From Leucothrix arctica (GTDB taxonomy: Bacteria > Pseudomonadota > Gammaproteobacteria > Thiotrichales > Thiotrichaceae): a stretch of 64,000 nt of DNA. This document shows, one piece after another, positions 1-64,000 of this stretch. The position numbers and the translations under genes are program-made. The stretch covers positions 1 through 64,000 of the forward strand of contig NZ_QGKL01000026.1 of the NCBI RefSeq assembly GCF_003172895.1, written 5' to 3'. The notes beneath the pieces were generated by a model. That model saw nothing but the letters and a program-made list of their open reading frames with translations, searched no databases and had not been told where the DNA came from. The first letter of the stretch is position 1; each line of letters starts with the position of its first letter.

Positions 1-192
1 GGTCAGTGGTGCAGCGCTAGAAAGCTGACCGTTACGCGCTTGTTTAAGCTGTCTTGCCCATTTATCGACCGTCGATTTTCCTAATCCTAAACTCTCTGAG
101 ACGTCCTTAACATTGCGCCCTTTATCGACGACCTCTTGAGCAACTTCAAGGCGGAACTCGGGTGAGTAGGTTGGTCTGGTTCGTTTTGTCAT
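1..192 (-). CDS. IS3-family transposase OrfA, partial (cut by window edge)
   Basis: The reading frame starts with ATG at 192 and runs off the window start, giving the first 64 residues. It begins MTKRTRPTYSPEFRLEV, followed by a helix-turn-helix with the stretch VSESLGLGKSTVDKWARQ. This is typical of the small OrfA (helix-turn-helix) protein of IS3-family elements, which binds the element's ends and is normally fused to OrfB by ribosomal frameshifting. OrfB would lie to the left of the window. The element inserted into the neighbouring ABC exporter gene. The family call is firm; whether the element is still active cannot be judged here. Confidence 0.85.
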   Translation of the reverse strand, partial: MTKRTRPTYSPEFRLEVAQEVVDKGRNVKDVSESLGLGKSTVDKWARQLKQARNGQLSSAAPLT

Positions 193-262
193 ATTTACAC
201 CTGCTTAGTTAAAGTGAGTTTATCACCTCTAATCAGGTGGCCAAATTTAGTGTGCCACTACA
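1..262 (-). mobile_element. IS3-family insertion sequence, one end (left part outside window)
   Basis: The element's end lies at about position 260-262. Read on the minus strand, it begins TGTAGTGGCACACTAAATTT, carrying the TG dinucleotide usual for IS3-family ends, and leads through about 70 bases into OrfA at 192. The boundary is fixed independently by the host gene: the ABC exporter frame is normal up to the codons for Gly-Glu at 265-270 and then reads IS sequence to a stop at 247-249. The target duplication and the other terminal repeat are not in this window. Confidence 0.75.
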
Positions 263-1749
263 CTTTCACCCACCAGCGTTTCGTAGCCATTGGGTAACTC
301 CGCGATAAACTCATGGCAATTGGTTTGCTCGGCCACCCGAATCACGTCATCCATCGTGAAGCTGGTTTGGCCATAGGTGATGTTTTCAAAGACACTTCGA
401 TTAAACAACAGCGTACTTTGTGACACTGAGCCTATTAAGCGGTAAAGCACTGCTTGGGGTAAGTCAGTAATCTTTGTGCTACCAAACACTATCTCGCCAG
501 TACCAACATCATATTGTCTCAACAGTAGGTCAGAGAACGTCGATTTACCGGAGCCAGAAGAGCCAACAACTGCAACCTTTTGGCCATAAGAAATTGTCAG
601 GTTGATGCCGTTGATGGTTTTATCGGTACCTAAATACGAGAAGGTAATGTCCTGTACGGCTAGGTCTGGTTTATCAGTCACTGATATGTCGCTAGCTTCT
701 GGAAACTTAATATCATGCTGTTTAAGGATGTTATCTAAAGCAGGGTAGATCTCTGCGTTTATTTGCAGAAATCTATCCATTTTTAACGTCCCTTGCGTCG
801 CGGTACGAATAGATAAGTTGGTAAGCAATACAATCAAGAGTAGCTCAACAATATTGAAGTCGCTGCCACTAATCCAATAGGTCGCACCGACAATAGCGAT
901 GATACGAAATAGGTGACTACTAGCATCTAGGCGGAAACGGTCTTTGTGTGATTGCCACGTGTAATGACTCTCTTCATCGATCGATTCCTGATAACTTTTT
1001 AGTAGGCGGTTTCGCTCTGTATTAACCGCAGTAAACGAGCGTACGATGTAAGAGTTTGAAATGATGTCACTCAGCTTTCCGACAAATCCTGTATTGGTTT
1101 TACTGGCGTTTTTCGCCAAGTTATTGCGTCGTTTAGCTGCGCTTAAAGTGAAGTAAGAAAATGCGACACACCAGACGACCACCACAGAACCAATGATCGG
1201 GTCGATGGCAAAGATCAGCAATGTCGCCAGTACCGTGATTAATAAGGTCGGCCACAAGTCCATGATCACAATCCAAAGCCCAGCGGTGATGGCATGAGCG
1301 GCTTCCATCAAACTAGAGGTGAGGGCACCTGACTGTGTTTTGTGAGTGAATTTCTTCGAGTGGTGCAGCAGATGTTCGTAGAGACACATCATCGCAGTGT
1401 GGCGAATAGTCGTTCCACTCAATGTTTGTGCTTTGGAGCAAAAGCGAGCGCACTGAAAATACAGCAGCTCAAAAAATAAAAAGAGCAGGATAAGTACCGC
1501 TATTTTTTGGTAGTTCACCGCGTTGCTAGTATCAAGTTTGATCAACTCTTTTAATAAAACACTCAGAGTGATCGGAAGCCCTAGTAGTGCAATCGAGGCA
1601 ATGGTTTGTGCCACAAATATCTGAGCAATAATGCGTTTGTTAGCACTGAGAATAAGCTCCCAAAAGCGTCGTATATTCGGCGCGTTATCTCCCCAAATAG
1701 GGACAGCAACACGCTCTGACTGAGAAATTGACTGATCTATAGTACTCAT
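247..1749 (-). pseudogene. ABC exporter half-transporter, truncated by IS3 insertion
   Basis: This is the second gene of an ABC exporter pair (fused membrane domain and ATPase). About 330 residues with hydrophobic segments are followed by a nucleotide-binding domain with an intact Walker A (GSSGSGKST, near residue 395) and a Q-loop (SVSQ). The frame ends about 10 codons after the LPNGYETLVGE stretch, just before where the LSGGQ signature, Walker B and H-loop should be. The last four codons and the stop belong to the insertion sequence. An upstream in-frame ATG exists at 1764, but the ATG at 1749 forms an ATGA overlap with the stop of the preceding gene, so coupled translation from 1749 is preferred. 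The product should be unable to hydrolyse ATP on its own half. Confidence 0.85.
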
Positions 1750-3506
1750 ACCGCTGCATTCCACATTGAGTGATAAACGGATTCGCGACCGATGAGGTCG
1801 TCATGGTTGCCTTGCTCGATAATCTTGCCTTTTTCCATGACTAGTATTCGGTCAAAGTCTTTAATGGTGGATAGGCGATGCGAGATGACTAAGACGAGTT
1901 TGTCTTTAGAAATACGCGAAATCGCTGACTGAATATTGGTTTCAGAGATTGAGTCTAATGATGAGGTTGCTTCATCAAAAATCATAATTGGCGCGTCTTT
2001 TAACAAGGCTCTGGCGATAGATAAACGCTGAGCTTGACCGCCCGACAAACTACTGCCTTTTTCACCAATTTCATTATCAAACTGCTTGGGTAAGCTCATT
2101 ATAAAGTCATAGCAGTTAGCTTTTTTAGTGGCTTCTATAATGTCTTCGAAAGTCGCGTCGGCATTACCTATTTTTAAGTTATCCATGATCGTGCGATTGA
2201 ATAAACTTGGGTTCTGCGGCACTACTGATATAAGCGTGTTTAAGTTGTCGATAGTGAGGTCTTTAATGGGCGTATCATTCATGGTGATAGCGCCACTCGA
2301 CACGTCATTGGTACGTACCAAAATTTTCATGAGACTTGATTTGCCAGAGCCAGAACTGCCGACAATCGCGACTCGCTCACCTGATTTAAACGCTAGATTG
2401 AGGTCTTCAAAAAGGCGCTCGGTGGTGCCTGTATAAGTGAAGCTCACATCCTTCATTTGTAGGTGGATATGGTTCGGTGAAAAGTCGTTTATGGTGCCAG
2501 TGTTTGGTATTTCAGATTCAAAAAAGATAGTGGCAATGCTGTTTTGAATACGAGAGTGAATTCTGAATAAATCGACAAGGCGATCAACGCTGGACTGGAC
2601 ATTTCGTATTACGATATTGATGACGAGATACGCGAGAAAGAACTCCGAAGCGGCTATCCAGCCGACCATGAGTAAGCCGCTCAGCATCGCAATCATGATT
2701 ATCTTGAACAGTGTCACGAATAGCGATTGATAAACACGGGCGGTTTCTGAGGAGAAGGAGTAGAGCATATTCTCACGATCCCAGACGTCGAGAATCTTGC
2801 CTAAACGCAGGCGCTCGTACTCTACTTTAGAGGCTTGGCGAGTTGACTGCTGACACTCGACAACATTCATTATGTTACCGAACGCTTCACCACGCATTTT
2901 GCTTGAGTTACTGTGTAATGGCACTCGGATGACGGCACAATAAATACCAACACCCTGGAACAGAAAGAACCATACCAACAGCACCACCGAAATAATCGGG
3001 CTTACAAAAGCCAGCCCTATGGCCGCGATCAGCGCAATAGTAATACTGGGGATCATATCCATGAACATGATATCAATCAGATTGCTCATTTCTTTTGGCA
3101 AACCGCTGATGCCGCTGGTGATTTTCCCCGTGCTTTTAGACGTGAAATAATCGTTGGAATGCGTCATTAGTTTGGAGAAACTCTTTTCCAAAATTAATGT
3201 TTTGATATTGGACTGTAGCGTTGAGATGAAAGTGCCAGATAAGTACCTAGACACTAGCTCGACAAGGCTAAATAGCACGAAGCAAATAACGCCAAAACTG
3301 AGGTCAAGTTTTTCACTGCTACCGGGGGAGTAGTAATAGAAGCGCAGTAACTCACGAACGATCCATGCTAATGAAAAGGCTTGGCCTAACTGGCAGAGTT
3401 GGGCGGTGATTTGAGCCGATAGGGCTTTAGCGATTTGGTACTTCATGGGAAGCGCTAATAGCTTTATCACGCCCCAGAAGTTGAGATTCCCATCCGTTCT
3501 TTTCAT
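1746..3506 (-). CDS. ABC exporter, fused membrane and ATPase domains
   Basis: The 586-residue protein has an N-terminal ABC membrane domain (about residues 15-320, several hydrophobic helices) and a complete ATPase domain. Visible motifs are Walker A GSSGSGKSS near residue 385, signature LSGGQAQRLSIARAL, Walker B IMIFDEATSSLD and the H-loop SHRLST. It is of the type I exporter (ABCB/MsbA-like) class; the substrate cannot be inferred. It is the first gene of a two-gene unit and overlaps the next, broken gene by 4 bases. The two proteins probably formed a heterodimer, so this intact half may now be without its partner unless it homodimerises. Confidence 0.85.
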   Translation of the reverse strand: MKRTDGNLNFWGVIKLLALPMKYQIAKALSAQITAQLCQLGQAFSLAWIVRELLRFYYYSPGSSEKLDLSFGVICFVLFSLVELVSRYLSGTFISTLQSNIKTLILEKSFSKLMTHSNDYFTSKSTGKITSGISGLPKEMSNLIDIMFMDMIPSITIALIAAIGLAFVSPIISVVLLVWFFLFQGVGIYCAVIRVPLHSNSSKMRGEAFGNIMNVVECQQSTRQASKVEYERLRLGKILDVWDRENMLYSFSSETARVYQSLFVTLFKIIMIAMLSGLLMVGWIAASEFFLAYLVINIVIRNVQSSVDRLVDLFRIHSRIQNSIATIFFESEIPNTGTINDFSPNHIHLQMKDVSFTYTGTTERLFEDLNLAFKSGERVAIVGSSGSGKSSLMKILVRTNDVSSGAITMNDTPIKDLTIDNLNTLISVVPQNPSLFNRTIMDNLKIGNADATFEDIIEATKKANCYDFIMSLPKQFDNEIGEKGSSLSGGQAQRLSIARALLKDAPIMIFDEATSSLDSISETNIQSAISRISKDKLVLVISHRLSTIKDFDRILVMEKGKIIEQGNHDDLIGRESVYHSMWNAAV

Positions 3507-3755
3507 TGTACGCCACCAATTTTGTTTATTTCGGCTGCTGCTTCGAATGCAGTTTAGCCACTCCTCGTTGTCTTCTAATATACTAGAATGGTGTTTTGTT
3601 TAATATCTTTATGTGTTTATTGTGTGCTTTAGTGGCTTGTTTTGTTCTTTAAAGGAGGGCGGCTCCTAATACTTTTCTATGTGGTTTTTGATTAAAATTA
3701 ATTTTAGATGATGGCAAACACTAAGCGACAAGCAGTTAAGACAACTGTTGTGAAC

Positions 3756-3785
3756 AAAAGAGCCACAGGAGTCTGTGACTCTTTT
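3756..3785 (-). terminator. Intrinsic terminator of the lipoprotein gene
   Basis: A 12-base stem with one mismatch (AAAGAGTCACAG / CTGTGGCTCTTT on the minus strand) with a 4-base loop is followed by TTGTT. It lies 8 bases beyond the lipoprotein stop codon. Confidence 0.7.
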
Positions 3786-3792
3786 ACACTAC

Positions 3793-5790
3793 TTAGTTTA
3801 TATATAGTGAAGTATTAAACTGAGTCTGTGCAGAGCTGTAAGCGCTGTCACATGTCACCGATAAATCATATTCACCAGTTTGTGTTGCTGTAAAGCTTAA
3901 CGTACTAGTGTCATAGCCTTGAAATATTTCAGGTACGAAACTATGTTCCGGTGATACTGAAAGTAACTGCCATTTGCAACTACTGAAGTTGTTATCTGTA
4001 ATGTCGAGAGACATAAGTTCATTGGTAGTCGTGGTTCTATTATCCCAGTCACATAAGTATCCATGACATTGGAAATCTTCTGCTGTCAGTTCAGTCGAGC
4101 GCACATTTACTTCGACCACCTCTTCGCTAAAGGCGCCCTCTGCATCTGTCGCTCTAAAGCGTAATTTATACGTACCAGCTTCATCACCTATGAATGAGTA
4201 CCAAATATTTATATTAAACCCAAAGTCTACTTCGGCAAAAACGTACTCTTGTTCAATAAGTAGTTCCGCTGCACTTCCATTTGGTTTTTCTATCCATTCA
4301 TAACTTATAATAACGCCAGGGTCTTCAGTAAATGTATCTCTATCACTTGAAGCGATGCCTACTGAGAAAGTTGAACCAGCAGCCTTATCATCATAGATAT
4401 AGTCTTCAAGTTGACTGATTGATGGTGTTGCATTAGCGATGTTGATGGTAATAAAGCTAATGCTACTTTGACCGCTACCTAGATAATCTGTCACTTTCAA
4501 ACTGATTTTATAAGTACCTTGGACATCAGGAGTAAACGATGCTTGTTGATTAATATACCCATAAATATAGTCATGCGTATCTTCATGATTTACGACTGTT
4601 GCAGAGCTACCCTCAGGGTACTCTTCTATTGTCCACACGGTTTGAAGCTCAGTGTCATCGTTGTCATAAGAGTTATCAGAAAATAACTGTAATTCTGTAC
4701 CGATTGTATATTCGGCAGTATCGTCATGATCTGTGTTGCCATCTATTAAATTATAGTGAGTGGCAACGAGCACTGACGTAGGTGCAGTGTTTTCTTCTAA
4801 ATCGGTCGGCTCAGATGAAGTTTGGTCTTGAATAGCTGTTAGTTCGTAGACGCCATCACCATTGGCATCTAACCCGACAGTATATTTGCTCTCGCTGCTG
4901 TAACCATTGTCATAATTCCCTTCACCTGAGTCAACGATTCTCGCTTTTGAGACGGCAGCACCCGTTAGAAGAATTTCACCGTTTGATGGAATGAAAACAC
5001 CATAATCACTGTAGGTTGAATAGTCATCAGATGTCGAAATAGTTACATAACCTAGATTACTAATATAAACCTTACCGTTAATAGCGTTAGGGCTTTCTAA
5101 ATCATAGCGATTACTCTCTATCGTGTAATTTTGTAGGTAAGTTGATAAGCCTGTTAGTGTGTTAATAGAAGTCAGGTTCGATACCCTTTCTATTTCATTA
5201 TTGGTAACCACTCCAGTTATAGAGTAAGACTCACCACCCTGTGAAACGGTCAGGTCTTGATAGGCCAATGTCACAGATTCATCAGCGTGAGTTGTCTGAG
5301 AAGCTTGACCATTGAGTGTTGAGTCACTGTCTAATTTACAGTCTTTAAATGTGAGAACTAGGAATCCAACCTCAGTTTCTGGGTCAATATCACCATTACC
5401 TGAGACCGTTCCACCATACTCACATGCTTCTGACTCTGAGACAGCACGACTTTGAAAGTCAGTATTAATACTTCTATTTTCAGTGACTTTTAAAAGACCA
5501 TCAATTAGTTGCGGTTGATTCGTCAATATAGATTTCGAAGTACCTTGTGGACGGCTTAGAGCTTCACCACTTGCGGAGTTTCCAACAATTAATGATGCAA
5601 AGAGTAGCGCATTAGATTCGTTCAATAATACCGGGTCTCGGCTACCAGTGTAAGCTTGGCTGGCCTTTGGATCGAGTTGGGAGATTATGTTTGAACCTCC
5701 GCTATCACTCCCTCCGCCACCACAGCTAACAAGTAATAATGAAGTAAGCCCGACTCCACTTATTGCTAGAACTTTGCTAATTGCTCTCAT
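3793..5790 (-). CDS. Large surface or periplasmic lipoprotein with PKD-like repeats
   Basis: The 665-residue product starts with a lipoprotein signal: a basic start (MRAISK), a hydrophobic core and the lipobox LLVSC at residues 19-23, followed by a Gly/Ser-rich linker. Residues 30-330 form a region I do not recognise. About residues 335-450 and 455-565 look like two PKD/cadherin-like beta-sandwich repeats, each ending in a strand such as GTYKISLKVTD or GTYKLRFRATDAEGAFS. The C-terminal 95 residues hold a further beta-rich domain with cysteines. Asp-rich turns in the repeats suggest calcium binding. It is monocistronic with its own terminator. Adhesion or surface display is an inference; no enzymatic motif is seen. 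Confidence 0.75.
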   Translation of the reverse strand: MRAISKVLAISGVGLTSLLLVSCGGGGSDSGGSNIISQLDPKASQAYTGSRDPVLLNESNALLFASLIVGNSASGEALSRPQGTSKSILTNQPQLIDGLLKVTENRSINTDFQSRAVSESEACEYGGTVSGNGDIDPETEVGFLVLTFKDCKLDSDSTLNGQASQTTHADESVTLAYQDLTVSQGGESYSITGVVTNNEIERVSNLTSINTLTGLSTYLQNYTIESNRYDLESPNAINGKVYISNLGYVTISTSDDYSTYSDYGVFIPSNGEILLTGAAVSKARIVDSGEGNYDNGYSSESKYTVGLDANGDGVYELTAIQDQTSSEPTDLEENTAPTSVLVATHYNLIDGNTDHDDTAEYTIGTELQLFSDNSYDNDDTELQTVWTIEEYPEGSSATVVNHEDTHDYIYGYINQQASFTPDVQGTYKISLKVTDYLGSGQSSISFITINIANATPSISQLEDYIYDDKAAGSTFSVGIASSDRDTFTEDPGVIISYEWIEKPNGSAAELLIEQEYVFAEVDFGFNINIWYSFIGDEAGTYKLRFRATDAEGAFSEEVVEVNVRSTELTAEDFQCHGYLCDWDNRTTTTNELMSLDITDNNFSSCKWQLLSVSPEHSFVPEIFQGYDTSTLSFTATQTGEYDLSVTCDSAYSSAQTQFNTSLYIN

Positions 5791-5834
5791 CTTTGATTCC
5801 TTACCCTTTTGGTTAAACAGTTTGATATATCAAC

Positions 5835-5865
5835 AATTGTAATATAATACTATTATATTACAATT
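5835..5865. repeat. Perfect 31-base AT-rich palindrome
   Basis: Two perfect 15-base arms (5835-5849 and 5851-5865) surround a single C at 5850. Each arm starts AATTGTAATATAATA. It lies about 45 bases upstream of the lipoprotein start and at the edge of the IS30 remnant. It could be an operator, a transcript hairpin left by the mobile element, or part of a promoter, since it holds TATAAT-like hexamers on both strands. The symmetry is seen directly; the role is unknown. Confidence 0.6.
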
Positions 5866-6154
5866 TAGTCATTCGTTGATGGTGTCTTATTGTTGTTGTA
5901 AAAGGCTTGTTATCTAATTTACCTTGGATTTGCTCAACGTTTTCAGCAGTGACCTTATTCAATGCCATTCCTATGAGAAGATATTGTCTCATCAATCCGT
6001 TGAGGTTCTCGCTAAAACCACGCTTCCATGAATGATTAGGGTGAAAAATAGTTATCAACCTCAAGGACTTCCTTGATTTTGGAGTAATAAGCAAACTCTT
6101 TACCATTACAAATTGGCTGTACATTTTATGGCTATTTTTATGTCTTGTAGTCAA
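5858..6154 (-). pseudogene. IS30-family transposase remnant, frameshifted
   Basis: Read on the minus strand, one frame around 6117-6050 gives NGKEFAYYSKIKEVLEVDNY, the catalytic core segment of IS30-type DDE transposases. It hits a stop within a few codons, and the adjacent frame continues as HSWKRGFSENLNGLMRQYL and then a segment with QGKLDNKP, the C-terminal catalytic part. A single frameshift near 6048 therefore splits the core. The N-terminal two thirds of the gene are missing and the first Asp of the NGKEF box reads Cys. A 98-residue open frame crosses the region but mixes the two frames. This is a dead relic. Confidence 0.75.
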
Positions 6155-6303
6155 TGAACGGGAAGAGATAAATAGCTATGCAAATAAAGGCCTTCCCTAC
6201 CGTCAATAAAACACTGCCAGTTGAGTCTAATTACCGCTAGTAACCTACAATTATCCTCATTTTCTCCTATGCTTTAGTTATGAATAGGCAAGGGCAAAAC
6301 TAC

Positions 6304-6999
6304 ATGGCATCTCTGGAAGGTAATTCTGATTTATGGGGTGAAAAACAACCTCGTAAACAGCGCAGCGAAGCAGCCATGTTTCTAGCCGCGATTATTACTG
6401 TTTTACTTATTTCCAAGAGTATTGATAGCTGGTTACTTAGCAACATTGGTTCGGTTGATATTTACTCCAATACCTTTGTTTGGCTTTATACAGCAGCAGT
6501 TTGTGCACCGATGGCCGCCTACCTATGGTGGCTTAAAAAGCCTTTAAGTGTCTTTGGTGTCACGCTAAAAAACTGGCGACAATCACTTGAAGAAGGTGTT
6601 GTTATTAGCGGCATACTACTGATCCTGGGTACCTTCGTTTTAACCGTTATTAGCAAGTTAGAGGGAGGGAGCCTAGCCGACTCTATCAACTGGGATTGGC
6701 TAAAGCCTGAAACTCTCGCATATATTCCTCACTCCATTATTCAGGAATTTATTTTTCGGGGCGTGGTATTGGCAACATTATTGCACCTGTTTCGTGCTCA
6801 CTCATTATGGCTACCATTACTGCTCAGCAATTTGTTGTTTTCATTTATGCACATGCACCTTGGTATTGCGGCGATGGCTATGACGTTCCTTATGGGATAT
6901 TTGTTTAGTTGGATGTACTTACGTCACAACAGTATTTTAGGCATATCAATCATGCATATGATTTTGGGAAGTGCTGCTTTTACATTTGGTGTTTTGTAA
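6304..6999 (+). CDS. CPBP-family intramembrane metalloprotease
   Basis: A membrane protein of about 231 residues with several hydrophobic helices. The CPBP (Abi/CaaX-type) protease motifs are present: HSIIQEFIFRG near residue 147 (motif 1, usually EExxxR, here with Gln for the first Glu), FSFMHMHLG (FxxxH motif 2) and a last His in SIMHMILG. Such proteins are glutamyl intramembrane proteases, or inactive relatives linked to peptide maturation or self-immunity. The in-frame ATG at 6280 is possible, but the ATG at 6304 has a better ribosome site (AAGGGC, 8 bases upstream). It converges with the next gene. No bacteriocin-like peptide gene was seen next to it. Confidence 0.75.
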   Translation: MASLEGNSDLWGEKQPRKQRSEAAMFLAAIITVLLISKSIDSWLLSNIGSVDIYSNTFVWLYTAAVCAPMAAYLWWLKKPLSVFGVTLKNWRQSLEEGVVISGILLILGTFVLTVISKLEGGSLADSINWDWLKPETLAYIPHSIIQEFIFRGVVLATLLHLFRAHSLWLPLLLSNLLFSFMHMHLGIAAMAMTFLMGYLFSWMYLRHNSILGISIMHMILGSAAFTFGVL

Positions 7000-7019
7000 C
7001 AAAATTAGCTTACTAGTTA

Positions 7020-7682
7020 CTATTCAATATTCCTGTTTTTTAGGTTTTTAATAACGCCAATAGTCAGCAAAATAGTGCTAGGTATTCCGATGAGGTGGTA
7101 CAAACCATCTTGGTTAATAGGGATAAATAGAGCAAGTTCATAAGGCCCAATAGCCTGAGCAACAGCAGCGAGGATAAATAAAAACATACCAACACATATT
7201 ACTCCAGCGCCTACGTGTTTTTTAATCGCTAAGTGAATGTACATCGTTAAAATTAGCAGCATGTAGATAGACTGGTAAGCAATGAATATTAAAAAGGTGT
7301 CGCGATTAAACTGCGTCATTGCAAAAAAGATCACGGCAACCCCGATGAGATACGGGAAGTACTTCTGCATTGTGTCTTTGCCTAAATAGTCGTAAAGCGC
7401 AGCCGACATTAGCAGAGCAATCATTAGGCCTAGTATCAGGTTTATAGGTATCCAAATAAGCTCGCTTGTTTCAATGTCTATGCTCAAACCATGAACCAAC
7501 GATGCTAAAATATTAGATACAAACAACATAACGAAGACGGCTTTCCAAAGCTTGGCTTTAGAGTTTGAGTTGTTACTATTTTTGCTTATTAAGATGAATG
7601 AAATAAACGCAACCAGTGCCCATAAAACATTGGTTAAGGCTGTAAATAATTCATAAGGGTTGTTATTTATCACTTCACTCAT
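7020..7682 (-). CDS. Integral membrane protein of unknown function
   Basis: The 220-residue protein is almost wholly hydrophobic with about seven predicted membrane helices, separated by short loops such as SKNSNNSNSKAKLWK and NFNRD-like turns. No catalytic motif is recognised. It faces divergently from the first desaturase gene, with about 40 bases between starts, so the two may share a control region. A role in lipid or membrane homeostasis is only suggested by position. Confidence 0.6.
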   Translation of the reverse strand: MSEVINNNPYELFTALTNVLWALVAFISFILISKNSNNSNSKAKLWKAVFVMLFVSNILASLVHGLSIDIETSELIWIPINLILGLMIALLMSAALYDYLGKDTMQKYFPYLIGVAVIFFAMTQFNRDTFLIFIAYQSIYMLLILTMYIHLAIKKHVGAGVICVGMFLFILAAVAQAIGPYELALFIPINQDGLYHLIGIPSTILLTIGVIKNLKNRNIE

Positions 7683-7723
7683 CGTTTATAAATCTTTCTC
7701 TGAAATCTACATGAATCAGGACT

Positions 7724-8560
7724 ATGCTTACTGTATTAAGCCTAAGCCCTGCGGTTATTTTTATGCAAACTAAATACTTCCGATATTCGGCAGATCGTCT
7801 ACCCGTATTCTTATTTTTGGCGTTGTCAGTTCTGGACTTTTTACTCTATTTTATAGTCGATAATTGGCTGGTACTGATTCCCTACATACTACTAGTGTTA
7901 CCTGTAAAAGGGGCAGTTTCTGCCTTTACTCATCATCACCAACATCATAAAACGTTTCGTAGTCCAGTGTTAAATCACATCCTAGAGTTTTTCTATTTTT
8001 TACATACGGGTGCTACATCAAATATGTGGGTTTTACAGCACAATTTGGGGCATCACATTAACTACAAAGAGCCGTTAAAAGATGAAGCGCGTTGGATGAC
8101 TAACAACGGTCAAACAATGAGCGCTTTAAAGTATACCGTGTTCAATACCTTAACTATTTACGGTCATGTTTTCCATATTGGAAAGCGTCATCCAAAGCTG
8201 CTGAAGAGTGTGGTTTATCATCATGTTATTGGCTTACTACTATTGGCAACGCTGCTTTATTACCAACCTATTAATGCCTTGCTGCTGTTTCTTGTACCGA
8301 TGTTGCTGATCTTTATTTTTACAGTATTCGCCACTTATGATCATCATGCTGAACTTGATACAGGAACACCGTTACATGCTTCAAGAAACAACCTCAACAA
8401 GTTACACAATATAATGCATGGAAATTTGGGCTACCATACCGCTCACCACCTAAGGCCGGGTCTGCACTGGTCGAAGCTCCCAGAGTTTCATGAAACCATT
8501 AAAGATCAGATTCCCGATGAGCTTATACACGACTCGTATTTCGATTGGCGTCAATCATAA
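7724..8560 (+). CDS. Fatty-acid desaturase, first copy
   Basis: A 278-residue membrane di-iron enzyme. Histidine clusters are visible at three places: THHHQHH near residue 67, HNLGHH near residue 107 and HTAHHLRP near residue 245. They match the three His boxes that bind the two iron atoms in membrane fatty-acid desaturases and hydroxylases. Four hydrophobic helices surround them. The ATG at 7724 follows CAGGA. It is followed after 27 bases by a second desaturase gene, so the two are probably co-transcribed. Whether it acts on acyl-lipids, sterols or carotenoids cannot be decided from motifs alone. Confidence 0.8.
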   Translation: MLTVLSLSPAVIFMQTKYFRYSADRLPVFLFLALSVLDFLLYFIVDNWLVLIPYILLVLPVKGAVSAFTHHHQHHKTFRSPVLNHILEFFYFLHTGATSNMWVLQHNLGHHINYKEPLKDEARWMTNNGQTMSALKYTVFNTLTIYGHVFHIGKRHPKLLKSVVYHHVIGLLLLATLLYYQPINALLLFLVPMLLIFIFTVFATYDHHAELDTGTPLHASRNNLNKLHNIMHGNLGYHTAHHLRPGLHWSKLPEFHETIKDQIPDELIHDSYFDWRQS

Positions 8561-8587
8561 AAATGACTCTAACTCATAGGAACAAAA

Positions 8588-9667
8588 ATGCTTGATACTG
8601 ATAACGAACAACTTAAAGCTGCTCTAAATAAACTAGACTTGTCAAAATTTCGACCAAGTTTTCGAGAGTCCTTTTTCTACGTTTTGCTGGATATATTGTT
8701 GCTATCTTTGACGCTTATCGCTGTCTACAGCGTCACCACAAGTGGCTACTATTTTATATCCTTGTTGCTATCACTGTTTGCTGGAAATCTATTTTTCTCT
8801 TTGTTTGTGCTGGGTCACGACTGCGGACATGGGAGTTTTTCTAAGCATAAAACAGTCAATAATGTTGTTGGCTTTTGCCTTCATCAATTCATACTGACAC
8901 CTTACTGGGCTTGGAAAAAAAGCCATCACAGACATCATATGTTTACGGGTGATATTGAGAGGGATGAATCATTTGTGCCGATCACACAGGACAATGCTGA
9001 GTCTGTTTTAGGTGTAGAGAAAGGGAATAAAAAATCATTCTTTGTCGTGAGGCTCTTTAACCTAATTACACTTATTACCGGTATCAGCTTTCACGTTTAC
9101 ACTGTTTATAACCCTTTTACCAAGTGCTCTCATTTCTTACCCAACAAGGTATTTTTAAAGGAAAGTGATAACAAATGGATCTACTTAGGAACGGCTGTAG
9201 CAGTGCTTTCTTTGAGTGTTTTGGTTTATTTAACCTTCAAGCAACCTATCATGATGTTCTTTATGTATTGGCTACCATTTATGGTCTGCTATCACATTTT
9301 GATTTTTGTGACGTTAATGCAGCACCATCATCCGGATGATTCTAAATGGTATTACTCTCAAGATTGGACACGCCTTAAAGGTGCGCTAAATACTTTCGAT
9401 TACAGGTATGGTGCGCTAAATATCATCGTAAGTAAGTTGCATCACAATATTGCAAACTTTCATGTGATTCATCACATCTTTGCATCGATTCCACACTATA
9501 AAATAGAAGCAGCAACCAAAGACTTAGTGGGGAAAATAGATGCGAATTACGAGCCGAAGCAATTCTCATATTCTAACTACATAAGGATAATTTGGTCGTG
9601 TAACTATGTTGATAATCACAGCTCTGAGCAGAAGCACTACCCAATGAAGTCATTCGAGGAACTATAG
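8588..9667 (+). CDS. Fatty-acid desaturase, second copy (Delta12/omega-3 type)
   Basis: The 359-residue protein carries the three His boxes of acyl-lipid desaturases in the plant/cyanobacterial Delta12/omega-3 style: HDCGHGSF near residue 77, KSHHRHHMFTGDIERDESF near residue 115, and HVIHHIFASIPHY near residue 295. Four membrane helices are evident. The ATG has AGGA upstream. The likely role is introducing a second or later double bond into membrane lipids, for example in cold adaptation. It pairs with the desaturase just upstream and lies next to a glycolipid-synthase-like gene. Confidence 0.88.
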   Translation: MLDTDNEQLKAALNKLDLSKFRPSFRESFFYVLLDILLLSLTLIAVYSVTTSGYYFISLLLSLFAGNLFFSLFVLGHDCGHGSFSKHKTVNNVVGFCLHQFILTPYWAWKKSHHRHHMFTGDIERDESFVPITQDNAESVLGVEKGNKKSFFVVRLFNLITLITGISFHVYTVYNPFTKCSHFLPNKVFLKESDNKWIYLGTAVAVLSLSVLVYLTFKQPIMMFFMYWLPFMVCYHILIFVTLMQHHHPDDSKWYYSQDWTRLKGALNTFDYRYGALNIIVSKLHHNIANFHVIHHIFASIPHYKIEAATKDLVGKIDANYEPKQFSYSNYIRIIWSCNYVDNHSSEQKHYPMKSFEEL

Positions 9668-9697
9668 ATTTGTAACGTTTACTGGCAATTCTTAGTT

Positions 9698-9723
9698 GCG
9701 CTAGTTTGACGCCTAACTAGCGC
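9698..9723. terminator. Hairpin between convergent genes
   Basis: A perfect 9-base stem (GCGCTAGTT / AACTAGCGC) with an 8-base loop overlaps the stop codon of the glycosyltransferase gene and follows the desaturase gene. There is no T-run on either side, so termination is only likely, not certain. Confidence 0.4.
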
Positions 9724-10894
9724 TAGATGTGTCATCAGTACTAGACGCTAATAGTATTTCATCAACCAAATCTGAGACTTCGTAAACTGCTTTGTTTACA
9801 AAGGCTTGGCGTGCTTTAGCCGAATCCTGATCTGTTTTCAAAGTGCTGATACAGTCATATAGCTCCTGAGCTGTTTTGAACGACTGACTGAGATTCTGCT
9901 GTTCAGCCCAAGGCGCATTATTAGATTCGTGAGGCATCACATGGCTGGTGTCTAAGAATGAAGGTAAACCCAATGCAATACTTTCCATTATCGTTCCCGG
10001 TCCTGGTTTGCCAACCAAAAAGTCTGAGATAGACATAAAGTAGGGTACTTCTTTGCTAAAACCGATCACTACTTTTTTATAACGCGTGGAGAGTTGATCT
10101 AGTTGATTTTTTAGTTTTTCGTTATTGCCGCAAATGAAGATTAGCTGTGCATCAATCTTTAGTGTATCCAGCGCTTTGGCCAATTTTAAAATTCGCTCAG
10201 GAGGGTAGCCTCCGTAAAGAACCATGCCAACTGGCTTATCCATGTTAAAGCCCAACTTTTGACGTTCAGACATGACGTCGAGATGCTTCGGCTGCAAAAA
10301 AAGAGGGTCAATGACCGTACCCGATAGCTGCCGTACTTTATGTGTATCGGCATGATACGTTAATGCTTGCTGATAGCCTTTCTCTGTCCCTGAAAGCATG
10401 TACGGATGAGTGTTATTTACAAACCAAACCTCTTTCGGAATAACCTTAGCCCAAAGTCGTGAAGTCTCTTCGTACTCAAACAAGTCTGTTTGGATAATGA
10501 CGCAAGGGCATTGCTCTTCAAGAGCGGTCACAATTTCATGATTGATGATTGGAATAACCGAAATAACAAGATCAGGCTTCTCTTGATTAAAGAAGTCTTT
10601 AAGGCGTTTGATCAAGCGTTTTTGGTTAGGAATTCGGTAGAGATAATTGATCGTTCCAAAAAACAAACGATAGACCAGTGGCGACGCTTCTTTTTTCAGG
10701 ATGACTGTATTGTAAATAGACTCCCCAGAGCAGCCAAATAGTTTCTCACCGACATCTAAGTCGATAAATAACTCATTAAATGTGCTTAAAATACGAATAT
10801 TTCGGTCTTCTCGCTGTAATGCTTTCGCTAAGACCTTAGCCGTCTGTTTGTGGCCACCGCCTGACTCATTAGACAGAATTATAATTTTCTTCAC
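9713..10894 (-). CDS. MGDG-synthase-like glycosyltransferase (GT28)
   Basis: A 393-residue protein that starts with GTG behind GGAGAAA. The N-terminus, KKIIILSNESGGGHKQTAKVL, is the glycine-rich entry loop of the MGDG synthase/UgtP family, which adds sugar to diacylglycerol. The C-terminal half holds GMVLYGGYPP near residue 222 and the UDP-sugar binding motif VGKPGPGTIMESIALGLPS near residue 295. MurG-type GT28 enzymes share the fold, but the GGGH start and the neighbouring desaturases and PAP2 phosphatase favour a membrane glycolipid product. The sugar donor and acceptor are inferred, not shown. Confidence 0.75.
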   Translation of the reverse strand: MKKIIILSNESGGGHKQTAKVLAKALQREDRNIRILSTFNELFIDLDVGEKLFGCSGESIYNTVILKKEASPLVYRLFFGTINYLYRIPNQKRLIKRLKDFFNQEKPDLVISVIPIINHEIVTALEEQCPCVIIQTDLFEYEETSRLWAKVIPKEVWFVNNTHPYMLSGTEKGYQQALTYHADTHKVRQLSGTVIDPLFLQPKHLDVMSERQKLGFNMDKPVGMVLYGGYPPERILKLAKALDTLKIDAQLIFICGNNEKLKNQLDQLSTRYKKVVIGFSKEVPYFMSISDFLVGKPGPGTIMESIALGLPSFLDTSHVMPHESNNAPWAEQQNLSQSFKTAQELYDCISTLKTDQDSAKARQAFVNKAVYEVSDLVDEILLASSTDDTSSAS

Positions 10895-11144
10895 ACTTTC
10901 TCCGATTTAAGCATATAAAGCAGACAAACGACGCCATAATTTTTGACGGTTATTATCTCAAGGTGTTGAGTTTTTCTGTATTAGGTCATGAGCTTAAACT
11001 TTAGTCTACTTCGAAAGTTTTTTCTTAATAACGTTGAGGTATTCCCCCTGCGGTAAAGTTATTCAGACAACTGGTGGGATAATTTCCAAACGTATTTCAA
11101 ATGCTCTTCTATACTTACTTTAACCATCTATTTGGAGGTGAGTC

Positions 11145-11678
11145 ATGAAAGTACTCCATGATCTCAATAAACATGAAATCCCTCTATGTTTACTATTTAA
11201 CCGTGCTAATCAGTGCCGGCCTGTCAGTCTGTTTCTCTCTGCGATAAGTCGTTTGGGAAATGGGGTGTTCTGGTATGTCTTGATTGTGATGTTGCCTGTC
11301 ATTCATGGCGTAGAGGCAATGAATGCTGTTGTTCATATGCTTGCTGCAGGATTGTTAGGGCTGGCGGTTTATAAGTGGTTAAAGGTAACGACTAGGCGAG
11401 TACGTCCTTATAACTATCACGAAAATATTTTCAGGAGTGTCCCAGCCTTAGATCAATTTAGCTTTCCTTCGGGGCATATCCAGCATGCAACAAGCTTTTC
11501 ATTGGTGCTGCTGTACTACTATCCAGAATGGGCTTTGCTGGTGCTACCGTTTACTGCCTTAGTCGCATTATCGCGCGTGGTGTTGGGGTTGCATTATCCT
11601 AGTGATGTGGTGATTGGCGCGGCTATTGGTTTGGTAATATCCCAAGTGAGTATTTCTTTGCTGCAATATTTCGAGTGA
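11145..11678 (+). CDS. PAP2-family membrane phosphatase
   Basis: The 177-residue membrane protein holds all three PAP2 motifs: KVTTRRVRP (KX6RP) near residue 78, FPSGHIQHATSF near residue 107 and SRVVLGLHYPSD (SRX5HX3D) near residue 145. This family removes phosphate from phosphatidate, diacylglycerol pyrophosphate or undecaprenyl pyrophosphate at the outer face of the inner membrane. The start follows a strong ribosome site (GGAGGTGA). Being next to the diacylglycerol-glycosyltransferase-like gene, it could supply diacylglycerol by dephosphorylating phosphatidate. That link is inference. Confidence 0.85.
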   Translation: MKVLHDLNKHEIPLCLLFNRANQCRPVSLFLSAISRLGNGVFWYVLIVMLPVIHGVEAMNAVVHMLAAGLLGLAVYKWLKVTTRRVRPYNYHENIFRSVPALDQFSFPSGHIQHATSFSLVLLYYYPEWALLVLPFTALVALSRVVLGLHYPSDVVIGAAIGLVISQVSISLLQYFE

Positions 11679-11690
11679 CCTGAAATTGAA

Positions 11691-11726
11691 GGGTCAAGCA
11701 TGCCAAAAATCATGGCGATATGACCC
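11691..11726. other. Intergenic hairpin in the gap before the MarR-GNAT gene
   Basis: In the roughly 340-base gap 11679-12021, the arms GGGTCA and TGACCC with an inner GCCA/TGGC form a hairpin followed on the plus strand by an A-rich run, so it is not a standard plus-strand terminator. The rest of the gap shows no gene. Confidence 0.3.
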
Positions 11727-12021
11727 AAAATAAAAAAAATCGCAACACAGGTAGTCTGGACTTTCAGCTTGTCTTAACTATCTTTATCAACAATTCCAAA
11801 CTCTTGCAGTTCACCAACACCTGAGCTATGTGGTTTGAACCCGCATTGCTACCGTTAACGCAAATCAATGTTTTAGTTCTTACTTACCTTGAACTCACTA
11901 TCTAATGGGGTATCTCGCTCTTTTGATCAGAGGTATTTCTCATAAGTACTAGCTAAACATTGAAACTAATTTGAATATACTTTACGATTTACGTAAGCAC
12001 TTACATAAATACGAGGTAGAG

Positions 12022-12972
12022 ATGAGTTTTTATTCTGTGGCAGGGCAAATGGCGTTAGGCAGTCGCTTACGACAACTTGGCGATGTATTGATGAATGATG
12101 CTGAGAAAGTCTATGGTCTATACGACGTGGATATCGATCCCCGTTGGTTTCCCGTGTTTTATATGCTGACGATAAAAGAAAGCGCTGCTATTACCGAGCT
12201 TGCGAGTGATGTTGGTCATAGTCATGCGGCTGTTAGTCAGGTCGTTAAAAGCATGATGCAGAGGGGTGTGGTGACAACTGAAAAGTGCCCCAATGATGCA
12301 CGTGTAAATAGGGTTATGTTGACCGAAAAAGGCAAAGCGATTACGGCTAATCTTGAAGACCAATGTTTGGATGTAAATGCAGCGGTAACCAATCTACTAA
12401 ACGAGAGTGGGCCTAATCTCTGGGCTGAGCTTGATGTGGTTGAAAAAGAGCTTAAAGGGCAGGGATTATTTGAAAGAGTAGTGAAAGCACGTAAGGCTCG
12501 AAAGCGGGGAGAGATCGAATTAGTTCCCTATCTGTCGCAATATGAAGCAGCATTTAGAGATCTCAATATTGCTTGGATAGAGAAGTATTGGACACTTGAG
12601 GCCGCTGACTACAAGGCATTGGATAAGCCGACCGAGAGCATCATCAACCAAGGCGGTTATATCGTCGTCGCGCTCTATAATGATGTGCCTGTTGGCGTGT
12701 GTGCTCTGATTAAAATGAAAAGTGGCGGATACGAATTAGCTAAAATGGCGGTTGATGAAGCGATGAAAGGTTTAGGTGTAGGGACATTGCTGGGTCAGCA
12801 CGTTATTGATAAAGCAAAATCGCTGGGTGCAAACAGTCTTTATTTAGAGAGTAATACAGTACTTGCGCCTGCGTTAGGCTTGTATCAAAAACTAGGGTTC
12901 CAGCCTGTTGCTAATAGTGACTCACCTTACAAGCGTTGTAATGTCCAAATGGTGCTAAATATTAAGGGTTAA
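12022..12972 (+). CDS. MarR-type regulator fused to GNAT acetyltransferase
   Basis: The 316-residue product combines two domains. Residues 1-145 form a MarR winged helix (ITELASDVGHSHAAVSQVVKSMMQRGVV, then the wing DARVNRVMLTEKG). Residues about 165-316 form a GNAT acetyltransferase with AKMAVDEAMKGLGVGTLLGQHV (acetyl-CoA loop) and the C-terminal NTVLAPALGLYQKLGF. An open frame extends upstream to a TTG at 11971, but the ATG at 12022 has GAGG five bases before it and starts the MarR fold, so it is preferred. Such fusions are a known family; the acetylated substrate and target genes are unknown. Confidence 0.85.
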   Translation: MSFYSVAGQMALGSRLRQLGDVLMNDAEKVYGLYDVDIDPRWFPVFYMLTIKESAAITELASDVGHSHAAVSQVVKSMMQRGVVTTEKCPNDARVNRVMLTEKGKAITANLEDQCLDVNAAVTNLLNESGPNLWAELDVVEKELKGQGLFERVVKARKARKRGEIELVPYLSQYEAAFRDLNIAWIEKYWTLEAADYKALDKPTESIINQGGYIVVALYNDVPVGVCALIKMKSGGYELAKMAVDEAMKGLGVGTLLGQHVIDKAKSLGANSLYLESNTVLAPALGLYQKLGFQPVANSDSPYKRCNVQMVLNIKG

Positions 12973-12980
12973 ACGGATTC

Positions 12981-13015
12981 AAAAAAAGTGCCCAGTTCGC
13001 TGTGGACTGGGCACT
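12981..13015 (-). terminator. Intrinsic terminator of the RNA-repair minus-strand operon
   Basis: A perfect 10-base GC-rich stem (AGTGCCCAGT / ACTGGGCACT) with a 9-base loop is followed on the minus strand by seven T residues. It lies about 50 bases beyond the HD-Pnk stop codon. Confidence 0.85.
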
Positions 13016-13064
13016 CCAGCTAATCTACAGGTAATAGACGACCTAAAGTCTGAGTTTTGGATAC

Positions 13065-14345
13065 TTAACAAAATCCATCACCCGACTCCCGATAATAGCC
13101 ATTGCGAAATAAAGTTTTACCTTTCTCTCCTACCACCCAATATTGATGTGCCTCATTTAGCGCCGGTAGTTGATAGTCATCAAACTGCTTATCCAACACA
13201 CTATCAGGCACGCTATATTGTCGTGCGAGATTGTTTTTGTAGATCGTTTTCTCTGGTTGCAACATCACCACTAAAGTCACTAAGGCATGATAGTCCCGAG
13301 CCAGATCAATGATCAGCGCCCGAAAATCACTACGCAGATTAGTAGCGTCCCAAACAACACCTTGCTTCTTACGTAATGAAACTCTCAGCAACTCTTTAGC
13401 CGCTTGAAGTATTTGGCCTATGTTCTTTTGAATTGAACGGTCACCATTAAACTCCTCGCGTAATACATCCAAAGAAACCAGCTCGTAGTCCGGATAGTTC
13501 TGATTAATCCACGTGGATTTCCCCGAGCCACTGGGCGCGCACATCACCACCACATGCGGGTGATCTTCCCTATGCTGATAGGTCGTGCCCAACGCTTCTT
13601 CTGGCTGCGTAATCTTTCCGTTTTCTAGCTGATACAAAGCATGCGCGTAAACATAGTCCTGAATATGTGGCGACAACTGATTCAACTCAGGCGCAAGTTT
13701 ACTGCGCACATCAAGTGGCTTACCCCATACACCATAATCTTCTGCGAACAGTTTAAACTCTTCCAGGTAAAGCAACTGCTGAGCAAGGTCAGGGCAAGTT
13801 CGCCCTCGCATATCTGCGACTTCTAACCAATAAACCAACTCAGTATTCACCTGTCGAGCCAGCCTCCAATAATCAGAAACTGACATGTTTTTGATAGCTA
13901 GTCGCTTGGGCATGTGATGTTCACCGACCAAATTTAGCACTGTCCAAACTACCTCAAAGGATAACTCCAGATGGTGTAATTTGAAGGCTAAATAAGAACG
14001 GCCGATATCCTCATGCTGTGGCGCAGCGATGCGTATTTTCCCTTGAATGTCTACTTCGCGGGTACGTATCGGCTTAGCGATATCATGAAGAATAACGCCT
14101 AGAATTAGGGCCTGACGTTGCCATCCTTGTATATGACTCGCTTGATTGCTCAGCAATAAATACAGCTCATCCAACACCATACCTGTGTGGATGTGCACAT
14201 CACCTTCGGCATGCCACTTATGATCTTGCGGCGTGTCTTTGAAGCGATTGAGGTAATCAATGTGAGGGCCTAACTGCTCAACACATTCATCTATTGTTGG
14301 CATTGCATCAACAGCTAAATGCTCTAACCATGTTGTTATTTTCAT
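13065..14345 (-). CDS. HD-Pnk type RNA end-healing enzyme (HD phosphoesterase plus 5'-kinase)
   Basis: The 426-residue protein has an N-terminal HD domain (H at KWHAEGDVHIHTG near residue 45-53, catalytic ILHDIAKP near residue 88, later HEDIGRS and HH) and a C-terminal polynucleotide-kinase P-loop domain (CAPSGSGKST near residue 270, the substrate-side stretch VVWDATNLRSDFR near residue 330). This order matches HD-Pnk, described from Runella slithyformis: the HD part removes 2',3'-cyclic or 3' phosphates and the kinase part phosphorylates 5'-OH ends. Its start overlaps the stop of the RNA ligase gene by four bases (ATGA), so healing and sealing enzymes are translationally coupled. Confidence 0.85.
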   Translation of the reverse strand: MKITTWLEHLAVDAMPTIDECVEQLGPHIDYLNRFKDTPQDHKWHAEGDVHIHTGMVLDELYLLLSNQASHIQGWQRQALILGVILHDIAKPIRTREVDIQGKIRIAAPQHEDIGRSYLAFKLHHLELSFEVVWTVLNLVGEHHMPKRLAIKNMSVSDYWRLARQVNTELVYWLEVADMRGRTCPDLAQQLLYLEEFKLFAEDYGVWGKPLDVRSKLAPELNQLSPHIQDYVYAHALYQLENGKITQPEEALGTTYQHREDHPHVVVMCAPSGSGKSTWINQNYPDYELVSLDVLREEFNGDRSIQKNIGQILQAAKELLRVSLRKKQGVVWDATNLRSDFRALIIDLARDYHALVTLVVMLQPEKTIYKNNLARQYSVPDSVLDKQFDDYQLPALNEAHQYWVVGEKGKTLFRNGYYRESGDGFC

Positions 14346-14989
14346 GATGTGGTCTCCTTTTTCGCAACCTGCAAGCCATTTGGAACTATCTCAGCTTGCA
14401 TCCAATGTTGATCGGTTTGCACATGGTTTGGTCGCACCCATTTCGCAACACTCTGTTTAAACTCATCATAAGCAAACGAGTCAGCCAAGCGGACGACGTA
14501 ACCTTCTACTAGACGTTCATCAATATGGATCTCACGGAGCAACGCCTCATCCCACACGCCACGGTAAAGCACAGGCGGGGAATAAATGCCAAGTAGCTCA
14601 AACCACTCTTCAGTTTCAGCCCAACTTAAGCAGTCGTTATGGGCATTCCATAAAGAGAAGCCATAGAAGTAGCTTTGCAGGTTTTGATACGCCACCGAAT
14701 GCTGAGCGTACATATTCTCACCGCAAACGCGCCATCCTTTTGGGATATCGTGTGCGATAGTGCTATGCCAGCGCTTGAGCCAATCGCGTGATGGGTGATT
14801 ACGACTATCCAAAGAACGGGCATGAGTATGATCACAATAAAGTGAGGTATTTTCGCCATCCATCTTTTCGGTGACGATAATGTCACGCCCGACAAAGTGG
14901 GTGGTATTGGTAGTGCGTACATCATCGCTACTTACGCTTGGAGACCAAGGTAAATGATGTGTGCGCGGGTATTTTATGTAATTTGACAT
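14342..14989 (-). CDS. ATP-dependent RNA ligase (Rnl-type), small
   Basis: A 215-residue ligase with the nucleotidyltransferase motifs in order: motif I EKMDGENTS with the AMP-accepting Lys near residue 41, the SLDSRNHPS stretch, GENMYAQHS, motif III FYGFSLW near residue 108, motif IV VEGYVVR near residue 162 and motif V KWVRP near residue 184. It joins 3'-OH and 5'-phosphate RNA ends. There is no large C-terminal domain, so it is shorter than T4 Rnl1 or Rnl2. An upstream ATG at 15010 is in frame, but the ATG at 14989 has AGGA eight bases before it. It is the first gene of a coupled pair with HD-Pnk. Confidence 0.85.
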   Translation of the reverse strand: MSNYIKYPRTHHLPWSPSVSSDDVRTTNTTHFVGRDIIVTEKMDGENTSLYCDHTHARSLDSRNHPSRDWLKRWHSTIAHDIPKGWRVCGENMYAQHSVAYQNLQSYFYGFSLWNAHNDCLSWAETEEWFELLGIYSPPVLYRGVWDEALLREIHIDERLVEGYVVRLADSFAYDEFKQSVAKWVRPNHVQTDQHWMQAEIVPNGLQVAKKETTS

Positions 14990-15424
14990 TGTCTTAATCC
15001 TACGAAGCACACCTAATATTCAATGAGTAATCTGATCGAAATAGGGCGGCTCCAAACACGTTTTTAAAGCACACGAATTCGAACGACTGAGTTTGAAAAA
15101 ACTGAGTAGTTAAGCGTCGTTAAAGAACGACAAATCGTGTGTTAAATGATGACTGTGCTGGATAAAAATAATTACATGACTCTGAAGGAATAGTCGGCCA
15201 AAGGCCTAGTTAGTATTATTTGTGTAGCGTAAATGGTTTACTGTTGGGTGTCTATTAATTAATTTTAGGACAGTCGTTGGTTGTGCTTAAAGCTACTGTA
15301 ACCATGCTTTTCAATAGCCTAGGTTTGTAAGTACGAAATAGTGTGCTAGACTAATTAAGCTCCATCATTTTGCTAACACAGCAAATTCACACCAACGAAC
15401 AACCAGCAGTCGGCTGGCTATTAT
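14990..15424. promoter_or_regulatory. Divergent control region of the RNA-repair locus
   Basis: This 435-base gap separates the ligase/HD-Pnk pair from the HD/nucleotidyltransferase pair and must hold promoters for both. One plus-strand candidate is TTGTAA at 15325-15330 and TAGACT at 15347-15352 with a 16-base spacer. No RtcR-type sigma-54 box (TGGCA-N-TTGC spacing) was seen. No gene is evident in the gap. Confidence 0.4.
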
Positions 15425-15871
15425 GTGAAAGATTATTTGTTATCTCTATTGCTCGACCTCGACGGTATTGAGCAAGACCCGTACTACCACCCTGAGGGCG
15501 ATGCCCTTTTTCACTCTCTTCAAGTGTTTCAACACGCCCACCAACAAAGTGATCAACCACTTTTATGGGCTGCCGCATTATTTCATGATGTTGGTAAAGC
15601 TTGTGGCTCAAAAGAGCATGACAAAGTAGGCGCTGACATGTTGCGAGGTGTACTGAATGAGCGAATCGTTTGGTTGGTCGAACACCATCTTGATTTACTA
15701 ATCGCTCCTTCTCAAACCAAGCGAAAGCTTCGTAAGCACAGCCTCCAATTAAAGCAATTACAACAGCTACGACACTGGGATTTATCAGGTCGTGAGTTTA
15801 ATGCTGAAGTGATTAGCCCCCAGCAAGCCATTACACTATTAGATCCTTATTTCACCCAAATCGTGGCATAA
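15425..15871 (+). CDS. Stand-alone HD-domain hydrolase of the RNA-repair locus
   Basis: A 148-residue protein with an HD metal-binding core: YHPEGDALFHSLQVFQHA (first His), AALFHDVGKA near residue 52 (the HD pair), KEHDKVGADML and WLVEHH. The GTG at 15425 is the only reasonable start in frame, since a stop lies at 15374. It has a different sequence from the HD part of the HD-Pnk across the divergent region, so it may act on a different phosphorylated end. It is followed after 15 bases by a nucleotidyltransferase gene; HD plus nucleotidyltransferase is also the domain pair of the fused gammaproteobacterial CCA-adding enzyme. Substrate unknown. Confidence 0.75.
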   Translation: MKDYLLSLLLDLDGIEQDPYYHPEGDALFHSLQVFQHAHQQSDQPLLWAAALFHDVGKACGSKEHDKVGADMLRGVLNERIVWLVEHHLDLLIAPSQTKRKLRKHSLQLKQLQQLRHWDLSGREFNAEVISPQQAITLLDPYFTQIVA

Positions 15872-15886
15872 ATTGCCACCATTACT

Positions 15887-16483
15887 ATGAGTAAAAAACA
15901 GCAACAAATTCGTATGATTCTCGTTCGTGAAGCCGCTCGGTTAATGGTCGAAGAAAATGTTACACAGTTCCTCGATGCGAAGAAATTAGCCGCCAAACGT
16001 TTGTTTGGAAAACCTCTAAAAAATCTACCCAGCAACAAAGAAGTGGCCGATGCCGTTTACCAAATGAATCATCTATTGGATTCTGAAGTATTGGATCAGC
16101 AACTCTTTGAAATGCGCAAAGTCGCCATCGAAGTGATGGGCGCGCTCAAAGACTTTTCCCCGCGTTTAATTGGCTCGGTCAGTACAGGACGTATTTGCGA
16201 AAGCAGTGATATAGATATTCATGTGTTTGTGGATCATATCGAATCGCTGCTGATATTTTTGGATCACCTAGGTTGGCAATATGAAAATACACTGGTCACT
16301 ATTCAGCAAAATGGGCGTTTGAACGACTACCATCATGTTTATCTATGGTTTGACTATCCGATTGAGTTGTCGGTGTATCCTACGTTGGAGATACGGCAGA
16401 ACAGTCTCAGCAGTATTGATGGGAAGCCTATTAAACGGTTGTCGCTGACGCGGGTTAAGGAACTAGTGGTCTTAAAGCAGTAA
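15887..16483 (+). CDS. Small nucleotidyltransferase of the RNA-repair locus
   Basis: A 198-residue protein. An N-terminal helical part (REAARLMVEENVTQFLDAKKLAAKRLFG, written here only in part as the motif REAARLM...AAKRL) precedes a minimal polymerase-beta-type nucleotidyltransferase: LIGSVSTGRICESSDIDIHVF near residue 95, that is the GS motif followed by D-x-D metal ligands, and a third acidic residue in YPIELSVYP. It probably transfers a nucleotide to RNA or to a small molecule. It is the last gene of the plus-strand pair; the stop is followed by a hairpin. Terminal nucleotide addition to broken RNA before ligation is an attractive but untested role. Confidence 0.7.
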   Translation: MSKKQQQIRMILVREAARLMVEENVTQFLDAKKLAAKRLFGKPLKNLPSNKEVADAVYQMNHLLDSEVLDQQLFEMRKVAIEVMGALKDFSPRLIGSVSTGRICESSDIDIHVFVDHIESLLIFLDHLGWQYENTLVTIQQNGRLNDYHHVYLWFDYPIELSVYPTLEIRQNSLSSIDGKPIKRLSLTRVKELVVLKQ

Positions 16484-16503
16484 TCGAGAAATAAGCAATT
16501 ACT

Positions 16504-16532
16504 ACTCCCTCAATTTACTAGTGTGAGGGAGT
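16504..16532. terminator. Hairpin between convergent genes
   Basis: A perfect 9-base stem (ACTCCCTCA / TGAGGGAGT) with an 11-base loop lies between the nucleotidyltransferase gene and the convergent hypothetical gene. There is no long T-run, so it is a probable rather than certain terminator. Confidence 0.5.
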
Positions 16533-16544
16533 GGAATTAACGCC

Positions 16545-17015
16545 TCACCGAAGTATTTTATTGTTTTCTTTGTCTAGATCTTTTATGTCAGGGTATAGGT
16601 GCTTGAGTGATTCTGCTAACTGCTCACTCACACCAATAAACAAGGTACAAGTACTGTCCCAACAGACTATTTCAAATTCTGCATCCTTAGCTTGTGGTTG
16701 AGGTATGCCTTCCCAGAAACTGGAATTTCCATCTGCATAAGGTAAATTACTAGCGTCTACTTTAGGCTTATTTAGGAATGCTGAAAATACTCCCCAGATA
16801 AATTGAATTTTTTCAGTATTAACTATTTCGGCCAACTCATCGCCGCTAAATACTGCAGGGCTTGTATGAATCTGAATCTTTTTGACTGCTGAATAGCTTA
16901 TTTCTTGGTTTGAAAGAACCCAGTGATATTCTTTTAACTCAGGAATTTTATAGAACAGAGGGTCTAAATAAGAATAGCATTCAACATACTTAGAATTTTC
17001 GAGTATCAGATTCAT
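16545..17015 (-). CDS. Hypothetical protein, 156 residues
   Basis: I do not recognise this protein. It is soluble-looking, with no signal peptide or membrane helix, and has an acidic, tyrosine- and tryptophan-containing sequence (YVECYSYLDPLFYKIPELKEYHWVLS). A C-terminal stretch CWDSTCTLFIGVSEQLAESLKHLYPD resembles the end of small immunity- or SMI1-like acidic proteins, but only in general character. The open frame has its own start, and the gene converges with the RNA-repair nucleotidyltransferase. Another hypothetical gene lies upstream on the same strand about 95 bases away. Confidence 0.55.
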   Translation of the reverse strand: MNLILENSKYVECYSYLDPLFYKIPELKEYHWVLSNQEISYSAVKKIQIHTSPAVFSGDELAEIVNTEKIQFIWGVFSAFLNKPKVDASNLPYADGNSSFWEGIPQPQAKDAEFEIVCWDSTCTLFIGVSEQLAESLKHLYPDIKDLDKENNKILR

Positions 17016-17108
17016 AGGTTAACCATTTGTAGAATTTATGTGTTCAAAATAGGGTGTATCTGCTCATGTTTAGCGTTGACTCGTTTGCTCTTAATAGAAA
17101 CTAAGAAG

Positions 17109-17825
17109 TTATTCGTTGTTTATAGAGTGTTTTGCTTTTGCTCCAAGTGTAACTTCCTTAATAAGAACATTGATGATATGAACATCTCTCACAAAACGCG
17201 CTTCGAAGTTACGACTTTCAAACGGTGCAGCAAGTGTCTCTTTTGCTTCATAGCTAATTCCAAAGCCCCTCATAGGTATTGATAATCTTGGGCTCCAAAA
17301 AGTTTGTGCGAACTTGCCTGAAATTATATTTTTAGTTTCTTGGAAGCCACTACCTAATAAAGGTAATTTATAACTTAAAACCATCTTTAAAATTGGGTTA
17401 TCAGCACTTTTTGATGCGTCTAAAAAAGCTCCAAACGATTGTAATCTCTCGTCAAGTTCAGTAGTTAAGAAGGCTCCAGCACCTTTGGACATTAAACCCA
17501 TTACGACAGAATTAAAATCATCAATGGATGCAGAAAGTTCTGTTATTAGTTCCTGCTCATTGTCTGTTTCTATGTTGGTTTGGTACTTCCTAAAGCTATA
17601 AGATAGCGTTGCTAACGCTATACTCAACGGCGCATAGACTGACTCTGTGTATTCCCTAGCTTTTTCGAGATAGTTGTCTTGGAGTTTTTGGTTATAGTTT
17701 TGGTTAAGTTCGAGTATTTTTTGCTTAGCTGAAATAGCTTTGAAATAACCACCAATTACAGCTCCTAAGATAGCTGCAGCGCCAGCTATAATAGTTGTAA
17801 TTATTTTCGTATCCGTAATTTCCAT
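17109..17825 (-). CDS. Membrane-anchored hypothetical protein
   Basis: The 238-residue product has one N-terminal membrane helix (IITTIIAGAAAILGAVIGGYF, residues about 8-28) followed by a helical, probably coiled segment (KQKILELNQNYNQKLQDNYLEKARE) and a cytoplasmic domain I do not recognise. AAGGATAT precedes the ATG. Proteins with this anchor-plus-coil outline are common near defence or mobile genes, but nothing here proves such a role. The 256 bases between it and rhlB hold no supported gene. Confidence 0.6.
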   Translation of the reverse strand: MEITDTKIITTIIAGAAAILGAVIGGYFKAISAKQKILELNQNYNQKLQDNYLEKAREYTESVYAPLSIALATLSYSFRKYQTNIETDNEQELITELSASIDDFNSVVMGLMSKGAGAFLTTELDERLQSFGAFLDASKSADNPILKMVLSYKLPLLGSGFQETKNIISGKFAQTFWSPRLSIPMRGFGISYEAKETLAAPFESRNFEARFVRDVHIINVLIKEVTLGAKAKHSINNE

Positions 17826-18081
17826 ACATATCCTTGATAAAGACTAGTAACTTATTAAGAGGCTTGGCTTCTTTCAATATTTTTATCAGACTTCAAGCCT
17901 TTTAATTCTAATGGAAGCAGTAAGTGTAATAATACATCAAGGTGTAGTTGTTTTGAGTCTGTTTTTTGCGTGACATAGGCTTTAACGTAATTTGGTATTT
18001 GACGTAAAAATTCTAATTGTCTGCCCAGTAGGCACTTTTTAAGAGGTACGCTTATCAATACCGACGTGGTAAGCTCATTGC

Positions 18082-19383
18082 ATGACCAATACAACACATT
18101 TATCAGACGTTCGCTTCAGCGATTTCGACCTACATCCTGCCCTTCACAAAGCTATCGAAAAAACAGGCTTTGAGTTTTGCACGCCCATTCAGGCAGAGAG
18201 TTTGCCAATAACTTTGCTAGCCAAAGATGTTGCCGGCCAAGCGCAAACAGGTACGGGTAAAACTGCGGCTTTCATGTTGCCAATTATTCAGCATTTGCTG
18301 AACAATCCACTGGAAGATCGCAAGCCAGACCAAGTACGAACGCTGATAATGGTGCCAACGCGTGAGTTAGCGATTCAGGTTGCTAAAGATGCAGAAGTAT
18401 TCACTAACGAAAGCGGCCTAAAAGTAGCGCTGGCTTACGGTGGTGCAGGTTACGATGCACAGAAAAAAGCGATTGCCGACGGTGCAGATATTCTTATCGG
18501 TACACCGGGTCGTCTAATCGACTTTTTCAAACAAAAAATTTACACACTACGCCGTTGCCAAGGCTTAGTGTTAGATGAAGCTGATCGTATGTTTGATCTT
18601 GGTTTTATCAAAGACATTCGCTTTCTTTTACGTCGTCTACCAGACCCAGAGCAGCGTCTAAACATGCTGTTTTCTGCAACGCTGTCTGCACGCGTATTAG
18701 AGATGGCTTATGAGCACATGAACAACCCAACTAAGGTTGAGATTGCGGCTGATACACGTAGTGCTGATCGCGTTGAGCAGTGGGTGTATTACCCTGCGAA
18801 TGACGAAAAAATTCCATTATTAGTGGGTCTTATTCAAACGCTAGGGCCGAAACGTTGCATCGTGTTTGTAAACACTAAGCGCAACGCAGAAAAGATTGAT
18901 GATTTCCTGCGTGGTAATGATATTGGCGCAGTAATGATTTCGGGTGATGTTCGACAGAACAAACGTCAGCGTTACCTAGAAGAGTTTGAGCAAGGTAAGC
19001 ACCAAGTATTGATCGCGACAGACGTTGCGGCACGTGGTTTGCATATTGACGATGTAACACATGTATTTAACTTTGACCTACCGCAGTCTGAAGAAGATTA
19101 CGTGCATCGTATTGGTCGTACGGCACGAGCGGGCGCGTCGGGTGAGTCACACAGTTTTGCCTGTGAAGATACTGCGTTCTATTTGCCGGGAATTGAAAAG
19201 TACATTGGTTCTAAAATCCCAATGGCAGATGTGACGGCTGATTTGTTGCCTAAGCTTAAAAAACCTATTCGTGTTGAGCGAGAGAAAGTGGCAAGCCATC
19301 AAGATAAGAAGGGTGGCGGACGTAAGCCTAACGGCCCATCAAAAAGTCGCGGCCCACGTCGTAAGCCTTCAGCACCAAAATAA
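18082..19383 (+). CDS. rhlB: DEAD-box RNA helicase RhlB
   Basis: The 433-residue helicase has all DEAD-box motifs: Q motif FEFCTPIQAESLP, Walker A AQTGTGKTAA near residue 55, PTRELAIQ, TPGRLIDF, DEADRMFDLGFIKDIRFLL, SAT, and the C-terminal HRIGRTARAG. The stretch RLNMLFSATLSARVLEMAYEHM is diagnostic of RhlB, the helicase that unwinds structured RNA for the RNase E/PNPase degradosome. The C-terminal tail is basic (KKGGGRKPNGPSKSRG), as expected for RNA binding. The product is close to the usual RhlB length. Confidence 0.9.
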   Translation: MTNTTHLSDVRFSDFDLHPALHKAIEKTGFEFCTPIQAESLPITLLAKDVAGQAQTGTGKTAAFMLPIIQHLLNNPLEDRKPDQVRTLIMVPTRELAIQVAKDAEVFTNESGLKVALAYGGAGYDAQKKAIADGADILIGTPGRLIDFFKQKIYTLRRCQGLVLDEADRMFDLGFIKDIRFLLRRLPDPEQRLNMLFSATLSARVLEMAYEHMNNPTKVEIAADTRSADRVEQWVYYPANDEKIPLLVGLIQTLGPKRCIVFVNTKRNAEKIDDFLRGNDIGAVMISGDVRQNKRQRYLEEFEQGKHQVLIATDVAARGLHIDDVTHVFNFDLPQSEEDYVHRIGRTARAGASGESHSFACEDTAFYLPGIEKYIGSKIPMADVTADLLPKLKKPIRVEREKVASHQDKKGGGRKPNGPSKSRGPRRKPSAPK

Positions 19384-19386
19384 GTG

Positions 19387-20487
19387 CTAGTGTTGCAGCG
19401 CTAATAACTGCGCTGCAACTGACACAGCAATGACCGCTGGCTCTTTGCCAATTATGCCCGAGACACCAATTGGGCAGGTCAGCTCCAAAAGTTTCTCATC
19501 GCTAAAGCCTTTTGCGCTAAGACGATGTTCGAACTTCTTTTTCTTTGTCATTGATCCAATCAGCCCACAGAACCTAACATCATCCCTCGCCAGTACCTTT
19601 TCGCATAAGCGTTGGTCGAGTTGGTGGTCATGCGTCATGATCAGAAAACAGGTATTTGCAGGCGCATGACTCACTTCATCTTCAGGGTAGTCAGCAATAA
19701 TGCGTTGAGTATGGTTAGGTAGTGTCGTTGGGAACTGTTCCGCACGGCTATCGACCCAGCTGATATGGCAGTCTATATCTTCCAGCGTTTTAACCAATGC
19801 GCGCCCCACATGACCCGCACCAAATAACATGATGTGAAAGTGACTCGATGAGTATTTTTCTAAAAAGTAACTCGGTGTGCCTGAGCTGTCAGTGAGTAAT
19901 GTTTGTTGCAGCGTTGATGAATTAAGGAGTTCACTTGCTGCAGTTTGGCAGTGCGCTCTTATGCTCAGAGTGAGTAGTGTGTTATGTGCAACTTCACGAC
20001 TCATCAAAAACTTGCCTTCGGTTTGATCTAAAGGCGTGACCAATACCACTTCTTGACGCTCAGTGGTTGCCGTATCGAGTTGCTTAGTCCATGTCTCTGG
20101 AGTGTCGCTCACTTTTACGTACTCAAGCATGACCACCACAACGCCACCACAACACTGCCCAAGTCGAGCGCCTAAGGGGAAGCGTTTTATGACTCTAATC
20201 CAGCTGTGCGTGTTGCTAGGATTTAAGCGTTCGTTGGCCATTGAAATGCATTGGTGTTCTAAGTGACCACCACCAATAGTGTCGTGTATGTCTGAGTTGC
20301 TGACGAGCATTTTAGTGCCAGCTTCACGCGGTACAGAGCCTTTGGTTTCAAGCACGGTCACTAGCACAGCGTCAGTGTTTAACGCTGCTAACTCAGTCAG
20401 CCATTCGTTAGTACTCAACGATGAGCACTCAAGGTTGCTGTAGTCCTGTAATCGCAGACAAAATTGCCTCAGGTGTTGCCGGTGCAT
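19387..20487 (-). CDS. xdhC: Xanthine dehydrogenase accessory protein XdhC
   Basis: This protein protects and delivers sulfurated molybdenum cofactor to XdhB. It shows the XdhC N-terminal segment AVLVTVLETKGSVPREAGTKML, the CCGG metal-binding type motif GQCCGGVV near residue 113, and a Rossmann-like C-terminal half (MLFGAGHVGRALVKTLEDIDCHISWVDSR, seen in part). The longest frame starts at 20487 and overlaps xdhB by 59 bases; an alternative TTG start at 20418 would begin MSTNEWLTELAAL and give about 343 residues, closer to the homology boundary. It is the last gene of xdhABC. Confidence 0.85.
   Translation of the reverse strand: MHRQHLRQFCLRLQDYSNLECSSLSTNEWLTELAALNTDAVLVTVLETKGSVPREAGTKMLVSNSDIHDTIGGGHLEHQCISMANERLNPSNTHSWIRVIKRFPLGARLGQCCGGVVVVMLEYVKVSDTPETWTKQLDTATTERQEVVLVTPLDQTEGKFLMSREVAHNTLLTLSIRAHCQTAASELLNSSTLQQTLLTDSSGTPSYFLEKYSSSHFHIMLFGAGHVGRALVKTLEDIDCHISWVDSRAEQFPTTLPNHTQRIIADYPEDEVSHAPANTCFLIMTHDHQLDQRLCEKVLARDDVRFCGLIGSMTKKKKFEHRLSAKGFSDEKLLELTCPIGVSGIIGKEPAVIAVSVAAQLLALQH
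19392..19419. terminator. Hairpin between rhlB and xdhC
   Basis: A perfect 10-base stem (GTTGCAGCGC / GCGCTGCAAC) with an 8-base loop lies within the last codons of xdhC and just after rhlB. No T-run follows on either strand, so it may reduce convergent read-through rather than act as a full terminator. Confidence 0.4.
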
Positions 20488-22708
20488 TTAACTCAGGATT
20501 TTGTGTGTAGTCTGCAACACTAGCAATCGCATCACGTATCGCAAAAAACACTGAGAACCCAAGTAGCAGTGGCGGTTCACCCACCGCTTTAGAGCGCATG
20601 ATCGTGTCAAACTTAGACTTGTTATCAAACAGCTTCACACGCAAGTCATCAGGACAGTCATTCACCGCAGGTATTTTGTAAGTGGACGGCGCATGTGTCG
20701 CAAGCTTGCCTTTGGGTGTCCACTTCAATTCTTCGGTCGTCAACCAACCCATACCCTGTATAAACGCACCTTCCACTTGTCCCATATCTATCGCAGGGTT
20801 TATCGAGTTACCGGCATCGTGCAGTAAGTCAGCGCGTAACAGCTTCCATTCACCGGTTAACGTGTCGATCAATACTTCAGACACCGATGCGCCATAGGCA
20901 TAGTAGTAAAATGGTCGTCCAGTCAGCGTGTCTTTATTCCAGTTCAGCTCGGGCGTTTTATAAAACCCGTCAGACCATAGTTGAATGCGTTCAAGGTACG
21001 CCTGTTCGACTAGTTCATTGAAGCTGATTTCGTGCGAACCATTCCTGACATTATTATCGGCAAATAAGATGTCATCGACTTCACCACCAAAGCGCTCTAC
21101 AAAAAGATCGCAGAGACGTTTACGGATTTTTAACGCAGCATTTTCAGCGGCTTTTCCGTTCAAGTCTGTGCCTGTTGAAGCGGCAGTGGCAGAGGTGTTT
21201 GCGACTTTACTGGTGTCGGTTGGAGTGGCTCTGACGATACCTAAGTCCACGCCTAGTACATGCGATACCACTTGTGCGACCTTGGTGTTGAGGCCTTGCC
21301 CCATCTCTGTTCCACCATGATTAACAAGGATAGAGCCATCAACGTAAACGTGTACCAACGCACCGGCTTGGTTAAAGTGAACCACGTTAAACGAAATACC
21401 AAACTTAAGCGGAGTGAGGGCTAAGCCTTTTTTCAGTATCGGACTCGTCTTGTTGAATGCCTGAATCTCACTGTGACGCTGATGGTAGTCACTCGACGCT
21501 TCAATCTCTGCGGTCAGTTCGTGAATCACGTTATCTTCAACCGTTTGACCGTACGGTGTGGTGTTGCGTGAGGTTTTTCCGTAGTAGTTTATCTTGCGAA
21601 TATCCAGAGGGTCTTTGCCTAAGATGCGGGCAATATTATCAATGAGATATTCGATGGCGATAGCGCCTTGTGGGCCACCGAAACCACGGAATGCGGTATT
21701 GGATTGGGTATTGGTCTTTGCGCAAAACGCAGCAATATCCACATCACTTAAGTAGTATGCATTGTCAAAGTGACACACCGCACGCGTTGCAACTGGTACA
21801 GACAGGTCAGCGGAGTAACCTGCACGCGTTACCATTTCAATTTTGGCAGCGAGTATTTTACCGTCGTCATCAAAACCGATGTCGTAGTCATACTCAAAGC
21901 AATGGCGTTTTCCAGTAATCATCATGTCATCATCACGGTCTAAGCGTAATTTGACAGGGCGATTTAAGTGGTTGGCGCATATAGCGGCCAGACAAGCGAA
22001 GATCGCTGATTGTGACTCTTTACCACCAAAGCCACCTCCCATACGACGTGTTTCAACTAACACTTGGTTGAAGTATAACTTGAGTGCGTGAGCCACTGCA
22101 TGCTGCATTTCTGTCGGATGCTGCGTTGAGCAATAGACATGAAACTGATTGTCTTCTTTAGGGATAACGTACGAAATTTGTCCTTCAAGATAGAATTGTT
22201 CCTGACCACCTACCGAGAGTGTGCCTGAGTTGCGGTTTGGTGAGTTGGCGAGCTTTTCTTGAGGTGAACCACGCACCAGTTGCATCGGTGGCGCAACAAA
22301 AGACTCGGCCGCTTTAGCATCTAATGGCTTTAACACAGCAGGGAGCTCGTCGTAATCAATCACTGCCTTAGTCGCTGCTCGACGTGCCTGCATATAGCTT
22401 TCAGCCACCACCACAAACACCGCTTGGCCAATATACTGCACCAAACCATCAGCCAGAATAGGGTCGTCTTTTATAATCGGGCCGCAGTCATTGATGCCGG
22501 GAATGTCTTTGGCAGTCAGCACCGCGACGACACCCGCCGACGCTTTAACTGCTGCTAAGTCCATTGAACGAATATTAGCGTGAGCAGACTCACTCATGCC
22601 AACAGCAGCGTATAAGGTACCTGCGGCTTCTCTTAAGTCGTCTGCGTAACTCGCTTCACCAGAGACGTGAAGTGCTGCGGACTCATGTGGATGTGATTTT
22701 CTAGACAT
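20429..22708 (-). CDS. xdhB: Xanthine dehydrogenase molybdenum-binding subunit
   Basis: The 759-residue subunit catalyses oxidation of hypoxanthine and xanthine to urate. Molybdenum-cofactor and active-site motifs are clear: RRMGGGFGGKES near residue 225, NTAFRGFGGPQG near residue 335 (with the substrate-binding Arg), GGTEMGQGLNTK near residue 460 and SKAVGEPPLLLG near residue 705, where the Glu is the catalytic base. It follows xdhA with only two bases between stop and start and precedes xdhC, forming the standard three-gene operon. Length is typical of bacterial XdhB. Confidence 0.92.
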   Translation of the reverse strand: MSRKSHPHESAALHVSGEASYADDLREAAGTLYAAVGMSESAHANIRSMDLAAVKASAGVVAVLTAKDIPGINDCGPIIKDDPILADGLVQYIGQAVFVVVAESYMQARRAATKAVIDYDELPAVLKPLDAKAAESFVAPPMQLVRGSPQEKLANSPNRNSGTLSVGGQEQFYLEGQISYVIPKEDNQFHVYCSTQHPTEMQHAVAHALKLYFNQVLVETRRMGGGFGGKESQSAIFACLAAICANHLNRPVKLRLDRDDDMMITGKRHCFEYDYDIGFDDDGKILAAKIEMVTRAGYSADLSVPVATRAVCHFDNAYYLSDVDIAAFCAKTNTQSNTAFRGFGGPQGAIAIEYLIDNIARILGKDPLDIRKINYYGKTSRNTTPYGQTVEDNVIHELTAEIEASSDYHQRHSEIQAFNKTSPILKKGLALTPLKFGISFNVVHFNQAGALVHVYVDGSILVNHGGTEMGQGLNTKVAQVVSHVLGVDLGIVRATPTDTSKVANTSATAASTGTDLNGKAAENAALKIRKRLCDLFVERFGGEVDDILFADNNVRNGSHEISFNELVEQAYLERIQLWSDGFYKTPELNWNKDTLTGRPFYYYAYGASVSEVLIDTLTGEWKLLRADLLHDAGNSINPAIDMGQVEGAFIQGMGWLTTEELKWTPKGKLATHAPSTYKIPAVNDCPDDLRVKLFDNKSKFDTIMRSKAVGEPPLLLGFSVFFAIRDAIASVADYTQNPELNAPATPEAILSAITGLQQP

Positions 22709-22710
22709 AA

Positions 22711-24207
22711 TTACACCTCACCAAAGACGTCAGTCATTTCTTTTGTTAACGGGTTTACTGGACGCGTTTCTAAGTAAAAACGGTAAAGTAAGTTCATGGC
22801 CGATTGCATTCTATTTTGATCACTCGCACGCATGTCGGTCATGGGCGAGTAGTCTTGTTTAAGTATTGTCATCGCTTGCTTGGCGGTTGCTTCGTCCCAT
22901 GACTTGCCCAGTAAGAATTGCTCAGTGTGGCTGGCACGTTTTGGGGTTGCTGCCATGCCGCCAAAGGCTATTTTTACATCTGACACCAAGTCGTTATCTA
23001 AGGTGATCGCCATGCCTGTAAATACCGCTGAAATATCAGAGTCATAACGCTTAGAGAGTTTGTAACAACGGAATGCTTGGTCTGCGAGTGGTAATGGGAT
23101 TTTGATGAGCGTGACGACTTCATCTGCTGCCATATCCTTTTTCATATAGTCGAGATACAGATCTTCCAATAACAGTTCACGCTGGCCACGAACACTACTC
23201 AAAACGACTCGTGTCGCGATAGCAATCAGCGCAGGCATTGAATCACCAATCGGCGAGCCGTTGGCTATGTTGCCGCCTAAGGTGCCGACATTGCGAATAG
23301 GGCGTGAGGCAAAACGTTCCCACATCTGATTCATTTCAGGGTAGTGCTTGGCTAAGGCTTTGTAAGCATTGCTTAGTGTCACACCCGCTGCGATATTGAT
23401 GTATTGATCGTTTTGCGTGATGGACTTTAACTCGGGAATGTCACCGAGATAAATAATGCTGCTAAGCGTTCTGAATTGCTTATTCACCCACAAACCAACA
23501 TCAGTACCGCCAGCGAGTAGGGTCGCTTCAGGGTGGTCAGCACGAAGTTGTAATAACTCGGCAGTGGTTGTTGGTGAGTGTAGCTGTCCTTCTGTATGTG
23601 AGTAAGTACTTGGCGATTCTGTTTTTAGTGCCAGTAACTTGTCACGTAGACCGTCGTTATCAAACGTTACAGGAGCGACTTCAAACATCGCGTCAGCGGC
23701 TTGAAGAATAGGTTTGTATCCTGTGCAACGGCATAAATTACCGGTCAGCGCGCTTCTCACATCACTACGAATAGGGATGGTTTTGGCTTCTTGATGTTCG
23801 TTGTATAAACACCATAACGACATAATAAATCCTGGAGTGCAAAAGCCGCACTGTGAACCGTGCTTATCGACCATTGCTTGTTGTACCGGGTGCAAATTAC
23901 CATTGTTCTGGCGTCGTAAAAACTCGACGGTAAATACTGCTTTGCCGTGTAGCGTCGGGACAAATTGAATACAGGCATTGACTGACTTAAGTGATAAGCC
24001 TTCTGACTCAAGTTCAGCGATGACCACGGTACATGCGCCACAGTCGCCTTCCGCGCAGCCTTCTTTAGTACCCGTTAGGAAGCGGTCTTCTCTTAAGTAA
24101 CTAAGTACTGATTTGGTGGGCTCTACATCGCTAACTCGCACAATCTCGTTATTTAATAAAAACTGGATGTTGCGGTTTGGCGAGCCAATTTGGTTGTCTT
24201 GATTCAC
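22711..24207 (-). CDS. xdhA: Xanthine dehydrogenase FeS/FAD subunit
   Basis: The subunit of about 498 residues passes electrons from the molybdenum site via two [2Fe-2S] clusters to FAD. Cysteine motifs are GCAEGDCGACTV, CGFCTPGFIM and GNLCRCTGYKPI in the first 170 residues; the FAD domain has LLAGGTDVGLW and NVGTLGGNIANGSPIGD. An in-frame ATG at 24288 would add 27 residues with no family resemblance, so I prefer the GTG at 24207, which has AGGGG upstream and directly precedes the homologous part. First gene of xdhABC, with a LysR gene upstream in the same direction. Confidence 0.88.
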   Translation of the reverse strand: MNQDNQIGSPNRNIQFLLNNEIVRVSDVEPTKSVLSYLREDRFLTGTKEGCAEGDCGACTVVIAELESEGLSLKSVNACIQFVPTLHGKAVFTVEFLRRQNNGNLHPVQQAMVDKHGSQCGFCTPGFIMSLWCLYNEHQEAKTIPIRSDVRSALTGNLCRCTGYKPILQAADAMFEVAPVTFDNDGLRDKLLALKTESPSTYSHTEGQLHSPTTTAELLQLRADHPEATLLAGGTDVGLWVNKQFRTLSSIIYLGDIPELKSITQNDQYINIAAGVTLSNAYKALAKHYPEMNQMWERFASRPIRNVGTLGGNIANGSPIGDSMPALIAIATRVVLSSVRGQRELLLEDLYLDYMKKDMAADEVVTLIKIPLPLADQAFRCYKLSKRYDSDISAVFTGMAITLDNDLVSDVKIAFGGMAATPKRASHTEQFLLGKSWDEATAKQAMTILKQDYSPMTDMRASDQNRMQSAMNLLYRFYLETRPVNPLTKEMTDVFGEV

Positions 24208-24330
24208 TTTTTCAAAGCCCCTAAAGAGTCGAGTACAGTGTATTAAGCTAGCATAGCTTTTAGTGTGAGAGGTAGAATTATTTTCCACACAGGTGATGCC
24301 TTTTTAGCATCATCTATTAGGGTTGTGTGT

Positions 24331-25242
24331 TTAGCTTGCGTAGATTGTTAAGCGTTCTTTTAATAACTCTAATGCTCTATCTAGCACCACCGATGGCTTC
24401 CTGTTTCTATTTGCGCCAATAGAAAAGGTTTGTGTAAGTGGCGAGCCATTTATACTGGTGAGAGGAATATGAACCAAGCTGCCGTCTTCAATGGCGCCTT
24501 CAAGGCCGACGGTTGTTTTGAAGCCAATACTGGTTTTTTTAGCCAACATCGCACGTAAAAACTCCACGGAGTTTGAGGTGGTCATCGTTCCAATGTCTAT
24601 TTTCGCACGTGCCAGTTCTTTATTTAGCCGCTCCCGCAGCATCCAGCTATCATCAGGTAAAATTAGTACGTATTTAGAACACGTTTGAATAGTTAATGAC
24701 TCGCTGTTAGCCAGTGGATGATCAGGTGACATGATCGCACCCACAGGAAGGTTTACCTGTGCCAGTATCTCAATGTTCGAGTCTTCAGTAGCATCAAACA
24801 TGATGGCAACGTCCGCTCGACCATCCAGTAGCATCTTGCTTAATTCCGTACCACCAGAAGCAAGGAATGAGGTAGACGCATCTGGGAACTCGGCATAAAG
24901 CTCCATAAAAACGGGTGGTAGTATGCGAGCAATAACCGACTCCTGCCCAGCAGCAGTCAGTATATTGGGAGCTTTGTTACTACAGTTCGCGATTTCTTTA
25001 ATGGTTCTATCTGCATCGTTAAGTGTGCGAGATACATGCTGCGACAGTAGTTCCCCAGCCTCAGTGAGTGTGATGCCGTCATGAGAGCGATCAAATAATT
25101 TCACACCCAGTTCATCTTCTATTTTTAAGATCTGGCGGTTAACCGCTGACGAGGCGATATGTAAATTACCTGCGGCTTTCCTGATCGAGCCGCTCTTGCA
25201 CACTTCATCAAAATACTTAAGAAAACTAGAATGGATGGGCAT
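24331..25242 (-). CDS. LysR-family regulator next to the purine catabolic genes
   Basis: A 303-residue LysR protein: N-terminal helix-turn-helix GSIRKAAGNLHIASSAVNRQ (residues 17-36), followed by the linker IEDELGVKLFDRSHDGITLTEAGELL and a periplasmic-binding-like effector domain with LLDGRADVAIMFD. It sits between the divergent permease gene and xdhA, transcribed in the xdhA direction. The 164-base gap to the permease start probably holds its binding sites and both promoters. Control of purine uptake and oxidation by a purine-related ligand is inferred from position. Confidence 0.85.
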   Translation of the reverse strand: MPIHSSFLKYFDEVCKSGSIRKAAGNLHIASSAVNRQILKIEDELGVKLFDRSHDGITLTEAGELLSQHVSRTLNDADRTIKEIANCSNKAPNILTAAGQESVIARILPPVFMELYAEFPDASTSFLASGGTELSKMLLDGRADVAIMFDATEDSNIEILAQVNLPVGAIMSPDHPLANSESLTIQTCSKYVLILPDDSWMLRERLNKELARAKIDIGTMTTSNSVEFLRAMLAKKTSIGFKTTVGLEGAIEDGSLVHIPLTSINGSPLTQTFSIGANRNRKPSVVLDRALELLKERLTIYAS

Positions 25243-25406
25243 AAAACTTCCAAAGTCGTTGGTTGATTTTTTAAGTGATGCTTAAAAGGCATCGCCTGAG
25301 CTAAATATGTTGCTAGTTATAGTATATGAAATGCCGTTAAGTTTATGGGGTATTTAAAGGGATCGTATTTGAATTGCACATAGAGTGCCTACTTGGGAGC
25401 AGTTGC

Positions 25407-26963
25407 ATGAATGAGTCAGTATTTCGCTATAAGCTTTTTTCACGGAATGATAGTAGTGCGTTTTGGGCGTTGTTTACCGACAACTTAATTAACTTGATGG
25501 TGTTGAGCGGGGTTTGTCAGTTCGTTTTTCAAATGCCGGCTGACATTGTTTATGGGCGCATCGTCCCCGGTGCCGCCGTTGCTATTATCGCGGGGATTAT
25601 CGTGTACGCGTTGCTAGCAAAATATGTGGCTAACAAAACGGGTAAGAATGTCACGGCAATGCCTTATGGTATTAGTACCCCCGTCATGTTTGTGTACTTG
25701 TTTGGTGTGATCGGGCCTATTTACTGGGCGACGAATGATGCACTTCTGGCTTGGCAGGTGGGTATTGGTGCTGGCTTCTTGGGTGGTATCGTTGCGGCTT
25801 TGGGTGCAGTCGTTGGTCCATTTCTTAAAAAAGTAACACCACGAGCGGGTATGTTAGGGACGCTTTGCGGCATTGCGTTGGTATTTATTGCTGTAGTACC
25901 GATGGCCGAAGTGTTTGAAATGCCATTAGTTGGTTTCACTTGTATGTTGATCGTTCTTTGGGGATTGGTTGGGCGTTACAAGCTACCGTATAATATTCCC
26001 GCAGGTCTGTTGGCATTAGTCGTTGGTACATTGATGGCGCTACTAATGGGTAAGTCGTCGATTAGTTTTGAAGGTGTCGGCGTCTATCCTCCTATGCCAT
26101 ATTACGGTGATTTGGTCGCAGGTATTCAGTATCTTATTGCTAACCCTGAGTTATTCCTTGTTCTGGTGCCGGTTCAGATTTATAACTTTATTGAGACGAT
26201 GAATAACGTTGAGTCAGCAGAAGCTGCGGGTGATAAATACCCTGTTGCAGTGTGCCAGTTAACAGACGGCGCGGGTACGATGATTGGCGCACTATTTGGC
26301 TCGCCTTTTCCAACAACTGCGTATATTGGTCATCCCGCTTATAAGCGCATGGGTGCTCACACGGGTTACATTATCGGTGTTGGTATTGTCATTCCACTGG
26401 CCGCATTTTTTGGTTTACTCGCGTTCTTGAGTAATATGATTCCTTTAGCGGCAGCAGCACCTATACTCGTGTTTGTTGCGATCAGTTTGATCTCTAATAC
26501 AGCGGCAAGTGTTAAGCCATCTCATATGGCTGCAGTGGCCGTTGCGATGATTCCACATGTCTCTAGTTTCTTGATGACAAAGTGGGGCTCGATGATGAAC
26601 GCACTGCGTGAGACGGGAGCGACCAATCTTACTGGCTTGACGGATGACGCAATGGTGGCGGCAATGATGCAGCAGGGCGCACATGTTGTTGGGCATCAAG
26701 CGTTGTCACAAGGAGCGATTATTACGGGTCTGGTTTGGGGTGCTATTGTTGCAAGTGTGATTGATGGTCATTTCAAAAATGCAGGTGGTTTTGCGCTTGC
26801 GGGTGCGGTGATGTCATCGGTAGGTATTCTTCATGCAGGAGCGCTTCACATGCCTGAGTTGAATGGTATCGTTGGTGGCTATTTAATTATGGGTGTTGCG
26901 TTGATTGCATACCCAATTTGGGGGAAAGTGGAGTCACTTTCTCAAGATACTTCTCAGTCATAG
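25407..26963 (+). CDS. NCS2-type purine/xanthine permease
   Basis: A 518-residue membrane transporter with about 12-14 helices. The N-terminal FWALFTDNLINLMVLSGVCQF and the segments NVTAMPYGISTP and YNFIETMNNVESAEAAGDKYP fit the nucleobase-cation symporter 2 / xanthine-uracil permease superfamily, with the acidic Glu in the ETMNN loop. The open frame reaches a TTG at 25374, but the ATG at 25407 with GGGAGC before it is the better start. The gene is 20 bases upstream of guanine deaminase and divergent from the LysR-xdh unit, so import of guanine or xanthine is the likely job. Confidence 0.8.
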   Translation: MNESVFRYKLFSRNDSSAFWALFTDNLINLMVLSGVCQFVFQMPADIVYGRIVPGAAVAIIAGIIVYALLAKYVANKTGKNVTAMPYGISTPVMFVYLFGVIGPIYWATNDALLAWQVGIGAGFLGGIVAALGAVVGPFLKKVTPRAGMLGTLCGIALVFIAVVPMAEVFEMPLVGFTCMLIVLWGLVGRYKLPYNIPAGLLALVVGTLMALLMGKSSISFEGVGVYPPMPYYGDLVAGIQYLIANPELFLVLVPVQIYNFIETMNNVESAEAAGDKYPVAVCQLTDGAGTMIGALFGSPFPTTAYIGHPAYKRMGAHTGYIIGVGIVIPLAAFFGLLAFLSNMIPLAAAAPILVFVAISLISNTAASVKPSHMAAVAVAMIPHVSSFLMTKWGSMMNALRETGATNLTGLTDDAMVAAMMQQGAHVVGHQALSQGAIITGLVWGAIVASVIDGHFKNAGGFALAGAVMSSVGILHAGALHMPELNGIVGGYLIMGVALIAYPIWGKVESLSQDTSQS

Positions 26964-26983
26964 TGACAAGTTGGATATAGATA

Positions 26984-28285
26984 ATGCAGTCAAAGTGTAA
27001 AGCGTTTCGTGCTTCAATTTTACATCTACTCGGTGATCCTGAAAATGATTTGGATTCTGAAAAAATAGAGTATTGGGAAGATGGTTTACTTCTTATTGTA
27101 GAAGGTTATGTTAAATCGGTTGGGCCTGCGGAGGTTTTACTGAAGACCCTTCCAGAGGGGTGCGAAGTGATTGAGTATCCTAACCAACTCATCATTCCCG
27201 GCATGATCGATACGCACGTGCATTATCCACAGATCGATATGATTGCAGCCTACGGTGAGCAGCTGCTCACTTGGCTGGAGTCGTATACATTCCCAACGGA
27301 AAAACAGTTTTCAGATAAAGCACATGCAGCAGATGTAGCGCAGTTCTTTTTGAGTGAGTTGTTACGTAATGGAACTACCACGGCGCTAGTGTTTGGCACG
27401 GTTCACCCTGAATCGGTCGATGCATTTTTCGAAGAAGCGGAGCGTCTAGACTTGCGAATGATCGCAGGTAAAGTACTTATGGATCGTAACTGTCCAGAGT
27501 ACCTACAAGACACGCCAGAGCAAGGTTACGAAGACAGCAAAACACTCATTGAAAAATGGCACGGGAAAGGGCGTCTGTCTTATGCCGTGACACCTCGCTT
27601 TGCACCGACTTCAACGCCAGAGCAGCTGGCAAAAGCAGGACAGTTGTTAAGTGAGTACCCAGATGTTTACATGCACACGCATGTTGCAGAGAATAAAGAT
27701 GAAGTGGCTTGGGTTGAGTCGCTATTCCCAGAAAGTCGCAGTTACTTAGATGTATATCAGCAGCATGAGTTGTTGCGGCCACGTTCGGTATTGGCTCACT
27801 GCCTACATCTTGATGATGACGATAAAAAATGTATGTCAGACACTGGCTCAGCCGCAGCATTTTGCCCAAGCTCAAACCTGTTTTTAGGGAGTGGCTTGTT
27901 TGATGTTGCTGACTTTAAAGAGAAGGGTGTACGTATAGGCATGGGGAGTGATGTCGGTGCGGGAACGAGTTTTAATATGCTGCGTAACAGCAGTGATGCT
28001 TATAAGGTCACGCAATTAAGTGGAGGTAAACTGTCAGCGTTTCAGGCTTTGTATCTTGCGACATTGAGCGGTGCGAAGGCGTTGTATTTGGATGACAAAA
28101 TTGGAAACTTTGAGCAGGGTAAAGAAGCTGATTTTGTGGTGCTTAACTATGACTCCACACCTTTGATAAAGCGGCGCTTAAAAGCAGCTACTACCTTGCA
28201 TGATAAGTTGTTTGCTTTGATGATGCTCGGTGATGACAGAAGTATTTCGGCGACTTATATCAAAGGTGAGCAAGCTAAGTTTTAA
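26984..28285 (+). CDS. guaD: Guanine deaminase
   Basis: The 433-residue enzyme converts guanine to xanthine and ammonia. It is an amidohydrolase with the zinc ligands HVHYPQ near residue 76, MHTHVAEN near residue 229, LAHCLHLDD near residue 270 and MGSDVGAGTS near residue 321. The GEQLLTWLESYTFPTE stretch after the first His pair is a hallmark of GuaD as against other amidohydrolases. It follows the permease gene by 20 bases, and its product xanthine is the substrate of the divergently encoded XdhABC. Confidence 0.92.
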   Translation: MQSKCKAFRASILHLLGDPENDLDSEKIEYWEDGLLLIVEGYVKSVGPAEVLLKTLPEGCEVIEYPNQLIIPGMIDTHVHYPQIDMIAAYGEQLLTWLESYTFPTEKQFSDKAHAADVAQFFLSELLRNGTTTALVFGTVHPESVDAFFEEAERLDLRMIAGKVLMDRNCPEYLQDTPEQGYEDSKTLIEKWHGKGRLSYAVTPRFAPTSTPEQLAKAGQLLSEYPDVYMHTHVAENKDEVAWVESLFPESRSYLDVYQQHELLRPRSVLAHCLHLDDDDKKCMSDTGSAAAFCPSSNLFLGSGLFDVADFKEKGVRIGMGSDVGAGTSFNMLRNSSDAYKVTQLSGGKLSAFQALYLATLSGAKALYLDDKIGNFEQGKEADFVVLNYDSTPLIKRRLKAATTLHDKLFALMMLGDDRSISATYIKGEQAKF

Positions 28286-28433
28286 AGCACCAATACGGTT
28301 AACCTGTTTTTTAGTTGGCTCAGTAGTATTTTTATCTCTGAGCTTGTCTATTCATTAGACTATAGGGAGAGTAAAGACTAAGGATTAGTGCTACTCTTTT
28401 AGAAAATAATGCGTAGTCTAATGAGGTTGTTTC

Positions 28434-29288
28434 GTGATTGATCATTCAAATGGCATGTTTAAAGATGCCAATAATAACGACATATTTCACCAAGCTTGGT
28501 TACCTCAAGGTGAGATAAAAGCAGTGCTACTGCTGGCACATGGCTTAAGTGAGCATAGTGGACGCTACGGTTATTTAATCGATTCTTTAGTACCTCTAGG
28601 TTATGCCGTTTATAGCTGGGATCACCTTGGTCACGGTCGCTCAGATGGGCCACGAAAGTATATCGACGCATTTACTGACTTCACTGATGTCATGTCTCAG
28701 TACGTTGCTCAGATTAAACAACAGCACCCAGAGTCACCCGTGTTCTTGCTTGGGCATAGTATGGGTGGACTCATTTCCGTGAATTATCTGCTAGATCATC
28801 AACATGACTTTTCAGGCTTGATTTTGTCTGCGCCTGCGATTAAACCAGCGGGTGGCATCAGCCCTATCACCAAAATTGGTGGCAGAATTTTGTCTGCGCT
28901 TGTACCTACATTTGGTTTTAAGTCCATCAATGGTAAAGACGTTTGCCGAGAGCCAGAGGTGCTTGAGTCGATAATCAATGACCCACTTTTTGGTCACGGT
29001 AAAATTACGATCCGTTTGTTGGCTGAAATATTGAATGGTATGGAGCGAGTAGAGGCTGAGGCACAATCTATTACTTTGCCAATGCTTATTTTGCAAGGCA
29101 CGGAAGATCGTATTGTTGATCCGGCTGGTGCAGAGTTTTTGTATGAGTTGGTTTCTTCAGAAGACAAAACACTAAAAGTATACGACGGCTTTTATCACGA
29201 GTTATTTAATGATCCTGAAAAAGCGTTGGTGTTTGCCGATGTGAAAGAGTGGTTAGAAGCTCAGTTAGCAAAACAACAAGCTAGCTAA
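28434..29288 (+). CDS. Monoacylglycerol-lipase-like alpha/beta hydrolase
   Basis: A 284-residue serine hydrolase. The N-terminal LLLAHGLSEHSGRY and WDHLGHGRSDGPRKYI are typical of the monoglyceride lipase (Hydrolase_4) group. The nucleophile lies in FLLGHSMGGL near residue 109, the Asp in LQGTEDRIVDP near residue 227 and the His in GFYHELFNDP near residue 257. No signal peptide is seen, so it acts in the cytoplasm or at the inner leaflet. It starts with GTG after a GAGG. It probably releases glycerol and fatty acid from monoacylglycerols; ester or haloperoxidase alternatives are less likely. Confidence 0.85.
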   Translation: MIDHSNGMFKDANNNDIFHQAWLPQGEIKAVLLLAHGLSEHSGRYGYLIDSLVPLGYAVYSWDHLGHGRSDGPRKYIDAFTDFTDVMSQYVAQIKQQHPESPVFLLGHSMGGLISVNYLLDHQHDFSGLILSAPAIKPAGGISPITKIGGRILSALVPTFGFKSINGKDVCREPEVLESIINDPLFGHGKITIRLLAEILNGMERVEAEAQSITLPMLILQGTEDRIVDPAGAEFLYELVSSEDKTLKVYDGFYHELFNDPEKALVFADVKEWLEAQLAKQQAS

Positions 29289-29290
29289 AG

Positions 29291-29821
29291 TTATTTACTT
29301 GGAGAGTCTTGCAAAACAGGGTCTTCAAGTAGTAATTCAAACCCAGTCATCAGTTGTTTAATGTCGCTTTTCAATACGTTGACAACATATACCTGACGAA
29401 ACAGAGCGCTGGTATTAAATAGTATTTTGGCTTTGTCAGGGTGTTCGTCCATCACCATTTTGAATTCTTTTTTGTCGCCTAAGGTAAATATTAGCGGTGC
29501 ACCTATCTTAAGAATATCTATAACGCTAAGAATTTCGAGCTGAGTCAGTGGAAGTATTAGATCATTTGTGACTAGATCAAGACCATTGATGTTGTTGACC
29601 GTTTTAGAGCCAAGTATGGCTAAGCCAGCTTGTCTATCTTCTGCGTTCTTAGTGTCATTAATAATAACGGTGCTTATTCTTACATCGCCGCGACTGCTTT
29701 TAAATAAGGTCGCACTGATGAGGCTAATGACAGAGTACTTAGTCGATAGCGATGATGTGTATATGAGAAAGCCGATATAGAGAAGAATACAGCTAAGTGT
29801 AACGATAGCTAAAAGAGTCAT
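29291..29821 (-). CDS. Membrane-anchored hypothetical protein, 176 residues
   Basis: I do not recognise this protein. One N-terminal membrane helix (residues about 3-23, LLAIVTLSCILLYIGFLIY) is followed by a soluble domain of mixed alpha/beta character (ISTVIINDTKNAEDRQAGLAI; DLILPLTQLEILSVIDIL). It converges with the hydrolase gene, with two bases between stops, and lies downstream of aspS on the same strand but beyond the aspS terminator. It therefore needs its own promoter in the short 29822-29856 gap. Confidence 0.55.
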   Translation of the reverse strand: MTLLAIVTLSCILLYIGFLIYTSSLSTKYSVISLISATLFKSSRGDVRISTVIINDTKNAEDRQAGLAILGSKTVNNINGLDLVTNDLILPLTQLEILSVIDILKIGAPLIFTLGDKKEFKMVMDEHPDKAKILFNTSALFRQVYVVNVLKSDIKQLMTGFELLLEDPVLQDSPSK

Positions 29822-29856
29822 AGATATGATTCTAGTATGAAGGGAAGGGTGTTACG

Positions 29857-29891
29857 TAAAAAGTAAGGCAGCTTCATAAAGCCACCTTACT
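29857..29891 (-). terminator. Intrinsic terminator of aspS
   Basis: On the minus strand AGTAAGG and CCTTACT form the stem base, with an inner GCTT/AAGC and loop TATG, followed by TTTTT. It begins about 18 bases past the aspS stop. Confidence 0.75.
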
Positions 29892-29908
29892 CATTGTTTC
29901 TTCTAAGC

Positions 29909-31672
29909 TTATTCTGGTAACTTAACCTGAATGCTTAACTCACGTAGCTGAGCACGAGGCACATCAGCAGGAGCGTCAGTCAATGGGCAAGCCGCAGTCT
30001 GAGTCTTAGGGAATGCGATAACGTCACGGATGTTTTCCGTACCAGTAATCAACATAACCAAACGATCCAAACCAAATGCTAAACCACCTAGTGGAGGGCA
30101 GCCGAACTTTAGTGCATCTAGTAAGAAGCCAAACTTCGCGTTCGCTTCTTCTTCAGAAATACCTAGTACATCAAACGTAGTTGACTGCATTTTAGGGTCG
30201 TTGATACGAATCGAACCACCGCCCACTTCATAACCATTGATAACCATGTCATAAGCGTCAGACAATGCTTCAGCAGGGTTAGCAACCAATTCTTCAGCAG
30301 TACACGTCGGTGCTGTGAATGGGTGGTGAAGTGCTTGGTAACGCTCGTTCTTCTCATCCCACTCAAACATTGGGAAGTTAACAATCCATAGCGGAGCCCA
30401 GTCACCTACAAGTAGGTTAAGGTCTTTTGCTAGTTGCTCACGTAGTGCACCCAGTGCGTCGTTTACAACTTTCTCTTTATCAGCACCGAAGAATACGATG
30501 TCGCCATCAGCAGCACCAACGCGTTCCATGATGTTCATTACAACGTCATCTGGTAGGAACTTCAATATTGGAGACTGTAGGCCTTCAATGCCATCAGCTA
30601 GTGCGTTTACTTTGATGTATGCCAAACCACGTGCGCCGTAACGGCTAACAAATTTAGTGTAACCATCGATATCTTTACGGCTTAACTTGCCGCCTTCAGG
30701 CAAACGTAGCGCTGCAACACGACACTTAGGGTCGTTAGCAGGTGCTGAGAATACTTTAAATTCAACGTCTTTCATCAAGTCAGCTACGTCGATAAGCTCA
30801 AGCGGGTTACGCATGTCAGGCTTATCAGAGCCGAAACGACGCATCGCTTCACTGTAATCCATCTGTGGCAACACTTCAGGGAAATCAACGTTTAGCGTTT
30901 CTTTGAACAACTTACGAATCATGTTTTCCATCATGTTCATAACGTCTGCCGTTTCTACAAACGACATCTCAACATCCACCTGAGTAAATTCAGGCTGACG
31001 ATCAGCACGAAGATCTTCATCACGGAAGCAGCGAACGATTTGGTAATAACGATCCATTCCACCCATCATCAACAACTGCTTAAATAGCTGTGGTGACTGT
31101 GGAAGTGCGAAGAAGTTACCCGGATGAGTACGGCTAGGTACGATGTAGTCACGTGCGCCTTCTGGCGTCGCTTTTGTTAGCATCGGTGTTTCGATTTCTA
31201 AGAAATCGTTGTCTTCTAAATAATGACGCATGATTGAAGTCATTTTCGCACGAGTGCGCATACGCTGCTGCATTTCTGGGCGACGTAGGTCAACATAACG
31301 ATATTTTAGACGAACATCTTCGCCTACATTGTCGTCAAGTTGGAAAGGAGGAGTGTCAGATGCACTTAATACAGTGAATTCTTCGGTGATAATTTCAATT
31401 TTACCACTACGAAGTTTGTCATTAACTGTGCCTTCCATGCGAGGCTTTACAGTTCCTGTGATTTTAAGGATGTGCTCATTACGCGTGCGTTCAGCTAGTG
31501 CGAAGATCTCATCATTTCCAGGATTAACAACCACTTGTACAAGTCCGTCACCGTCACGAAGGTCGATAAAGATAACGCCACCGTGGTCACGGCGGCTATT
31601 AACCCAACCGCAAACAGTTACTTTTTGTTCTAATAATGTGTCGTCAACGAGTCCGCAGTGGTGGCTTCGCAT
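29909..31672 (-). CDS. aspS: Aspartyl-tRNA synthetase
   Basis: The 587-residue class II synthetase charges tRNA-Asp. The N-terminal OB fold starts [23 protein letters not shown]; the catalytic core shows motif 2 around [18 protein letters not shown] and motif 3 [13 protein letters not shown] near the C-terminus. The bacterial-type GAD insertion domain lies between. An ATG three codons upstream (31681) is possible, but the ATG at 31672 matches the family start and has GGA eight bases before it. It is divergent from parA and ends at a clear terminator. Confidence 0.95.
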
Positions 31673-31871
31673 AATAATCATCCATTTTAAGGCTATACTA
31701 AAGAGCGAGAATGTTAAGCGTTGTAGCGAATTGACGCAAGTGTATTGGTAGTGTAGAAAGCCGTTCGGACCTTTTTTGTTGCCTTGTGTTTTAGGTGAGC
31801 TTGCAAGATGGCTGTGTTATTATGGAAAATGGTCAGAGCATCAACCCACTATTAGGAATTTGGGATAATCA

Positions 31872-32654
31872 ATGAGTAAAGTGATTGCGGTTGCAAATCA
31901 AAAAGGTGGCGTAGGTAAAACTACCACTAGCGTCAATCTAGCAGCGTCTCTTCATGCAGTGAAGCGAAGCGTGTTGTTGATTGACATGGACCCTCAGGGT
32001 AATGCAACAACAGGCGTCGGTTTAGATAAGCACAACCCTATTGCTTCACTAAGTGATGTATTGCTGGGTGATGTCAAAATTGACAGTGCTATTCAACGAA
32101 TAGGTGACACTCGTATGAGTGCGATTTCTGGCGGGCCTGACTTGACGGTTGCCGAAGTTCACCTGATGAATATGGATGAGCGAGAGTATCGTCTTGAGAG
32201 TGCGCTAAGAACGGTGCGTAATGATTTTGATTACGTGATCATCGATTGCCCACCTTCATTGAACATGCTGACGGTAAATGCGTTGGTTGCAGCTGACTCT
32301 GTGCTTATTCCCATGCAGTGTGAGTATTATGCAATGGAAGGTTTGTCTGCACTGATTCGTACTATAGAGACGATTCGTGAAGCGGCTAACCCAGATCTAC
32401 ATATTACTGGCTTGCTAAGAACGATGTATGACCCTCGAAGTAATTTGGCGCGCGATGTGTCACGTGAGTTACTCGAAGTCTTTAAAGACAAAGTTTATAA
32501 TACCGCGATTCCTCGTAATGTACGTTTAGCTGAGGCACCTAGTCATGGTATGCCTGCGCTTATGTACGACCAGAAGTCGCGTGGTGCATTGGCTTATTTA
32601 GCCTTGGCCGCTGAGATTTTGAGAAAGGAAGCATCCCGTAAAGTTGCAGCTTGA
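31872..32654 (+). CDS. parA: ParA-family chromosome partition ATPase
   Basis: A 260-residue Walker-type ATPase with deviant Walker A KGGVGKTTTSVNLAA (residues 11-25), the SLLIDMDPQGNATTG segment and YVIIDCPPSLNMLT. The short form without an N-terminal helix-turn-helix matches chromosomal Soj/ParA. It moves ParB-bound origin regions by dynamic nucleoid binding. It is followed directly by parB. Unlike in many proteobacteria, the gidA/rsmG genes are not next to it in this window; aspS is divergent upstream. Confidence 0.9.
   Translation: MSKVIAVANQKGGVGKTTTSVNLAASLHAVKRSVLLIDMDPQGNATTGVGLDKHNPIASLSDVLLGDVKIDSAIQRIGDTRMSAISGGPDLTVAEVHLMNMDEREYRLESALRTVRNDFDYVIIDCPPSLNMLTVNALVAADSVLIPMQCEYYAMEGLSALIRTIETIREAANPDLHITGLLRTMYDPRSNLARDVSRELLEVFKDKVYNTAIPRNVRLAEAPSHGMPALMYDQKSRGALAYLALAAEILRKEASRKVAA
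32456..32471. promoter_or_regulatory. parS-like site inside parA
   Basis: The 16 bases TGTGTCACGTGAGTTA keep the TCACGTGA core and match the consensus ParB-binding site (TGTTTCACGTGAAACA) at 12 of 16 positions. It lies within parA codons, where the protein reads DVSREL. Chromosomal parS sites often lie in or near parAB, but this copy is imperfect, so binding is uncertain. Confidence 0.35.
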
Positions 32655-32668
32655 TGGAAGGACAAAAA

Positions 32669-33535
32669 ATGGTAAAAAAATCAGGGTTGGGCGACCGTGG
32701 TCTGAATATGTTGTTGAGTTCAGGCTCTGCCAATAAAACAGAAAATGATGATGGTGTACTTAAGAAGCTGCCGGTAGAGAAGATTTGTCGTGGTGAGTAT
32801 CAGCCACGTATAAATATTGATCCCGATGCTTTGCAGGAACTATCTGAGTCTATTAAAGCTCAAGGTTTGATCCAGCCTATTATCGTGCGTCGCCTAGATG
32901 ATGGTCGTTACGAGCTGATCGCAGGTGAGCGCCGCTGGCGTGCTGCACAGATGGTTGGAATGCATGAGATTCAAGCGCTAGTGCGTCGTATTCCTAATAA
33001 GACAGTGGCAGCAATGTCATTGATCGAGAATATTCAGCGTGAAGACTTAAATCCTTTAGAAGAAGCTCAAGCGATTAATCGTTTGATTCTTGAGTTTGGT
33101 TTAACGCATCAACAAACAGCCGAGTCGATTGGTCGTTCACGTTCGGCGATTAGTAATGCATTGCGTTTGCTAGATTTAGAGCCTGAAACGAAGTCTATGC
33201 TCGACTCTAAGCAATTAAATATGGGGCACGCGCGTGCTTTGTTGATGCTTAAAGGACGCGTTCAGGTTGAGACGGCTGCTAAAGTTGCGTCACGCCAAAT
33301 GTCTGTTAGAGACACTGAAAAACTGGTTAAACAAATTTTGGAAGAGCAGTCCGGTGGTGAAAAGTCGAAAAATGCCCCTAAAAAGTCTATTGAAGTGCGA
33401 AAATTAGAGCAAGATTTGGCGGACCGTCTTGGTTCAAACGTGGAAATTCAGTATAACAGTCGAGGTAAAGGTAAGCTGGTTATTGCTTATAGTAACCTTG
33501 ATGAGTTAGATGGTATTTTATCGCATATTCAATAA
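32669..33535 (+). CDS. parB: ParB-family chromosome partition protein
   Basis: A 288-residue CTP-dependent DNA clamp. The N-terminal box is VEKICRGEYQPRINIDPDALQEL, then LIAGERRWRAAQMVG and LIENIQREDLNPLEEAQA, followed by the helix-turn-helix TAESIGRSRSAISNALRLL and a C-terminal dimer domain. The open frame reaches back to a TTG overlapping the parA stop, but the ATG at 32669 has a strong GGAAGGA ribosome site and starts the conserved MVKKSGLG sequence. Operon with parA. Confidence 0.9.
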   Translation: MVKKSGLGDRGLNMLLSSGSANKTENDDGVLKKLPVEKICRGEYQPRINIDPDALQELSESIKAQGLIQPIIVRRLDDGRYELIAGERRWRAAQMVGMHEIQALVRRIPNKTVAAMSLIENIQREDLNPLEEAQAINRLILEFGLTHQQTAESIGRSRSAISNALRLLDLEPETKSMLDSKQLNMGHARALLMLKGRVQVETAAKVASRQMSVRDTEKLVKQILEEQSGGEKSKNAPKKSIEVRKLEQDLADRLGSNVEIQYNSRGKGKLVIAYSNLDELDGILSHIQ

Positions 33536-33547
33536 CCTATGGCGATT

Positions 33548-33575
33548 TTGGTTAACTAATGTTCTAGTTAACCAA
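33548..33575. other. Perfect inverted repeat after parB
   Basis: An 11-base perfect stem (TTGGTTAACTA / TAGTTAACCAA) with a 6-base loop lies 12 bases after the parB stop. No T-run follows. It may act as an mRNA 3' stabiliser together with the terminator just downstream. Confidence 0.45.
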
Positions 33576-33599
33576 GATTAATTGAGTAACTGGGTAGAG

Positions 33600-33625
33600 C
33601 GCACCATCTCGGTGCGATGTTTTTA
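33600..33625 (+). terminator. Intrinsic terminator of parAB
   Basis: A 6-base GC-rich stem (CGCACC / GGTGCG) with a 5-base loop is followed by ATGTTTTT. It lies about 65 bases past parB. Confidence 0.65.
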
Positions 33626-33727
33626 GCGGTAAAAAGTGTCAATAAATCTATTGCTTTATAAGGGCATATGGTATTCAATTAAATCTCTAGTCAGCCGCAG
33701 ACGCGGCATTTTTCCAAGAGAAGTAAT

Positions 33728-33937
33728 ATGTCAAATTCAGTACAAGGCACGGTAAAGTGGTTCAATGATGAGAAAGGTTTTGGTTTCATCGAGCAAGAAG
33801 GCGGTAAGGATGTATTCGTACATTTTTCTGCAATCAACGGCGACGGCCGTAAGACTCTTCATGATGGCCAGCGTGTCACAATGGAAGTAACTCAGGGTCA
33901 GAAAGGCCCACAAGCAGAAAATGTTACTCCACTGTAA
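33728..33937 (+). CDS. Cold-shock domain protein (CspA family)
   Basis: The 69-residue single cold-shock domain has RNP1-like KGFGFIEQ and RNP2-like DVFVHFSAI motifs, the full length of a CspA family protein. It binds single-stranded RNA and DNA and acts as an RNA chaperone or antiterminator. AAGAGAAGT precedes the ATG. The parAB terminator lies about 100 bases upstream, leaving a leader of up to 100 bases, as is common for cold-shock genes. Which paralogue (CspA, C, D or E) cannot be told from this sequence. Confidence 0.92.
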
Positions 33938-33952
33938 TCGAATTCTGTAATC

Positions 33953-33982
33953 AAAAAGGGGAGCCAATTGGCTCCCCTTTTT
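33953..33982. terminator. Bidirectional terminator between the cold-shock gene and suhB
   Basis: A perfect 30-base palindrome: A5, then GGGGAGCC, AATT, GGCTCCCC and T5. It serves both the plus-strand cold-shock gene and the minus-strand suhB. Confidence 0.95.
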
Positions 33983-34014
33983 GTATCTAGCGTTTAGAGA
34001 TCAAGCCTGAATTA

Positions 34015-34869
34015 TTATTCAGACTTCCCTTTCAACGAAAGCTTAGCTTTAACATCAGTACTTTCAGTTTCAACGGCAATGGTTACGCCATTTAAGCGCT
34101 GTAACATTTCTTTGAATACTTTTGGGCTACCTGCAACAACATTACCTGTTTGCATTTGCGTGTTGCCACCTTGCATGTCACTTGATAATCCGCCAGCTTC
34201 TTGAATGATCAATAGGCCTGCTGCGATATCCCAAGGTTTTAGATCAAACTCCCAGAAACCATCATAACGGCCTGCTGCTACGTAAGCTAGGTCTAGCGAT
34301 GCTGCGCCTTGACGACGTACGCCTGCTGTACCAGGAAGAAGGGCCTTAACCGTATCGAGGTAAGTGTCTAGGTACTTCATGTGGCTCTCACGGTATGGAA
34401 TACCCGTTGAAAGCAGAGCGCCTGACATAGAGCGACGTGCGCCTACGCGAATACGTTTGTTGTTCAAACGTGCGCCATCACCACGACTTGCAGTGAATAA
34501 CTCATCGCGAATCGGATCATAGATGACAGCTTGTTCTAGGCGACCTCTGTAGGTAAGCGCGATAGATACTGCAAAATGAGGTACGCCACGAAGGAAATTA
34601 GTAGTACCATCCAGCGGGTCGATTATCCATTGATAATCAGCGTCTGGATTGATGATCTCTTCACTTTCTTCGCCAAGGAAGCCGTGATCAGGGTAGGCGC
34701 GTTGTAATGCCCCAATGATGTCAGCTTCAACAGTACGATCTACTTCAGACACAAAATCGTTAAGCTCTTTGCTCTCGATAGTGAGTTGATCTAGACGCTC
34801 AGTTTGTTGGTGAATGTATTTTCCTGCTTTTAAAGCAGCCGCTGTAGCGGTATTAAGCATTGGGTGCAT
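34015..34869 (-). CDS. suhB: Inositol-1-monophosphatase family protein SuhB
   Basis: A 284-residue enzyme of the IMPase family, which in enterobacteria also takes part in rRNA transcription antitermination. Metal-site motifs are GEESEE near residue 69, WIIDPLDGTTNFLRG near residue 85 and FDLKPWDIAAGLLI near residue 215. A longer frame reaches 34995, but the ATG at 34869 begins MHPMLNTATAAALKAG, the family's conserved start, so the upstream part is not coding. It is divergent from trmJ, with 50 bases between the starts. Confidence 0.92.
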   Translation of the reverse strand: MHPMLNTATAAALKAGKYIHQQTERLDQLTIESKELNDFVSEVDRTVEADIIGALQRAYPDHGFLGEESEEIINPDADYQWIIDPLDGTTNFLRGVPHFAVSIALTYRGRLEQAVIYDPIRDELFTASRGDGARLNNKRIRVGARRSMSGALLSTGIPYRESHMKYLDTYLDTVKALLPGTAGVRRQGAASLDLAYVAAGRYDGFWEFDLKPWDIAAGLLIIQEAGGLSSDMQGGNTQMQTGNVVAGSPKVFKEMLQRLNGVTIAVETESTDVKAKLSLKGKSE

Positions 34870-34919
34870 GGTATTTGACTTTTTTAAACAACATTGATTG
34901 GCGCGCAGGATAGCAGATA

Positions 34920-35699
34920 ATGAGCTTGAGCAATATACGAATCGTATTAATTCAAACATCTCACCCCGGAAATATTGGTGCAGCAGCACGGGCAATGAAA
35001 ACTATGGGGTTGAGTGACTTATGTTTAGTCAATCCGGTGAAATACCCAGACCCTCAGGCGGACGCAATGGCTTCGGGTGCTGATGACGTTTTAAATGGGG
35101 CAACGGTGGTCTCCAGTTTGTCGGAGGCAGTCGCAGACTGTCAGCATATCATTGGCACTAGTGCTCGTTCACAGCGTACATTGCGCTGGAGTTTATTGAC
35201 GCCGCGAGCTTGTGGTGAGTTTGCTGCAAAAAGTGCGCAGACTCAAAAGGTCGCGATTGTGTTTGGTCGTGAACGCACCGGCTTGACTAACGAAGAGTTG
35301 GAGTTGTGTCACCAGTTGGTACATATTCCTAGTAACCCTGACTATAGTTCTTTGAATGTGGCATCCGCTGTGCAGATTTTGAGTTATGAGAGCCGAGTAG
35401 GGCATCTTGCTCTGACTGAGGGTGGAGCAGAGCAATCAGCGAGTCAGGAAGCTGACGCTGAGGTATTGGGTGAAGAAATTGTTAGTGCGGCGGACATGGA
35501 CGGGTTTTATCACCAGTTAGAAGCGTTGATGGTTGAGACTGAGTTCTTAAATCCAGATGATCCGCGTTATTTGATGCGTCGCATGCGTCGCATGTATGGA
35601 CGCATTAATGTGACACGTAGTGAGTTGAATTTGCTGCGTGGTTCGTTATCTGCATTTCAAGGGCGTAAGTTACAGCGTCGTAAGACAGAGCAGGACTAA
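34920..35699 (+). CDS. trmJ: tRNA (cytidine/uridine-2'-O-)-methyltransferase TrmJ
   Basis: A 259-residue SPOUT methyltransferase that 2'-O-methylates position 32 of several tRNAs. Conserved motifs are SHPGNIGAAARAMKTMGL (residues 14-31), VFGRERTGLTNEEL near residue 117 and IPSNPDYSSLNVASAVQIL near residue 140, forming the knotted SAM site. The C-terminal extension with RMRRMYGRINVTRSELNLLRG is typical of TrmJ. The gene is divergent from suhB, the arrangement common in gammaproteobacteria. Confidence 0.93.
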   Translation: MSLSNIRIVLIQTSHPGNIGAAARAMKTMGLSDLCLVNPVKYPDPQADAMASGADDVLNGATVVSSLSEAVADCQHIIGTSARSQRTLRWSLLTPRACGEFAAKSAQTQKVAIVFGRERTGLTNEELELCHQLVHIPSNPDYSSLNVASAVQILSYESRVGHLALTEGGAEQSASQEADAEVLGEEIVSAADMDGFYHQLEALMVETEFLNPDDPRYLMRRMRRMYGRINVTRSELNLLRGSLSAFQGRKLQRRKTEQD

Positions 35700-35797
35700 T
35701 CACGAGTTGAGAGGCTTATCACTTGATTGGCTGTAAATGTTAGGTAAGATGCTGCGATATTATTAAAGTGTTTAGTCTAAAGCGATAGGATTAATTG

Positions 35798-36688
35798 ATG
35801 GATAGTAAAAGTACAGTTCTTATTACGGGTGCAAATGGCCAGTTAGGCTATGAGTTACAAAAGATGTGTCCCGATGGTTATAGAGTATTAGCTGCAGATC
35901 GCTCAATGCTAGATATTAGTGATGCGGATGCAGTGAAAGCATTTGTTGCTGAGCATAAGCCAGTCGCCATTATTAATGCCGCTGCTTATACTGCTGTTGA
36001 TAAAGCTGAAGAAGAGCGTGAGCAGGCTGCTGCAATCAATACAGAAGGCGCTAGAAACCTAGCGCAGGCTGCTTTTGATAATTACTGTAAACTACTTCAT
36101 GTGTCGACAGACTTTGTCTTCTCTGGCGATGCACATTCGCCAATCCCTTCAGATGCTGAATGTAAGCCACAAGGTTTTTACGGTCAGTCTAAGTTAGAGG
36201 GTGAGCAGGCTATTAGAGCGATACTGGGTGATCAGGCATTTATTGTTAGAACAGCTTGGTTGTACTCGGCTCATGGTAATAACTTCGTGAAAACAATGCT
36301 GAAGCTGATGGCTAGTCGCGAAGAGTTAGGTGTAATTGCTGATCAAGTAGGTTCGCCTACTTGGGCTAATGGTTTGGCTGTTGCACTATGGCAAGCACTT
36401 AAGTTAGATGTTAAAGGCACGTTCCATTGGAGCGACGCAGGTGTTGCGAGCTGGTATGACTTTGCCCAAGCAATTATGGAAGAGGGTGTTGCCATTGGTT
36501 TGTTAGATCATACAATTGATCTTGCGCCGTTAACGACTGAAGACTACCCGACCCCTGCAAGTCGTCCCGCGTATAGCGTGTTAGATAAAACGACAACTTG
36601 GAAAGCATTAAGATTGGAAGGCACGCATTGGCGCGTAGCTTTACGAAATATGATGAACGAATTAAAGAGAGATATGGATAATGAGTAA
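35798..36688 (+). CDS. rfbD: dTDP-4-dehydrorhamnose reductase
   Basis: A 296-residue NAD(P)H-dependent short-chain reductase for the last step of dTDP-L-rhamnose synthesis. It has the dinucleotide loop TGANGQLGYEL near residue 11, NAAAYTAVDKAEEE near residue 65, the STDFVFSG segment and the catalytic YGQSKLEGEQ. The start with an ATAGGA ribosome site at 35798 is preferred to the TTG three bases before. It overlaps the following rfbB by eight bases. rfbA and rfbC, which complete the pathway, are not in this window. Confidence 0.9.
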   Translation: MDSKSTVLITGANGQLGYELQKMCPDGYRVLAADRSMLDISDADAVKAFVAEHKPVAIINAAAYTAVDKAEEEREQAAAINTEGARNLAQAAFDNYCKLLHVSTDFVFSGDAHSPIPSDAECKPQGFYGQSKLEGEQAIRAILGDQAFIVRTAWLYSAHGNNFVKTMLKLMASREELGVIADQVGSPTWANGLAVALWQALKLDVKGTFHWSDAGVASWYDFAQAIMEEGVAIGLLDHTIDLAPLTTEDYPTPASRPAYSVLDKTTTWKALRLEGTHWRVALRNMMNELKRDMDNE

Positions 36689-37751
36689 TCTTTTAGTTAC
36701 TGGTGGTGCTGGTTTTATTGGTGCAAACTTTGTTCACTACTGGTTGGGTAAATACCCTGCTGACAAGGTAGTTGTTTTGGATGCGCTGACTTACGCTGGT
36801 AATGAAGAAAGTCTTCTGCCTGTTGTGGGTAACGAAAACTATGTGTTTGTTGAAGGTGATATTGGTGATCAAACACTGGTTGAGTCTCTATTGATAGAGC
36901 ATAAGTTAGATACTATTGTTAACTTTGCTGCTGAAAGCCATGTTGACCGTTCAATTTCTGGTCCAGATGTATTCATCGAAACTAATATTGTTGGTACGCA
37001 CAACTTATTGAAAGCTGCTCGCCAGGTGTGGATTGTTAACCCTGAAACAGCAACGCCTAATCACCGTTTCCACCATGTTTCTACAGATGAAGTATATGGA
37101 ACGCTAGGTGATAACGATCCTGCATTTACTGAAGATCACGCTTACGCGCCAAACTCGCCATACTCTGCAAGTAAAGCTGCTTCTGATCATATTGTGCGTG
37201 CATATCACCATACATTTGGTTTGAATGTTACAACGAGCAACTGCTCTAACAACTACGGTCCTTACCAGTTTCCAGAGAAGTTAATTCCTTTATGCCTAAG
37301 TAATATCTTGGCAGATAAGGCGCTACCTATTTACGGTACAGGTAAGAATATTCGTGACTGGTTGTTTGTGGAAGATCACGCACGTGGTATCGACTTAATC
37401 CTTAAGCAAGATAAGTTGGGTGAAGTTTATAATATCGGTGGTCACAATGAGTGGACTAATATCGATATCGTAAAGCTACTTTGCGAGATTATGGATAAAA
37501 AGTTTGCTGAAAATCCATCACTTGCTGAGCGTTACCCAGATGCTACGCCTGCGAATGGTAAGAAGTCTTTAGACTTGATCACTTACGTTGAAGATCGTGC
37601 AGGTCATGATTGGCGTTATGCGATTGATGCAGGAAAGAGTCAGAACGAATTGGGTTACACGCCTGCTGAGACATTCGAGACTGGAATTGATAAAACAATT
37701 GACTGGTACTTGGATAATCCTGAGTGGTGGGCTCCATTATTGAAAGCGTAA
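36681..37751 (+). CDS. rfbB: dTDP-glucose 4,6-dehydratase
   Basis: A 356-residue extended short-chain dehydratase that turns dTDP-glucose into dTDP-4-keto-6-deoxyglucose. It has GGAGFIGANFVHYW at the N-terminus, NFAAESHVDRSISGP near residue 82, the STDEVYGTLGD catalytic Asp-Glu near residue 135 and the YSASKAASDH Tyr-Lys pair near residue 165. The rfbD-rfbB overlap shows a small operon for a rhamnose or other 6-deoxyhexose precursor, ending at a strong terminator. Confidence 0.93.
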   Translation: MSNLLVTGGAGFIGANFVHYWLGKYPADKVVVLDALTYAGNEESLLPVVGNENYVFVEGDIGDQTLVESLLIEHKLDTIVNFAAESHVDRSISGPDVFIETNIVGTHNLLKAARQVWIVNPETATPNHRFHHVSTDEVYGTLGDNDPAFTEDHAYAPNSPYSASKAASDHIVRAYHHTFGLNVTTSNCSNNYGPYQFPEKLIPLCLSNILADKALPIYGTGKNIRDWLFVEDHARGIDLILKQDKLGEVYNIGGHNEWTNIDIVKLLCEIMDKKFAENPSLAERYPDATPANGKKSLDLITYVEDRAGHDWRYAIDAGKSQNELGYTPAETFETGIDKTIDWYLDNPEWWAPLLKA

Positions 37752-37810
37752 TTCTTTTGAAAATAGATAGTGATGTGGGTTCTTTGTAGGCTCGCATTTC
37801 ATCATTAAAT

Positions 37811-37847
37811 AAAAAGGCCGCTCATTATGTCAATGAGTGGCCTTTTT
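37811..37847. terminator. Bidirectional terminator between rfbB and adk
   Basis: A 16-base stem with one wobble pair (AAAAAGGCCGCTCATT / AATGAGTGGCCTTTTT) and a 5-base loop, with T-runs for both strands. Confidence 0.95.
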
Positions 37848-37871
37848 ATTGTTTAGCAAGTCAGTCTGGAA

Positions 37872-38522
37872 TTAGCTAATTTTTGCTAGCTCAGCTTTTA
37901 CTGCCGCAGTAATCTCTTCAATCTCACCGATGCCAGCTACTTTAAGCAGTAGACCTTTTTCATCGAAGTAGTTTACTAGTGGTGCTGTTTCGTTTTCGTA
38001 AGTCTCTAAACGCTTACCAATTGTTGCTTCGTTATCATCCGCGCGGTGGAAAAGCTCAGAGCCACACTTATCGCAAATGTTCTTAACTTTAGGTGCTGAA
38101 GTGAAACGGTTGAATATAGAGCCGCAATTTTTGCAAGAAAGGCGACCTGTAATGCGCTTAAGAAGCACATCAAACTCAACATCGATCAGTAGTGCGCCCT
38201 GAAGTGGCTTGCCTGATTTAGCAAGTAACGCGTCAAGTGATGCTGCTTGAGATAGGTTGCGAGGGAAGCCATCTAAGATGAAGCCTTTTTGTGTGTCGTC
38301 GTCTTTTAGACGTTCTTCGATCATACCAAGTACGATGTCATCAGACACTAATTGGCCATTATCCATTGCTGATTTAGCTTTCTTACCTAATTCGCTGTTT
38401 GCTGAAACTGCAGCACGAAGTAGGTCACCCGTTGAAATCTGCGGGATGCCATATTCTGAAATAAGCTGTTGGGCTTGTGTGCCCTTACCAGAGCCTGGAG
38501 CACCGAGTAATACGATTCTCAT
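37872..38522 (-). CDS. adk: Adenylate kinase
   Basis: The 216-residue enzyme interconverts ATP plus AMP and two ADP. It has the P-loop GAPGSGKGTQ (residues 7-16), the GIPQISTGDLLR AMP site, DGFPRN near residue 85 and a long LID domain with a zinc-type four-cysteine set (CKNCGSIFN, ICDKCGSELF). The zinc-bearing LID is less usual in gammaproteobacteria. A longer frame adds six residues, but the ATG at 38522 with AAGGA nine bases before it is right. Confidence 0.95.
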   Translation of the reverse strand: MRIVLLGAPGSGKGTQAQQLISEYGIPQISTGDLLRAAVSANSELGKKAKSAMDNGQLVSDDIVLGMIEERLKDDDTQKGFILDGFPRNLSQAASLDALLAKSGKPLQGALLIDVEFDVLLKRITGRLSCKNCGSIFNRFTSAPKVKNICDKCGSELFHRADDNEATIGKRLETYENETAPLVNYFDEKGLLLKVAGIGEIEEITAAVKAELAKIS

Positions 38523-38659
38523 AAGATTAATTCCTTCCATAAACTAAAAAATATATAACACCACTTCTACCGTATTTTGAAAATAGGCGCAAGGTGATGA
38601 AGAATTAGTTGAGCGATTTAATCGCAATAATCAGTTTTCAATATACTTAAAGCAGTTAT

Positions 38660-39574
38660 TCAAGGTTTCTGGGTATAACACTCATTAAGAATATCAATAA
38701 ATTTTTGGGCGGGTGCCGACAGTAATTTACCTGTTCGAGCCACGATTCCGTACTTTCTAGCAGGGAAGTACTCATCTAGATTAACTATTTCAAAGCGCTC
38801 GCGGTCAGCATCGGTAATACAAATGTCCGTTACGATCGAAATCCCTAGTCCAATGTCAACGTAGCGCTTCACAACTTCCCAGCCACCTGCTTCTAATACT
38901 ACGCGATAGCTTGTGCCATTTAGTGCGAACACCATTTTAACCAAGCGCCAACTACTGAAGTGTGAGGGCGGTAGAATCATGCCGTACTCACCGATATCAG
39001 CCAGTGTAACTTTATCTAGCTTCGCTAAAGGGTGTCCTTTAGGTGTAATAAGTACTGGTGGATATGAAACAAAGGGTGTGTAGTCTAGGTTTTCTGGAAC
39101 ATCTAACATCGAGCTAACAGCAAAATCGACTTCATCGGCTAATAACATATCGCGTCCATCGCGACCCGTTACATTAGCAAGGCGTAAGCGAATGCCCGGA
39201 TGCTCTTCTACGAATCGGCGAACCGGCTCAGGTAGTGTATAAAGTATAGTCGATTCTTCAGCAGCGATGGTTAATTCACCCGTTGTCAGGTCGCCATAAT
39301 GTGCTGCGAAGCTTTCTTTTATGTGGTCAATGCCTTGGACTAAAGGGCTAACAAGGTCGTAAAGGATTTCACCTTCTGTGGTTAGTTTTAGTTTTGGGCC
39401 TCGTCGCTCAAATAACTTAACTTCTAATTCTTGTTCTAGTGTTTTTATTTGTAACGAAATAGTGGGCTGGCTAGCATAAAGCACTTCAGACGCTTTACTC
39501 ATGCTTCCTTCTTGGCGTGTTACACAAAAAGCGCGAAGCTCTTTAAGAAGGTTACATGTTGTTAAGTGCTTCAT
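38660..39574 (-). CDS. LysR-family transcriptional regulator
   Basis: A 304-residue LysR protein. The helix-turn-helix is GSMSKASEVLYASQPTISLQ (residues about 23-42), followed by LFERRGPKLKLTTEGEIL. The effector domain contains ADEVDFAVSSMLDVPENLDY and a long stretch resembling CysB/Cbl-type regulators (GDLTTGELTIAAEEST). The ATG at 39574 with AGGA five bases before it is preferred over upstream in-frame starts. It is divergent from zapE. Control of sulfur or redox genes is a guess based on the CysB-like look. Confidence 0.8.
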   Translation of the reverse strand: MKHLTTCNLLKELRAFCVTRQEGSMSKASEVLYASQPTISLQIKTLEQELEVKLFERRGPKLKLTTEGEILYDLVSPLVQGIDHIKESFAAHYGDLTTGELTIAAEESTILYTLPEPVRRFVEEHPGIRLRLANVTGRDGRDMLLADEVDFAVSSMLDVPENLDYTPFVSYPPVLITPKGHPLAKLDKVTLADIGEYGMILPPSHFSSWRLVKMVFALNGTSYRVVLEAGGWEVVKRYVDIGLGISIVTDICITDADRERFEIVNLDEYFPARKYGIVARTGKLLSAPAQKFIDILNECYTQKP

Positions 39575-39872
39575 AGGCATCCTGTATCTCGCGGGTAGGA
39601 GGGCGGTCAAGCACGAGATAAGAAGTGATTATTTCGTGTTAACAATTTCATCTAGTATTTTGCCGTATAAGTATTGGAAAAATCAATACTTAATTGCTTG
39701 TAAGTGCTATTTTAGATAAATAGTATTGGGATAATTAAGTGTTTAAGTGCTTAGCAATCACGTATTATTCTCGGTTACTATGCGTGCGTTTAGAAATGAA
39801 ACGCTATGCGCTGATCTTGTCAATGAGGTATTACGGTTGCTACAGCAAGCCCAAGCGAAACAAGCAGATACG

Positions 39873-41033
39873 ATGAAATCCCTTACTCTTCACGATTTAT
39901 ATCAGCAAGCGATTAAAAATGGCGAGATTTTGGCAGACCCACATCAAGCTGCATTGATCGATGCTTTGACCCCCGTTTTCGATGCATTTTCAGCGTCCAA
40001 AACTACTATAACGGAAACTGATGAAAAGAAATCTTTCTTTAGTCGCTTCCTATCCGCTGTCGGCCAAGCTGATGTGCCGGAAGCTGAAGCGCTTATAAAG
40101 GGCGTTTATATCTGGGGTGGCGTTGGTCGCGGTAAAACATTTATTGTTGACTTCTTTTTTAAGCACCTACCGACTGAACAAAAACAACGTACACACTTTC
40201 ACTCGTTTATGAAGTCTGTTCATGACCAGATTCGTGACTTAGGAAATGTAGAAGAGCCATTAGAAAAAATTGCCAAGCAGATTGCTGCCAAAACACGCAT
40301 TCTTTGCCTTGATGAAATGCACGTCAATGACATCACAGATGCCATGCTTTTAGGCGGGTTATTCGAACACCTATTTAAGGATGGTGTTACGCTAATTACC
40401 ACTGCAAACATTCCACCAGCAGGGCTATATAAGGACGGATTACAACGTAAACGTTTCTTGCCTGCAATTGCATTACTTGAGAAGCATACTGAGCTGATTA
40501 ATGCAGATGGTGAAATGGATTATCGAATGCGTGCTTTAGAGCAAGCAGACGTCTATCAAATTGGTACTGGCGAATTAGTAGAGAAGCGTCTAGAAAACTA
40601 CTTCACTGCCATGGTCGGTATCAATGCAGAGCTTGAGTATGAAGCGATTGAGGTGAATGGTCGTAGCATTCCAATTAAGCAGGCTTATAAAGGCGTTGCT
40701 TGGTTCGAATTTAAAGATCTATGCATGAGTGCTAGATCGACGCTTGACTATATCGAATTAGCGACGCGTTTTAATACAATTCTGATTTCAAATATTCCTG
40801 TGATGGGAACACTCCAAGACGATGCTGCAAGACGCTTCGTTAACCTGATTGATGAGCTGTATGACCGTGGCGTAAACGTTGTGATCTCAGCAGAAGCGAC
40901 TCCAACAGAGTTATACACCGGTAAGCGCATGACATTTGAGTTTGATCGTACGATCAGTCGTCTAATGGAAATTCGCTCTAAGGAATACCTTACCGCTGAG
41001 CACGACCCACGAAGTGAGCATGAAGAATCATGA
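39873..41033 (+). CDS. zapE: AFG1/ZapE-family ATPase
   Basis: A 386-residue AAA-type ATPase with Walker A WGGVGRGKTFIVDFFF near residue 80, HFHSFMKSVHDQI, and Walker B ILCLDEMHVNDITDAM near residue 145. The group includes mitochondrial AFG1 and bacterial ZapE, linked to division and respiratory-complex quality control. In-frame starts at 39747 (GTG) and 39780 (ATG) would add up to 42 residues; MKSLTLHDLYQQAI at 39873 matches the family N-terminus best. Its stop overlaps the SdhAF4 gene start (ATGA), which ties it to the succinate dehydrogenase operon. Confidence 0.85.
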   Translation: MKSLTLHDLYQQAIKNGEILADPHQAALIDALTPVFDAFSASKTTITETDEKKSFFSRFLSAVGQADVPEAEALIKGVYIWGGVGRGKTFIVDFFFKHLPTEQKQRTHFHSFMKSVHDQIRDLGNVEEPLEKIAKQIAAKTRILCLDEMHVNDITDAMLLGGLFEHLFKDGVTLITTANIPPAGLYKDGLQRKRFLPAIALLEKHTELINADGEMDYRMRALEQADVYQIGTGELVEKRLENYFTAMVGINAELEYEAIEVNGRSIPIKQAYKGVAWFEFKDLCMSARSTLDYIELATRFNTILISNIPVMGTLQDDAARRFVNLIDELYDRGVNVVISAEATPTELYTGKRMTFEFDRTISRLMEIRSKEYLTAEHDPRSEHEES

Positions 41034-41230
41034 CTGATGAAACAAATTCAAAGCCGTCGTTGAAAGACACGGTTATCCGTATCCAGCCAATCAGTGAACT
41101 GAACAAGTCTACTGAGCCTAAGGATGAGAAAACCACTGACGGCTCTGCCGAAATAGGTGGACGCAAAACTGGCCTCGACCCAACCCGCTATGGCGATTGG
41201 GAAAAGAACGGCCGTTGTATCGATTTTTAA
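41030..41230 (+). CDS. Succinate dehydrogenase assembly factor SdhAF4 (DUF1674)
   Basis: A 66-residue protein with a disordered N-terminal half and the conserved C-terminal block EIGGRKTGLDPTRYGDWEKN ending GRCIDF, the signature of the DUF1674/SDHAF4 family. In mitochondria, SDHAF4 binds flavinylated SdhA before SdhB joins and protects it from oxidants. Here it sits between zapE and sdhC, overlapping zapE by four bases and ending 14 bases before sdhC, so it fits the same role in assembly of this complex. Confidence 0.88.
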   Translation: MTDETNSKPSLKDTVIRIQPISELNKSTEPKDEKTTDGSAEIGGRKTGLDPTRYGDWEKNGRCIDF

Positions 41231-41244
41231 CACAGGTGAAACAC

Positions 41245-41628
41245 ATGTCCAAGAATGATAGTCGACCATTGTCACCCCACTTGGGGATCTATGATCTTCC
41301 AGTGACGGCAAAACTTTCAATATTACACCGCGGTACGGGTGCGGCGCTTTCAGCTGGAATGATATTGTTAGTCATTGCATTGGTTGCTGCCGCTAATGGT
41401 GAAGGCAGCTGGAATACTATGCAGGGATTTTTATCTAGCTGGTTTGGTTACTTAGTCCTTTTCGGCTTTACTGCTACCTTATTTTACCACTTTTGTAACG
41501 GTATCCGTCACATGATGTGGGATTTGGGTAAAGGCCTAGAGAAGCACGAAGTGAATAAATCAGGTCCCATAGTACTAGCTGCTACAGGTGTACTAACGTG
41601 TCTGACTTGGGTTATTGCCCTGTTGTAA
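41245..41628 (+). CDS. sdhC: Succinate dehydrogenase cytochrome b subunit
   Basis: A 127-residue membrane anchor with three helices. The N-terminal RPLSPHLGIY and SILHRGTGAALS motifs are of the alphaproteobacterial/mitochondrial SdhC type, unlike the enterobacterial form. The heme-ligand His lies in HFCNGIRHMMWD near residue 84-92. A longer frame starts inside the preceding gene, but the ATG at 41245 follows AGGTGA and opens the conserved part. It heads sdhCDAB. Confidence 0.92.
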   Translation: MSKNDSRPLSPHLGIYDLPVTAKLSILHRGTGAALSAGMILLVIALVAAANGEGSWNTMQGFLSSWFGYLVLFGFTATLFYHFCNGIRHMMWDLGKGLEKHEVNKSGPIVLAATGVLTCLTWVIALL

Positions 41629-41638
41629 GGAATTCGAT

Positions 41639-42022
41639 ATGAGTAAGTTTAGAAGTCCATTGTCTGTGGCTAAAGGTCACGGATCGGCAAAGAGTGGTAC
41701 ACACCACTTTTGGATGCAGCGCGTAACAGCAGTTGCACTAGTACCTCTTGTTTTATGGTTCTGCCTAAGTCTCGCGATGATGCCAGAAGCAACCTACGCA
41801 ACTGTTGTTGCATGGATGAAGTCGCCATTTAACTCAGTGATGTTAATGCTAAGCATTGTTGCTTCGTTTTATCATCTATCGATGGGTTTACAAGTCATCC
41901 TAGAAGACTACGTTTCAAATATTAAGATCCATATGGCAAGCATTATGATTATGAAGCTTTCATGCTTCTTCTTTGCTTCATTGGGTGTTTTCTCAGTTAT
42001 CAAAATTGCGGTCGGAGGTTAA
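41639..42022 (+). CDS. sdhD: Succinate dehydrogenase membrane anchor subunit
   Basis: A 127-residue anchor protein with three membrane helices. The motif [19 protein letters not shown] leads into the first helix, and [17 protein letters not shown] holds the second heme-ligand His. The ATG at 41639 has TAAGGA just before it. It lies ten bases after sdhC and five before the sdhA start, as expected in a tightly packed operon. Confidence 0.9.
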
Positions 42023-42026
42023 TTCG

Positions 42027-43823
42027 ATGCAAGAAGGCGATTACAAAATTATTGATCATCACTATGACGTTATCATTGTTGGTGCGGGTGGTGCAGGTTT
42101 GCGTGCGACATTGGGTATGGCAGCGGCTGGTTTAAGTACTGCGTGTATCACAAAAGTATTCCCAACGCGTAGTCATACGGTTGCTGCACAGGGTGGTATG
42201 TCTGCTGCATTGGGTAACATGGGTCCAGATAGCTGGAAATGGCACATGTATGACACTGTAAAAGGTTCTGATTGGTTAGGTGACCAAGATGCAATCGAGT
42301 ACATGTGTCGTGAAGCGATTCCAGCAGTGATTGAGCTTGAGCACTACGGTGTTCCGTTCTCACGTACTGAAGAAGGTAAAATCTACCAGCGTCCTTTCGG
42401 TGGAATGACAACTAACTTTGGTGAAGGTATTGCACAGCGTACCTGTGCTGCTGCTGACCGTACTGGTCACGCAATCTTGCACGCGCTTTACCAGCAGTCT
42501 CTAAAGCACAAAGCTGAGTTCTTCATTGAGTACTTTGCAACTGACCTAATCATGGACGACGACGGTGTTTGTCGTGGTGTTATGGCTTGGGACTTGGCAA
42601 CGGGTGAAATGCACCGTTTCCGCGCCCACGAAGTAGTACTTGCTACTGGTGGTGTTGGCCGTGCTTATCAGTCAGCTACATCTGCTCATACGTGTACTGG
42701 TGACGGTAGCGCGATGGTTCTTCGTGCAGGTCTTCCACTACAGGATATGGAATTCATTCAGTTCCACCCAACCGGTATTTACGGTGCAGGTGTATTGATC
42801 ACTGAAGGTGTTCGTGGTGAAGGTGGATACCTAACCAACTCCGAAGGTGAGCGTTTCATGGAGCGTTATGCGCCGAATGCTAAAGATTTAGCATCTCGTG
42901 ATGTTGTATCTCGTTCAATGACGGTTGAAATCAATGAAGGTCGTGGAGTAGGTCCAAATAAGGATCATATCTTCCTAAACCTACAGCATTTGGGTGCTGA
43001 TGTAATCAACGAGCGTCTACCGGGTATCGCAGAAAGTGCGCGTGTATTCGCAGGTGTAGACGTTGCTAAAGATCCTATCCCAGTACTACCGACAGTTCAC
43101 TACAACATGGGTGGTATTCCAACGAACTACCGCGGTGAAGTAGTGACGCTGAAAGATGGTGATCCTGATTCAATCGTGCCTGGTTTGATGGCTATCGGTG
43201 AAGCAGCTTGTGTATCTGTACACGGTGCTAACCGTCTAGGTTCTAACTCATTACTAGATATCGTTGTATTTGGTCGCGCAGCGGCTATCCGTGCAGCGGA
43301 ACTAGTTGAGAAAGACACGCCTCATAAGCCGCTTGATGAAGCAATTACTGACAAGATCATGGCTCGTTTCGACAAGCTACGTAACTCTAAAGGTAGTAAC
43401 TCTACAGCGTCTATTCGTGACAACATGCAGATCACTATGCAGCAAAAAGCAGCCGTATTCCGTACGGGTGAGAGCATGGATGAAGGTGTTGTGAAGATGC
43501 AAGAGATCTTCGAAAGCTTCAAAGATGTTGGCGTTTCTGACCGCGGTCTACAGTGGAATACGGACTTAGTTGAAACACTAGAACTTGAGAACTTGTTATT
43601 ACAAGCGCAAACAATTATGTGTGGTGCAGCTAACCGTGACGAAAGTCGTGGTGGTCACGCGCGTGATGATATGCCAGATCGTGATGACGAGAACTGGATG
43701 AAGCATACATTGGCTTGGGTTAACCCTGAGACAGGTAAGGTATCTATCGATTACCGTCCTGTACATATGTATACATTGTCTGATGACTGCGAAGTTATCC
43801 CACCTAAGAAACGTGTTTACTAG
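42027..43823 (+). CDS. sdhA: Succinate dehydrogenase flavoprotein subunit
   Basis: The 598-residue catalytic subunit oxidises succinate to fumarate. It has the FAD dinucleotide loop [15 protein letters not shown] near residue 16, the covalent-FAD His in [15 protein letters not shown] near residue 48, the active-site stretch [20 protein letters not shown] near residue 245 and the [13 protein letters not shown] loop near residue 397. The start at 42027 follows a strong GGAGG; a longer frame reaches 41973 inside sdhD. Confidence 0.96.
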
Positions 43824-43832
43824 GAGCTAATC

Positions 43833-44615
43833 ATGGCTGAATTTACATTACCAGCAAACTCTATCGTTAAGACAGGTAAAACGTACAAGGCGGCAGAGGG
43901 CGTTACAAACGTCAAAGTTTTCAACGTATACCGTTACGATCCTTCAACGGGTAGTAACCCGTCTTTGGACAAGTACGAAGTTGATATGGACACTTGTGGT
44001 CCAATGATTCTTGATGCTTTGTTGAAGATCAAAAACGAAATGGACTCAACGCTGTCATTGCGTCGTTCATGTCGTGAAGGTATCTGTGGCTCTTGCTCGA
44101 TGAACATCGACGGCAGAAACACACTAGCATGTACTAAGGCGATTGCTGAAGTAGAAGGAGACGTTAACGTTTATCCACTACCTCACCAGCCAGTCGTTAA
44201 AGACTTGGTCTCTGACCTAACTAACTTCTACGCGCAGTATGCGTCAGTAGAGCCTTGGTTGAAGTCAGACACACCTGCACCACCTGACCAAGAGCGCGTA
44301 CAGTCTGTTGAAGACCGTAAGCAGCTTGATGGTTTGTATGAGTGTATTCTTTGTGCATGTTGTTCAACTAGTTGCCCAAGCTACTGGTGGAACAGTGATC
44401 GTTACCTTGGCCCTGCTGCGCTGCTTAACGCACACCGTTGGATTAAGGACTCTCGTGATGATGCAACGGGCGCACGTTTGGATGAGTTGGAAGATCCGTT
44501 CAAGCTTTACCGTTGTCATACCATCATGAACTGTACTGATGTTTGCCCTAAGGATTTGAATCCTGCTAAGGCAATTGCTGAAATCAAGCAAATGCTGGTT
44601 GAACGTCAGATCTAG
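43833..44615 (+). CDS. sdhB: Succinate dehydrogenase iron-sulfur subunit
   Basis: A 260-residue subunit carrying the [2Fe-2S], [4Fe-4S] and [3Fe-4S] clusters: [21 protein letters not shown] near residue 75-95, [17 protein letters not shown] near residue 170 and [17 protein letters not shown] near residue 230. It passes electrons from SdhA to the quinone site. It follows sdhA by nine bases and is the last structural gene. The N-terminal stretch [21 protein letters not shown] is of the alphaproteobacterial/mitochondrial type. Confidence 0.95.
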
Positions 44616-44636
44616 TATGATGTTTGTTTAGTTCGT

Positions 44637-44669
44637 CGTTCTAGGTTTTCTACGGAAATCCCTAGAACG
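44637..44669 (+). other. mRNA hairpin downstream of sdhB
   Basis: CGTTCTAGG and CCTAGAACG with an inner TTTC/GAAA and loop TACG form a long stem with a stable UACG-type loop. No T-run follows. It probably protects the sdhCDAB message end. Confidence 0.55.
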
Positions 44670-44694
44670 TACAGACTTAAAACAATGCGACATG

Positions 44695-44741
44695 ACTCCG
44701 GTACAAGCCAGTATAGCTACTGAGCTTGCCGGAGTTTTTTA
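44695..44741 (+). terminator. Strong intrinsic terminator between sdhB and sdhE
   Basis: Stem ACTCCGG / CCGGAGT continues inward as CAAGC/GCTTG and CAGTA/TACTG around loop TAGC, and is followed by TTTTTT. It lies 80 bases after sdhB and only about 37 bases before the sdhE start. Confidence 0.9.
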
Positions 44742-44778
44742 TTGCTACTCAATCCTGCTGAAGCAGAGAGGAAACGCA

Positions 44779-45021
44779 ATGAGTGAAATGATGAAGTTAC
44801 GTTGGCGCTGTCGACGTGGCCAGAAAGAATTAGATATCGTAATGAACCGTTATCTTGAGCAAGTCTATGTAGACGCAGAGCAGAGTCAGAAAACTGCCTT
44901 TGAAGAACTGCTTTTGGTTGAAGATCCAACCATTATTGATTTGCTAATGGAGCGAATCGAGCCACAAAATCCTGACCAAAAGATACTGATGGATAAGCTG
45001 CGCACGATCGTCTCGTTGTAA
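44779..45021 (+). CDS. sdhE: SdhA flavinylation factor SdhE
   Basis: An 80-residue protein of the SdhE (YgfY) family. The RWRCRRGQKELDIVMNRYLEQ segment contains the conserved RGxxE motif needed for covalent FAD attachment to SdhA. A longer frame begins at 44692 inside the terminator hairpin, but the ATG at 44779 follows GAGAGGAAA and matches the family start. Lying right after the terminator of sdhCDAB, it is likely expressed at a lower level by read-through. Confidence 0.88.
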   Translation: MSEMMKLRWRCRRGQKELDIVMNRYLEQVYVDAEQSQKTAFEELLLVEDPTIIDLLMERIEPQNPDQKILMDKLRTIVSL

Positions 45022-45075
45022 CACAATCCATTACCATTCCTAGTAGCCACATGAATAATTTAGCAGGAGGATAAT

Positions 45076-46587
45076 ATGACCATTATCAAGAAAGACGACC
45101 TAATCGATAGCGTCGCGGATGCTCTACAGTATATTTCTTATTACCACCCACAAGACTTCATCGAAGGTATGTATGACGCATACAAGCGTGAAGAGTCTGA
45201 AGCTGCAAAAGATGCTATTGCACAGATCCTAGTCAACTCACGCATGTGTGCTGAAGGCCACCGTCCTATTTGTCAGGATACGGGTATCGTTACTGTGTTT
45301 GTACGTATCGGTATGCAAGTGCAGTGGGAAGCGGATGGTATGAGCGTTGAAGACATGATTAATGAAGGTGTGCGTCGTGCTTACACGCAGCCTGATAATA
45401 TTCTTCGTGCCTCTATTCTTGCTGATCCTGCGGGCAAGCGTACAAATACTAAAGACAACACGCCTGCTGTGATTCACATGACAGTTGTGCCGGGTGACAA
45501 GATTGAATTAGAAATCGCTGCTAAAGGTGGTGGTTCTGAGAATAAAGCGAAGATGGCGATGCTTAATCCTAGTGATAGCGTTGTTGACTGGGTACTTAAA
45601 ACAGTACCGACAATGGGCGCAGGTTGGTGCCCACCGGGTATGCTTGGAATAGGTATCGGTGGAACAGCTGAGAAAGCGGCTGTAATGGCAAAAGAAGCGT
45701 TGATGGAGTCGATTGATATTCAAGCGCTTCGTGACCGTGGCCCACAAAACCGCGTTGAAGAGCTACGTCTTGAGATCATGGATAAGGTTAATGACCTTGG
45801 TATTGGTGCGCAGGGTCTTGGTGGTCTAACGACTGTGCTTGATGTGAAGATTAAGGACTATCCTACACACGCAGCGTCATTGCCTGTTTGTATGATCCCT
45901 AACTGTGCGGCGACACGTCACGCACACTTTACGCTTGATGGTAGTGGCCCGTCGCTACAGACGCCGCCTGACTTGTCAGCATGGCCAGACATTAGCTACG
46001 AAGCAGGTGAGAACTCACGTCGTGTTGATCTAAATACTGTGACTGCTGAAGACGTTACAACATGGAAACCGGGTGAAGTGATTTTGCTGTCAGGTAAAAT
46101 GTTGACAGGTCGTGATGCGGCTCATAAGAAAATTGTAGGCATTTTGGATAGTGGTGAAGAGTTGCCAGTATCGCTAAAAGGTCGCTTTATCTATTACGTT
46201 GGCCCTGTTGACCCAGTGCGTGAAGAAGCGGTTGGTCCTGCTGGCCCGACAACAGCAACACGTATGGATAAGTTTACAGACCAAGTACTAGAGCAGACTG
46301 GTTTGCTAGGTATGATTGGTAAAGCTGAGCGTGGCCCTGTGGCTATCGAAAGCATTAAGAAGCACAAGTCTGTGTACTTGATGGCGGTCGGTGGTGCGGC
46401 TTACTTGGTGTCTAAAGCGATAGTTCACTCTGAAGTACTTGCGTTCCCTGAGTTGGGCATGGAAGCGATCTATGAGTTTGATGTACGTGATATGCCGGTG
46501 ACGGTTGCGGTTGATTCACTGGGTGAGTCAGTACACCAGACTGGGCCTCAGAAGTGGCAGCAGATTATTTTAGATAAGAAGTCGTAA
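45076..46587 (+). CDS. fumA: Fumarate hydratase class I (iron-sulfur type)
   Basis: A single-chain 503-residue [4Fe-4S] fumarase converting fumarate to malate. Cluster and active-site cysteines lie in RPICQDTGIV near residue 66, AGWCPPGMLGIGIGG near residue 185 and CMIPNCAATRH near residue 277. The C-terminal part holds the class I beta domain (LSGKMLTGRDAAHKKI, YVGPVDPVREEAVGPAGPTT). AGGAGG lies before the ATG. It continues the succinate-to-malate step right after the sdh genes. I cannot tell FumA from FumB type. Confidence 0.9.
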   Translation: MTIIKKDDLIDSVADALQYISYYHPQDFIEGMYDAYKREESEAAKDAIAQILVNSRMCAEGHRPICQDTGIVTVFVRIGMQVQWEADGMSVEDMINEGVRRAYTQPDNILRASILADPAGKRTNTKDNTPAVIHMTVVPGDKIELEIAAKGGGSENKAKMAMLNPSDSVVDWVLKTVPTMGAGWCPPGMLGIGIGGTAEKAAVMAKEALMESIDIQALRDRGPQNRVEELRLEIMDKVNDLGIGAQGLGGLTTVLDVKIKDYPTHAASLPVCMIPNCAATRHAHFTLDGSGPSLQTPPDLSAWPDISYEAGENSRRVDLNTVTAEDVTTWKPGEVILLSGKMLTGRDAAHKKIVGILDSGEELPVSLKGRFIYYVGPVDPVREEAVGPAGPTTATRMDKFTDQVLEQTGLLGMIGKAERGPVAIESIKKHKSVYLMAVGGAAYLVSKAIVHSEVLAFPELGMEAIYEFDVRDMPVTVAVDSLGESVHQTGPQKWQQIILDKKS

Positions 46588-46603
46588 GATTATCAAAATG
46601 CGT

Positions 46604-46637
46604 TGAGGTTAGGTCTTTTGGGCCTAACCTCATTTGT
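46604..46637 (+). terminator. Intrinsic terminator of the fumarase gene
   Basis: A 12-base stem with one wobble pair (TGAGGTTAGGTC / GGCCTAACCTCA), loop TTTTG-type, followed by TTTGTT, 17 bases after the stop. Confidence 0.8.
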
Positions 46638-46677
46638 TAATTAATTGTCAGTTGTGATAATTAATAGGATTAAAATT

Positions 46678-47568
46678 GTGGATTTAAGAGAAAGATTTAG
46701 GCTAAAAGTCTATGAATCTGATGGCACTCAGTATGAAATATTGTTTAATAGTATTATGAGGTTAGCTGTTGATGATTTTAAGAGTGTTAAGCCTCATGGT
46801 AACATTGGTGATAGAGGCAATGACGGTTGGGTGCAAAGTACTGGTAGTTATTACCAAGTATATGCCCCAGAAGAGCTTTTTAAAAATACTAAGAATGCAA
46901 TTTTAAAAGTTAAACGAGACTTTCAAGTTCTCAAAGGTTACTGGGATGACATATCTAGAATAAATTCATTCTACTATGTGTTAAATGATAAATTTCAAGG
47001 GGTTTCTCCCCATATATCTCAGGCTGTGGAGTCTTTAAAGAAGGAATACAATCTTGTAACAGTTGGTGTTTTTTCAAATGACGATCTTGAAAGAGAGTTA
47101 TTTAAACTTCCGAATGCTGATATATGTTCACTACTTGGTACCCAAGCAGAGAGTAATATTAATTCAAGAGAAGACCAGATAAAAGCTAGAGAGTTTTTAG
47201 ATGAACTGTCTTTCATTTTTGAAGCGCTTTTTAATTCAAGTACGGAAGCTGGATATTTTTTTCCTGCAAATGTTTTTTACTTTATCGACAGAAAAACTAA
47301 TAACGACTGGGAAGTAAGTAGGCAGTTATGTACTGATCAAAGAATTGCAGAAAACCAGAAAAATATGTGGAATCAACTGATTTCTATGTTTAATCAGGTG
47401 AGTCAAGATCACTACTACGAAGATATTGGGCTATCTTTTAAGTATAAGCCTCCGTATGAGTTGGTTGGTAGAGATCAGTTAATTGAAACTAGAAAAAAAT
47501 CAATGGGAAAGTTGATACAAAACCTTGCTGATTCTTATGTGGTGGTGCGTGACTTTTCCCTGCAGTAA
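46678..47568 (+). CDS. Solitary nuclease-like protein, possibly defence-related
   Basis: A 296-residue protein with AT-rich codons unlike the housekeeping genes upstream. The N-terminal part has PHGNIGDRGNDGWVQSTGSYYQVYAPEELF: a GD-x(2)-NDG motif followed by Q-x-Y, the outline of a PD-(D/E)xK-type nuclease core, as found in proteins of ABC-three-component and other anti-phage systems. The rest is helical and unrecognised. The open frame reaches a TTG at 46645, but the GTG at 46678 has AGGA before it. It stands alone between fumA and an IS66 element. The nuclease call is moderate, defence use is inference. Confidence 0.55.
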   Translation: MDLRERFRLKVYESDGTQYEILFNSIMRLAVDDFKSVKPHGNIGDRGNDGWVQSTGSYYQVYAPEELFKNTKNAILKVKRDFQVLKGYWDDISRINSFYYVLNDKFQGVSPHISQAVESLKKEYNLVTVGVFSNDDLERELFKLPNADICSLLGTQAESNINSREDQIKAREFLDELSFIFEALFNSSTEAGYFFPANVFYFIDRKTNNDWEVSRQLCTDQRIAENQKNMWNQLISMFNQVSQDHYYEDIGLSFKYKPPYELVGRDQLIETRKKSMGKLIQNLADSYVVVRDFSLQ

Positions 47569-47745
47569 GCTACTAGCGTTCGTAATAACCATTAGACAGT
47601 CCTTGTATCATTGAACAAACTAAAAAGAGCTTCTCTTGCTTGATAAAGAGCATAGCTTCTTTTTGGAATATGCGCTATATGATCATACGAGATCTGACAT
47701 CTCATCACTTGACGAGCATGGTATAGCTTATCAAATTTAGAGAGA

Positions 47746-47789
47746 CCATAACCAACTGGGTCTAAACACATAACCAATTGGGTCTAAAC
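47746..47789. repeat. 22-base tandem repeat, two copies
   Basis: Two adjacent copies (47746-47767 and 47768-47789) of a 22-base unit containing AACCAACTGGGTCTAAAC, with two differences. The region 47569-47811 holds no supported gene; it is squeezed between the nuclease-like gene and the IS66 element and may be debris. Confidence 0.5.
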
Positions 47790-47811
47790 TTATAAAGAGA
47801 TAGTTAAAAAT

Positions 47812-49348
47812 GTAACCGTTCACGGGGGGACTTAGGCCGATATAGCATGCTGACCTAACGGCAGCCGTACGGTAATCGCTTCACCACGCAGGCCTTGTTC
47901 ACAGACTTTTCTCAATATCTCATGAACACCCAAGCCTAGGCGCTTACACGTTTCAGTTAGGGTCAGAATCACCGGACGGAACTGATCACCTCTGGCCGAT
48001 TGACTAAAGAAACTGGTTTTACGCCAGATCACATAAGGACGTATCGCGCGTTCCGCTTCATTGTTTGTCATGGGAATCGTACGATCCCGCAAAAATGTCC
48101 AGAGCATAGATTCATCAATCAGTAAACGTTTGCACTGATTGGCTGTTTTACTGGTTTTTTGTTCCACGTCAGCTGGCGAAACTTCAAGACCTAAGTTGAG
48201 TAGGCGGTGCATCCACTGTTTAAATCGCAGCATTCGAGCGTGATAACAGGCATCAGAATAACCGTCAGATCGCCAACGATTACGGAAGTGAACAATCAAG
48301 CGGGATAATCGCCAGAGCTGTTTTCCCAGTACACCCGCTCGCCCCACGCGTTCTGATATTTTCTTGAACTTACGGATAATATGCGCCCAGCAAAGTTGCC
48401 GTTTCTCGATAGGGTAATCGTTGTAACCGCCATGTTGATCGGTCACGAGTATGCCATCAAATTCATCCAGCAAGCCATTGGCTGCGCCTTTACCCCGAGA
48501 ATAATGAACTAGAAAGTAGACGACCTGTGACGAACAAAGCACCCAGAGCCAACGCCGCTCACTGTTGCGGTAATGACTGGTTTCATCCGCATGGGCGATG
48601 GGCAACTCGCGGACGGCTTGGCCGACCTGTTGATAAAGTGGTAACAACCATTCCGTTACCGACCGAGTCGCTTGACTCACTGCACCCGTGCTAAAGGAGA
48701 GTTGCCATTGATCGTTCAGTAATCGTTGGATGTTTGAAATGGATAAGGCGTATGCCCCATTCATCAACGTAATCCAGCTGATCAACCCTGGCCCCATTTG
48801 TCCGCTAGGTATTGTGTCTGGTAGATGAGCAACCTAACGCATCTGGCAACGAGGGCATATTGCATCATAAAGACAATGCTCAGTGATCTTGCTGCGTACT
48901 TCAGGAAGGTCAAATACCTGATGACGTTGGTAAGGCTCCTGAGATAAATCACAGAGGGCTCCACAGGCGCACTGAGTATCAGGATAGTAATGAATTTTCT
49001 CATCAGTAGCAGAGAGATCTACCCGCACACGTTGATGTCCTTTGTGACCGGGTTGTGCCCCTTTTTTGCGAGGCCTCTTTGGTTTTTTCTCGCGCTTAGC
49101 ACGCTGTTCTGGCGAATCCTGGGAGGGTGGTTTGGATGAGTTTCTGGAAGAACTCCCGCTGCCCGCATTGTCTTCCAGTTCAGCCACCCGTTGCTCTAGC
49201 TGAGCCACTAAGTCCAATAACTGACGATTGAGCTGTTGCGAAGCCGCAAGCTCAGTGGGTAGTTGATCATTGAAAAGTGCCTCAGTAAGTTTGTTCATTA
49301 TCTAATCATAACGAATGATGACTTAAATACAACCCCGTGAACGGTTAC
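47812..49348. mobile_element. IS66-family insertion sequence with exact ends
   Basis: Perfect 16-base terminal inverted repeats GTAACCGTTCACGGGG (47812-47827) and its complement (49333-49348) enclose one transposase frame. Immediately outside both ends lies the same GTTAAAAAT (47803-47811 and 49349-49357), a target duplication of 8-9 bases as expected for IS66. There is no tnpA or tnpB, as in the ISBst12-like single-gene group. Length about 1.54 kb. Confidence 0.9.
47832..49298 (-). pseudogene. IS66-family transposase TnpC, interrupted by an in-frame TAG
   Basis: The 488-codon frame starts at 49298 with a coiled segment (LLDLVAQLEQRVAELEDN), then SSRNSSKPPSQDSP and the zinc-like CACGALC and CPRC region. 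It meets TAG at 48834-48836, in the same frame as the rest, which resumes with VAHLPDTIPSGQMGPGLI and carries the DDE core (LPIAHADETSHYRN; ILVTDQHGGYNDY; TNNEAERAIRPY). So one nonsense mutation, not a frameshift, disables an otherwise full-length IS66 transposase. The downstream piece could start again at the Met of MGPGLI but would lack the N-terminal DNA-binding part. Confidence 0.9.
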
Positions 49349-49457
49349 GTTAAAAATAGCTGACTACAAGGTAAAAAGCTTTATTTTTACGCTATTTTTT
49401 AGTATTGTTATCATTTTTTGTAATAGCGTGCGCTATCTAAAATAGGAGTTTTAATAA

Positions 49458-50141
49458 ATGTTAAATTTTAAATCTTTTTTTCAGCCAATATTGATTATAT
49501 TGGCTTCAACGATAAGTTTTCAAGCCTTAGCTGACATTAATCCTAGAAAACAAGATGGAATAGAGATGGTAAAAGATCTTGGTAAGAAAATTGAACCATA
49601 TAAAAAAGTCGCAGAGCAGTTAATGATTAAGTCTATTGACTGGGCAATTAAAGTTGAAAATTGTTCCAAAAATTCTGATGCCAAAAAAATCCGATTGAAA
49701 TTCGACTCATTGCATGAAAGTAATAGTAGTCCTGGTGTTTTGATGATATTTAGAACCGAAATAACAAATACAGTTACCCAGGAAAAAAACAACCCAATGG
49801 TATCATTTAAGATCTCCGTTGATAAAAGTGGTTTTGACAATAAATACAATATTGGTTATTTTGAGATTTATCCTGTAGATATGTCAATGTGGACGGGTCC
49901 TACCAAGTCAAGTTACATGTGTAGCTCAAAAAAAGTCGAGATAGATGAGCACACTAACCGAATTTATGAAAGGAAAAAAATGATAACTATAAAAGAGATA
50001 TTAAATGGCGCGAAAGCTCAAAAAAATAACATCAAACCTAAAACCGCTATTTCGTTCGAACCAAAAACAATTAATAATCAATCTTTGGGTTATCTGGGAT
50101 TAGACATGAATGCCGTATCTTCATTGTTAGGAACTGAGTGA
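49458..50141 (+). CDS. Exported hypothetical protein, AT-rich
   Basis: A 227-residue protein with a clear Sec signal peptide (KSFFQPILIILASTISFQALA, cleavage after ALA near residue 25). The mature part is Lys-rich, with two cysteines (VENCSKN, YMCSSKK) that may pair, and no motif I recognise. Base composition is much more AT-rich than the core genes, which suggests acquisition. It lies just outside the right end of the IS66 element and is monocistronic. Confidence 0.6.
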   Translation: MLNFKSFFQPILIILASTISFQALADINPRKQDGIEMVKDLGKKIEPYKKVAEQLMIKSIDWAIKVENCSKNSDAKKIRLKFDSLHESNSSPGVLMIFRTEITNTVTQEKNNPMVSFKISVDKSGFDNKYNIGYFEIYPVDMSMWTGPTKSSYMCSSKKVEIDEHTNRIYERKKMITIKEILNGAKAQKNNIKPKTAISFEPKTINNQSLGYLGLDMNAVSSLLGTE

Positions 50142-50672
50142 GCAAAGTCTTTGCGCACAAGATTCAAAATAAGAAACCATTTCCAGTACCTTTAAAGCCT
50201 ATTTAGGTAAGTTAGCAGGTTATGCACATATATAATCTGCTAAATTATTTTTTCGCCTTAGAAACAAAGAAAAACGATGGTTTATTTCAGTTTGTTTTGC
50301 TGCAATTATAAAGCTCCCTACATACTTAATATCATAAGACTAGGATACTGATGAGGCTTGATTTTGTGATGGTGACCTGGCGACGATGCAGTAAGTGCAT
50401 ACTTGTTATATGAATGTTAAAGATGACAAGTAGACGGAAAAATTATTATTTGCGTTGGGTAACGAATGCACTGAAAAAATGATAGCGTAACTTTCATCTC
50501 TTGATACGCAATATAGAAATAATCACCCGAAAAGCCTAAGAGAACTGTTAATCGCAATAAGTTTTCCACAGAAAACAGTTTTTAATTTTTTATAAAACGT
50601 GCAGTGGTGAGTTGTACTAGCTCACCACTGTTTAGTTCTTCATGAACTAGGTTTAGACGAGAATTTCTCAGA
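50142..50672. other. Intergenic stretch without a supported gene
   Basis: About 530 bases with no supported gene. The only clear structure is a perfect 10-base hairpin at 50602-50630. It separates the exported protein gene from the remnant ATPase gene. Confidence 0.4.
50602..50635 (+). terminator. Probable terminator before the ATPase remnant
   Basis: Perfect 10-base stem CAGTGGTGAG / CTCACCACTG with a 9-base loop, followed by TTTAGTT. Confidence 0.55.
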
Positions 50673-50819
50673 TTGCTCACGGTCTATCAAGGCTTGATTT
50701 TCTTAGTCCGCAATTTCTTTACTTTTCTCAAGCAAAGTATTCTTTCCCTGGTTACTTCGACTTCTCGTCCTTTTTCATCCTTAATTCTAACTGTTGGCAT
50801 AGCTGATCTCAATATTCAA

Positions 50820-51392
50820 TTTTGCGTGATTGATTTAGCCTGTATTGCGTCTGGTAAAACGAGTCGTAGTGATATTGAGTCTGTGCTGGAGATGTCGGTT
50901 GAGCCTTACTTGCAACGCTTGGAGGGTGAGTTCGATATTATTCAGCGCATTCAGCCTGTGCTTTCTACGCCTAAGTCACGACAAGTGAAGTACCGTATTC
51001 AAGATGCGTTTTTGAGCTTTTGGTTTCGTTTTATTTACCGTTACCGTAGTGCGGTTGAGATTGGTAATTTGGAGTTTTTACAACAAGTCATTCAGCGTGA
51101 CTTTGCAACTTACAGTGGTGAGTGGTTGGAGCGTTTGTTTCAGGAGCAGCTTGCCGCAACTGGTCAATACAGTGTGATTGGTAACTACTGGGGGCCTAGA
51201 AATAAAAACGAAATTGATATTGTCGCCCTAAACGAGTTGGATAAGACGGCGTTGGTTGCGGAGGTGAAGCGTAACCCTAAAAATATTCGTTTGAGTAAGC
51301 TGAAAGAGAAGGCGGTAAAGCTGGAGCAAAAGTTGAAAGGGTATGATATTGAGTATCGTGGTTTGTCGTTGGATGACTTGTCAGTGGAGTAA
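50820..51392 (+). pseudogene. C-terminal remnant of an archaeal-type AAA ATPase with nuclease-like tail
   Basis: Homology-like sequence begins near the stretch DLACIASGKTSRSDIESVL and runs to the stop: a winged-helix part, FWFRFIYRYRS, and a C-terminal DUF234-type domain with NEIDIVALNELDKTALVAEVKRNP, matching a PD-(D/E)xK core (Asp, then Glu-x-Lys). The N-terminal P-loop ATPase part of the family (Walker A and B) is missing; the frame upstream to 50673 does not resemble it. The tail of this gene is found again at 52124-52246, beyond the toxin-antitoxin pair. A dead gene. Confidence 0.75.
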
Positions 51393-51468
51393 CGGCTATA
51401 TCTAAATGCTGTGACAAAGCTTATTTTCTGCTAACATATAATGACACATATACTTTATGAGGTGATTT

Positions 51469-51699
51469 ATGGGACAAGTCACAATATATCTCGAAGAAGA
51501 AATCGAATTAAAAATGATCAAAGCAGCGGAGTCAGCTAACCTTTCTAAAAGTAAGTGGATAGCGCGTTTGATCCAAGAAAAAATAGCAAAAGAGTGGCCG
51601 CAATCGGTGATAGATATGGCAGGCTCATGGAGCGACTTTCCAGAAGCTGACGAGTTACGTGCTAATCAAGTACAAGATATAGCAAGAGAGTCCTTTTGA
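51469..51699 (+). CDS. CopG/VapB-like antitoxin
   Basis: A 76-residue protein with an N-terminal ribbon-helix-helix (MGQVTIYLEEEIELKMIKAAE, then LSKSKWIARLIQEKI) and a C-terminal tail with WPQSVIDMAGSWSDFPEADELR that should wrap the toxin. Such antitoxins bind their own promoter and neutralise the PIN toxin. GAGGTGA precedes the ATG. The stop overlaps the toxin start as TGATG, so translation is coupled. Confidence 0.85.
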   Translation: MGQVTIYLEEEIELKMIKAAESANLSKSKWIARLIQEKIAKEWPQSVIDMAGSWSDFPEADELRANQVQDIARESF

Positions 51700-52091
51700 T
51701 GTATGTACTTGATACGAACACGCTGATCTATTTCTTTAAAGACATGGGAAACGTTAAGCATAATTTGTTGCAAATACCTCCTCAAGATCTCGCTATTCCA
51801 TCTGTTGTGGTTTATGAACTGGAGTATGGGCTAGCAAAGTCTAATGCACCGCAAAAACGTCGTGCCCAGATCGGTGAGTTATGTTCATTGGTGAATATAT
51901 TGCCGTTTGATGAGGCTGAAGCTAAGTGTGCGGCAACAGTTCGAGCGACTTTAGAAAGGCAGGGTACACCTATTGGACCACAGGATATTTTGATTGCTGG
52001 GACAGCTCTGGCTAACCAAGGTGTTTTAGTGACGCATAACACCGGTGAGTTTTCGCGTGTTGCAGGGCTCGACCTAGAGGACTGGTATTAA
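51699..52091 (+). CDS. vapC: VapC-type PIN-domain toxin
   Basis: A 130-residue PIN ribonuclease. The acidic residues of the active site are in YVLDTNTLIY (Asp5), VYELEYG (Glu near residue 40), GPQDILIAGTA (Asp near residue 97) and THNTGEFSRV near residue 115, where the last acid is replaced by Asn plus Glu as in many VapC/FitB proteins. It cleaves specific RNAs, often initiator tRNA or rRNA. The ATG at 51699 shares one base with the antitoxin stop. The pair lies between two copies of the ATPase gene tail. Confidence 0.88.
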   Translation: MYVLDTNTLIYFFKDMGNVKHNLLQIPPQDLAIPSVVVYELEYGLAKSNAPQKRRAQIGELCSLVNILPFDEAEAKCAATVRATLERQGTPIGPQDILIAGTALANQGVLVTHNTGEFSRVAGLDLEDWY

Positions 52092-52123
52092 TACATTGGT
52101 TGTTAAAGCTTAGCTATATTGAC

Positions 52124-52246
52124 GAGGTTAAGCATAACCCTAAGAATATTCGTTTAAGTAAGCTGAAAGAGAAGACGGTGAAGCTGGAGCAAAAGTTGAA
52201 GGGTATAAAATTGAGTATCGTGGATTGTCGTTGGATGATTTATAGT
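52124..52246 (+). repeat. Second copy of the ATPase gene tail (direct repeat of 51261-51384)
   Basis: About 123 bases match 51261-51384 with scattered differences and one missing base that shifts the frame (GAAGGG against GAAAGGG). The translation gives EVKHNPKNIRLSKLKEKTVK before going out of frame. It has no start or upstream partner and marks the far side of the toxin-antitoxin pair. Confidence 0.85.
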
Positions 52247-52334
52247 CTCGTAGGCTGGCTTTGTAGTTAGCAGTTGTTTATGCAGGTATAAGCAAGGGGT
52301 TAAAAAATAGGCACATAGGCAATGGGAGAGTAAG

Positions 52335-53327
52335 TTGGGAGGTTTACACAGAAAGCTTGGTGAAGGTGAGGTGCTTGCCCTCATTGGAAAAGCGATTACC
52401 GTTGGTTCTGGGAGCTACATTGGTGAACGTGAAAAGCGTATTGGTGACTTCGTTCGTCGCCACTATTCGTTTCGTGGTGCGCTAAAGATCCACAGGCACG
52501 CATTTGGTTGGGACTTGATTCGTGTGCCCGTTAACATTCTGTTGTCGGTTGTAAGAACTCTCCTAGCGTTGTTTGGTTTTTTAGCAGGTCTTGTCGGGCT
52601 GAAGAAACCAAAGGACTGGATAAAAAAGATTCCCCTAGGTCTACAGACCAATATGGATCGGCAGATTAGTTGGCTTATTGTCACTGAGTTACTTGAGCTT
52701 CCGTATCAACAAGGTCAGAAAATCAGCGACAACGATGCACTGATGACTGAAGTTCTCAAAGATCCTCATTTGCGGTCATTGCTTAATGAGAAGCTTGATA
52801 CGTTGTCTGAGCCTGCGAAATCTCCAGAGTTCAGAGCAAAGCTTGATGCCAAACTGGCTGAGTACGGCGCAACACGCACTGCATCATCGGAGTTGGCAAC
52901 CAGCACAACGCTATTGGTGACGAGTAAAATTGCGCTTGGGCAAGCATCGTTTGGTGCACTTAGTGCAGGGGCTGCTGTTTCTGCAGCGGTGGCGAACTCT
53001 GCGGCAGCATCAAGTTTTTGGCTAGGTTCAATGCCTGGCTTATACTACTATGCAGTTTTCCCTGTTGCTGCCTCGGTTTCGCAATTAATGGCTGTTACGG
53101 TTGTTATCTGTATTGTACTTGCACTTATTTCAACGTTCATAGGAATCTTGACTGACCCATTACAAGCGAAGCTCGGAATACATCAGAAAAGATTGAAAAA
53201 ACTGGTGAGTGCGGTTGGGAGTGACCTAAGCGGTAAGAAAGGTTCTGACTTCCACCTAAGGGAGAAGTACGCCGGGCGCCTTTTTGATATTATTGATGTT
53301 CTGTCCACTGTTGGGCGTTCGCTATGA
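52335..53327 (+). CDS. Membrane protein of unknown function, 330 residues
   Basis: The 330-residue protein begins with TTG, supported by GGGAGAG four bases upstream. A soluble N-terminal part (GKAITVGSGSYIGEREKRIGDFVRRHYSFRG) leads to a hydrophobic stretch near residues 60-90, a charged central part (DPHLRSLLNEKLDTLSEPAKSPEFRAKLD) and a hydrophobic region near residues 205-280 with about three helices, ending in a basic tail. I do not recognise the family with certainty. Codon use is more like the core genes than the upstream AT-rich protein. Confidence 0.6.
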   Translation: MGGLHRKLGEGEVLALIGKAITVGSGSYIGEREKRIGDFVRRHYSFRGALKIHRHAFGWDLIRVPVNILLSVVRTLLALFGFLAGLVGLKKPKDWIKKIPLGLQTNMDRQISWLIVTELLELPYQQGQKISDNDALMTEVLKDPHLRSLLNEKLDTLSEPAKSPEFRAKLDAKLAEYGATRTASSELATSTTLLVTSKIALGQASFGALSAGAAVSAAVANSAAASSFWLGSMPGLYYYAVFPVAASVSQLMAVTVVICIVLALISTFIGILTDPLQAKLGIHQKRLKKLVSAVGSDLSGKKGSDFHLREKYAGRLFDIIDVLSTVGRSL

Positions 53328-53415
53328 ATGGTTGGAGTGTTTGATGTTGTTGTGGTTCGTTTCGCAACATCATAACAATTTGTACCATTTAGCTTAGCGT
53401 TATGAGATTACATCT

Positions 53416-54006
53416 ATGTTCAAAGCCATCATCGTCAACGAAGAAGCTGGTCGTGTTGCTAAGTATCGCGTCATACGCAACGGTTCGCCGCTAACGTACG
53501 CCAACGTGTTGGACCTCTGGAGCACTGATTTCACTTTCCGAGAGTACTTTACATCCCTGCTGGCAGCATCGCCTTTTACTGCGTATCGCTGGGAGACACC
53601 AGCATTAAACATTGGCACTGTCGATAATGAGTTTGAATTTGTTCTTATCAACTCTCCATCGTTATGTAATCGAAAAACTGATGCGGCGACGTATAAAAAG
53701 TATTTCACTAACAAAGAAAAAAACGGTGGAATAGTGACCTTCGCCAACCTCGGTGGTGACGCGACCCTTATCGTTCCTTCTCCCCGAACAGACGCAAATG
53801 CATACGGGCACTTGGCCGCATTCCTCCGTCAAGCTCCTGCAGAGCAACATGATGCTTTTTGGAAGGTGCTTGGAGGTACTGTAAAATTCATGCTCGACAA
53901 AAATTCTATTTGGGTGAGTACAGCGGGTGGTGGTGTAGCATGGTTGCATGCCCGAGTTGACAACCAGCCCAAATATTACGCTTACTCACCATTCAAAACC
54001 GCCTAA
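53416..54006 (+). CDS. Conserved hypothetical protein (DUF6940-like)
   Basis: A 196-residue soluble protein. The order of segments (YRVIRNGSPLTYANVLDLW; FTSLLAASPFTAYRWETPAL; FEFVLINSPSL; GGDATLIVPSPRTDANAYGHLAAFLRQAPAEQ; DKNSIWVSTAGGGVAWLHARVD) looks like a conserved family of unknown function I associate with DUF6940. The name is from memory and unverified. It has no signal peptide or membrane helix. The HARVD end and the STAGGGVAWLH motif could be an active or binding site. It stands alone. Confidence 0.6.
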   Translation: MFKAIIVNEEAGRVAKYRVIRNGSPLTYANVLDLWSTDFTFREYFTSLLAASPFTAYRWETPALNIGTVDNEFEFVLINSPSLCNRKTDAATYKKYFTNKEKNGGIVTFANLGGDATLIVPSPRTDANAYGHLAAFLRQAPAEQHDAFWKVLGGTVKFMLDKNSIWVSTAGGGVAWLHARVDNQPKYYAYSPFKTA

Positions 54007-54018
54007 TAATAAATTTGA

Positions 54019-54231
54019 ATGGCGGACTGTGTAGCCTCTGGGTTGGAAGTTTTTGGAGCGTGCAAAAGAACTTATAAGGAATCAATTAAAACGGTGTCAA
54101 ATAAACTAAATCAATTTCGCTTAGCATCTGTCTCTGCTTTTTTGTTCATCTTTGCACTTGTAACAGTTGCTGGAACTTGGTCAGAGACTCAATTTATAAT
54201 TAAACCCTTTGTGGTTATCCCTTTTTTGTGA
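54019..54231 (+). CDS. Small membrane ORF, doubtful
   Basis: A 70-codon frame with one C-terminal membrane helix (LASVSAFLFIFALVTVAGTW). It starts 13 bases after the preceding gene but has no ribosome site. It may be a real small protein or a chance open frame; nothing else supports it. Confidence 0.25.
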   Translation: MADCVASGLEVFGACKRTYKESIKTVSNKLNQFRLASVSAFLFIFALVTVAGTWSETQFIIKPFVVIPFL

Positions 54232-54363
54232 TTAGTTGAGAATGGTTCGTTAATATAGATTATCAGTTGTCTTGTATTTACACATAAGTATAGTGGGGTA
54301 TGCTAAAGGTCTTAGGCCTTTTTAATGAGCTGTTCAGTAGCTTAAGTAATGTAAGGAGAGAAA

Positions 54364-54660
54364 ATGGAACCTCTAGAAGAGATGAGAAAAAGTATCGATA
54401 ACATCGACAATGCGATTGTTGCTATGTTCGCTGAGCGATTTAAAGTTACTAACAAAGTTGGGATTTTTAAGGCAGAGAATCAGTTGGTTTCAAAAGACCA
54501 TGAAAAAGAAAAATTACAATTTGAAAGGATGACTGAACTCGCTGAACAATATGGTCTTGACCCAGAATTTGCTCAATCATATTTAGAAGCAGTCATTGAT
54601 CGAGTTGTAAAAAATCATGAACAAATCGCTCGCTCTTACAATGATGGTCCAGCTACTTAA
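54364..54660 (+). CDS. Monofunctional chorismate mutase (AroQ type)
   Basis: A 98-residue all-helical enzyme of the AroQ class that rearranges chorismate to prephenate for Phe/Tyr synthesis. Features are the first helix EMRKSIDNIDNAIVAMFAERF with the family's Arg and Asp, KVGIFKAENQ (catalytic Lys) and the later helix with Glu/Arg residues (FAQSYLEAVIDRVVKNHEQI). AAGGAGAG precedes the ATG. No prephenate dehydratase or dehydrogenase domain is fused, and no signal peptide is present, so it acts in the cytoplasm. Confidence 0.85.
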   Translation: MEPLEEMRKSIDNIDNAIVAMFAERFKVTNKVGIFKAENQLVSKDHEKEKLQFERMTELAEQYGLDPEFAQSYLEAVIDRVVKNHEQIARSYNDGPAT

Positions 54661-54820
54661 TAAGGCGTATAAATTCCCTTCGGCGCAAGTGCGTCGGAAA
54701 GGGGTTACTGTCGTTTAACTTAGAGTTATAAGAATCAAATGATGAGTATCACGCAAGTATGCAAGGAAGGTATTTCTCGACTGAGGGATATTTCCAGAAA
54801 GGCGAACAATAGGGAGTCAT

Positions 54821-55294
54821 ATGGATCTTAGATATTTGAAGGACTCAGATAAGTCAGGCGTTTGTAAACTGTCGCACCAGATAAACAGTGACCACTATTT
54901 GAATGAGCCAGGAGTTTTTTGTCAGCCTGTCGCTGAGGGTGATGATTGGAGCTTTTGGAAAGAGTCACACGAAAAGGATGGCGGTTTCGTTCTTGTGGCG
55001 CTTTCAAATAGCAATGTTGTGGGCTTTGTGGCTGCCGAGGTTTCTGATATGCCGAACCTGCCTTTTTTGAACCCGATGAAACGCTGCAAAATTGCAACAA
55101 TAGTAGTCTCAGATGAACACCAGAAAAAAGGCGTAGGTTCTGAGTTATTTGAAAAGGTATGTGAAATAGCTAAAGAGCATGGTGCTCAGCGTCTAGTTTT
55201 AGACGTATTTACTTTCAATAAAACTGCTGTTGATTTCTACGAAAATCATGGCTTCAAAAATACAGCTACACATATGTCGAAATCATTGGCCTAA
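54821..55294 (+). CDS. GNAT-family acetyltransferase
   Basis: A 157-residue GNAT enzyme. The acetyl-CoA binding region is IATIVVSDEHQKKGVGSELFEKV near residue 95 (the Q/R-x-x-G-x-G/A motif), followed by LDVFTFNKTAVDFYENHGFK near residue 130, the usual C-terminal Tyr and turn. The ATG follows AGGGAG. No neighbour points to a substrate; N-terminal or small-amine acetylation are both possible. Confidence 0.8.
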   Translation: MDLRYLKDSDKSGVCKLSHQINSDHYLNEPGVFCQPVAEGDDWSFWKESHEKDGGFVLVALSNSNVVGFVAAEVSDMPNLPFLNPMKRCKIATIVVSDEHQKKGVGSELFEKVCEIAKEHGAQRLVLDVFTFNKTAVDFYENHGFKNTATHMSKSLA

Positions 55295-55413
55295 ATAGTT
55301 GATTAAACGGCCAGAAACTCTCAGTATTATCAAGTCAAAGTGAATCGAGTCACCATGTTCTAAGTGTTTTAAGATTTACCAGCTCAGCCAATGGAGGAAC
55401 CTAAAGGGATTTT

Positions 55414-57267
55414 ATGTTTAGCATATTTGAAAAGATCACGCGTAGCGCTCTGAATTTAATCGATCCATATGTCCCAAGTGATACGCCACCAACAGATTCA
55501 GTTTGGCGTTACATCAGGGCAAACTTGAAGCCAATGCGCAAAGCAATAGCACTGAGCCTAGTGTTAACGGTGATCGCCGCTTGCATTGAAGTTTGGTTGA
55601 TCAGTTACGCTGGTAAGCTTATTGATACGCTGGCGCAAACAACGCCAGAAAAAATCTGGCAAGTTCATGGCGGTGAGTTTATTTTGGCAGCACTTGCCGT
55701 ACTTTTCGTACGCCCTCTATCGCAATGTGCACGCCACGTGGTAAACGATATCAGCATCAGTTGTAATGTCGCGAATCTGTTTCGCTGGCGTGGACACCAG
55801 CACCTTTCTAAGCAATCTGTTGGCTGGTTTCAAGATGATCTCGCAGGGCGTACGTCGGTGCGGCTTGTCGATCTGGGCAATCAAGCATCCTACATTATTG
55901 GCGGTCTGCTCAACGCAGTGGCCTTTGGTCTTGTCTACATGATCGGTATGATCATTCTCATGGCGCAAACAGATATCCGCTTGGCTTTGCCGCTTGTGCT
56001 TTGGGTTGCGCTCTACATGGGGATTATGATTCGCATTATCCCGCGCATGGTGAAGGCGCAGCGGAAGTTTTTCAGCGCGAAATCTGCGCTCGTGGGCAAT
56101 GTCGTGGATAGCTTTTCTAACTTTGACACGCTGAAGTTATTTTCTCGACGCGAAGATATCTCAGCGGATCACAAAGTAAGCTTAGAACTGACGCGCGAGA
56201 AACTGTTCTTATCGAGACAAATTTCTATTTCAATGAACACCATCGTTGTACTTCTAGAAGGTCTGATCATGGTCGGCTTCATTGGTTATGGCGTTTGGTT
56301 GTGGTCTGTTGGGGCGGGTACGATTGGTCTTATCGGCTCTGCTGTGGCGCTGAGCCTACGGATCACCAGTTTGGCAGAGTGGGTACTCAATGAAGTGTGG
56401 CGTATCTTCGAAAGTGTCGGCAACTTGCAGGAGTCACTTAAAACCGTTGCGCAGCCAATCACCATTCCCGAGCACCGTGATGCAAAAGATCTCGTCGTCA
56501 CAGGCGGCCAGATCACATTAGAAGGCTTGAACCACCAATATGGCACAGGGCGTGGCGGTTTAAATGACGTTTCTATAAAACTGGGCGCAGGTGAGAAAGT
56601 CGGCCTTGTTGGACGTTCTGGCGCGGGTAAGTCGACATTGGTAAATCTGATCTTACGTTTTTATGAAGCTGAGAAGGGTACTATCCTCATTGATGGTCAA
56701 GACATTCGCACGGTTGACCAAGATAGTCTGCGCGGTGCCATTGGTATGGTGAGCCAACAAGCCGCGCTCCTCAACCGATCTGTTTATGACAACATTGCGC
56801 TAGGTAAAGCGGATGCAACACTCGATGAGATCATGGCAGCAGCGAAAAAAGCTAAGGCGGATGACTTCATTGGAGAGTTGAAAGATAGCAAAGGTCGTAC
56901 AGGGTATGATGCGCATGTGGGCGAACGCGGTGTTAAATTATCTGGCGGGCAACGCCAACGTATTGCTTTGGCACGTGTGTTTTTGAAAAATGCACCTATC
57001 TTGATTTTGGATGAAGCGACGTCAGCACTGGACAGTGAAGTTGAAGCCGAAATTCAAGCAGAGCTGCAAGCCGTGATGGAGGGGAAAACGGTGATTGCAA
57101 TCGCGCATCGTTTATCGACGATTGCGCAGATGGATCGTATTCTTGTGCTCGAAGAAGGGCAGGTCATTGAAGATGGTTCGCATGATGAGCTGGTCAAGCA
57201 AGACACGCGTTACGCTGGGTTCTGGAAGCGTCAATCTGGCGGGTTTATTGGAGCGGATGAGGAGTAA
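55414..57267 (+). CDS. ABC exporter, single-chain half-transporter
   Basis: A 617-residue type I exporter with an N-terminal membrane domain (six helices, about residues 35-340) and a complete ATPase domain: Walker A GRSGAGKSTLVN near residue 398, signature LSGGQRQRIALARVF, Walker B ILILDEATSALDSE and H-loop AHRLST. It probably works as a homodimer. Upstream GGAGGAACC gives the ribosome site. It differs from the exporter pair at the start of the window in length and sequence. The substrate is unknown; multidrug or lipid export is typical of the class. Confidence 0.88.
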   Translation: MFSIFEKITRSALNLIDPYVPSDTPPTDSVWRYIRANLKPMRKAIALSLVLTVIAACIEVWLISYAGKLIDTLAQTTPEKIWQVHGGEFILAALAVLFVRPLSQCARHVVNDISISCNVANLFRWRGHQHLSKQSVGWFQDDLAGRTSVRLVDLGNQASYIIGGLLNAVAFGLVYMIGMIILMAQTDIRLALPLVLWVALYMGIMIRIIPRMVKAQRKFFSAKSALVGNVVDSFSNFDTLKLFSRREDISADHKVSLELTREKLFLSRQISISMNTIVVLLEGLIMVGFIGYGVWLWSVGAGTIGLIGSAVALSLRITSLAEWVLNEVWRIFESVGNLQESLKTVAQPITIPEHRDAKDLVVTGGQITLEGLNHQYGTGRGGLNDVSIKLGAGEKVGLVGRSGAGKSTLVNLILRFYEAEKGTILIDGQDIRTVDQDSLRGAIGMVSQQAALLNRSVYDNIALGKADATLDEIMAAAKKAKADDFIGELKDSKGRTGYDAHVGERGVKLSGGQRQRIALARVFLKNAPILILDEATSALDSEVEAEIQAELQAVMEGKTVIAIAHRLSTIAQMDRILVLEEGQVIEDGSHDELVKQDTRYAGFWKRQSGGFIGADEE

Positions 57268-57480
57268 TTTAAGAAATTCTTTGTTATAGCCGTTTAATAC
57301 CATTATTTTTCGGCTGAAATTTGACCTATTCGTAGAGTTAAAAGAAGTTTACGTTGAAGATTTGATTCATGTAACGTCGTATATAACAAACAGATGAAAT
57401 AGGGCTGTAAGAATCTGGGTATATAGATTTCACTGTGCTCTATTTAGCCATCTGTGCTTTGCCTGTTATTTAGGTATTGT

Positions 57481-58092
57481 TCACTCAGCACGAAAAAATA
57501 ACTCATCATCCTGCCAAAAAGTAACCAGTGTAATCTGCCGACTTTCTAACTTGCTACGCCTCTCTGGATGAAGGTCTGGTAGTTGGTATAAGCCGTTTGC
57601 AGGCAGCTCTACTTCACGGTTCACGATCGACGTCATATCTATCCAAAGCTGATAAACCGTATCTGCAACCTCCATACGCTGGTTCTCATAAAATGTATTG
57701 TGATGAAAGAAGTCAATCGGTGCTAACTGCGCTGCCACTGACCAAATTAATTGCTGTGGGTGTTGCTCACCAAATTCGATTAAAAAGCTTGGGAAATGGG
57801 CTGCGTAGATGGTAAAAATGGGTTGTTCTGGTGGGTGTGCTTTTAAGTACTGGGCGCAAATGAACGGGTAACCTTGTGCACCGATGTAGGCATGCGCAAT
57901 AGGGAAGTGCGACTGCAAATGCTGCTCGACACCCACGTGAAAATTACGTTGGTAAATACTTAACGCGACTTCTTTTGGAATGCGTGAACTGCAACGCCAG
58001 TTATCCAGTCCACCAGAGTCACTTTCCTGATAAATGTGCTCAGACATCTGTTGTTGCGCTTCGGAGAAGGGCGAGGTTTGTTTATTGCCCAT
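57481..58092 (-). CDS. DUF2063 partner protein of an MNIO locus
   Basis: A 203-residue protein with the DUF2063 (BufC/HvfC-like) outline: SIYQRNFHVGVEQHLQSHFPIAHAYIG near the N-terminus, then a helical middle (LIEFGEQHPQQLIWSVAAQLAPIDFFHHNTF). This family partners DUF692 oxidases and probably helps them bind the precursor peptide. It overlaps the stop of the upstream DUF692 gene by 11 bases, so the two were coupled. That upstream gene is now broken, so this copy may have lost its use. Confidence 0.75.
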   Translation of the reverse strand: MGNKQTSPFSEAQQQMSEHIYQESDSGGLDNWRCSSRIPKEVALSIYQRNFHVGVEQHLQSHFPIAHAYIGAQGYPFICAQYLKAHPPEQPIFTIYAAHFPSFLIEFGEQHPQQLIWSVAAQLAPIDFFHHNTFYENQRMEVADTVYQLWIDMTSIVNREVELPANGLYQLPDLHPERRSKLESRQITLVTFWQDDELFFRAE

Positions 58093-58855
58093 AAATATTC
58101 CTAGCTAACATTTGGCGTTCACTTTCTAATTCATCAAAGCCGGGTAAGTTATTATCACGCTCGATAATAGTAGGGATGTCACCGTAGGCGGCATGTGCGG
58201 CTTTTAGTAATTCGCAAACTTCTGGTGGGACTTCTTCACCATGCGTATCAACCCAATAGCCTTCGTCACCCTGTTCATTGCTTGGGTGAAACTTAGAGCC
58301 AGCCACGTGTATTTGTGCAATATCATTTGCACCGATTAACGATATGAGTGTGGCGAGTTCTGCGTTTGGATCAAGGTCAAAGTTAGTCGAATTGGTCCAT
58401 AGATTGTTTAAGTCTAATAGCATTCGGCAGCCAGTTCGCTTCATAAGCTCTGCGGTAAATGCCCACTCGCTCATTTCATCTTGCTGGAAACGTTGGTAAT
58501 AACTAATGTTTTCCAAGACTAAAGGCGCATTAATACTTTGCTGTACCTGATCAATTCGCGGACAGAGGTAGCCCAACATATCTTGAGTAAATGCAAAGGG
58601 GAGTAAGTCAAAATGTTGTCGTTTACCCGCTGCAGACCAGCACAGGTGATCAGACAGCCAAGCAGCTTCAGTATGTTGATAGATAGAAGCTAAGGCACTG
58701 AGGGTATTTGGTATCTAAAGGGTATGGGCCAGCAATGTTTAAACCAACCGCTTGTAGTGCAATAGGGTAATGCTCGCGTACAATAGTAAATCATCTGCGA
58801 TCATTTCAAACCAAGGTGTTTTTTGGTTTGTTTCGTAGAATGATATGCTTCCCGC
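58082..58855 (-). pseudogene. DUF692 (MNIO) iron oxidase gene, frameshifted
   Basis: The last 165 codons are open from 58579 (MLGYLCPRIDQVQQ...LVLENISYYQ, CRMLLDLNNLWTNS, IAQIHVAGS, DTHGEEV). Upstream the homology continues in other frames: AAWLSDHLCWSAAGKRQHFD up to about 58705, then REHYPIALQAVGLNIAGPYP, then TPWFEMIADD near 58800-58820. At least two frameshifts (near 58705 and 58785) plus a small deletion split the gene. The intact family member makes modified peptides with iron ions; compare the intact copy at 62700. This one cannot make a full protein. Confidence 0.82.
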
Positions 58856-58864
58856 TCACTTACG

Positions 58865-58968
58865 TTACGATTTTTTTAACTTGGAACTCAGTCTTTACTA
58901 AGACAGTGCTACCGTCTTTGTTCTTAACCATGAAGTGGCCATTTTCGTGCTGAGCATACTCTTCAACT
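58865..58968 (-). pseudogene. Unidentified gene remnant
   Basis: A short minus-strand frame ending with TAA at 58865-58867 reads HLVEEYAQHENGHFMVKNKD then GSTVLVKTEFQVKKIVT. A stop lies just upstream and there is no start. It looks like a real protein tail rather than chance, but I cannot identify it. It lies upstream of the broken DUF692 gene. Confidence 0.35.
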
Positions 58969-59017
58969 AAATGCCTTTATATTTAAAAATTAAGAGAAAT
59001 GTTATTAAAGTCATGTA

Positions 59018-59053
59018 TAAAAAACACACGCCTCTTCATAAAGACGCGCACAT
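59018..59053 (-). terminator. Minus-strand terminator with no matching gene
   Basis: On the minus strand CGCGTCTT and AAGAGGCG (one mismatch) with loop TATG are followed by GTGTTTTTT. No intact minus-strand gene lies upstream, since 59251 starts a plus-strand gene. The rest of the 58975-59250 gap shows nothing. Confidence 0.45.
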
Positions 59054-59250
59054 GAAAAAATGACTGCATTTTAATTTTATAAGGTTTATTTAGCTATTCC
59101 GTTGTTCACTCGCGTGTTGGTCGAAATATTTAGGTAAGTGTATTGCTAGATGCCCTACAATGATGCTTAGGGTATGTCTATAAATTCCCCACCAATGATA
59201 TAAAATAAAATCTGACTCTCTTTTTAACACTCAACATAAAGCCACTACTA

Positions 59251-60153
59251 ATGAACGAAAATATTTCCAATTTTATTAAAGGATTAGCCATGGGTGCGGC
59301 TAACGTAATCCCTGGTGTTTCAGGCGGAACTGTTGCGTTGGTGACAGGCATCTATGAGCGCCTGATTAATGCACTCAAGTCATGCGACCTTAATGCATTA
59401 AAACTGCTATTTTCTAGAAACTTTAAAGGGGCATGGAAGCATGTTGATGGTGCTTTCTTATCGTCAATATTAGGCGGTGTGGTGGTGAGTATTGTTAGCT
59501 TGGCTAAGGTACTTGAGTACTTGCTAGATAATTACGAAGTACTGACCATGGCGTTTTTCTTCGGGCTAATAGCGGTGTCCGTCATCAGTGTTGGGCGTAC
59601 AGTGAAGAAGTGGGGCGCAAGTGCTTTGATAGCCCTTGTACTAGGAACCATACTGGCCGTGAGTGTCGCCATGCTGGCACCGGCTGGTGAAAACGCCAAT
59701 GCAGGTTATTTGTTTCTCTGTGGTGTGATTGCCATTTGCTCAATGATTTTACCCGGCTTGTCAGGCTCATTTGTTCTCATTATTTTGGGTAACTACGCGC
59801 TGGTGCTAGGTGCGATAGGCCGTTTTGATATGGCTATCTTGTTGCCAATGGCTTTAGGTTGTGGCTTAGGTTTGCTTGCCTTTGCTCACTTGTTAGGTTG
59901 GGTGTACGACAAGTTTCATGATCAAACCGTTGCTTTGATGACAGGCTTTATAGTCGGGTCGTTAGCGATTGTTTGGCCGTGGAAAAACACATTAACTGAA
60001 ATCGTTACTCGTGAAGGTAAGGACGACAAAGTTATTACCACTGGCTACGAATGGTTTACGCCTATGTTAAACGAGAGCTCAACGCTGATGGCTTTGGGTT
60101 TAATGGTGGTCGGCGGATTAATGATCTGGGGTATGGAGAAAGTGTCGAAGTAG
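59251..60153 (+). CDS. popT: DUF368 (PopT-type) polyprenyl-phosphate translocase
   Basis: A 300-residue membrane protein with two repeated halves: GLAMGAANVIPGVSGGTVAL near residue 10 and ICSMILPGLSGSFVLIILGNYA near residue 162. This inverted repeat with PGxSG motifs is the DUF368 family, for which members in Gram-positive and Vibrio species return undecaprenyl phosphate across the inner membrane for wall and surface-polymer synthesis. About eight to ten helices. The symbol rests on family membership. It stands alone between the broken DUF692 locus and rhlE. Confidence 0.82.
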   Translation: MNENISNFIKGLAMGAANVIPGVSGGTVALVTGIYERLINALKSCDLNALKLLFSRNFKGAWKHVDGAFLSSILGGVVVSIVSLAKVLEYLLDNYEVLTMAFFFGLIAVSVISVGRTVKKWGASALIALVLGTILAVSVAMLAPAGENANAGYLFLCGVIAICSMILPGLSGSFVLIILGNYALVLGAIGRFDMAILLPMALGCGLGLLAFAHLLGWVYDKFHDQTVALMTGFIVGSLAIVWPWKNTLTEIVTREGKDDKVITTGYEWFTPMLNESSTLMALGLMVVGGLMIWGMEKVSK

Positions 60154-60264
60154 CGTTTTCACTATAGATTTTGCGAATTCTGAAAATAATCAATGATCAC
60201 CTAACGTTAGGTTAAATTTTCAGGCATCATCTAGAAAATTTCACCCCCCAAGGAATGTTAATTC

Positions 60265-61542
60265 ATGTCATTTGACGCTTTAGGCTTGTATGATGAGCTG
60301 TTAAAAACGATTGCCGAACAAGGCTACTCAACGCCATCACCGATACAACTTGAAGCGATTCCGGCGGTGCTTAGTAAGCGCGACGTGATGGCTGTAGCGC
60401 AAACGGGTACAGGTAAAACAGCGGGTTTTACCTTGCCTGTGGTTCAGTTGTTGTCTGGAGGCGCTAGCCCTCAGTCAAAATCTGTTCGTGCGTTAATCAT
60501 TACACCCACTCGTGAGCTTGCGGCACAGGTGTTTGAGAGTGTTAAAAATTACAGCCGCGCGATGAATATTCGATCTGCAGCCGTGTTTGGCGGGATGCGC
60601 ATTGAACCGCAAATCTCTGAGCTAGAAAGTGGTCTAGATGTGCTTGTCGCAACCCCGGGTCGTTTGATAGACCTTTATAAACAACAAGCCATTAACTTTG
60701 ACCAACTTGAGATACTCGTCTTAGATGAAGCTGATCGGATGTTGGACTTGGGCTTTATCGACGACATCCGTCACATCCAAACGCTACTGCCGCTTAATCG
60801 TCAAACGCTCATGTTTTCAGCAACGTTTTCTAAAGCGATCAAGTCACTTGCAGATGGCATGTTGAATGACCAAATACTGATTGAAGTGACTGCGGTAAAC
60901 AGTATCGCCGATACAGTAAAGCAAGTCGTTCACCCTGTAGATAAAGAGCTTAAGAGTCAGGTATTAATCCATCTGATTAAGCAAAATAAATGGCATCAAG
61001 TGTTGGTGTTTAGTCGTACCAAGCGAGGTGCGGATAGTTTAGTTGTCGAGCTAAAGAACGCAGGTATTCCTGCAGAATCTATTCATGCGAACAGAACTCA
61101 GCATGCGCGTACTCATGCCTTAGAAGACTTTAAGACGGGTGCGGTCGTTGCGCTTGTTGCGACGGATATTGCGTCTCGTGGAATAGATGTCGACCAGCTA
61201 CCGTGCGTGGTTAACTTTGACCTGCCTTATGTGCCAGAAGACTATGTGCACCGCATTGGTCGTACGGGGCGTGCAGGGACTTCAGGCTTAGCAGTGTCAT
61301 TGTTTAGTGAAGATGAATATAAGCAGTTACAGGCGATTGAGCGGCTTATTGAGCGTAAGTTTGAGCGTGACGTGATTCCGGGCTTTGAGCCTAGCGTGGC
61401 AGGACTGGCACATCCTTCAGTTGATGAAGAGTATGGTAATTTTGAAGCAGACCCTCAAGCGTCAAAGCGAGGGAAGTCAAAAGGGCGTGGTGGTCGTGGG
61501 AAATCTAAATCTAAGCGTGAGAGCTGGCGGGATCTGTTGTAA
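60265..61542 (+). CDS. rhlE: DEAD-box RNA helicase, RhlE type
   Basis: A 425-residue helicase. The Q motif GYSTPSPIQLEAIP, Walker A AQTGTGKTAGF near residue 50, PTRELAAQV, TPGRLIDLYKQQ, DEADRMLDLGFIDDI, SATFSKAIKSLA and HRIGRTGRAGTSGLAVSL are all present. The FEALGL-type start (MSFDALGLYDELL) and the basic tail (KRGKSKGRGGRGKSKSKR) fit RhlE, which assists ribosome assembly and RNA turnover. It is the second DEAD-box gene here besides rhlB. Confidence 0.87.
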   Translation: MSFDALGLYDELLKTIAEQGYSTPSPIQLEAIPAVLSKRDVMAVAQTGTGKTAGFTLPVVQLLSGGASPQSKSVRALIITPTRELAAQVFESVKNYSRAMNIRSAAVFGGMRIEPQISELESGLDVLVATPGRLIDLYKQQAINFDQLEILVLDEADRMLDLGFIDDIRHIQTLLPLNRQTLMFSATFSKAIKSLADGMLNDQILIEVTAVNSIADTVKQVVHPVDKELKSQVLIHLIKQNKWHQVLVFSRTKRGADSLVVELKNAGIPAESIHANRTQHARTHALEDFKTGAVVALVATDIASRGIDVDQLPCVVNFDLPYVPEDYVHRIGRTGRAGTSGLAVSLFSEDEYKQLQAIERLIERKFERDVIPGFEPSVAGLAHPSVDEEYGNFEADPQASKRGKSKGRGGRGKSKSKRESWRDLL

Positions 61543-61649
61543 TAGGGAAGCCTTTCTCTAATTGATATACACAGACATTTCGAAAGCTCCTGTGCCTAAT
61601 TTCGTATTGAGTATAATAAGCAGGTCGCTAACACAGGCCAGACAATCAT

Positions 61650-62540
61650 ATGTTCCCAATTAATTACATCGAACCCGTATTTCGCCCGCCCAGTGAAGCT
61701 TATTCGCTCGTTCTGCAAGTCACCAACGGTTGCTCGTGGAATAAATGTACGTTTTGCGATATGTACACCGCTGACCAAAAGAAATTCCGACCTAAGCCTC
61801 AAGCAGATATTGATCAAGAGTTACAGGCAATTGCAGCAACAGGTGAGCATGTACGTCGCGTGTTCCTGGCTGATGGCGATGCGGTGACATTGTCATTTAA
61901 ACGTCTCAAAGGCATTTTAGAATCCATCAAAAAGTACCTGCCAAAGGTACAGCGTGTTTCCTCCTATTGTTTGCCACGAAATCTACTAAATAAAACCGTC
62001 GAAGAACTTACCGAACTCCGTGAGTTAGGCCTGACGCTTATGTATGTCGGCTGTGAAAGTGGCGACGATGAAGTACTGGCTGCGATCAATAAAGGTGAGA
62101 CTTTTAACAGCTCACTAGATGCGTTGATAAAAATCAAACAAAGCGGCATGAAAAGCTCTGTGATGATTCTAAATGGCATGGGAGGCGTACGATTCAGTGA
62201 GCAGCATGCATTACGCTCAGCGTTGCTAATGAATGAAGCACAGCCTGATTATTTAGCAACACTCGTTGTGTCGTTTCCTATGGGGATGCAGCGTGTACAA
62301 GCGGGTTTTGAGGATCAATACCTGCCGCTAGAACAGATGGACTTATTCCGTGAAATGCAGATGTTATTGGAGGCGTTGGAGCTAGAGAAAACGATTTTCC
62401 GTAGCGACCATGCCTCTAACTATTTAATCCTAAAAGGTGTGTTGAATAAGGACAAAGAAAAGCTGCTGCAAACGGTGAACCAAGCGATCGCTTCACCGAG
62501 TAGTGCAGGGCTGAGACAGGAATGGCAGCGTGGGTTGTAG
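61650..62540 (+). CDS. Radical SAM protein with CX4CX2C cluster motif
   Basis: A 296-residue radical SAM enzyme. The [4Fe-4S] motif is NGCSWNKCTFCDMY near residue 29, with four residues between the first two cysteines, then FLADGDAVTLS near residue 72 and YVGCESGDDEVL near residue 132 (SAM binding). No B12-binding or C-terminal extra FeS domain is seen. It belongs to the Elp3/MiaB/NifB-like fold group; no specific reaction can be assigned. It lies about 150 bases before the intact DUF692 gene, but nothing shows they work together. Confidence 0.8.
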   Translation: MFPINYIEPVFRPPSEAYSLVLQVTNGCSWNKCTFCDMYTADQKKFRPKPQADIDQELQAIAATGEHVRRVFLADGDAVTLSFKRLKGILESIKKYLPKVQRVSSYCLPRNLLNKTVEELTELRELGLTLMYVGCESGDDEVLAAINKGETFNSSLDALIKIKQSGMKSSVMILNGMGGVRFSEQHALRSALLMNEAQPDYLATLVVSFPMGMQRVQAGFEDQYLPLEQMDLFREMQMLLEALELEKTIFRSDHASNYLILKGVLNKDKEKLLQTVNQAIASPSSAGLRQEWQRGL

Positions 62541-62699
62541 AATCTTTTAGCGATTTTCCAAATTAGAAAAACACCTAAAGTTACATCATAAAAGAGATCG
62601 CTGATGCAATGATTGTAGATCAGTCTATCATTGGTAATTGGCTTGACAGGTGAGTTATTAAGTTAGCAAACTAATATTTTTTTATTTTTGAGTAATCGT

Positions 62700-63527
62700 A
62701 TGGATCTTGCAGTTTCAGGATGTGGTATTGGGCTTCGATTTTCACATATCGATCAGATACTAGAAGAGCGTCCCCCAATCCCTTGGCTAGAGGTATTAAC
62801 TGATAATTACTTAGTTGAGGGTAGTGTGCAGCAAGATTATTTATTAGAGGTTGCCGATCATTACCCGCTTACCATGCATGGTGTGGGGTTATCACTAGGC
62901 TCAGTTGATCCATTGAACATGGATTATCTCAAGCGTTTAAAAGCGTTAGCCGATAAGGTTAAACCAGCATGGATTTCGGATCATTTATGTTGGTCAGCCG
63001 TTCATGGTATGCATACACACGACCTCATGCCTTTGCCTTACAACCAAGCTACCATTGAACATGTGTCTGCTCGTATTAAGCAAGTTCAAGACTTCTTAGG
63101 ATATGAGTTGATTATTGAGAATGTATCTAGCTACTTGCAATACAAAACGTCAGAGATGCCTGAGTGGGTGTTTTTTAGCGAAGTTGCTGAGTCTGCTGAC
63201 TGCGGCATGTTGTTAGATATTAATAATATATACGTGAGTGCCCATAATCATGAGTTTGACCCTGAGACGTATTTGAATACGGTTCCCGCTTCAAGAATTC
63301 GGCAAATGCATTTAGCTGGATTTGAAGATCGGGGTACGCATTTGCTCGACACACATGGTCACCCTGTACCAGATGTTGTGTGGGCGCTTTATGAGAAAGC
63401 ATTGCAGCGGTTTGGGCCTGTGCCAACACTGATTGAATGGGATAATAATATTCCCACCTTAGACGTTTTATTACGAGAAGCGAGTAAAGCATCAGACATG
63501 CTCCAACAGTCTGGCAAGGTGATGTAA
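62700..63527 (+). CDS. DUF692 (MNIO) multinuclear iron oxidase, intact
   Basis: A 275-residue TIM-barrel enzyme of the DUF692/MNIO family, which uses two or three iron ions to modify cysteine or other residues in ribosomal peptides (bufferins, methanobactin and relatives). Likely ligand segments are MHGVGLSLG near residue 61, WISDHLCWS near residue 98, LIIENVSSYL near residue 140, LLDINNIYVSAHNHEFDP near residue 175, MHLAGF, LLDTHGHPV and LIEWDNNIP. The ATG at 62700 follows a weak GAG; a TTG four codons upstream is also open. It abuts its DUF2063 partner. No precursor gene is visible upstream. Confidence 0.88.
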   Translation: MDLAVSGCGIGLRFSHIDQILEERPPIPWLEVLTDNYLVEGSVQQDYLLEVADHYPLTMHGVGLSLGSVDPLNMDYLKRLKALADKVKPAWISDHLCWSAVHGMHTHDLMPLPYNQATIEHVSARIKQVQDFLGYELIIENVSSYLQYKTSEMPEWVFFSEVAESADCGMLLDINNIYVSAHNHEFDPETYLNTVPASRIRQMHLAGFEDRGTHLLDTHGHPVPDVVWALYEKALQRFGPVPTLIEWDNNIPTLDVLLREASKASDMLQQSGKVM

Positions 63528-64000
63528 ATGGATCTTAGCAAGTTACAACATCTTGTCGCTCATGCGCTGTTTGATAAGCAACCAGATTTAATCGCGGCGA
63601 GTAAAAATGTTTTATCGCAAGGCCAATTAAATGCAGAGCAGCGCTTAGGTATTTATCGGAACAGTACAAGGGCCATCTTGAAGCAGCACCTCGCCGCGTT
63701 ATTTTCGGTTTCTCAGCAACTCATTGGGCAACAACGATTTGCAGTGTTGTCCAATACGTTTATTGACCAAAATCAACCATCAACGCCTTATCTTGCGGAC
63801 TTTGGCGAGTGCTTTAATGACTTTATAAGTCAACAAGAAGCGCTCAAGTCTCATCCGTATATAGCAGATGTTGCAAGCTTAGAGTGGATGCGCCATTTAG
63901 CCTGGCACCAACCAAACCAGCCCATTGCAGACTTTTCCCAATTAGCCGAACTGAATGAACAAGCGCAAGCGGAGTTACACTTCGAGCTACCTAGCTCCGC
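63528..64000 (+). CDS. DUF2063 partner protein, partial (window end)
   Basis: Starts with ATG directly after the DUF692 stop (TAA then ATG with no gap) and runs off the window after 157 codons. It reads LGIYRNSTRAILKQHLAALF near residue 43 and LEWMRHLAWHQ near residue 121, the DUF2063 (BufC/HvfC-like) pattern. With the DUF692 enzyme it forms the core of a peptide-modifying unit. The rest of the gene, and any further genes such as a precursor peptide, lie beyond the window. Confidence 0.82.
   Translation, partial: MDLSKLQHLVAHALFDKQPDLIAASKNVLSQGQLNAEQRLGIYRNSTRAILKQHLAALFSVSQQLIGQQRFAVLSNTFIDQNQPSTPYLADFGECFNDFISQQEALKSHPYIADVASLEWMRHLAWHQPNQPIADFSQLAELNEQAQAELHFELPSS

Follow-up and report, generated by a model that had tools for sequence, protein, structure and literature searches.

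Which peptide is modified by a bufferin maturase whose gene has no precursor gene in front of it? The order bufABC is described as strictly conserved, from preliminary analyses, in PMC12452194, and the survey reported there sought candidate precursors among the genes preceding MNIO genes. That survey also counted some 4,000 main-cluster enzymes without a known type of precursor as neighbour. The question is raised here by two genes at the end of the window, by which is meant the whole stretch of 64,000 nucleotides analysed from Leucothrix arctica (contig C19:1-64000; genome G000, 4.75 Mb in 44 contigs), and which is continued by the contig in the same numbering. Two systems already known, one for a copper-binding peptide and the other a copper pump, are found combined in one conserved cluster, in an order unseen in the other loci examined.

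The bufB-bufC pair and the region upstream

The reading frame of bufB is intact, from the ATG at 62700 to the end of the stop codon at 63527. Its product passes the equivalog cut-off of the NCBIfam model NF050167, MNIO_BufB (373.7 bits, cut-off 310), and in the alignment with MbnB and 3bww the His, Asp-His, Glu-Asn, Asp..Asn and His-x-Ala-Gly blocks all align, which we take to be the iron-ligand blocks common with MbnB. The frame of bufC is complete on the contig and starts at 63528, directly abutting bufB with a 0-nt gap. BufC contains a DUF2063 domain (PF09836, 60.6 bits, cut-off 27.2), falls short of the NCBIfam model for HvfC (48.7 bits, cut-off 142, for the part inside the window) and has no match among solved structures. 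The earlier note had described an intact MNIO/DUF2063 unit, and this is borne out by PF05114 and NF050167 for bufB, by PF09836 for bufC and by the complete frames.

A radical SAM gene precedes bufB and ends at 62540. Between 62540 and 62700 the list of open reading frames of at least 25 aa contains no separate plus-strand frame and no small Cys-rich one, and its sole minus-strand frame there, 35 aa long and without Cys, overlaps the start of bufB. A precursor directly upstream of bufB is therefore rejected, in agreement with the earlier note, which had left open a precursor located downstream, elsewhere or of a new kind. The downstream option proved right, with a DUF2282 gene whose start lies 4.9 kb beyond bufC, while the new kind is rejected, the distal peptide being a DUF2282 protein with the four-Cys layout of Buf1.

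On the minus strand of the window, at 57481-58966, lies a decayed second bufferin-type locus, in which the precursor tail lacks the signal peptide and the Cys core and the DUF692 N-terminus is disrupted, the DUF2063 frame looking intact. This locus shares 72% nucleotide identity over 1113 nt with an intact locus on contig C22.

The genes past the window

The genes that follow bufC are listed in Table 1. A standard precursor immediately past bufC would have made this an ordinary locus; instead, a Cus-type copper pump operon contributes the next three genes. While the precursor itself is ordinary, the locus is not entirely so. A search for a DoxX gene, as suggested in the earlier note, gave no match above 30 bits in contig 62000-81000.

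Table 1. Features of the cluster, in contig coordinates, with model matches
Feature	Coordinates	Strand	Model match
bufB, MNIO (DUF692) bufferin maturase, 275 aa	62700..63527	+	PF05114 364.5 bits; NF050167
bufC, DUF2063 partner (PME-type 1), 256 aa	63528..64298 (window covers to 64000)	+	PF09836
CopL-like Cys protein, 121 aa	64362-64727	+	CopL_fam 20.6 bits, below cut-off 40
cusB	64766-66019	+	PF16576 247.9 bits; HMBD 46.1 bits
cusA (Cu/Ag-type HME-RND pump)	66029-69136	+	TIGR00914 1290.2 bits, cut-off 701.45
bufA, 91 aa	69173-69448	+	PF10048 (DUF2282) 74.4 bits, cut-off 22.4
bufA-hlyD2 gap with hairpins, 105 nt	69449-69553		
hlyD2, second HlyD-type adaptor	69554-70675 (L005:7555-8676)	+	TIGR01730 108.7 bits, cut-off 94.9

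The best solved-structure match of CusB is CusB from E. coli. CusA scores 1376.6 bits to E. coli CusA as opposed to 526.8 bits to the Zn pump ZneA, and its Met569, Met619 and Met668 align with the Met triad 573/623/672 of E. coli CusA (E. coli positions counted by hand), which we take to be the residues that bind Cu(I)/Ag(I). Pumps of the CusBA type move Cu(I)/Ag(I) out of the periplasm. Neither cusC nor cusF is among the open reading frames of the cluster. The model CusF_Ec has no match in the G000 genome, and over 63 genomes of the family there is no match in 62 and one, below the cut-off, in the remaining genome. As 60 of these 63 genomes are without the bufferin-Cus merger, CusF fails to reach the cut-off with or without it, so that CusF loss does not explain the merger and the absence of CusF here does not speak for its replacement by the bufferin.

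The CopL-like protein has a hydrophobic N-terminus and four Cys residues aligned in three species. A cusA gene (threshold 1e-250) is present in 24 of the 63 family genomes, and near it no DUF2282 match occurs in any of 21 genomes outside the genus. Among nine cusBA loci of the family fetched outside the genus, a CopL-like gene precedes cusB in eight, the ninth being ambiguous (by eye), and there is no DUF2282 match near the pump in these loci, which identifies the copL-like gene as a gene of the pump operon.

The second adaptor, hlyD2, has no pump gene of its own and lies behind bufA in all three genomes that carry the cluster. Its orthologues in the two sister genomes are 68% and 57% identical; for the family match ranked next, identity falls to 34%. 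A convergent RelA-like gene (labelled by eye) follows hlyD2.

The distal precursor and its pairing with MNIO genes

Four genes separate bufB from the distal bufA, the fifth gene downstream. The product of bufA carries four Cys residues in the Buf1 arrangement, all four of which are kept in 24 of 25 aligned bufA rows of the family, this BufA included, and its N-terminus is hydrophobic as judged by eye, without a signal-peptide predictor. The match to NF050166, the model of the BufA2 precursor, reaches 25.3 bits, below the cut-off of 60.

G000 has four genes of the DUF2282 type and as many MNIO matches, of which one is decayed; the two sister genomes hold two of each (G028) and three of each (G029), the MNIO genes there having been sought with BufB as query at 1e-40, which a remote MNIO could escape. 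In the three genomes each DUF2282 gene except the distal bufA adjoins an intact MNIO gene (two of them in one tandem), and a DUF2282 gene of its own accompanies each intact MNIO gene detected apart from this bufB. With the other intact MNIO enzymes already paired, no free partner except the distal bufA is left for BufB.

At L008:10154-11232, on the minus strand, two DUF2282 precursors in tandem stand in front of another BufB-like gene; the second precursor has a long C-terminal repeat of the NPCAAK type.

Conservation within the genus

The order bufB-bufC-copL-cusB-cusA-bufA-hlyD2 is identical in G000, G028 and G029, the three genomes of the genus with this bufB. In all three species the seven genes lie on one strand with intergenic gaps of -4 to 105 nt, lengths that depend on gene starts taken mechanically in the two relatives. 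Identities across the trio are 90–92% for CusA, 80–82% for BufA, 64–80% for BufB and 30–45% for the CopL-like protein, the least conserved of the cluster. The dN/dS ratios between G000 and G029, a pair for which dS is unsaturated, are 0.106 for bufA and 0.122 for bufB and indicate that both genes are under purifying selection, although most dS values are saturated and the estimates of selection are rough.

The genus sample comprises seven genomes: G000 and two of 5.0–5.2 Mb have the cluster, and the other four, of 2.0 to 2.6 Mb, are without this bufB, which says little for three of them as they are 56–69% complete. The flanks upstream of bufB differ, with the radical SAM gene in G000 and, by eye, a glutamyltransferase-like gene on the other strand and, in G029, a transposase-like frame in the sisters.

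Promoters, terminators and the hairpins before hlyD2

Scans of the cluster gave no excess of promoters (11 sites as compared to 14.6 in shuffles) or of terminators (8 sites as compared to 8.0). The gap between bufA and hlyD2 is 105 nt long in all three species and folds into hairpins in each, with z-scores of -1.8, -3.1 and -2.1. In the second hairpin (contig 69497-69523) nine of nine pairs are standard in the three species, five of them with changes on both sides, while the first is variable in length and keeps only six consecutive pairs in the G000 fold. No match to the gap was found in Rfam (L005:7447-7557, contig 69446-69556). As no T-run follows the hairpins (by eye), and judging from three sequences only, the hairpin could be an mRNA-stabilising or attenuating element that keeps BufA more abundant than HlyD2.

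Bufferin loci in the family and the class

A BufB-like match (1e-40) is present in 54 of 63 family genomes. Twenty neighbourhoods of the best-ranked matches, a subset of all, were fetched and give 21 loci together with our own. In the 18 other loci outside the trio bufA without exception precedes bufB in the same orientation, within 130 nt in 15 of them; 541–655 nt separate the two genes in L077, L078 and L081, a DoxX-like gene intervening in L078.

The wider comparison covered 88 neighbourhoods, 28 of named loci and 60 from a class-wide draw (matches in 77 of 276 genomes), of which the best-ranked after G000 and G044 were taken. By shared sequence, G044 is the uncultured Thiothrix MAG of L039. 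A precursor model has its match ahead of the MNIO gene and co-directional with it in 73, behind it in one (L044) and nowhere in 14; among the latter, seven have a small Cys-rich frame upstream, three have less than 240 bases of upstream sequence and four are left over. A further 53 stretches were hand-picked from the DUF2282 matches of that draw, mostly without a BufB listed beside the peptide: an MNIO gene lies downstream in 30, none is present in the fetched stretch in 19 (some cut by contig ends), and four were flagged as having it elsewhere. In L184:3979-10257 the order is bufBC, two sigma-54 activators, bufA and a DoxX-like gene (labelled by eye). L211 and, by its like spacing, L212 are separate loci, and L171 probably has no displaced precursor, having been flagged only because its bufB frame, read as an overlong ORF call, starts before bufA. 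A displaced precursor thus occurs rarely elsewhere, and a Cus operon between bufferin genes occurs in none of the 141 stretches (88 and 53; slightly fewer distinct ones, since L211 and L163 overlap and L039 is a repeat of the family locus L079).

At L044:4797-6900, from a Baikal gammaproteobacterial MAG, the bufB-bufC pair precedes a gene for a nine-Cys, DUF2282-like protein 154 aa in length.

RND genes also occur near MNIO genes that are not merged with a pump operon, at a distance of a few kb in L087, L094, L107 and L059. On the opposite strand to the MNIO gene, cusBA lies about 4 kb away in L087 and about 12 kb away in L096, and RND genes of 240 and 201 bits are found in L107 and L059, respectively. 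In L094 an RND gene (113 bits) follows bufC in the same orientation, some 3 to 4 kb further on, and L106 has a weak cusA match (80 bits) within the MNIO stretch. An association of an HME-RND pump with a bufferin locus was rejected for L207: its RND gene, although on the same strand, is separated by an opposite-strand gene, has a CusA score of only 218 bits and by eye resembles AcrB. In all seven loci a small precursor or precursor-like frame lies upstream of the MNIO gene. Closeness alone, seen also in such unmerged loci, is weak evidence.

The family MNIO genes of L087, L089, L090, L091, L093, L094, L095 and L096 are about 50% identical to BufB and have small Cys-rich, mostly lipoprotein-like precursors with CKG motifs upstream (Buf2-like by eye), some of them in tandem. 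A search of plasmids returned 78 records with matches.

Trees and origin of the cluster

Midpoint-rooted trees were built from 33 BufB and 33 BufA proteins, which represent the 21 family loci, 10 of the 28 named loci and two paralogues of our own genome. The trio is grouped in both, with support of 91/88 for BufB and 97/94 for BufA, and lies beside operons of two genera of the Thiothrix group with bufA before bufB, on a joint branch supported by 83/85 and 94/83, respectively. The two trees disagree on the branching inside the trio, and elsewhere their reading is limited by some long branches and open forks. The distance matrices of BufA and BufB correlate with r = 0.93 over 33 pairs, uncorrected for shared ancestry. 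The position of the trio beside bufA-first operons, together with the presence of copL-cusB-cusA without a nearby DUF2282 gene outside the genus, suggests that an ancestral bufABC operon seems to have merged with a copL-cusB-cusA operon, and either piece could have moved.

Proposed function and alternatives

Gene content, gene order, their conservation in three genomes and the pairings of the other MNIO genes with their precursors make it probable that a bufferin operon has merged here with a Cus-type copper-efflux operon, and that BufB and BufC modify the distal BufA, which would act as a periplasmic copper buffer beside CusBA. The seven genes would then be co-transcribed. BufB together with BufC would most likely oxidise the two central Cys residues of BufA, probably to thiooxazoles as in bufferin 1, before the peptide is exported by Sec; the modified BufA would chelate excess copper in the periplasm, and CusBA would pump copper out, fed via the metal-binding domain of CusB. 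From the copper chelation reported for bufferin 1 and the export performed by CusBA-type pumps we infer that a chelator and an exporter of periplasmic copper are brought together in the cluster. A closer cooperation may be imagined but is rather unlikely, in which modified BufA and HlyD2 hand copper to CusBA in a chaperone role of the CusF type, with BufA as a dedicated periplasmic carrier; the ribosomal metallophore would then be a working part of the efflux system and not a passive buffer. Whether bufferins store copper or feed a pump could be tested here on a single gene set, since both systems lie in one cluster conserved in three species.

The cell's other DUF2282 peptides may be additional substrates of BufB and BufC. 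That the pair would act mainly on them, serving in trans the bufferin precursors of other loci with the pump an incidental neighbour, is improbable: the genome does have three further DUF2282 genes, and service of several precursors by one MNIO pair is suggested in PMC12452194, but those precursors adjoin intact MNIO genes of their own, and the gene order is kept in three diverged species despite unlike flanks. We give still less credence to the CopL-like Cys protein as a new kind of substrate, with the distal DUF2282 peptide as a bystander. Although its gene comes first after bufC and its product has a hydrophobic N-terminus and the four aligned Cys residues, it is the least conserved protein of the cluster, and its recurrence before cusB in eight of nine loci outside the genus, with no DUF2282 gene near the pump, assigns it to the pump operon; two of these eight loci, L087 and L096, do have an MNIO gene, with its own upstream precursors. 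An artefact of assembly or recombination that joined two unrelated operons is hardly credible, since the junctions are identical in three genomes treated as separate species, at identities of 90–92% for CusA and 64–80% for BufB, despite the transposase-like frame seen upstream of bufB in G029.

The merger of a bufferin operon with a copper-efflux operon, which we prefer, also bears on genome mining, as some of the precursor-less MNIO enzymes counted in PMC12452194 may have a displaced precursor, as is the case here.

Comparison with known systems

In bufferin 1, copper is chelated through thiooxazoles and growth is aided under copper excess, and in Buf1 the central Cys residues are modified while the first and last form a disulphide, according to PMC12452194. 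Expression of the Caulobacter DUF692 and DUF2282 genes is given as raised under copper in a table of PMC8224329. RND or efflux is not mentioned in the main text of PMC12452194. The survey described there reached five genes to each side and set no distance limit for DUF2282 genes; as bufA is the fifth gene downstream, this locus may be in its tables. No published description of a joint bufferin and copper-efflux locus was found in a search that was thin on subscription papers and covered articles without their supplements.

The Buf1 clusters (bufABC with or without doxX, and the gig operons of Cupriavidus and Legionella) have the same DUF2282 precursor, MNIO enzyme and DUF2063 partner, each of which scores above its cut-off here; the gig table in PMC5413113 contains only DUF2282, DUF692, DUF2063 and DoxX genes. 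In the present cluster the precursor gene lies behind copL-cusB-cusA instead of coming first, and no doxX was found, so that the rule of a precursor before the MNIO gene, which holds for canonical bufABC, does not apply. The nearest relatives of BufB and BufA outside the genus are those of the bufABC operons of the Thiothrix group, where bufA is located upstream of bufB, as in all 18 family loci, whereas here it is located downstream, behind the pump. With cusCFBA of E. coli the cluster has in common a CusA with an aligned Met triad and a CusB with a metal-binding N-terminus; it differs in the absence of cusC and cusF from the cluster, in the bufferin genes on both sides of the pump and in the extra adaptor after bufA.
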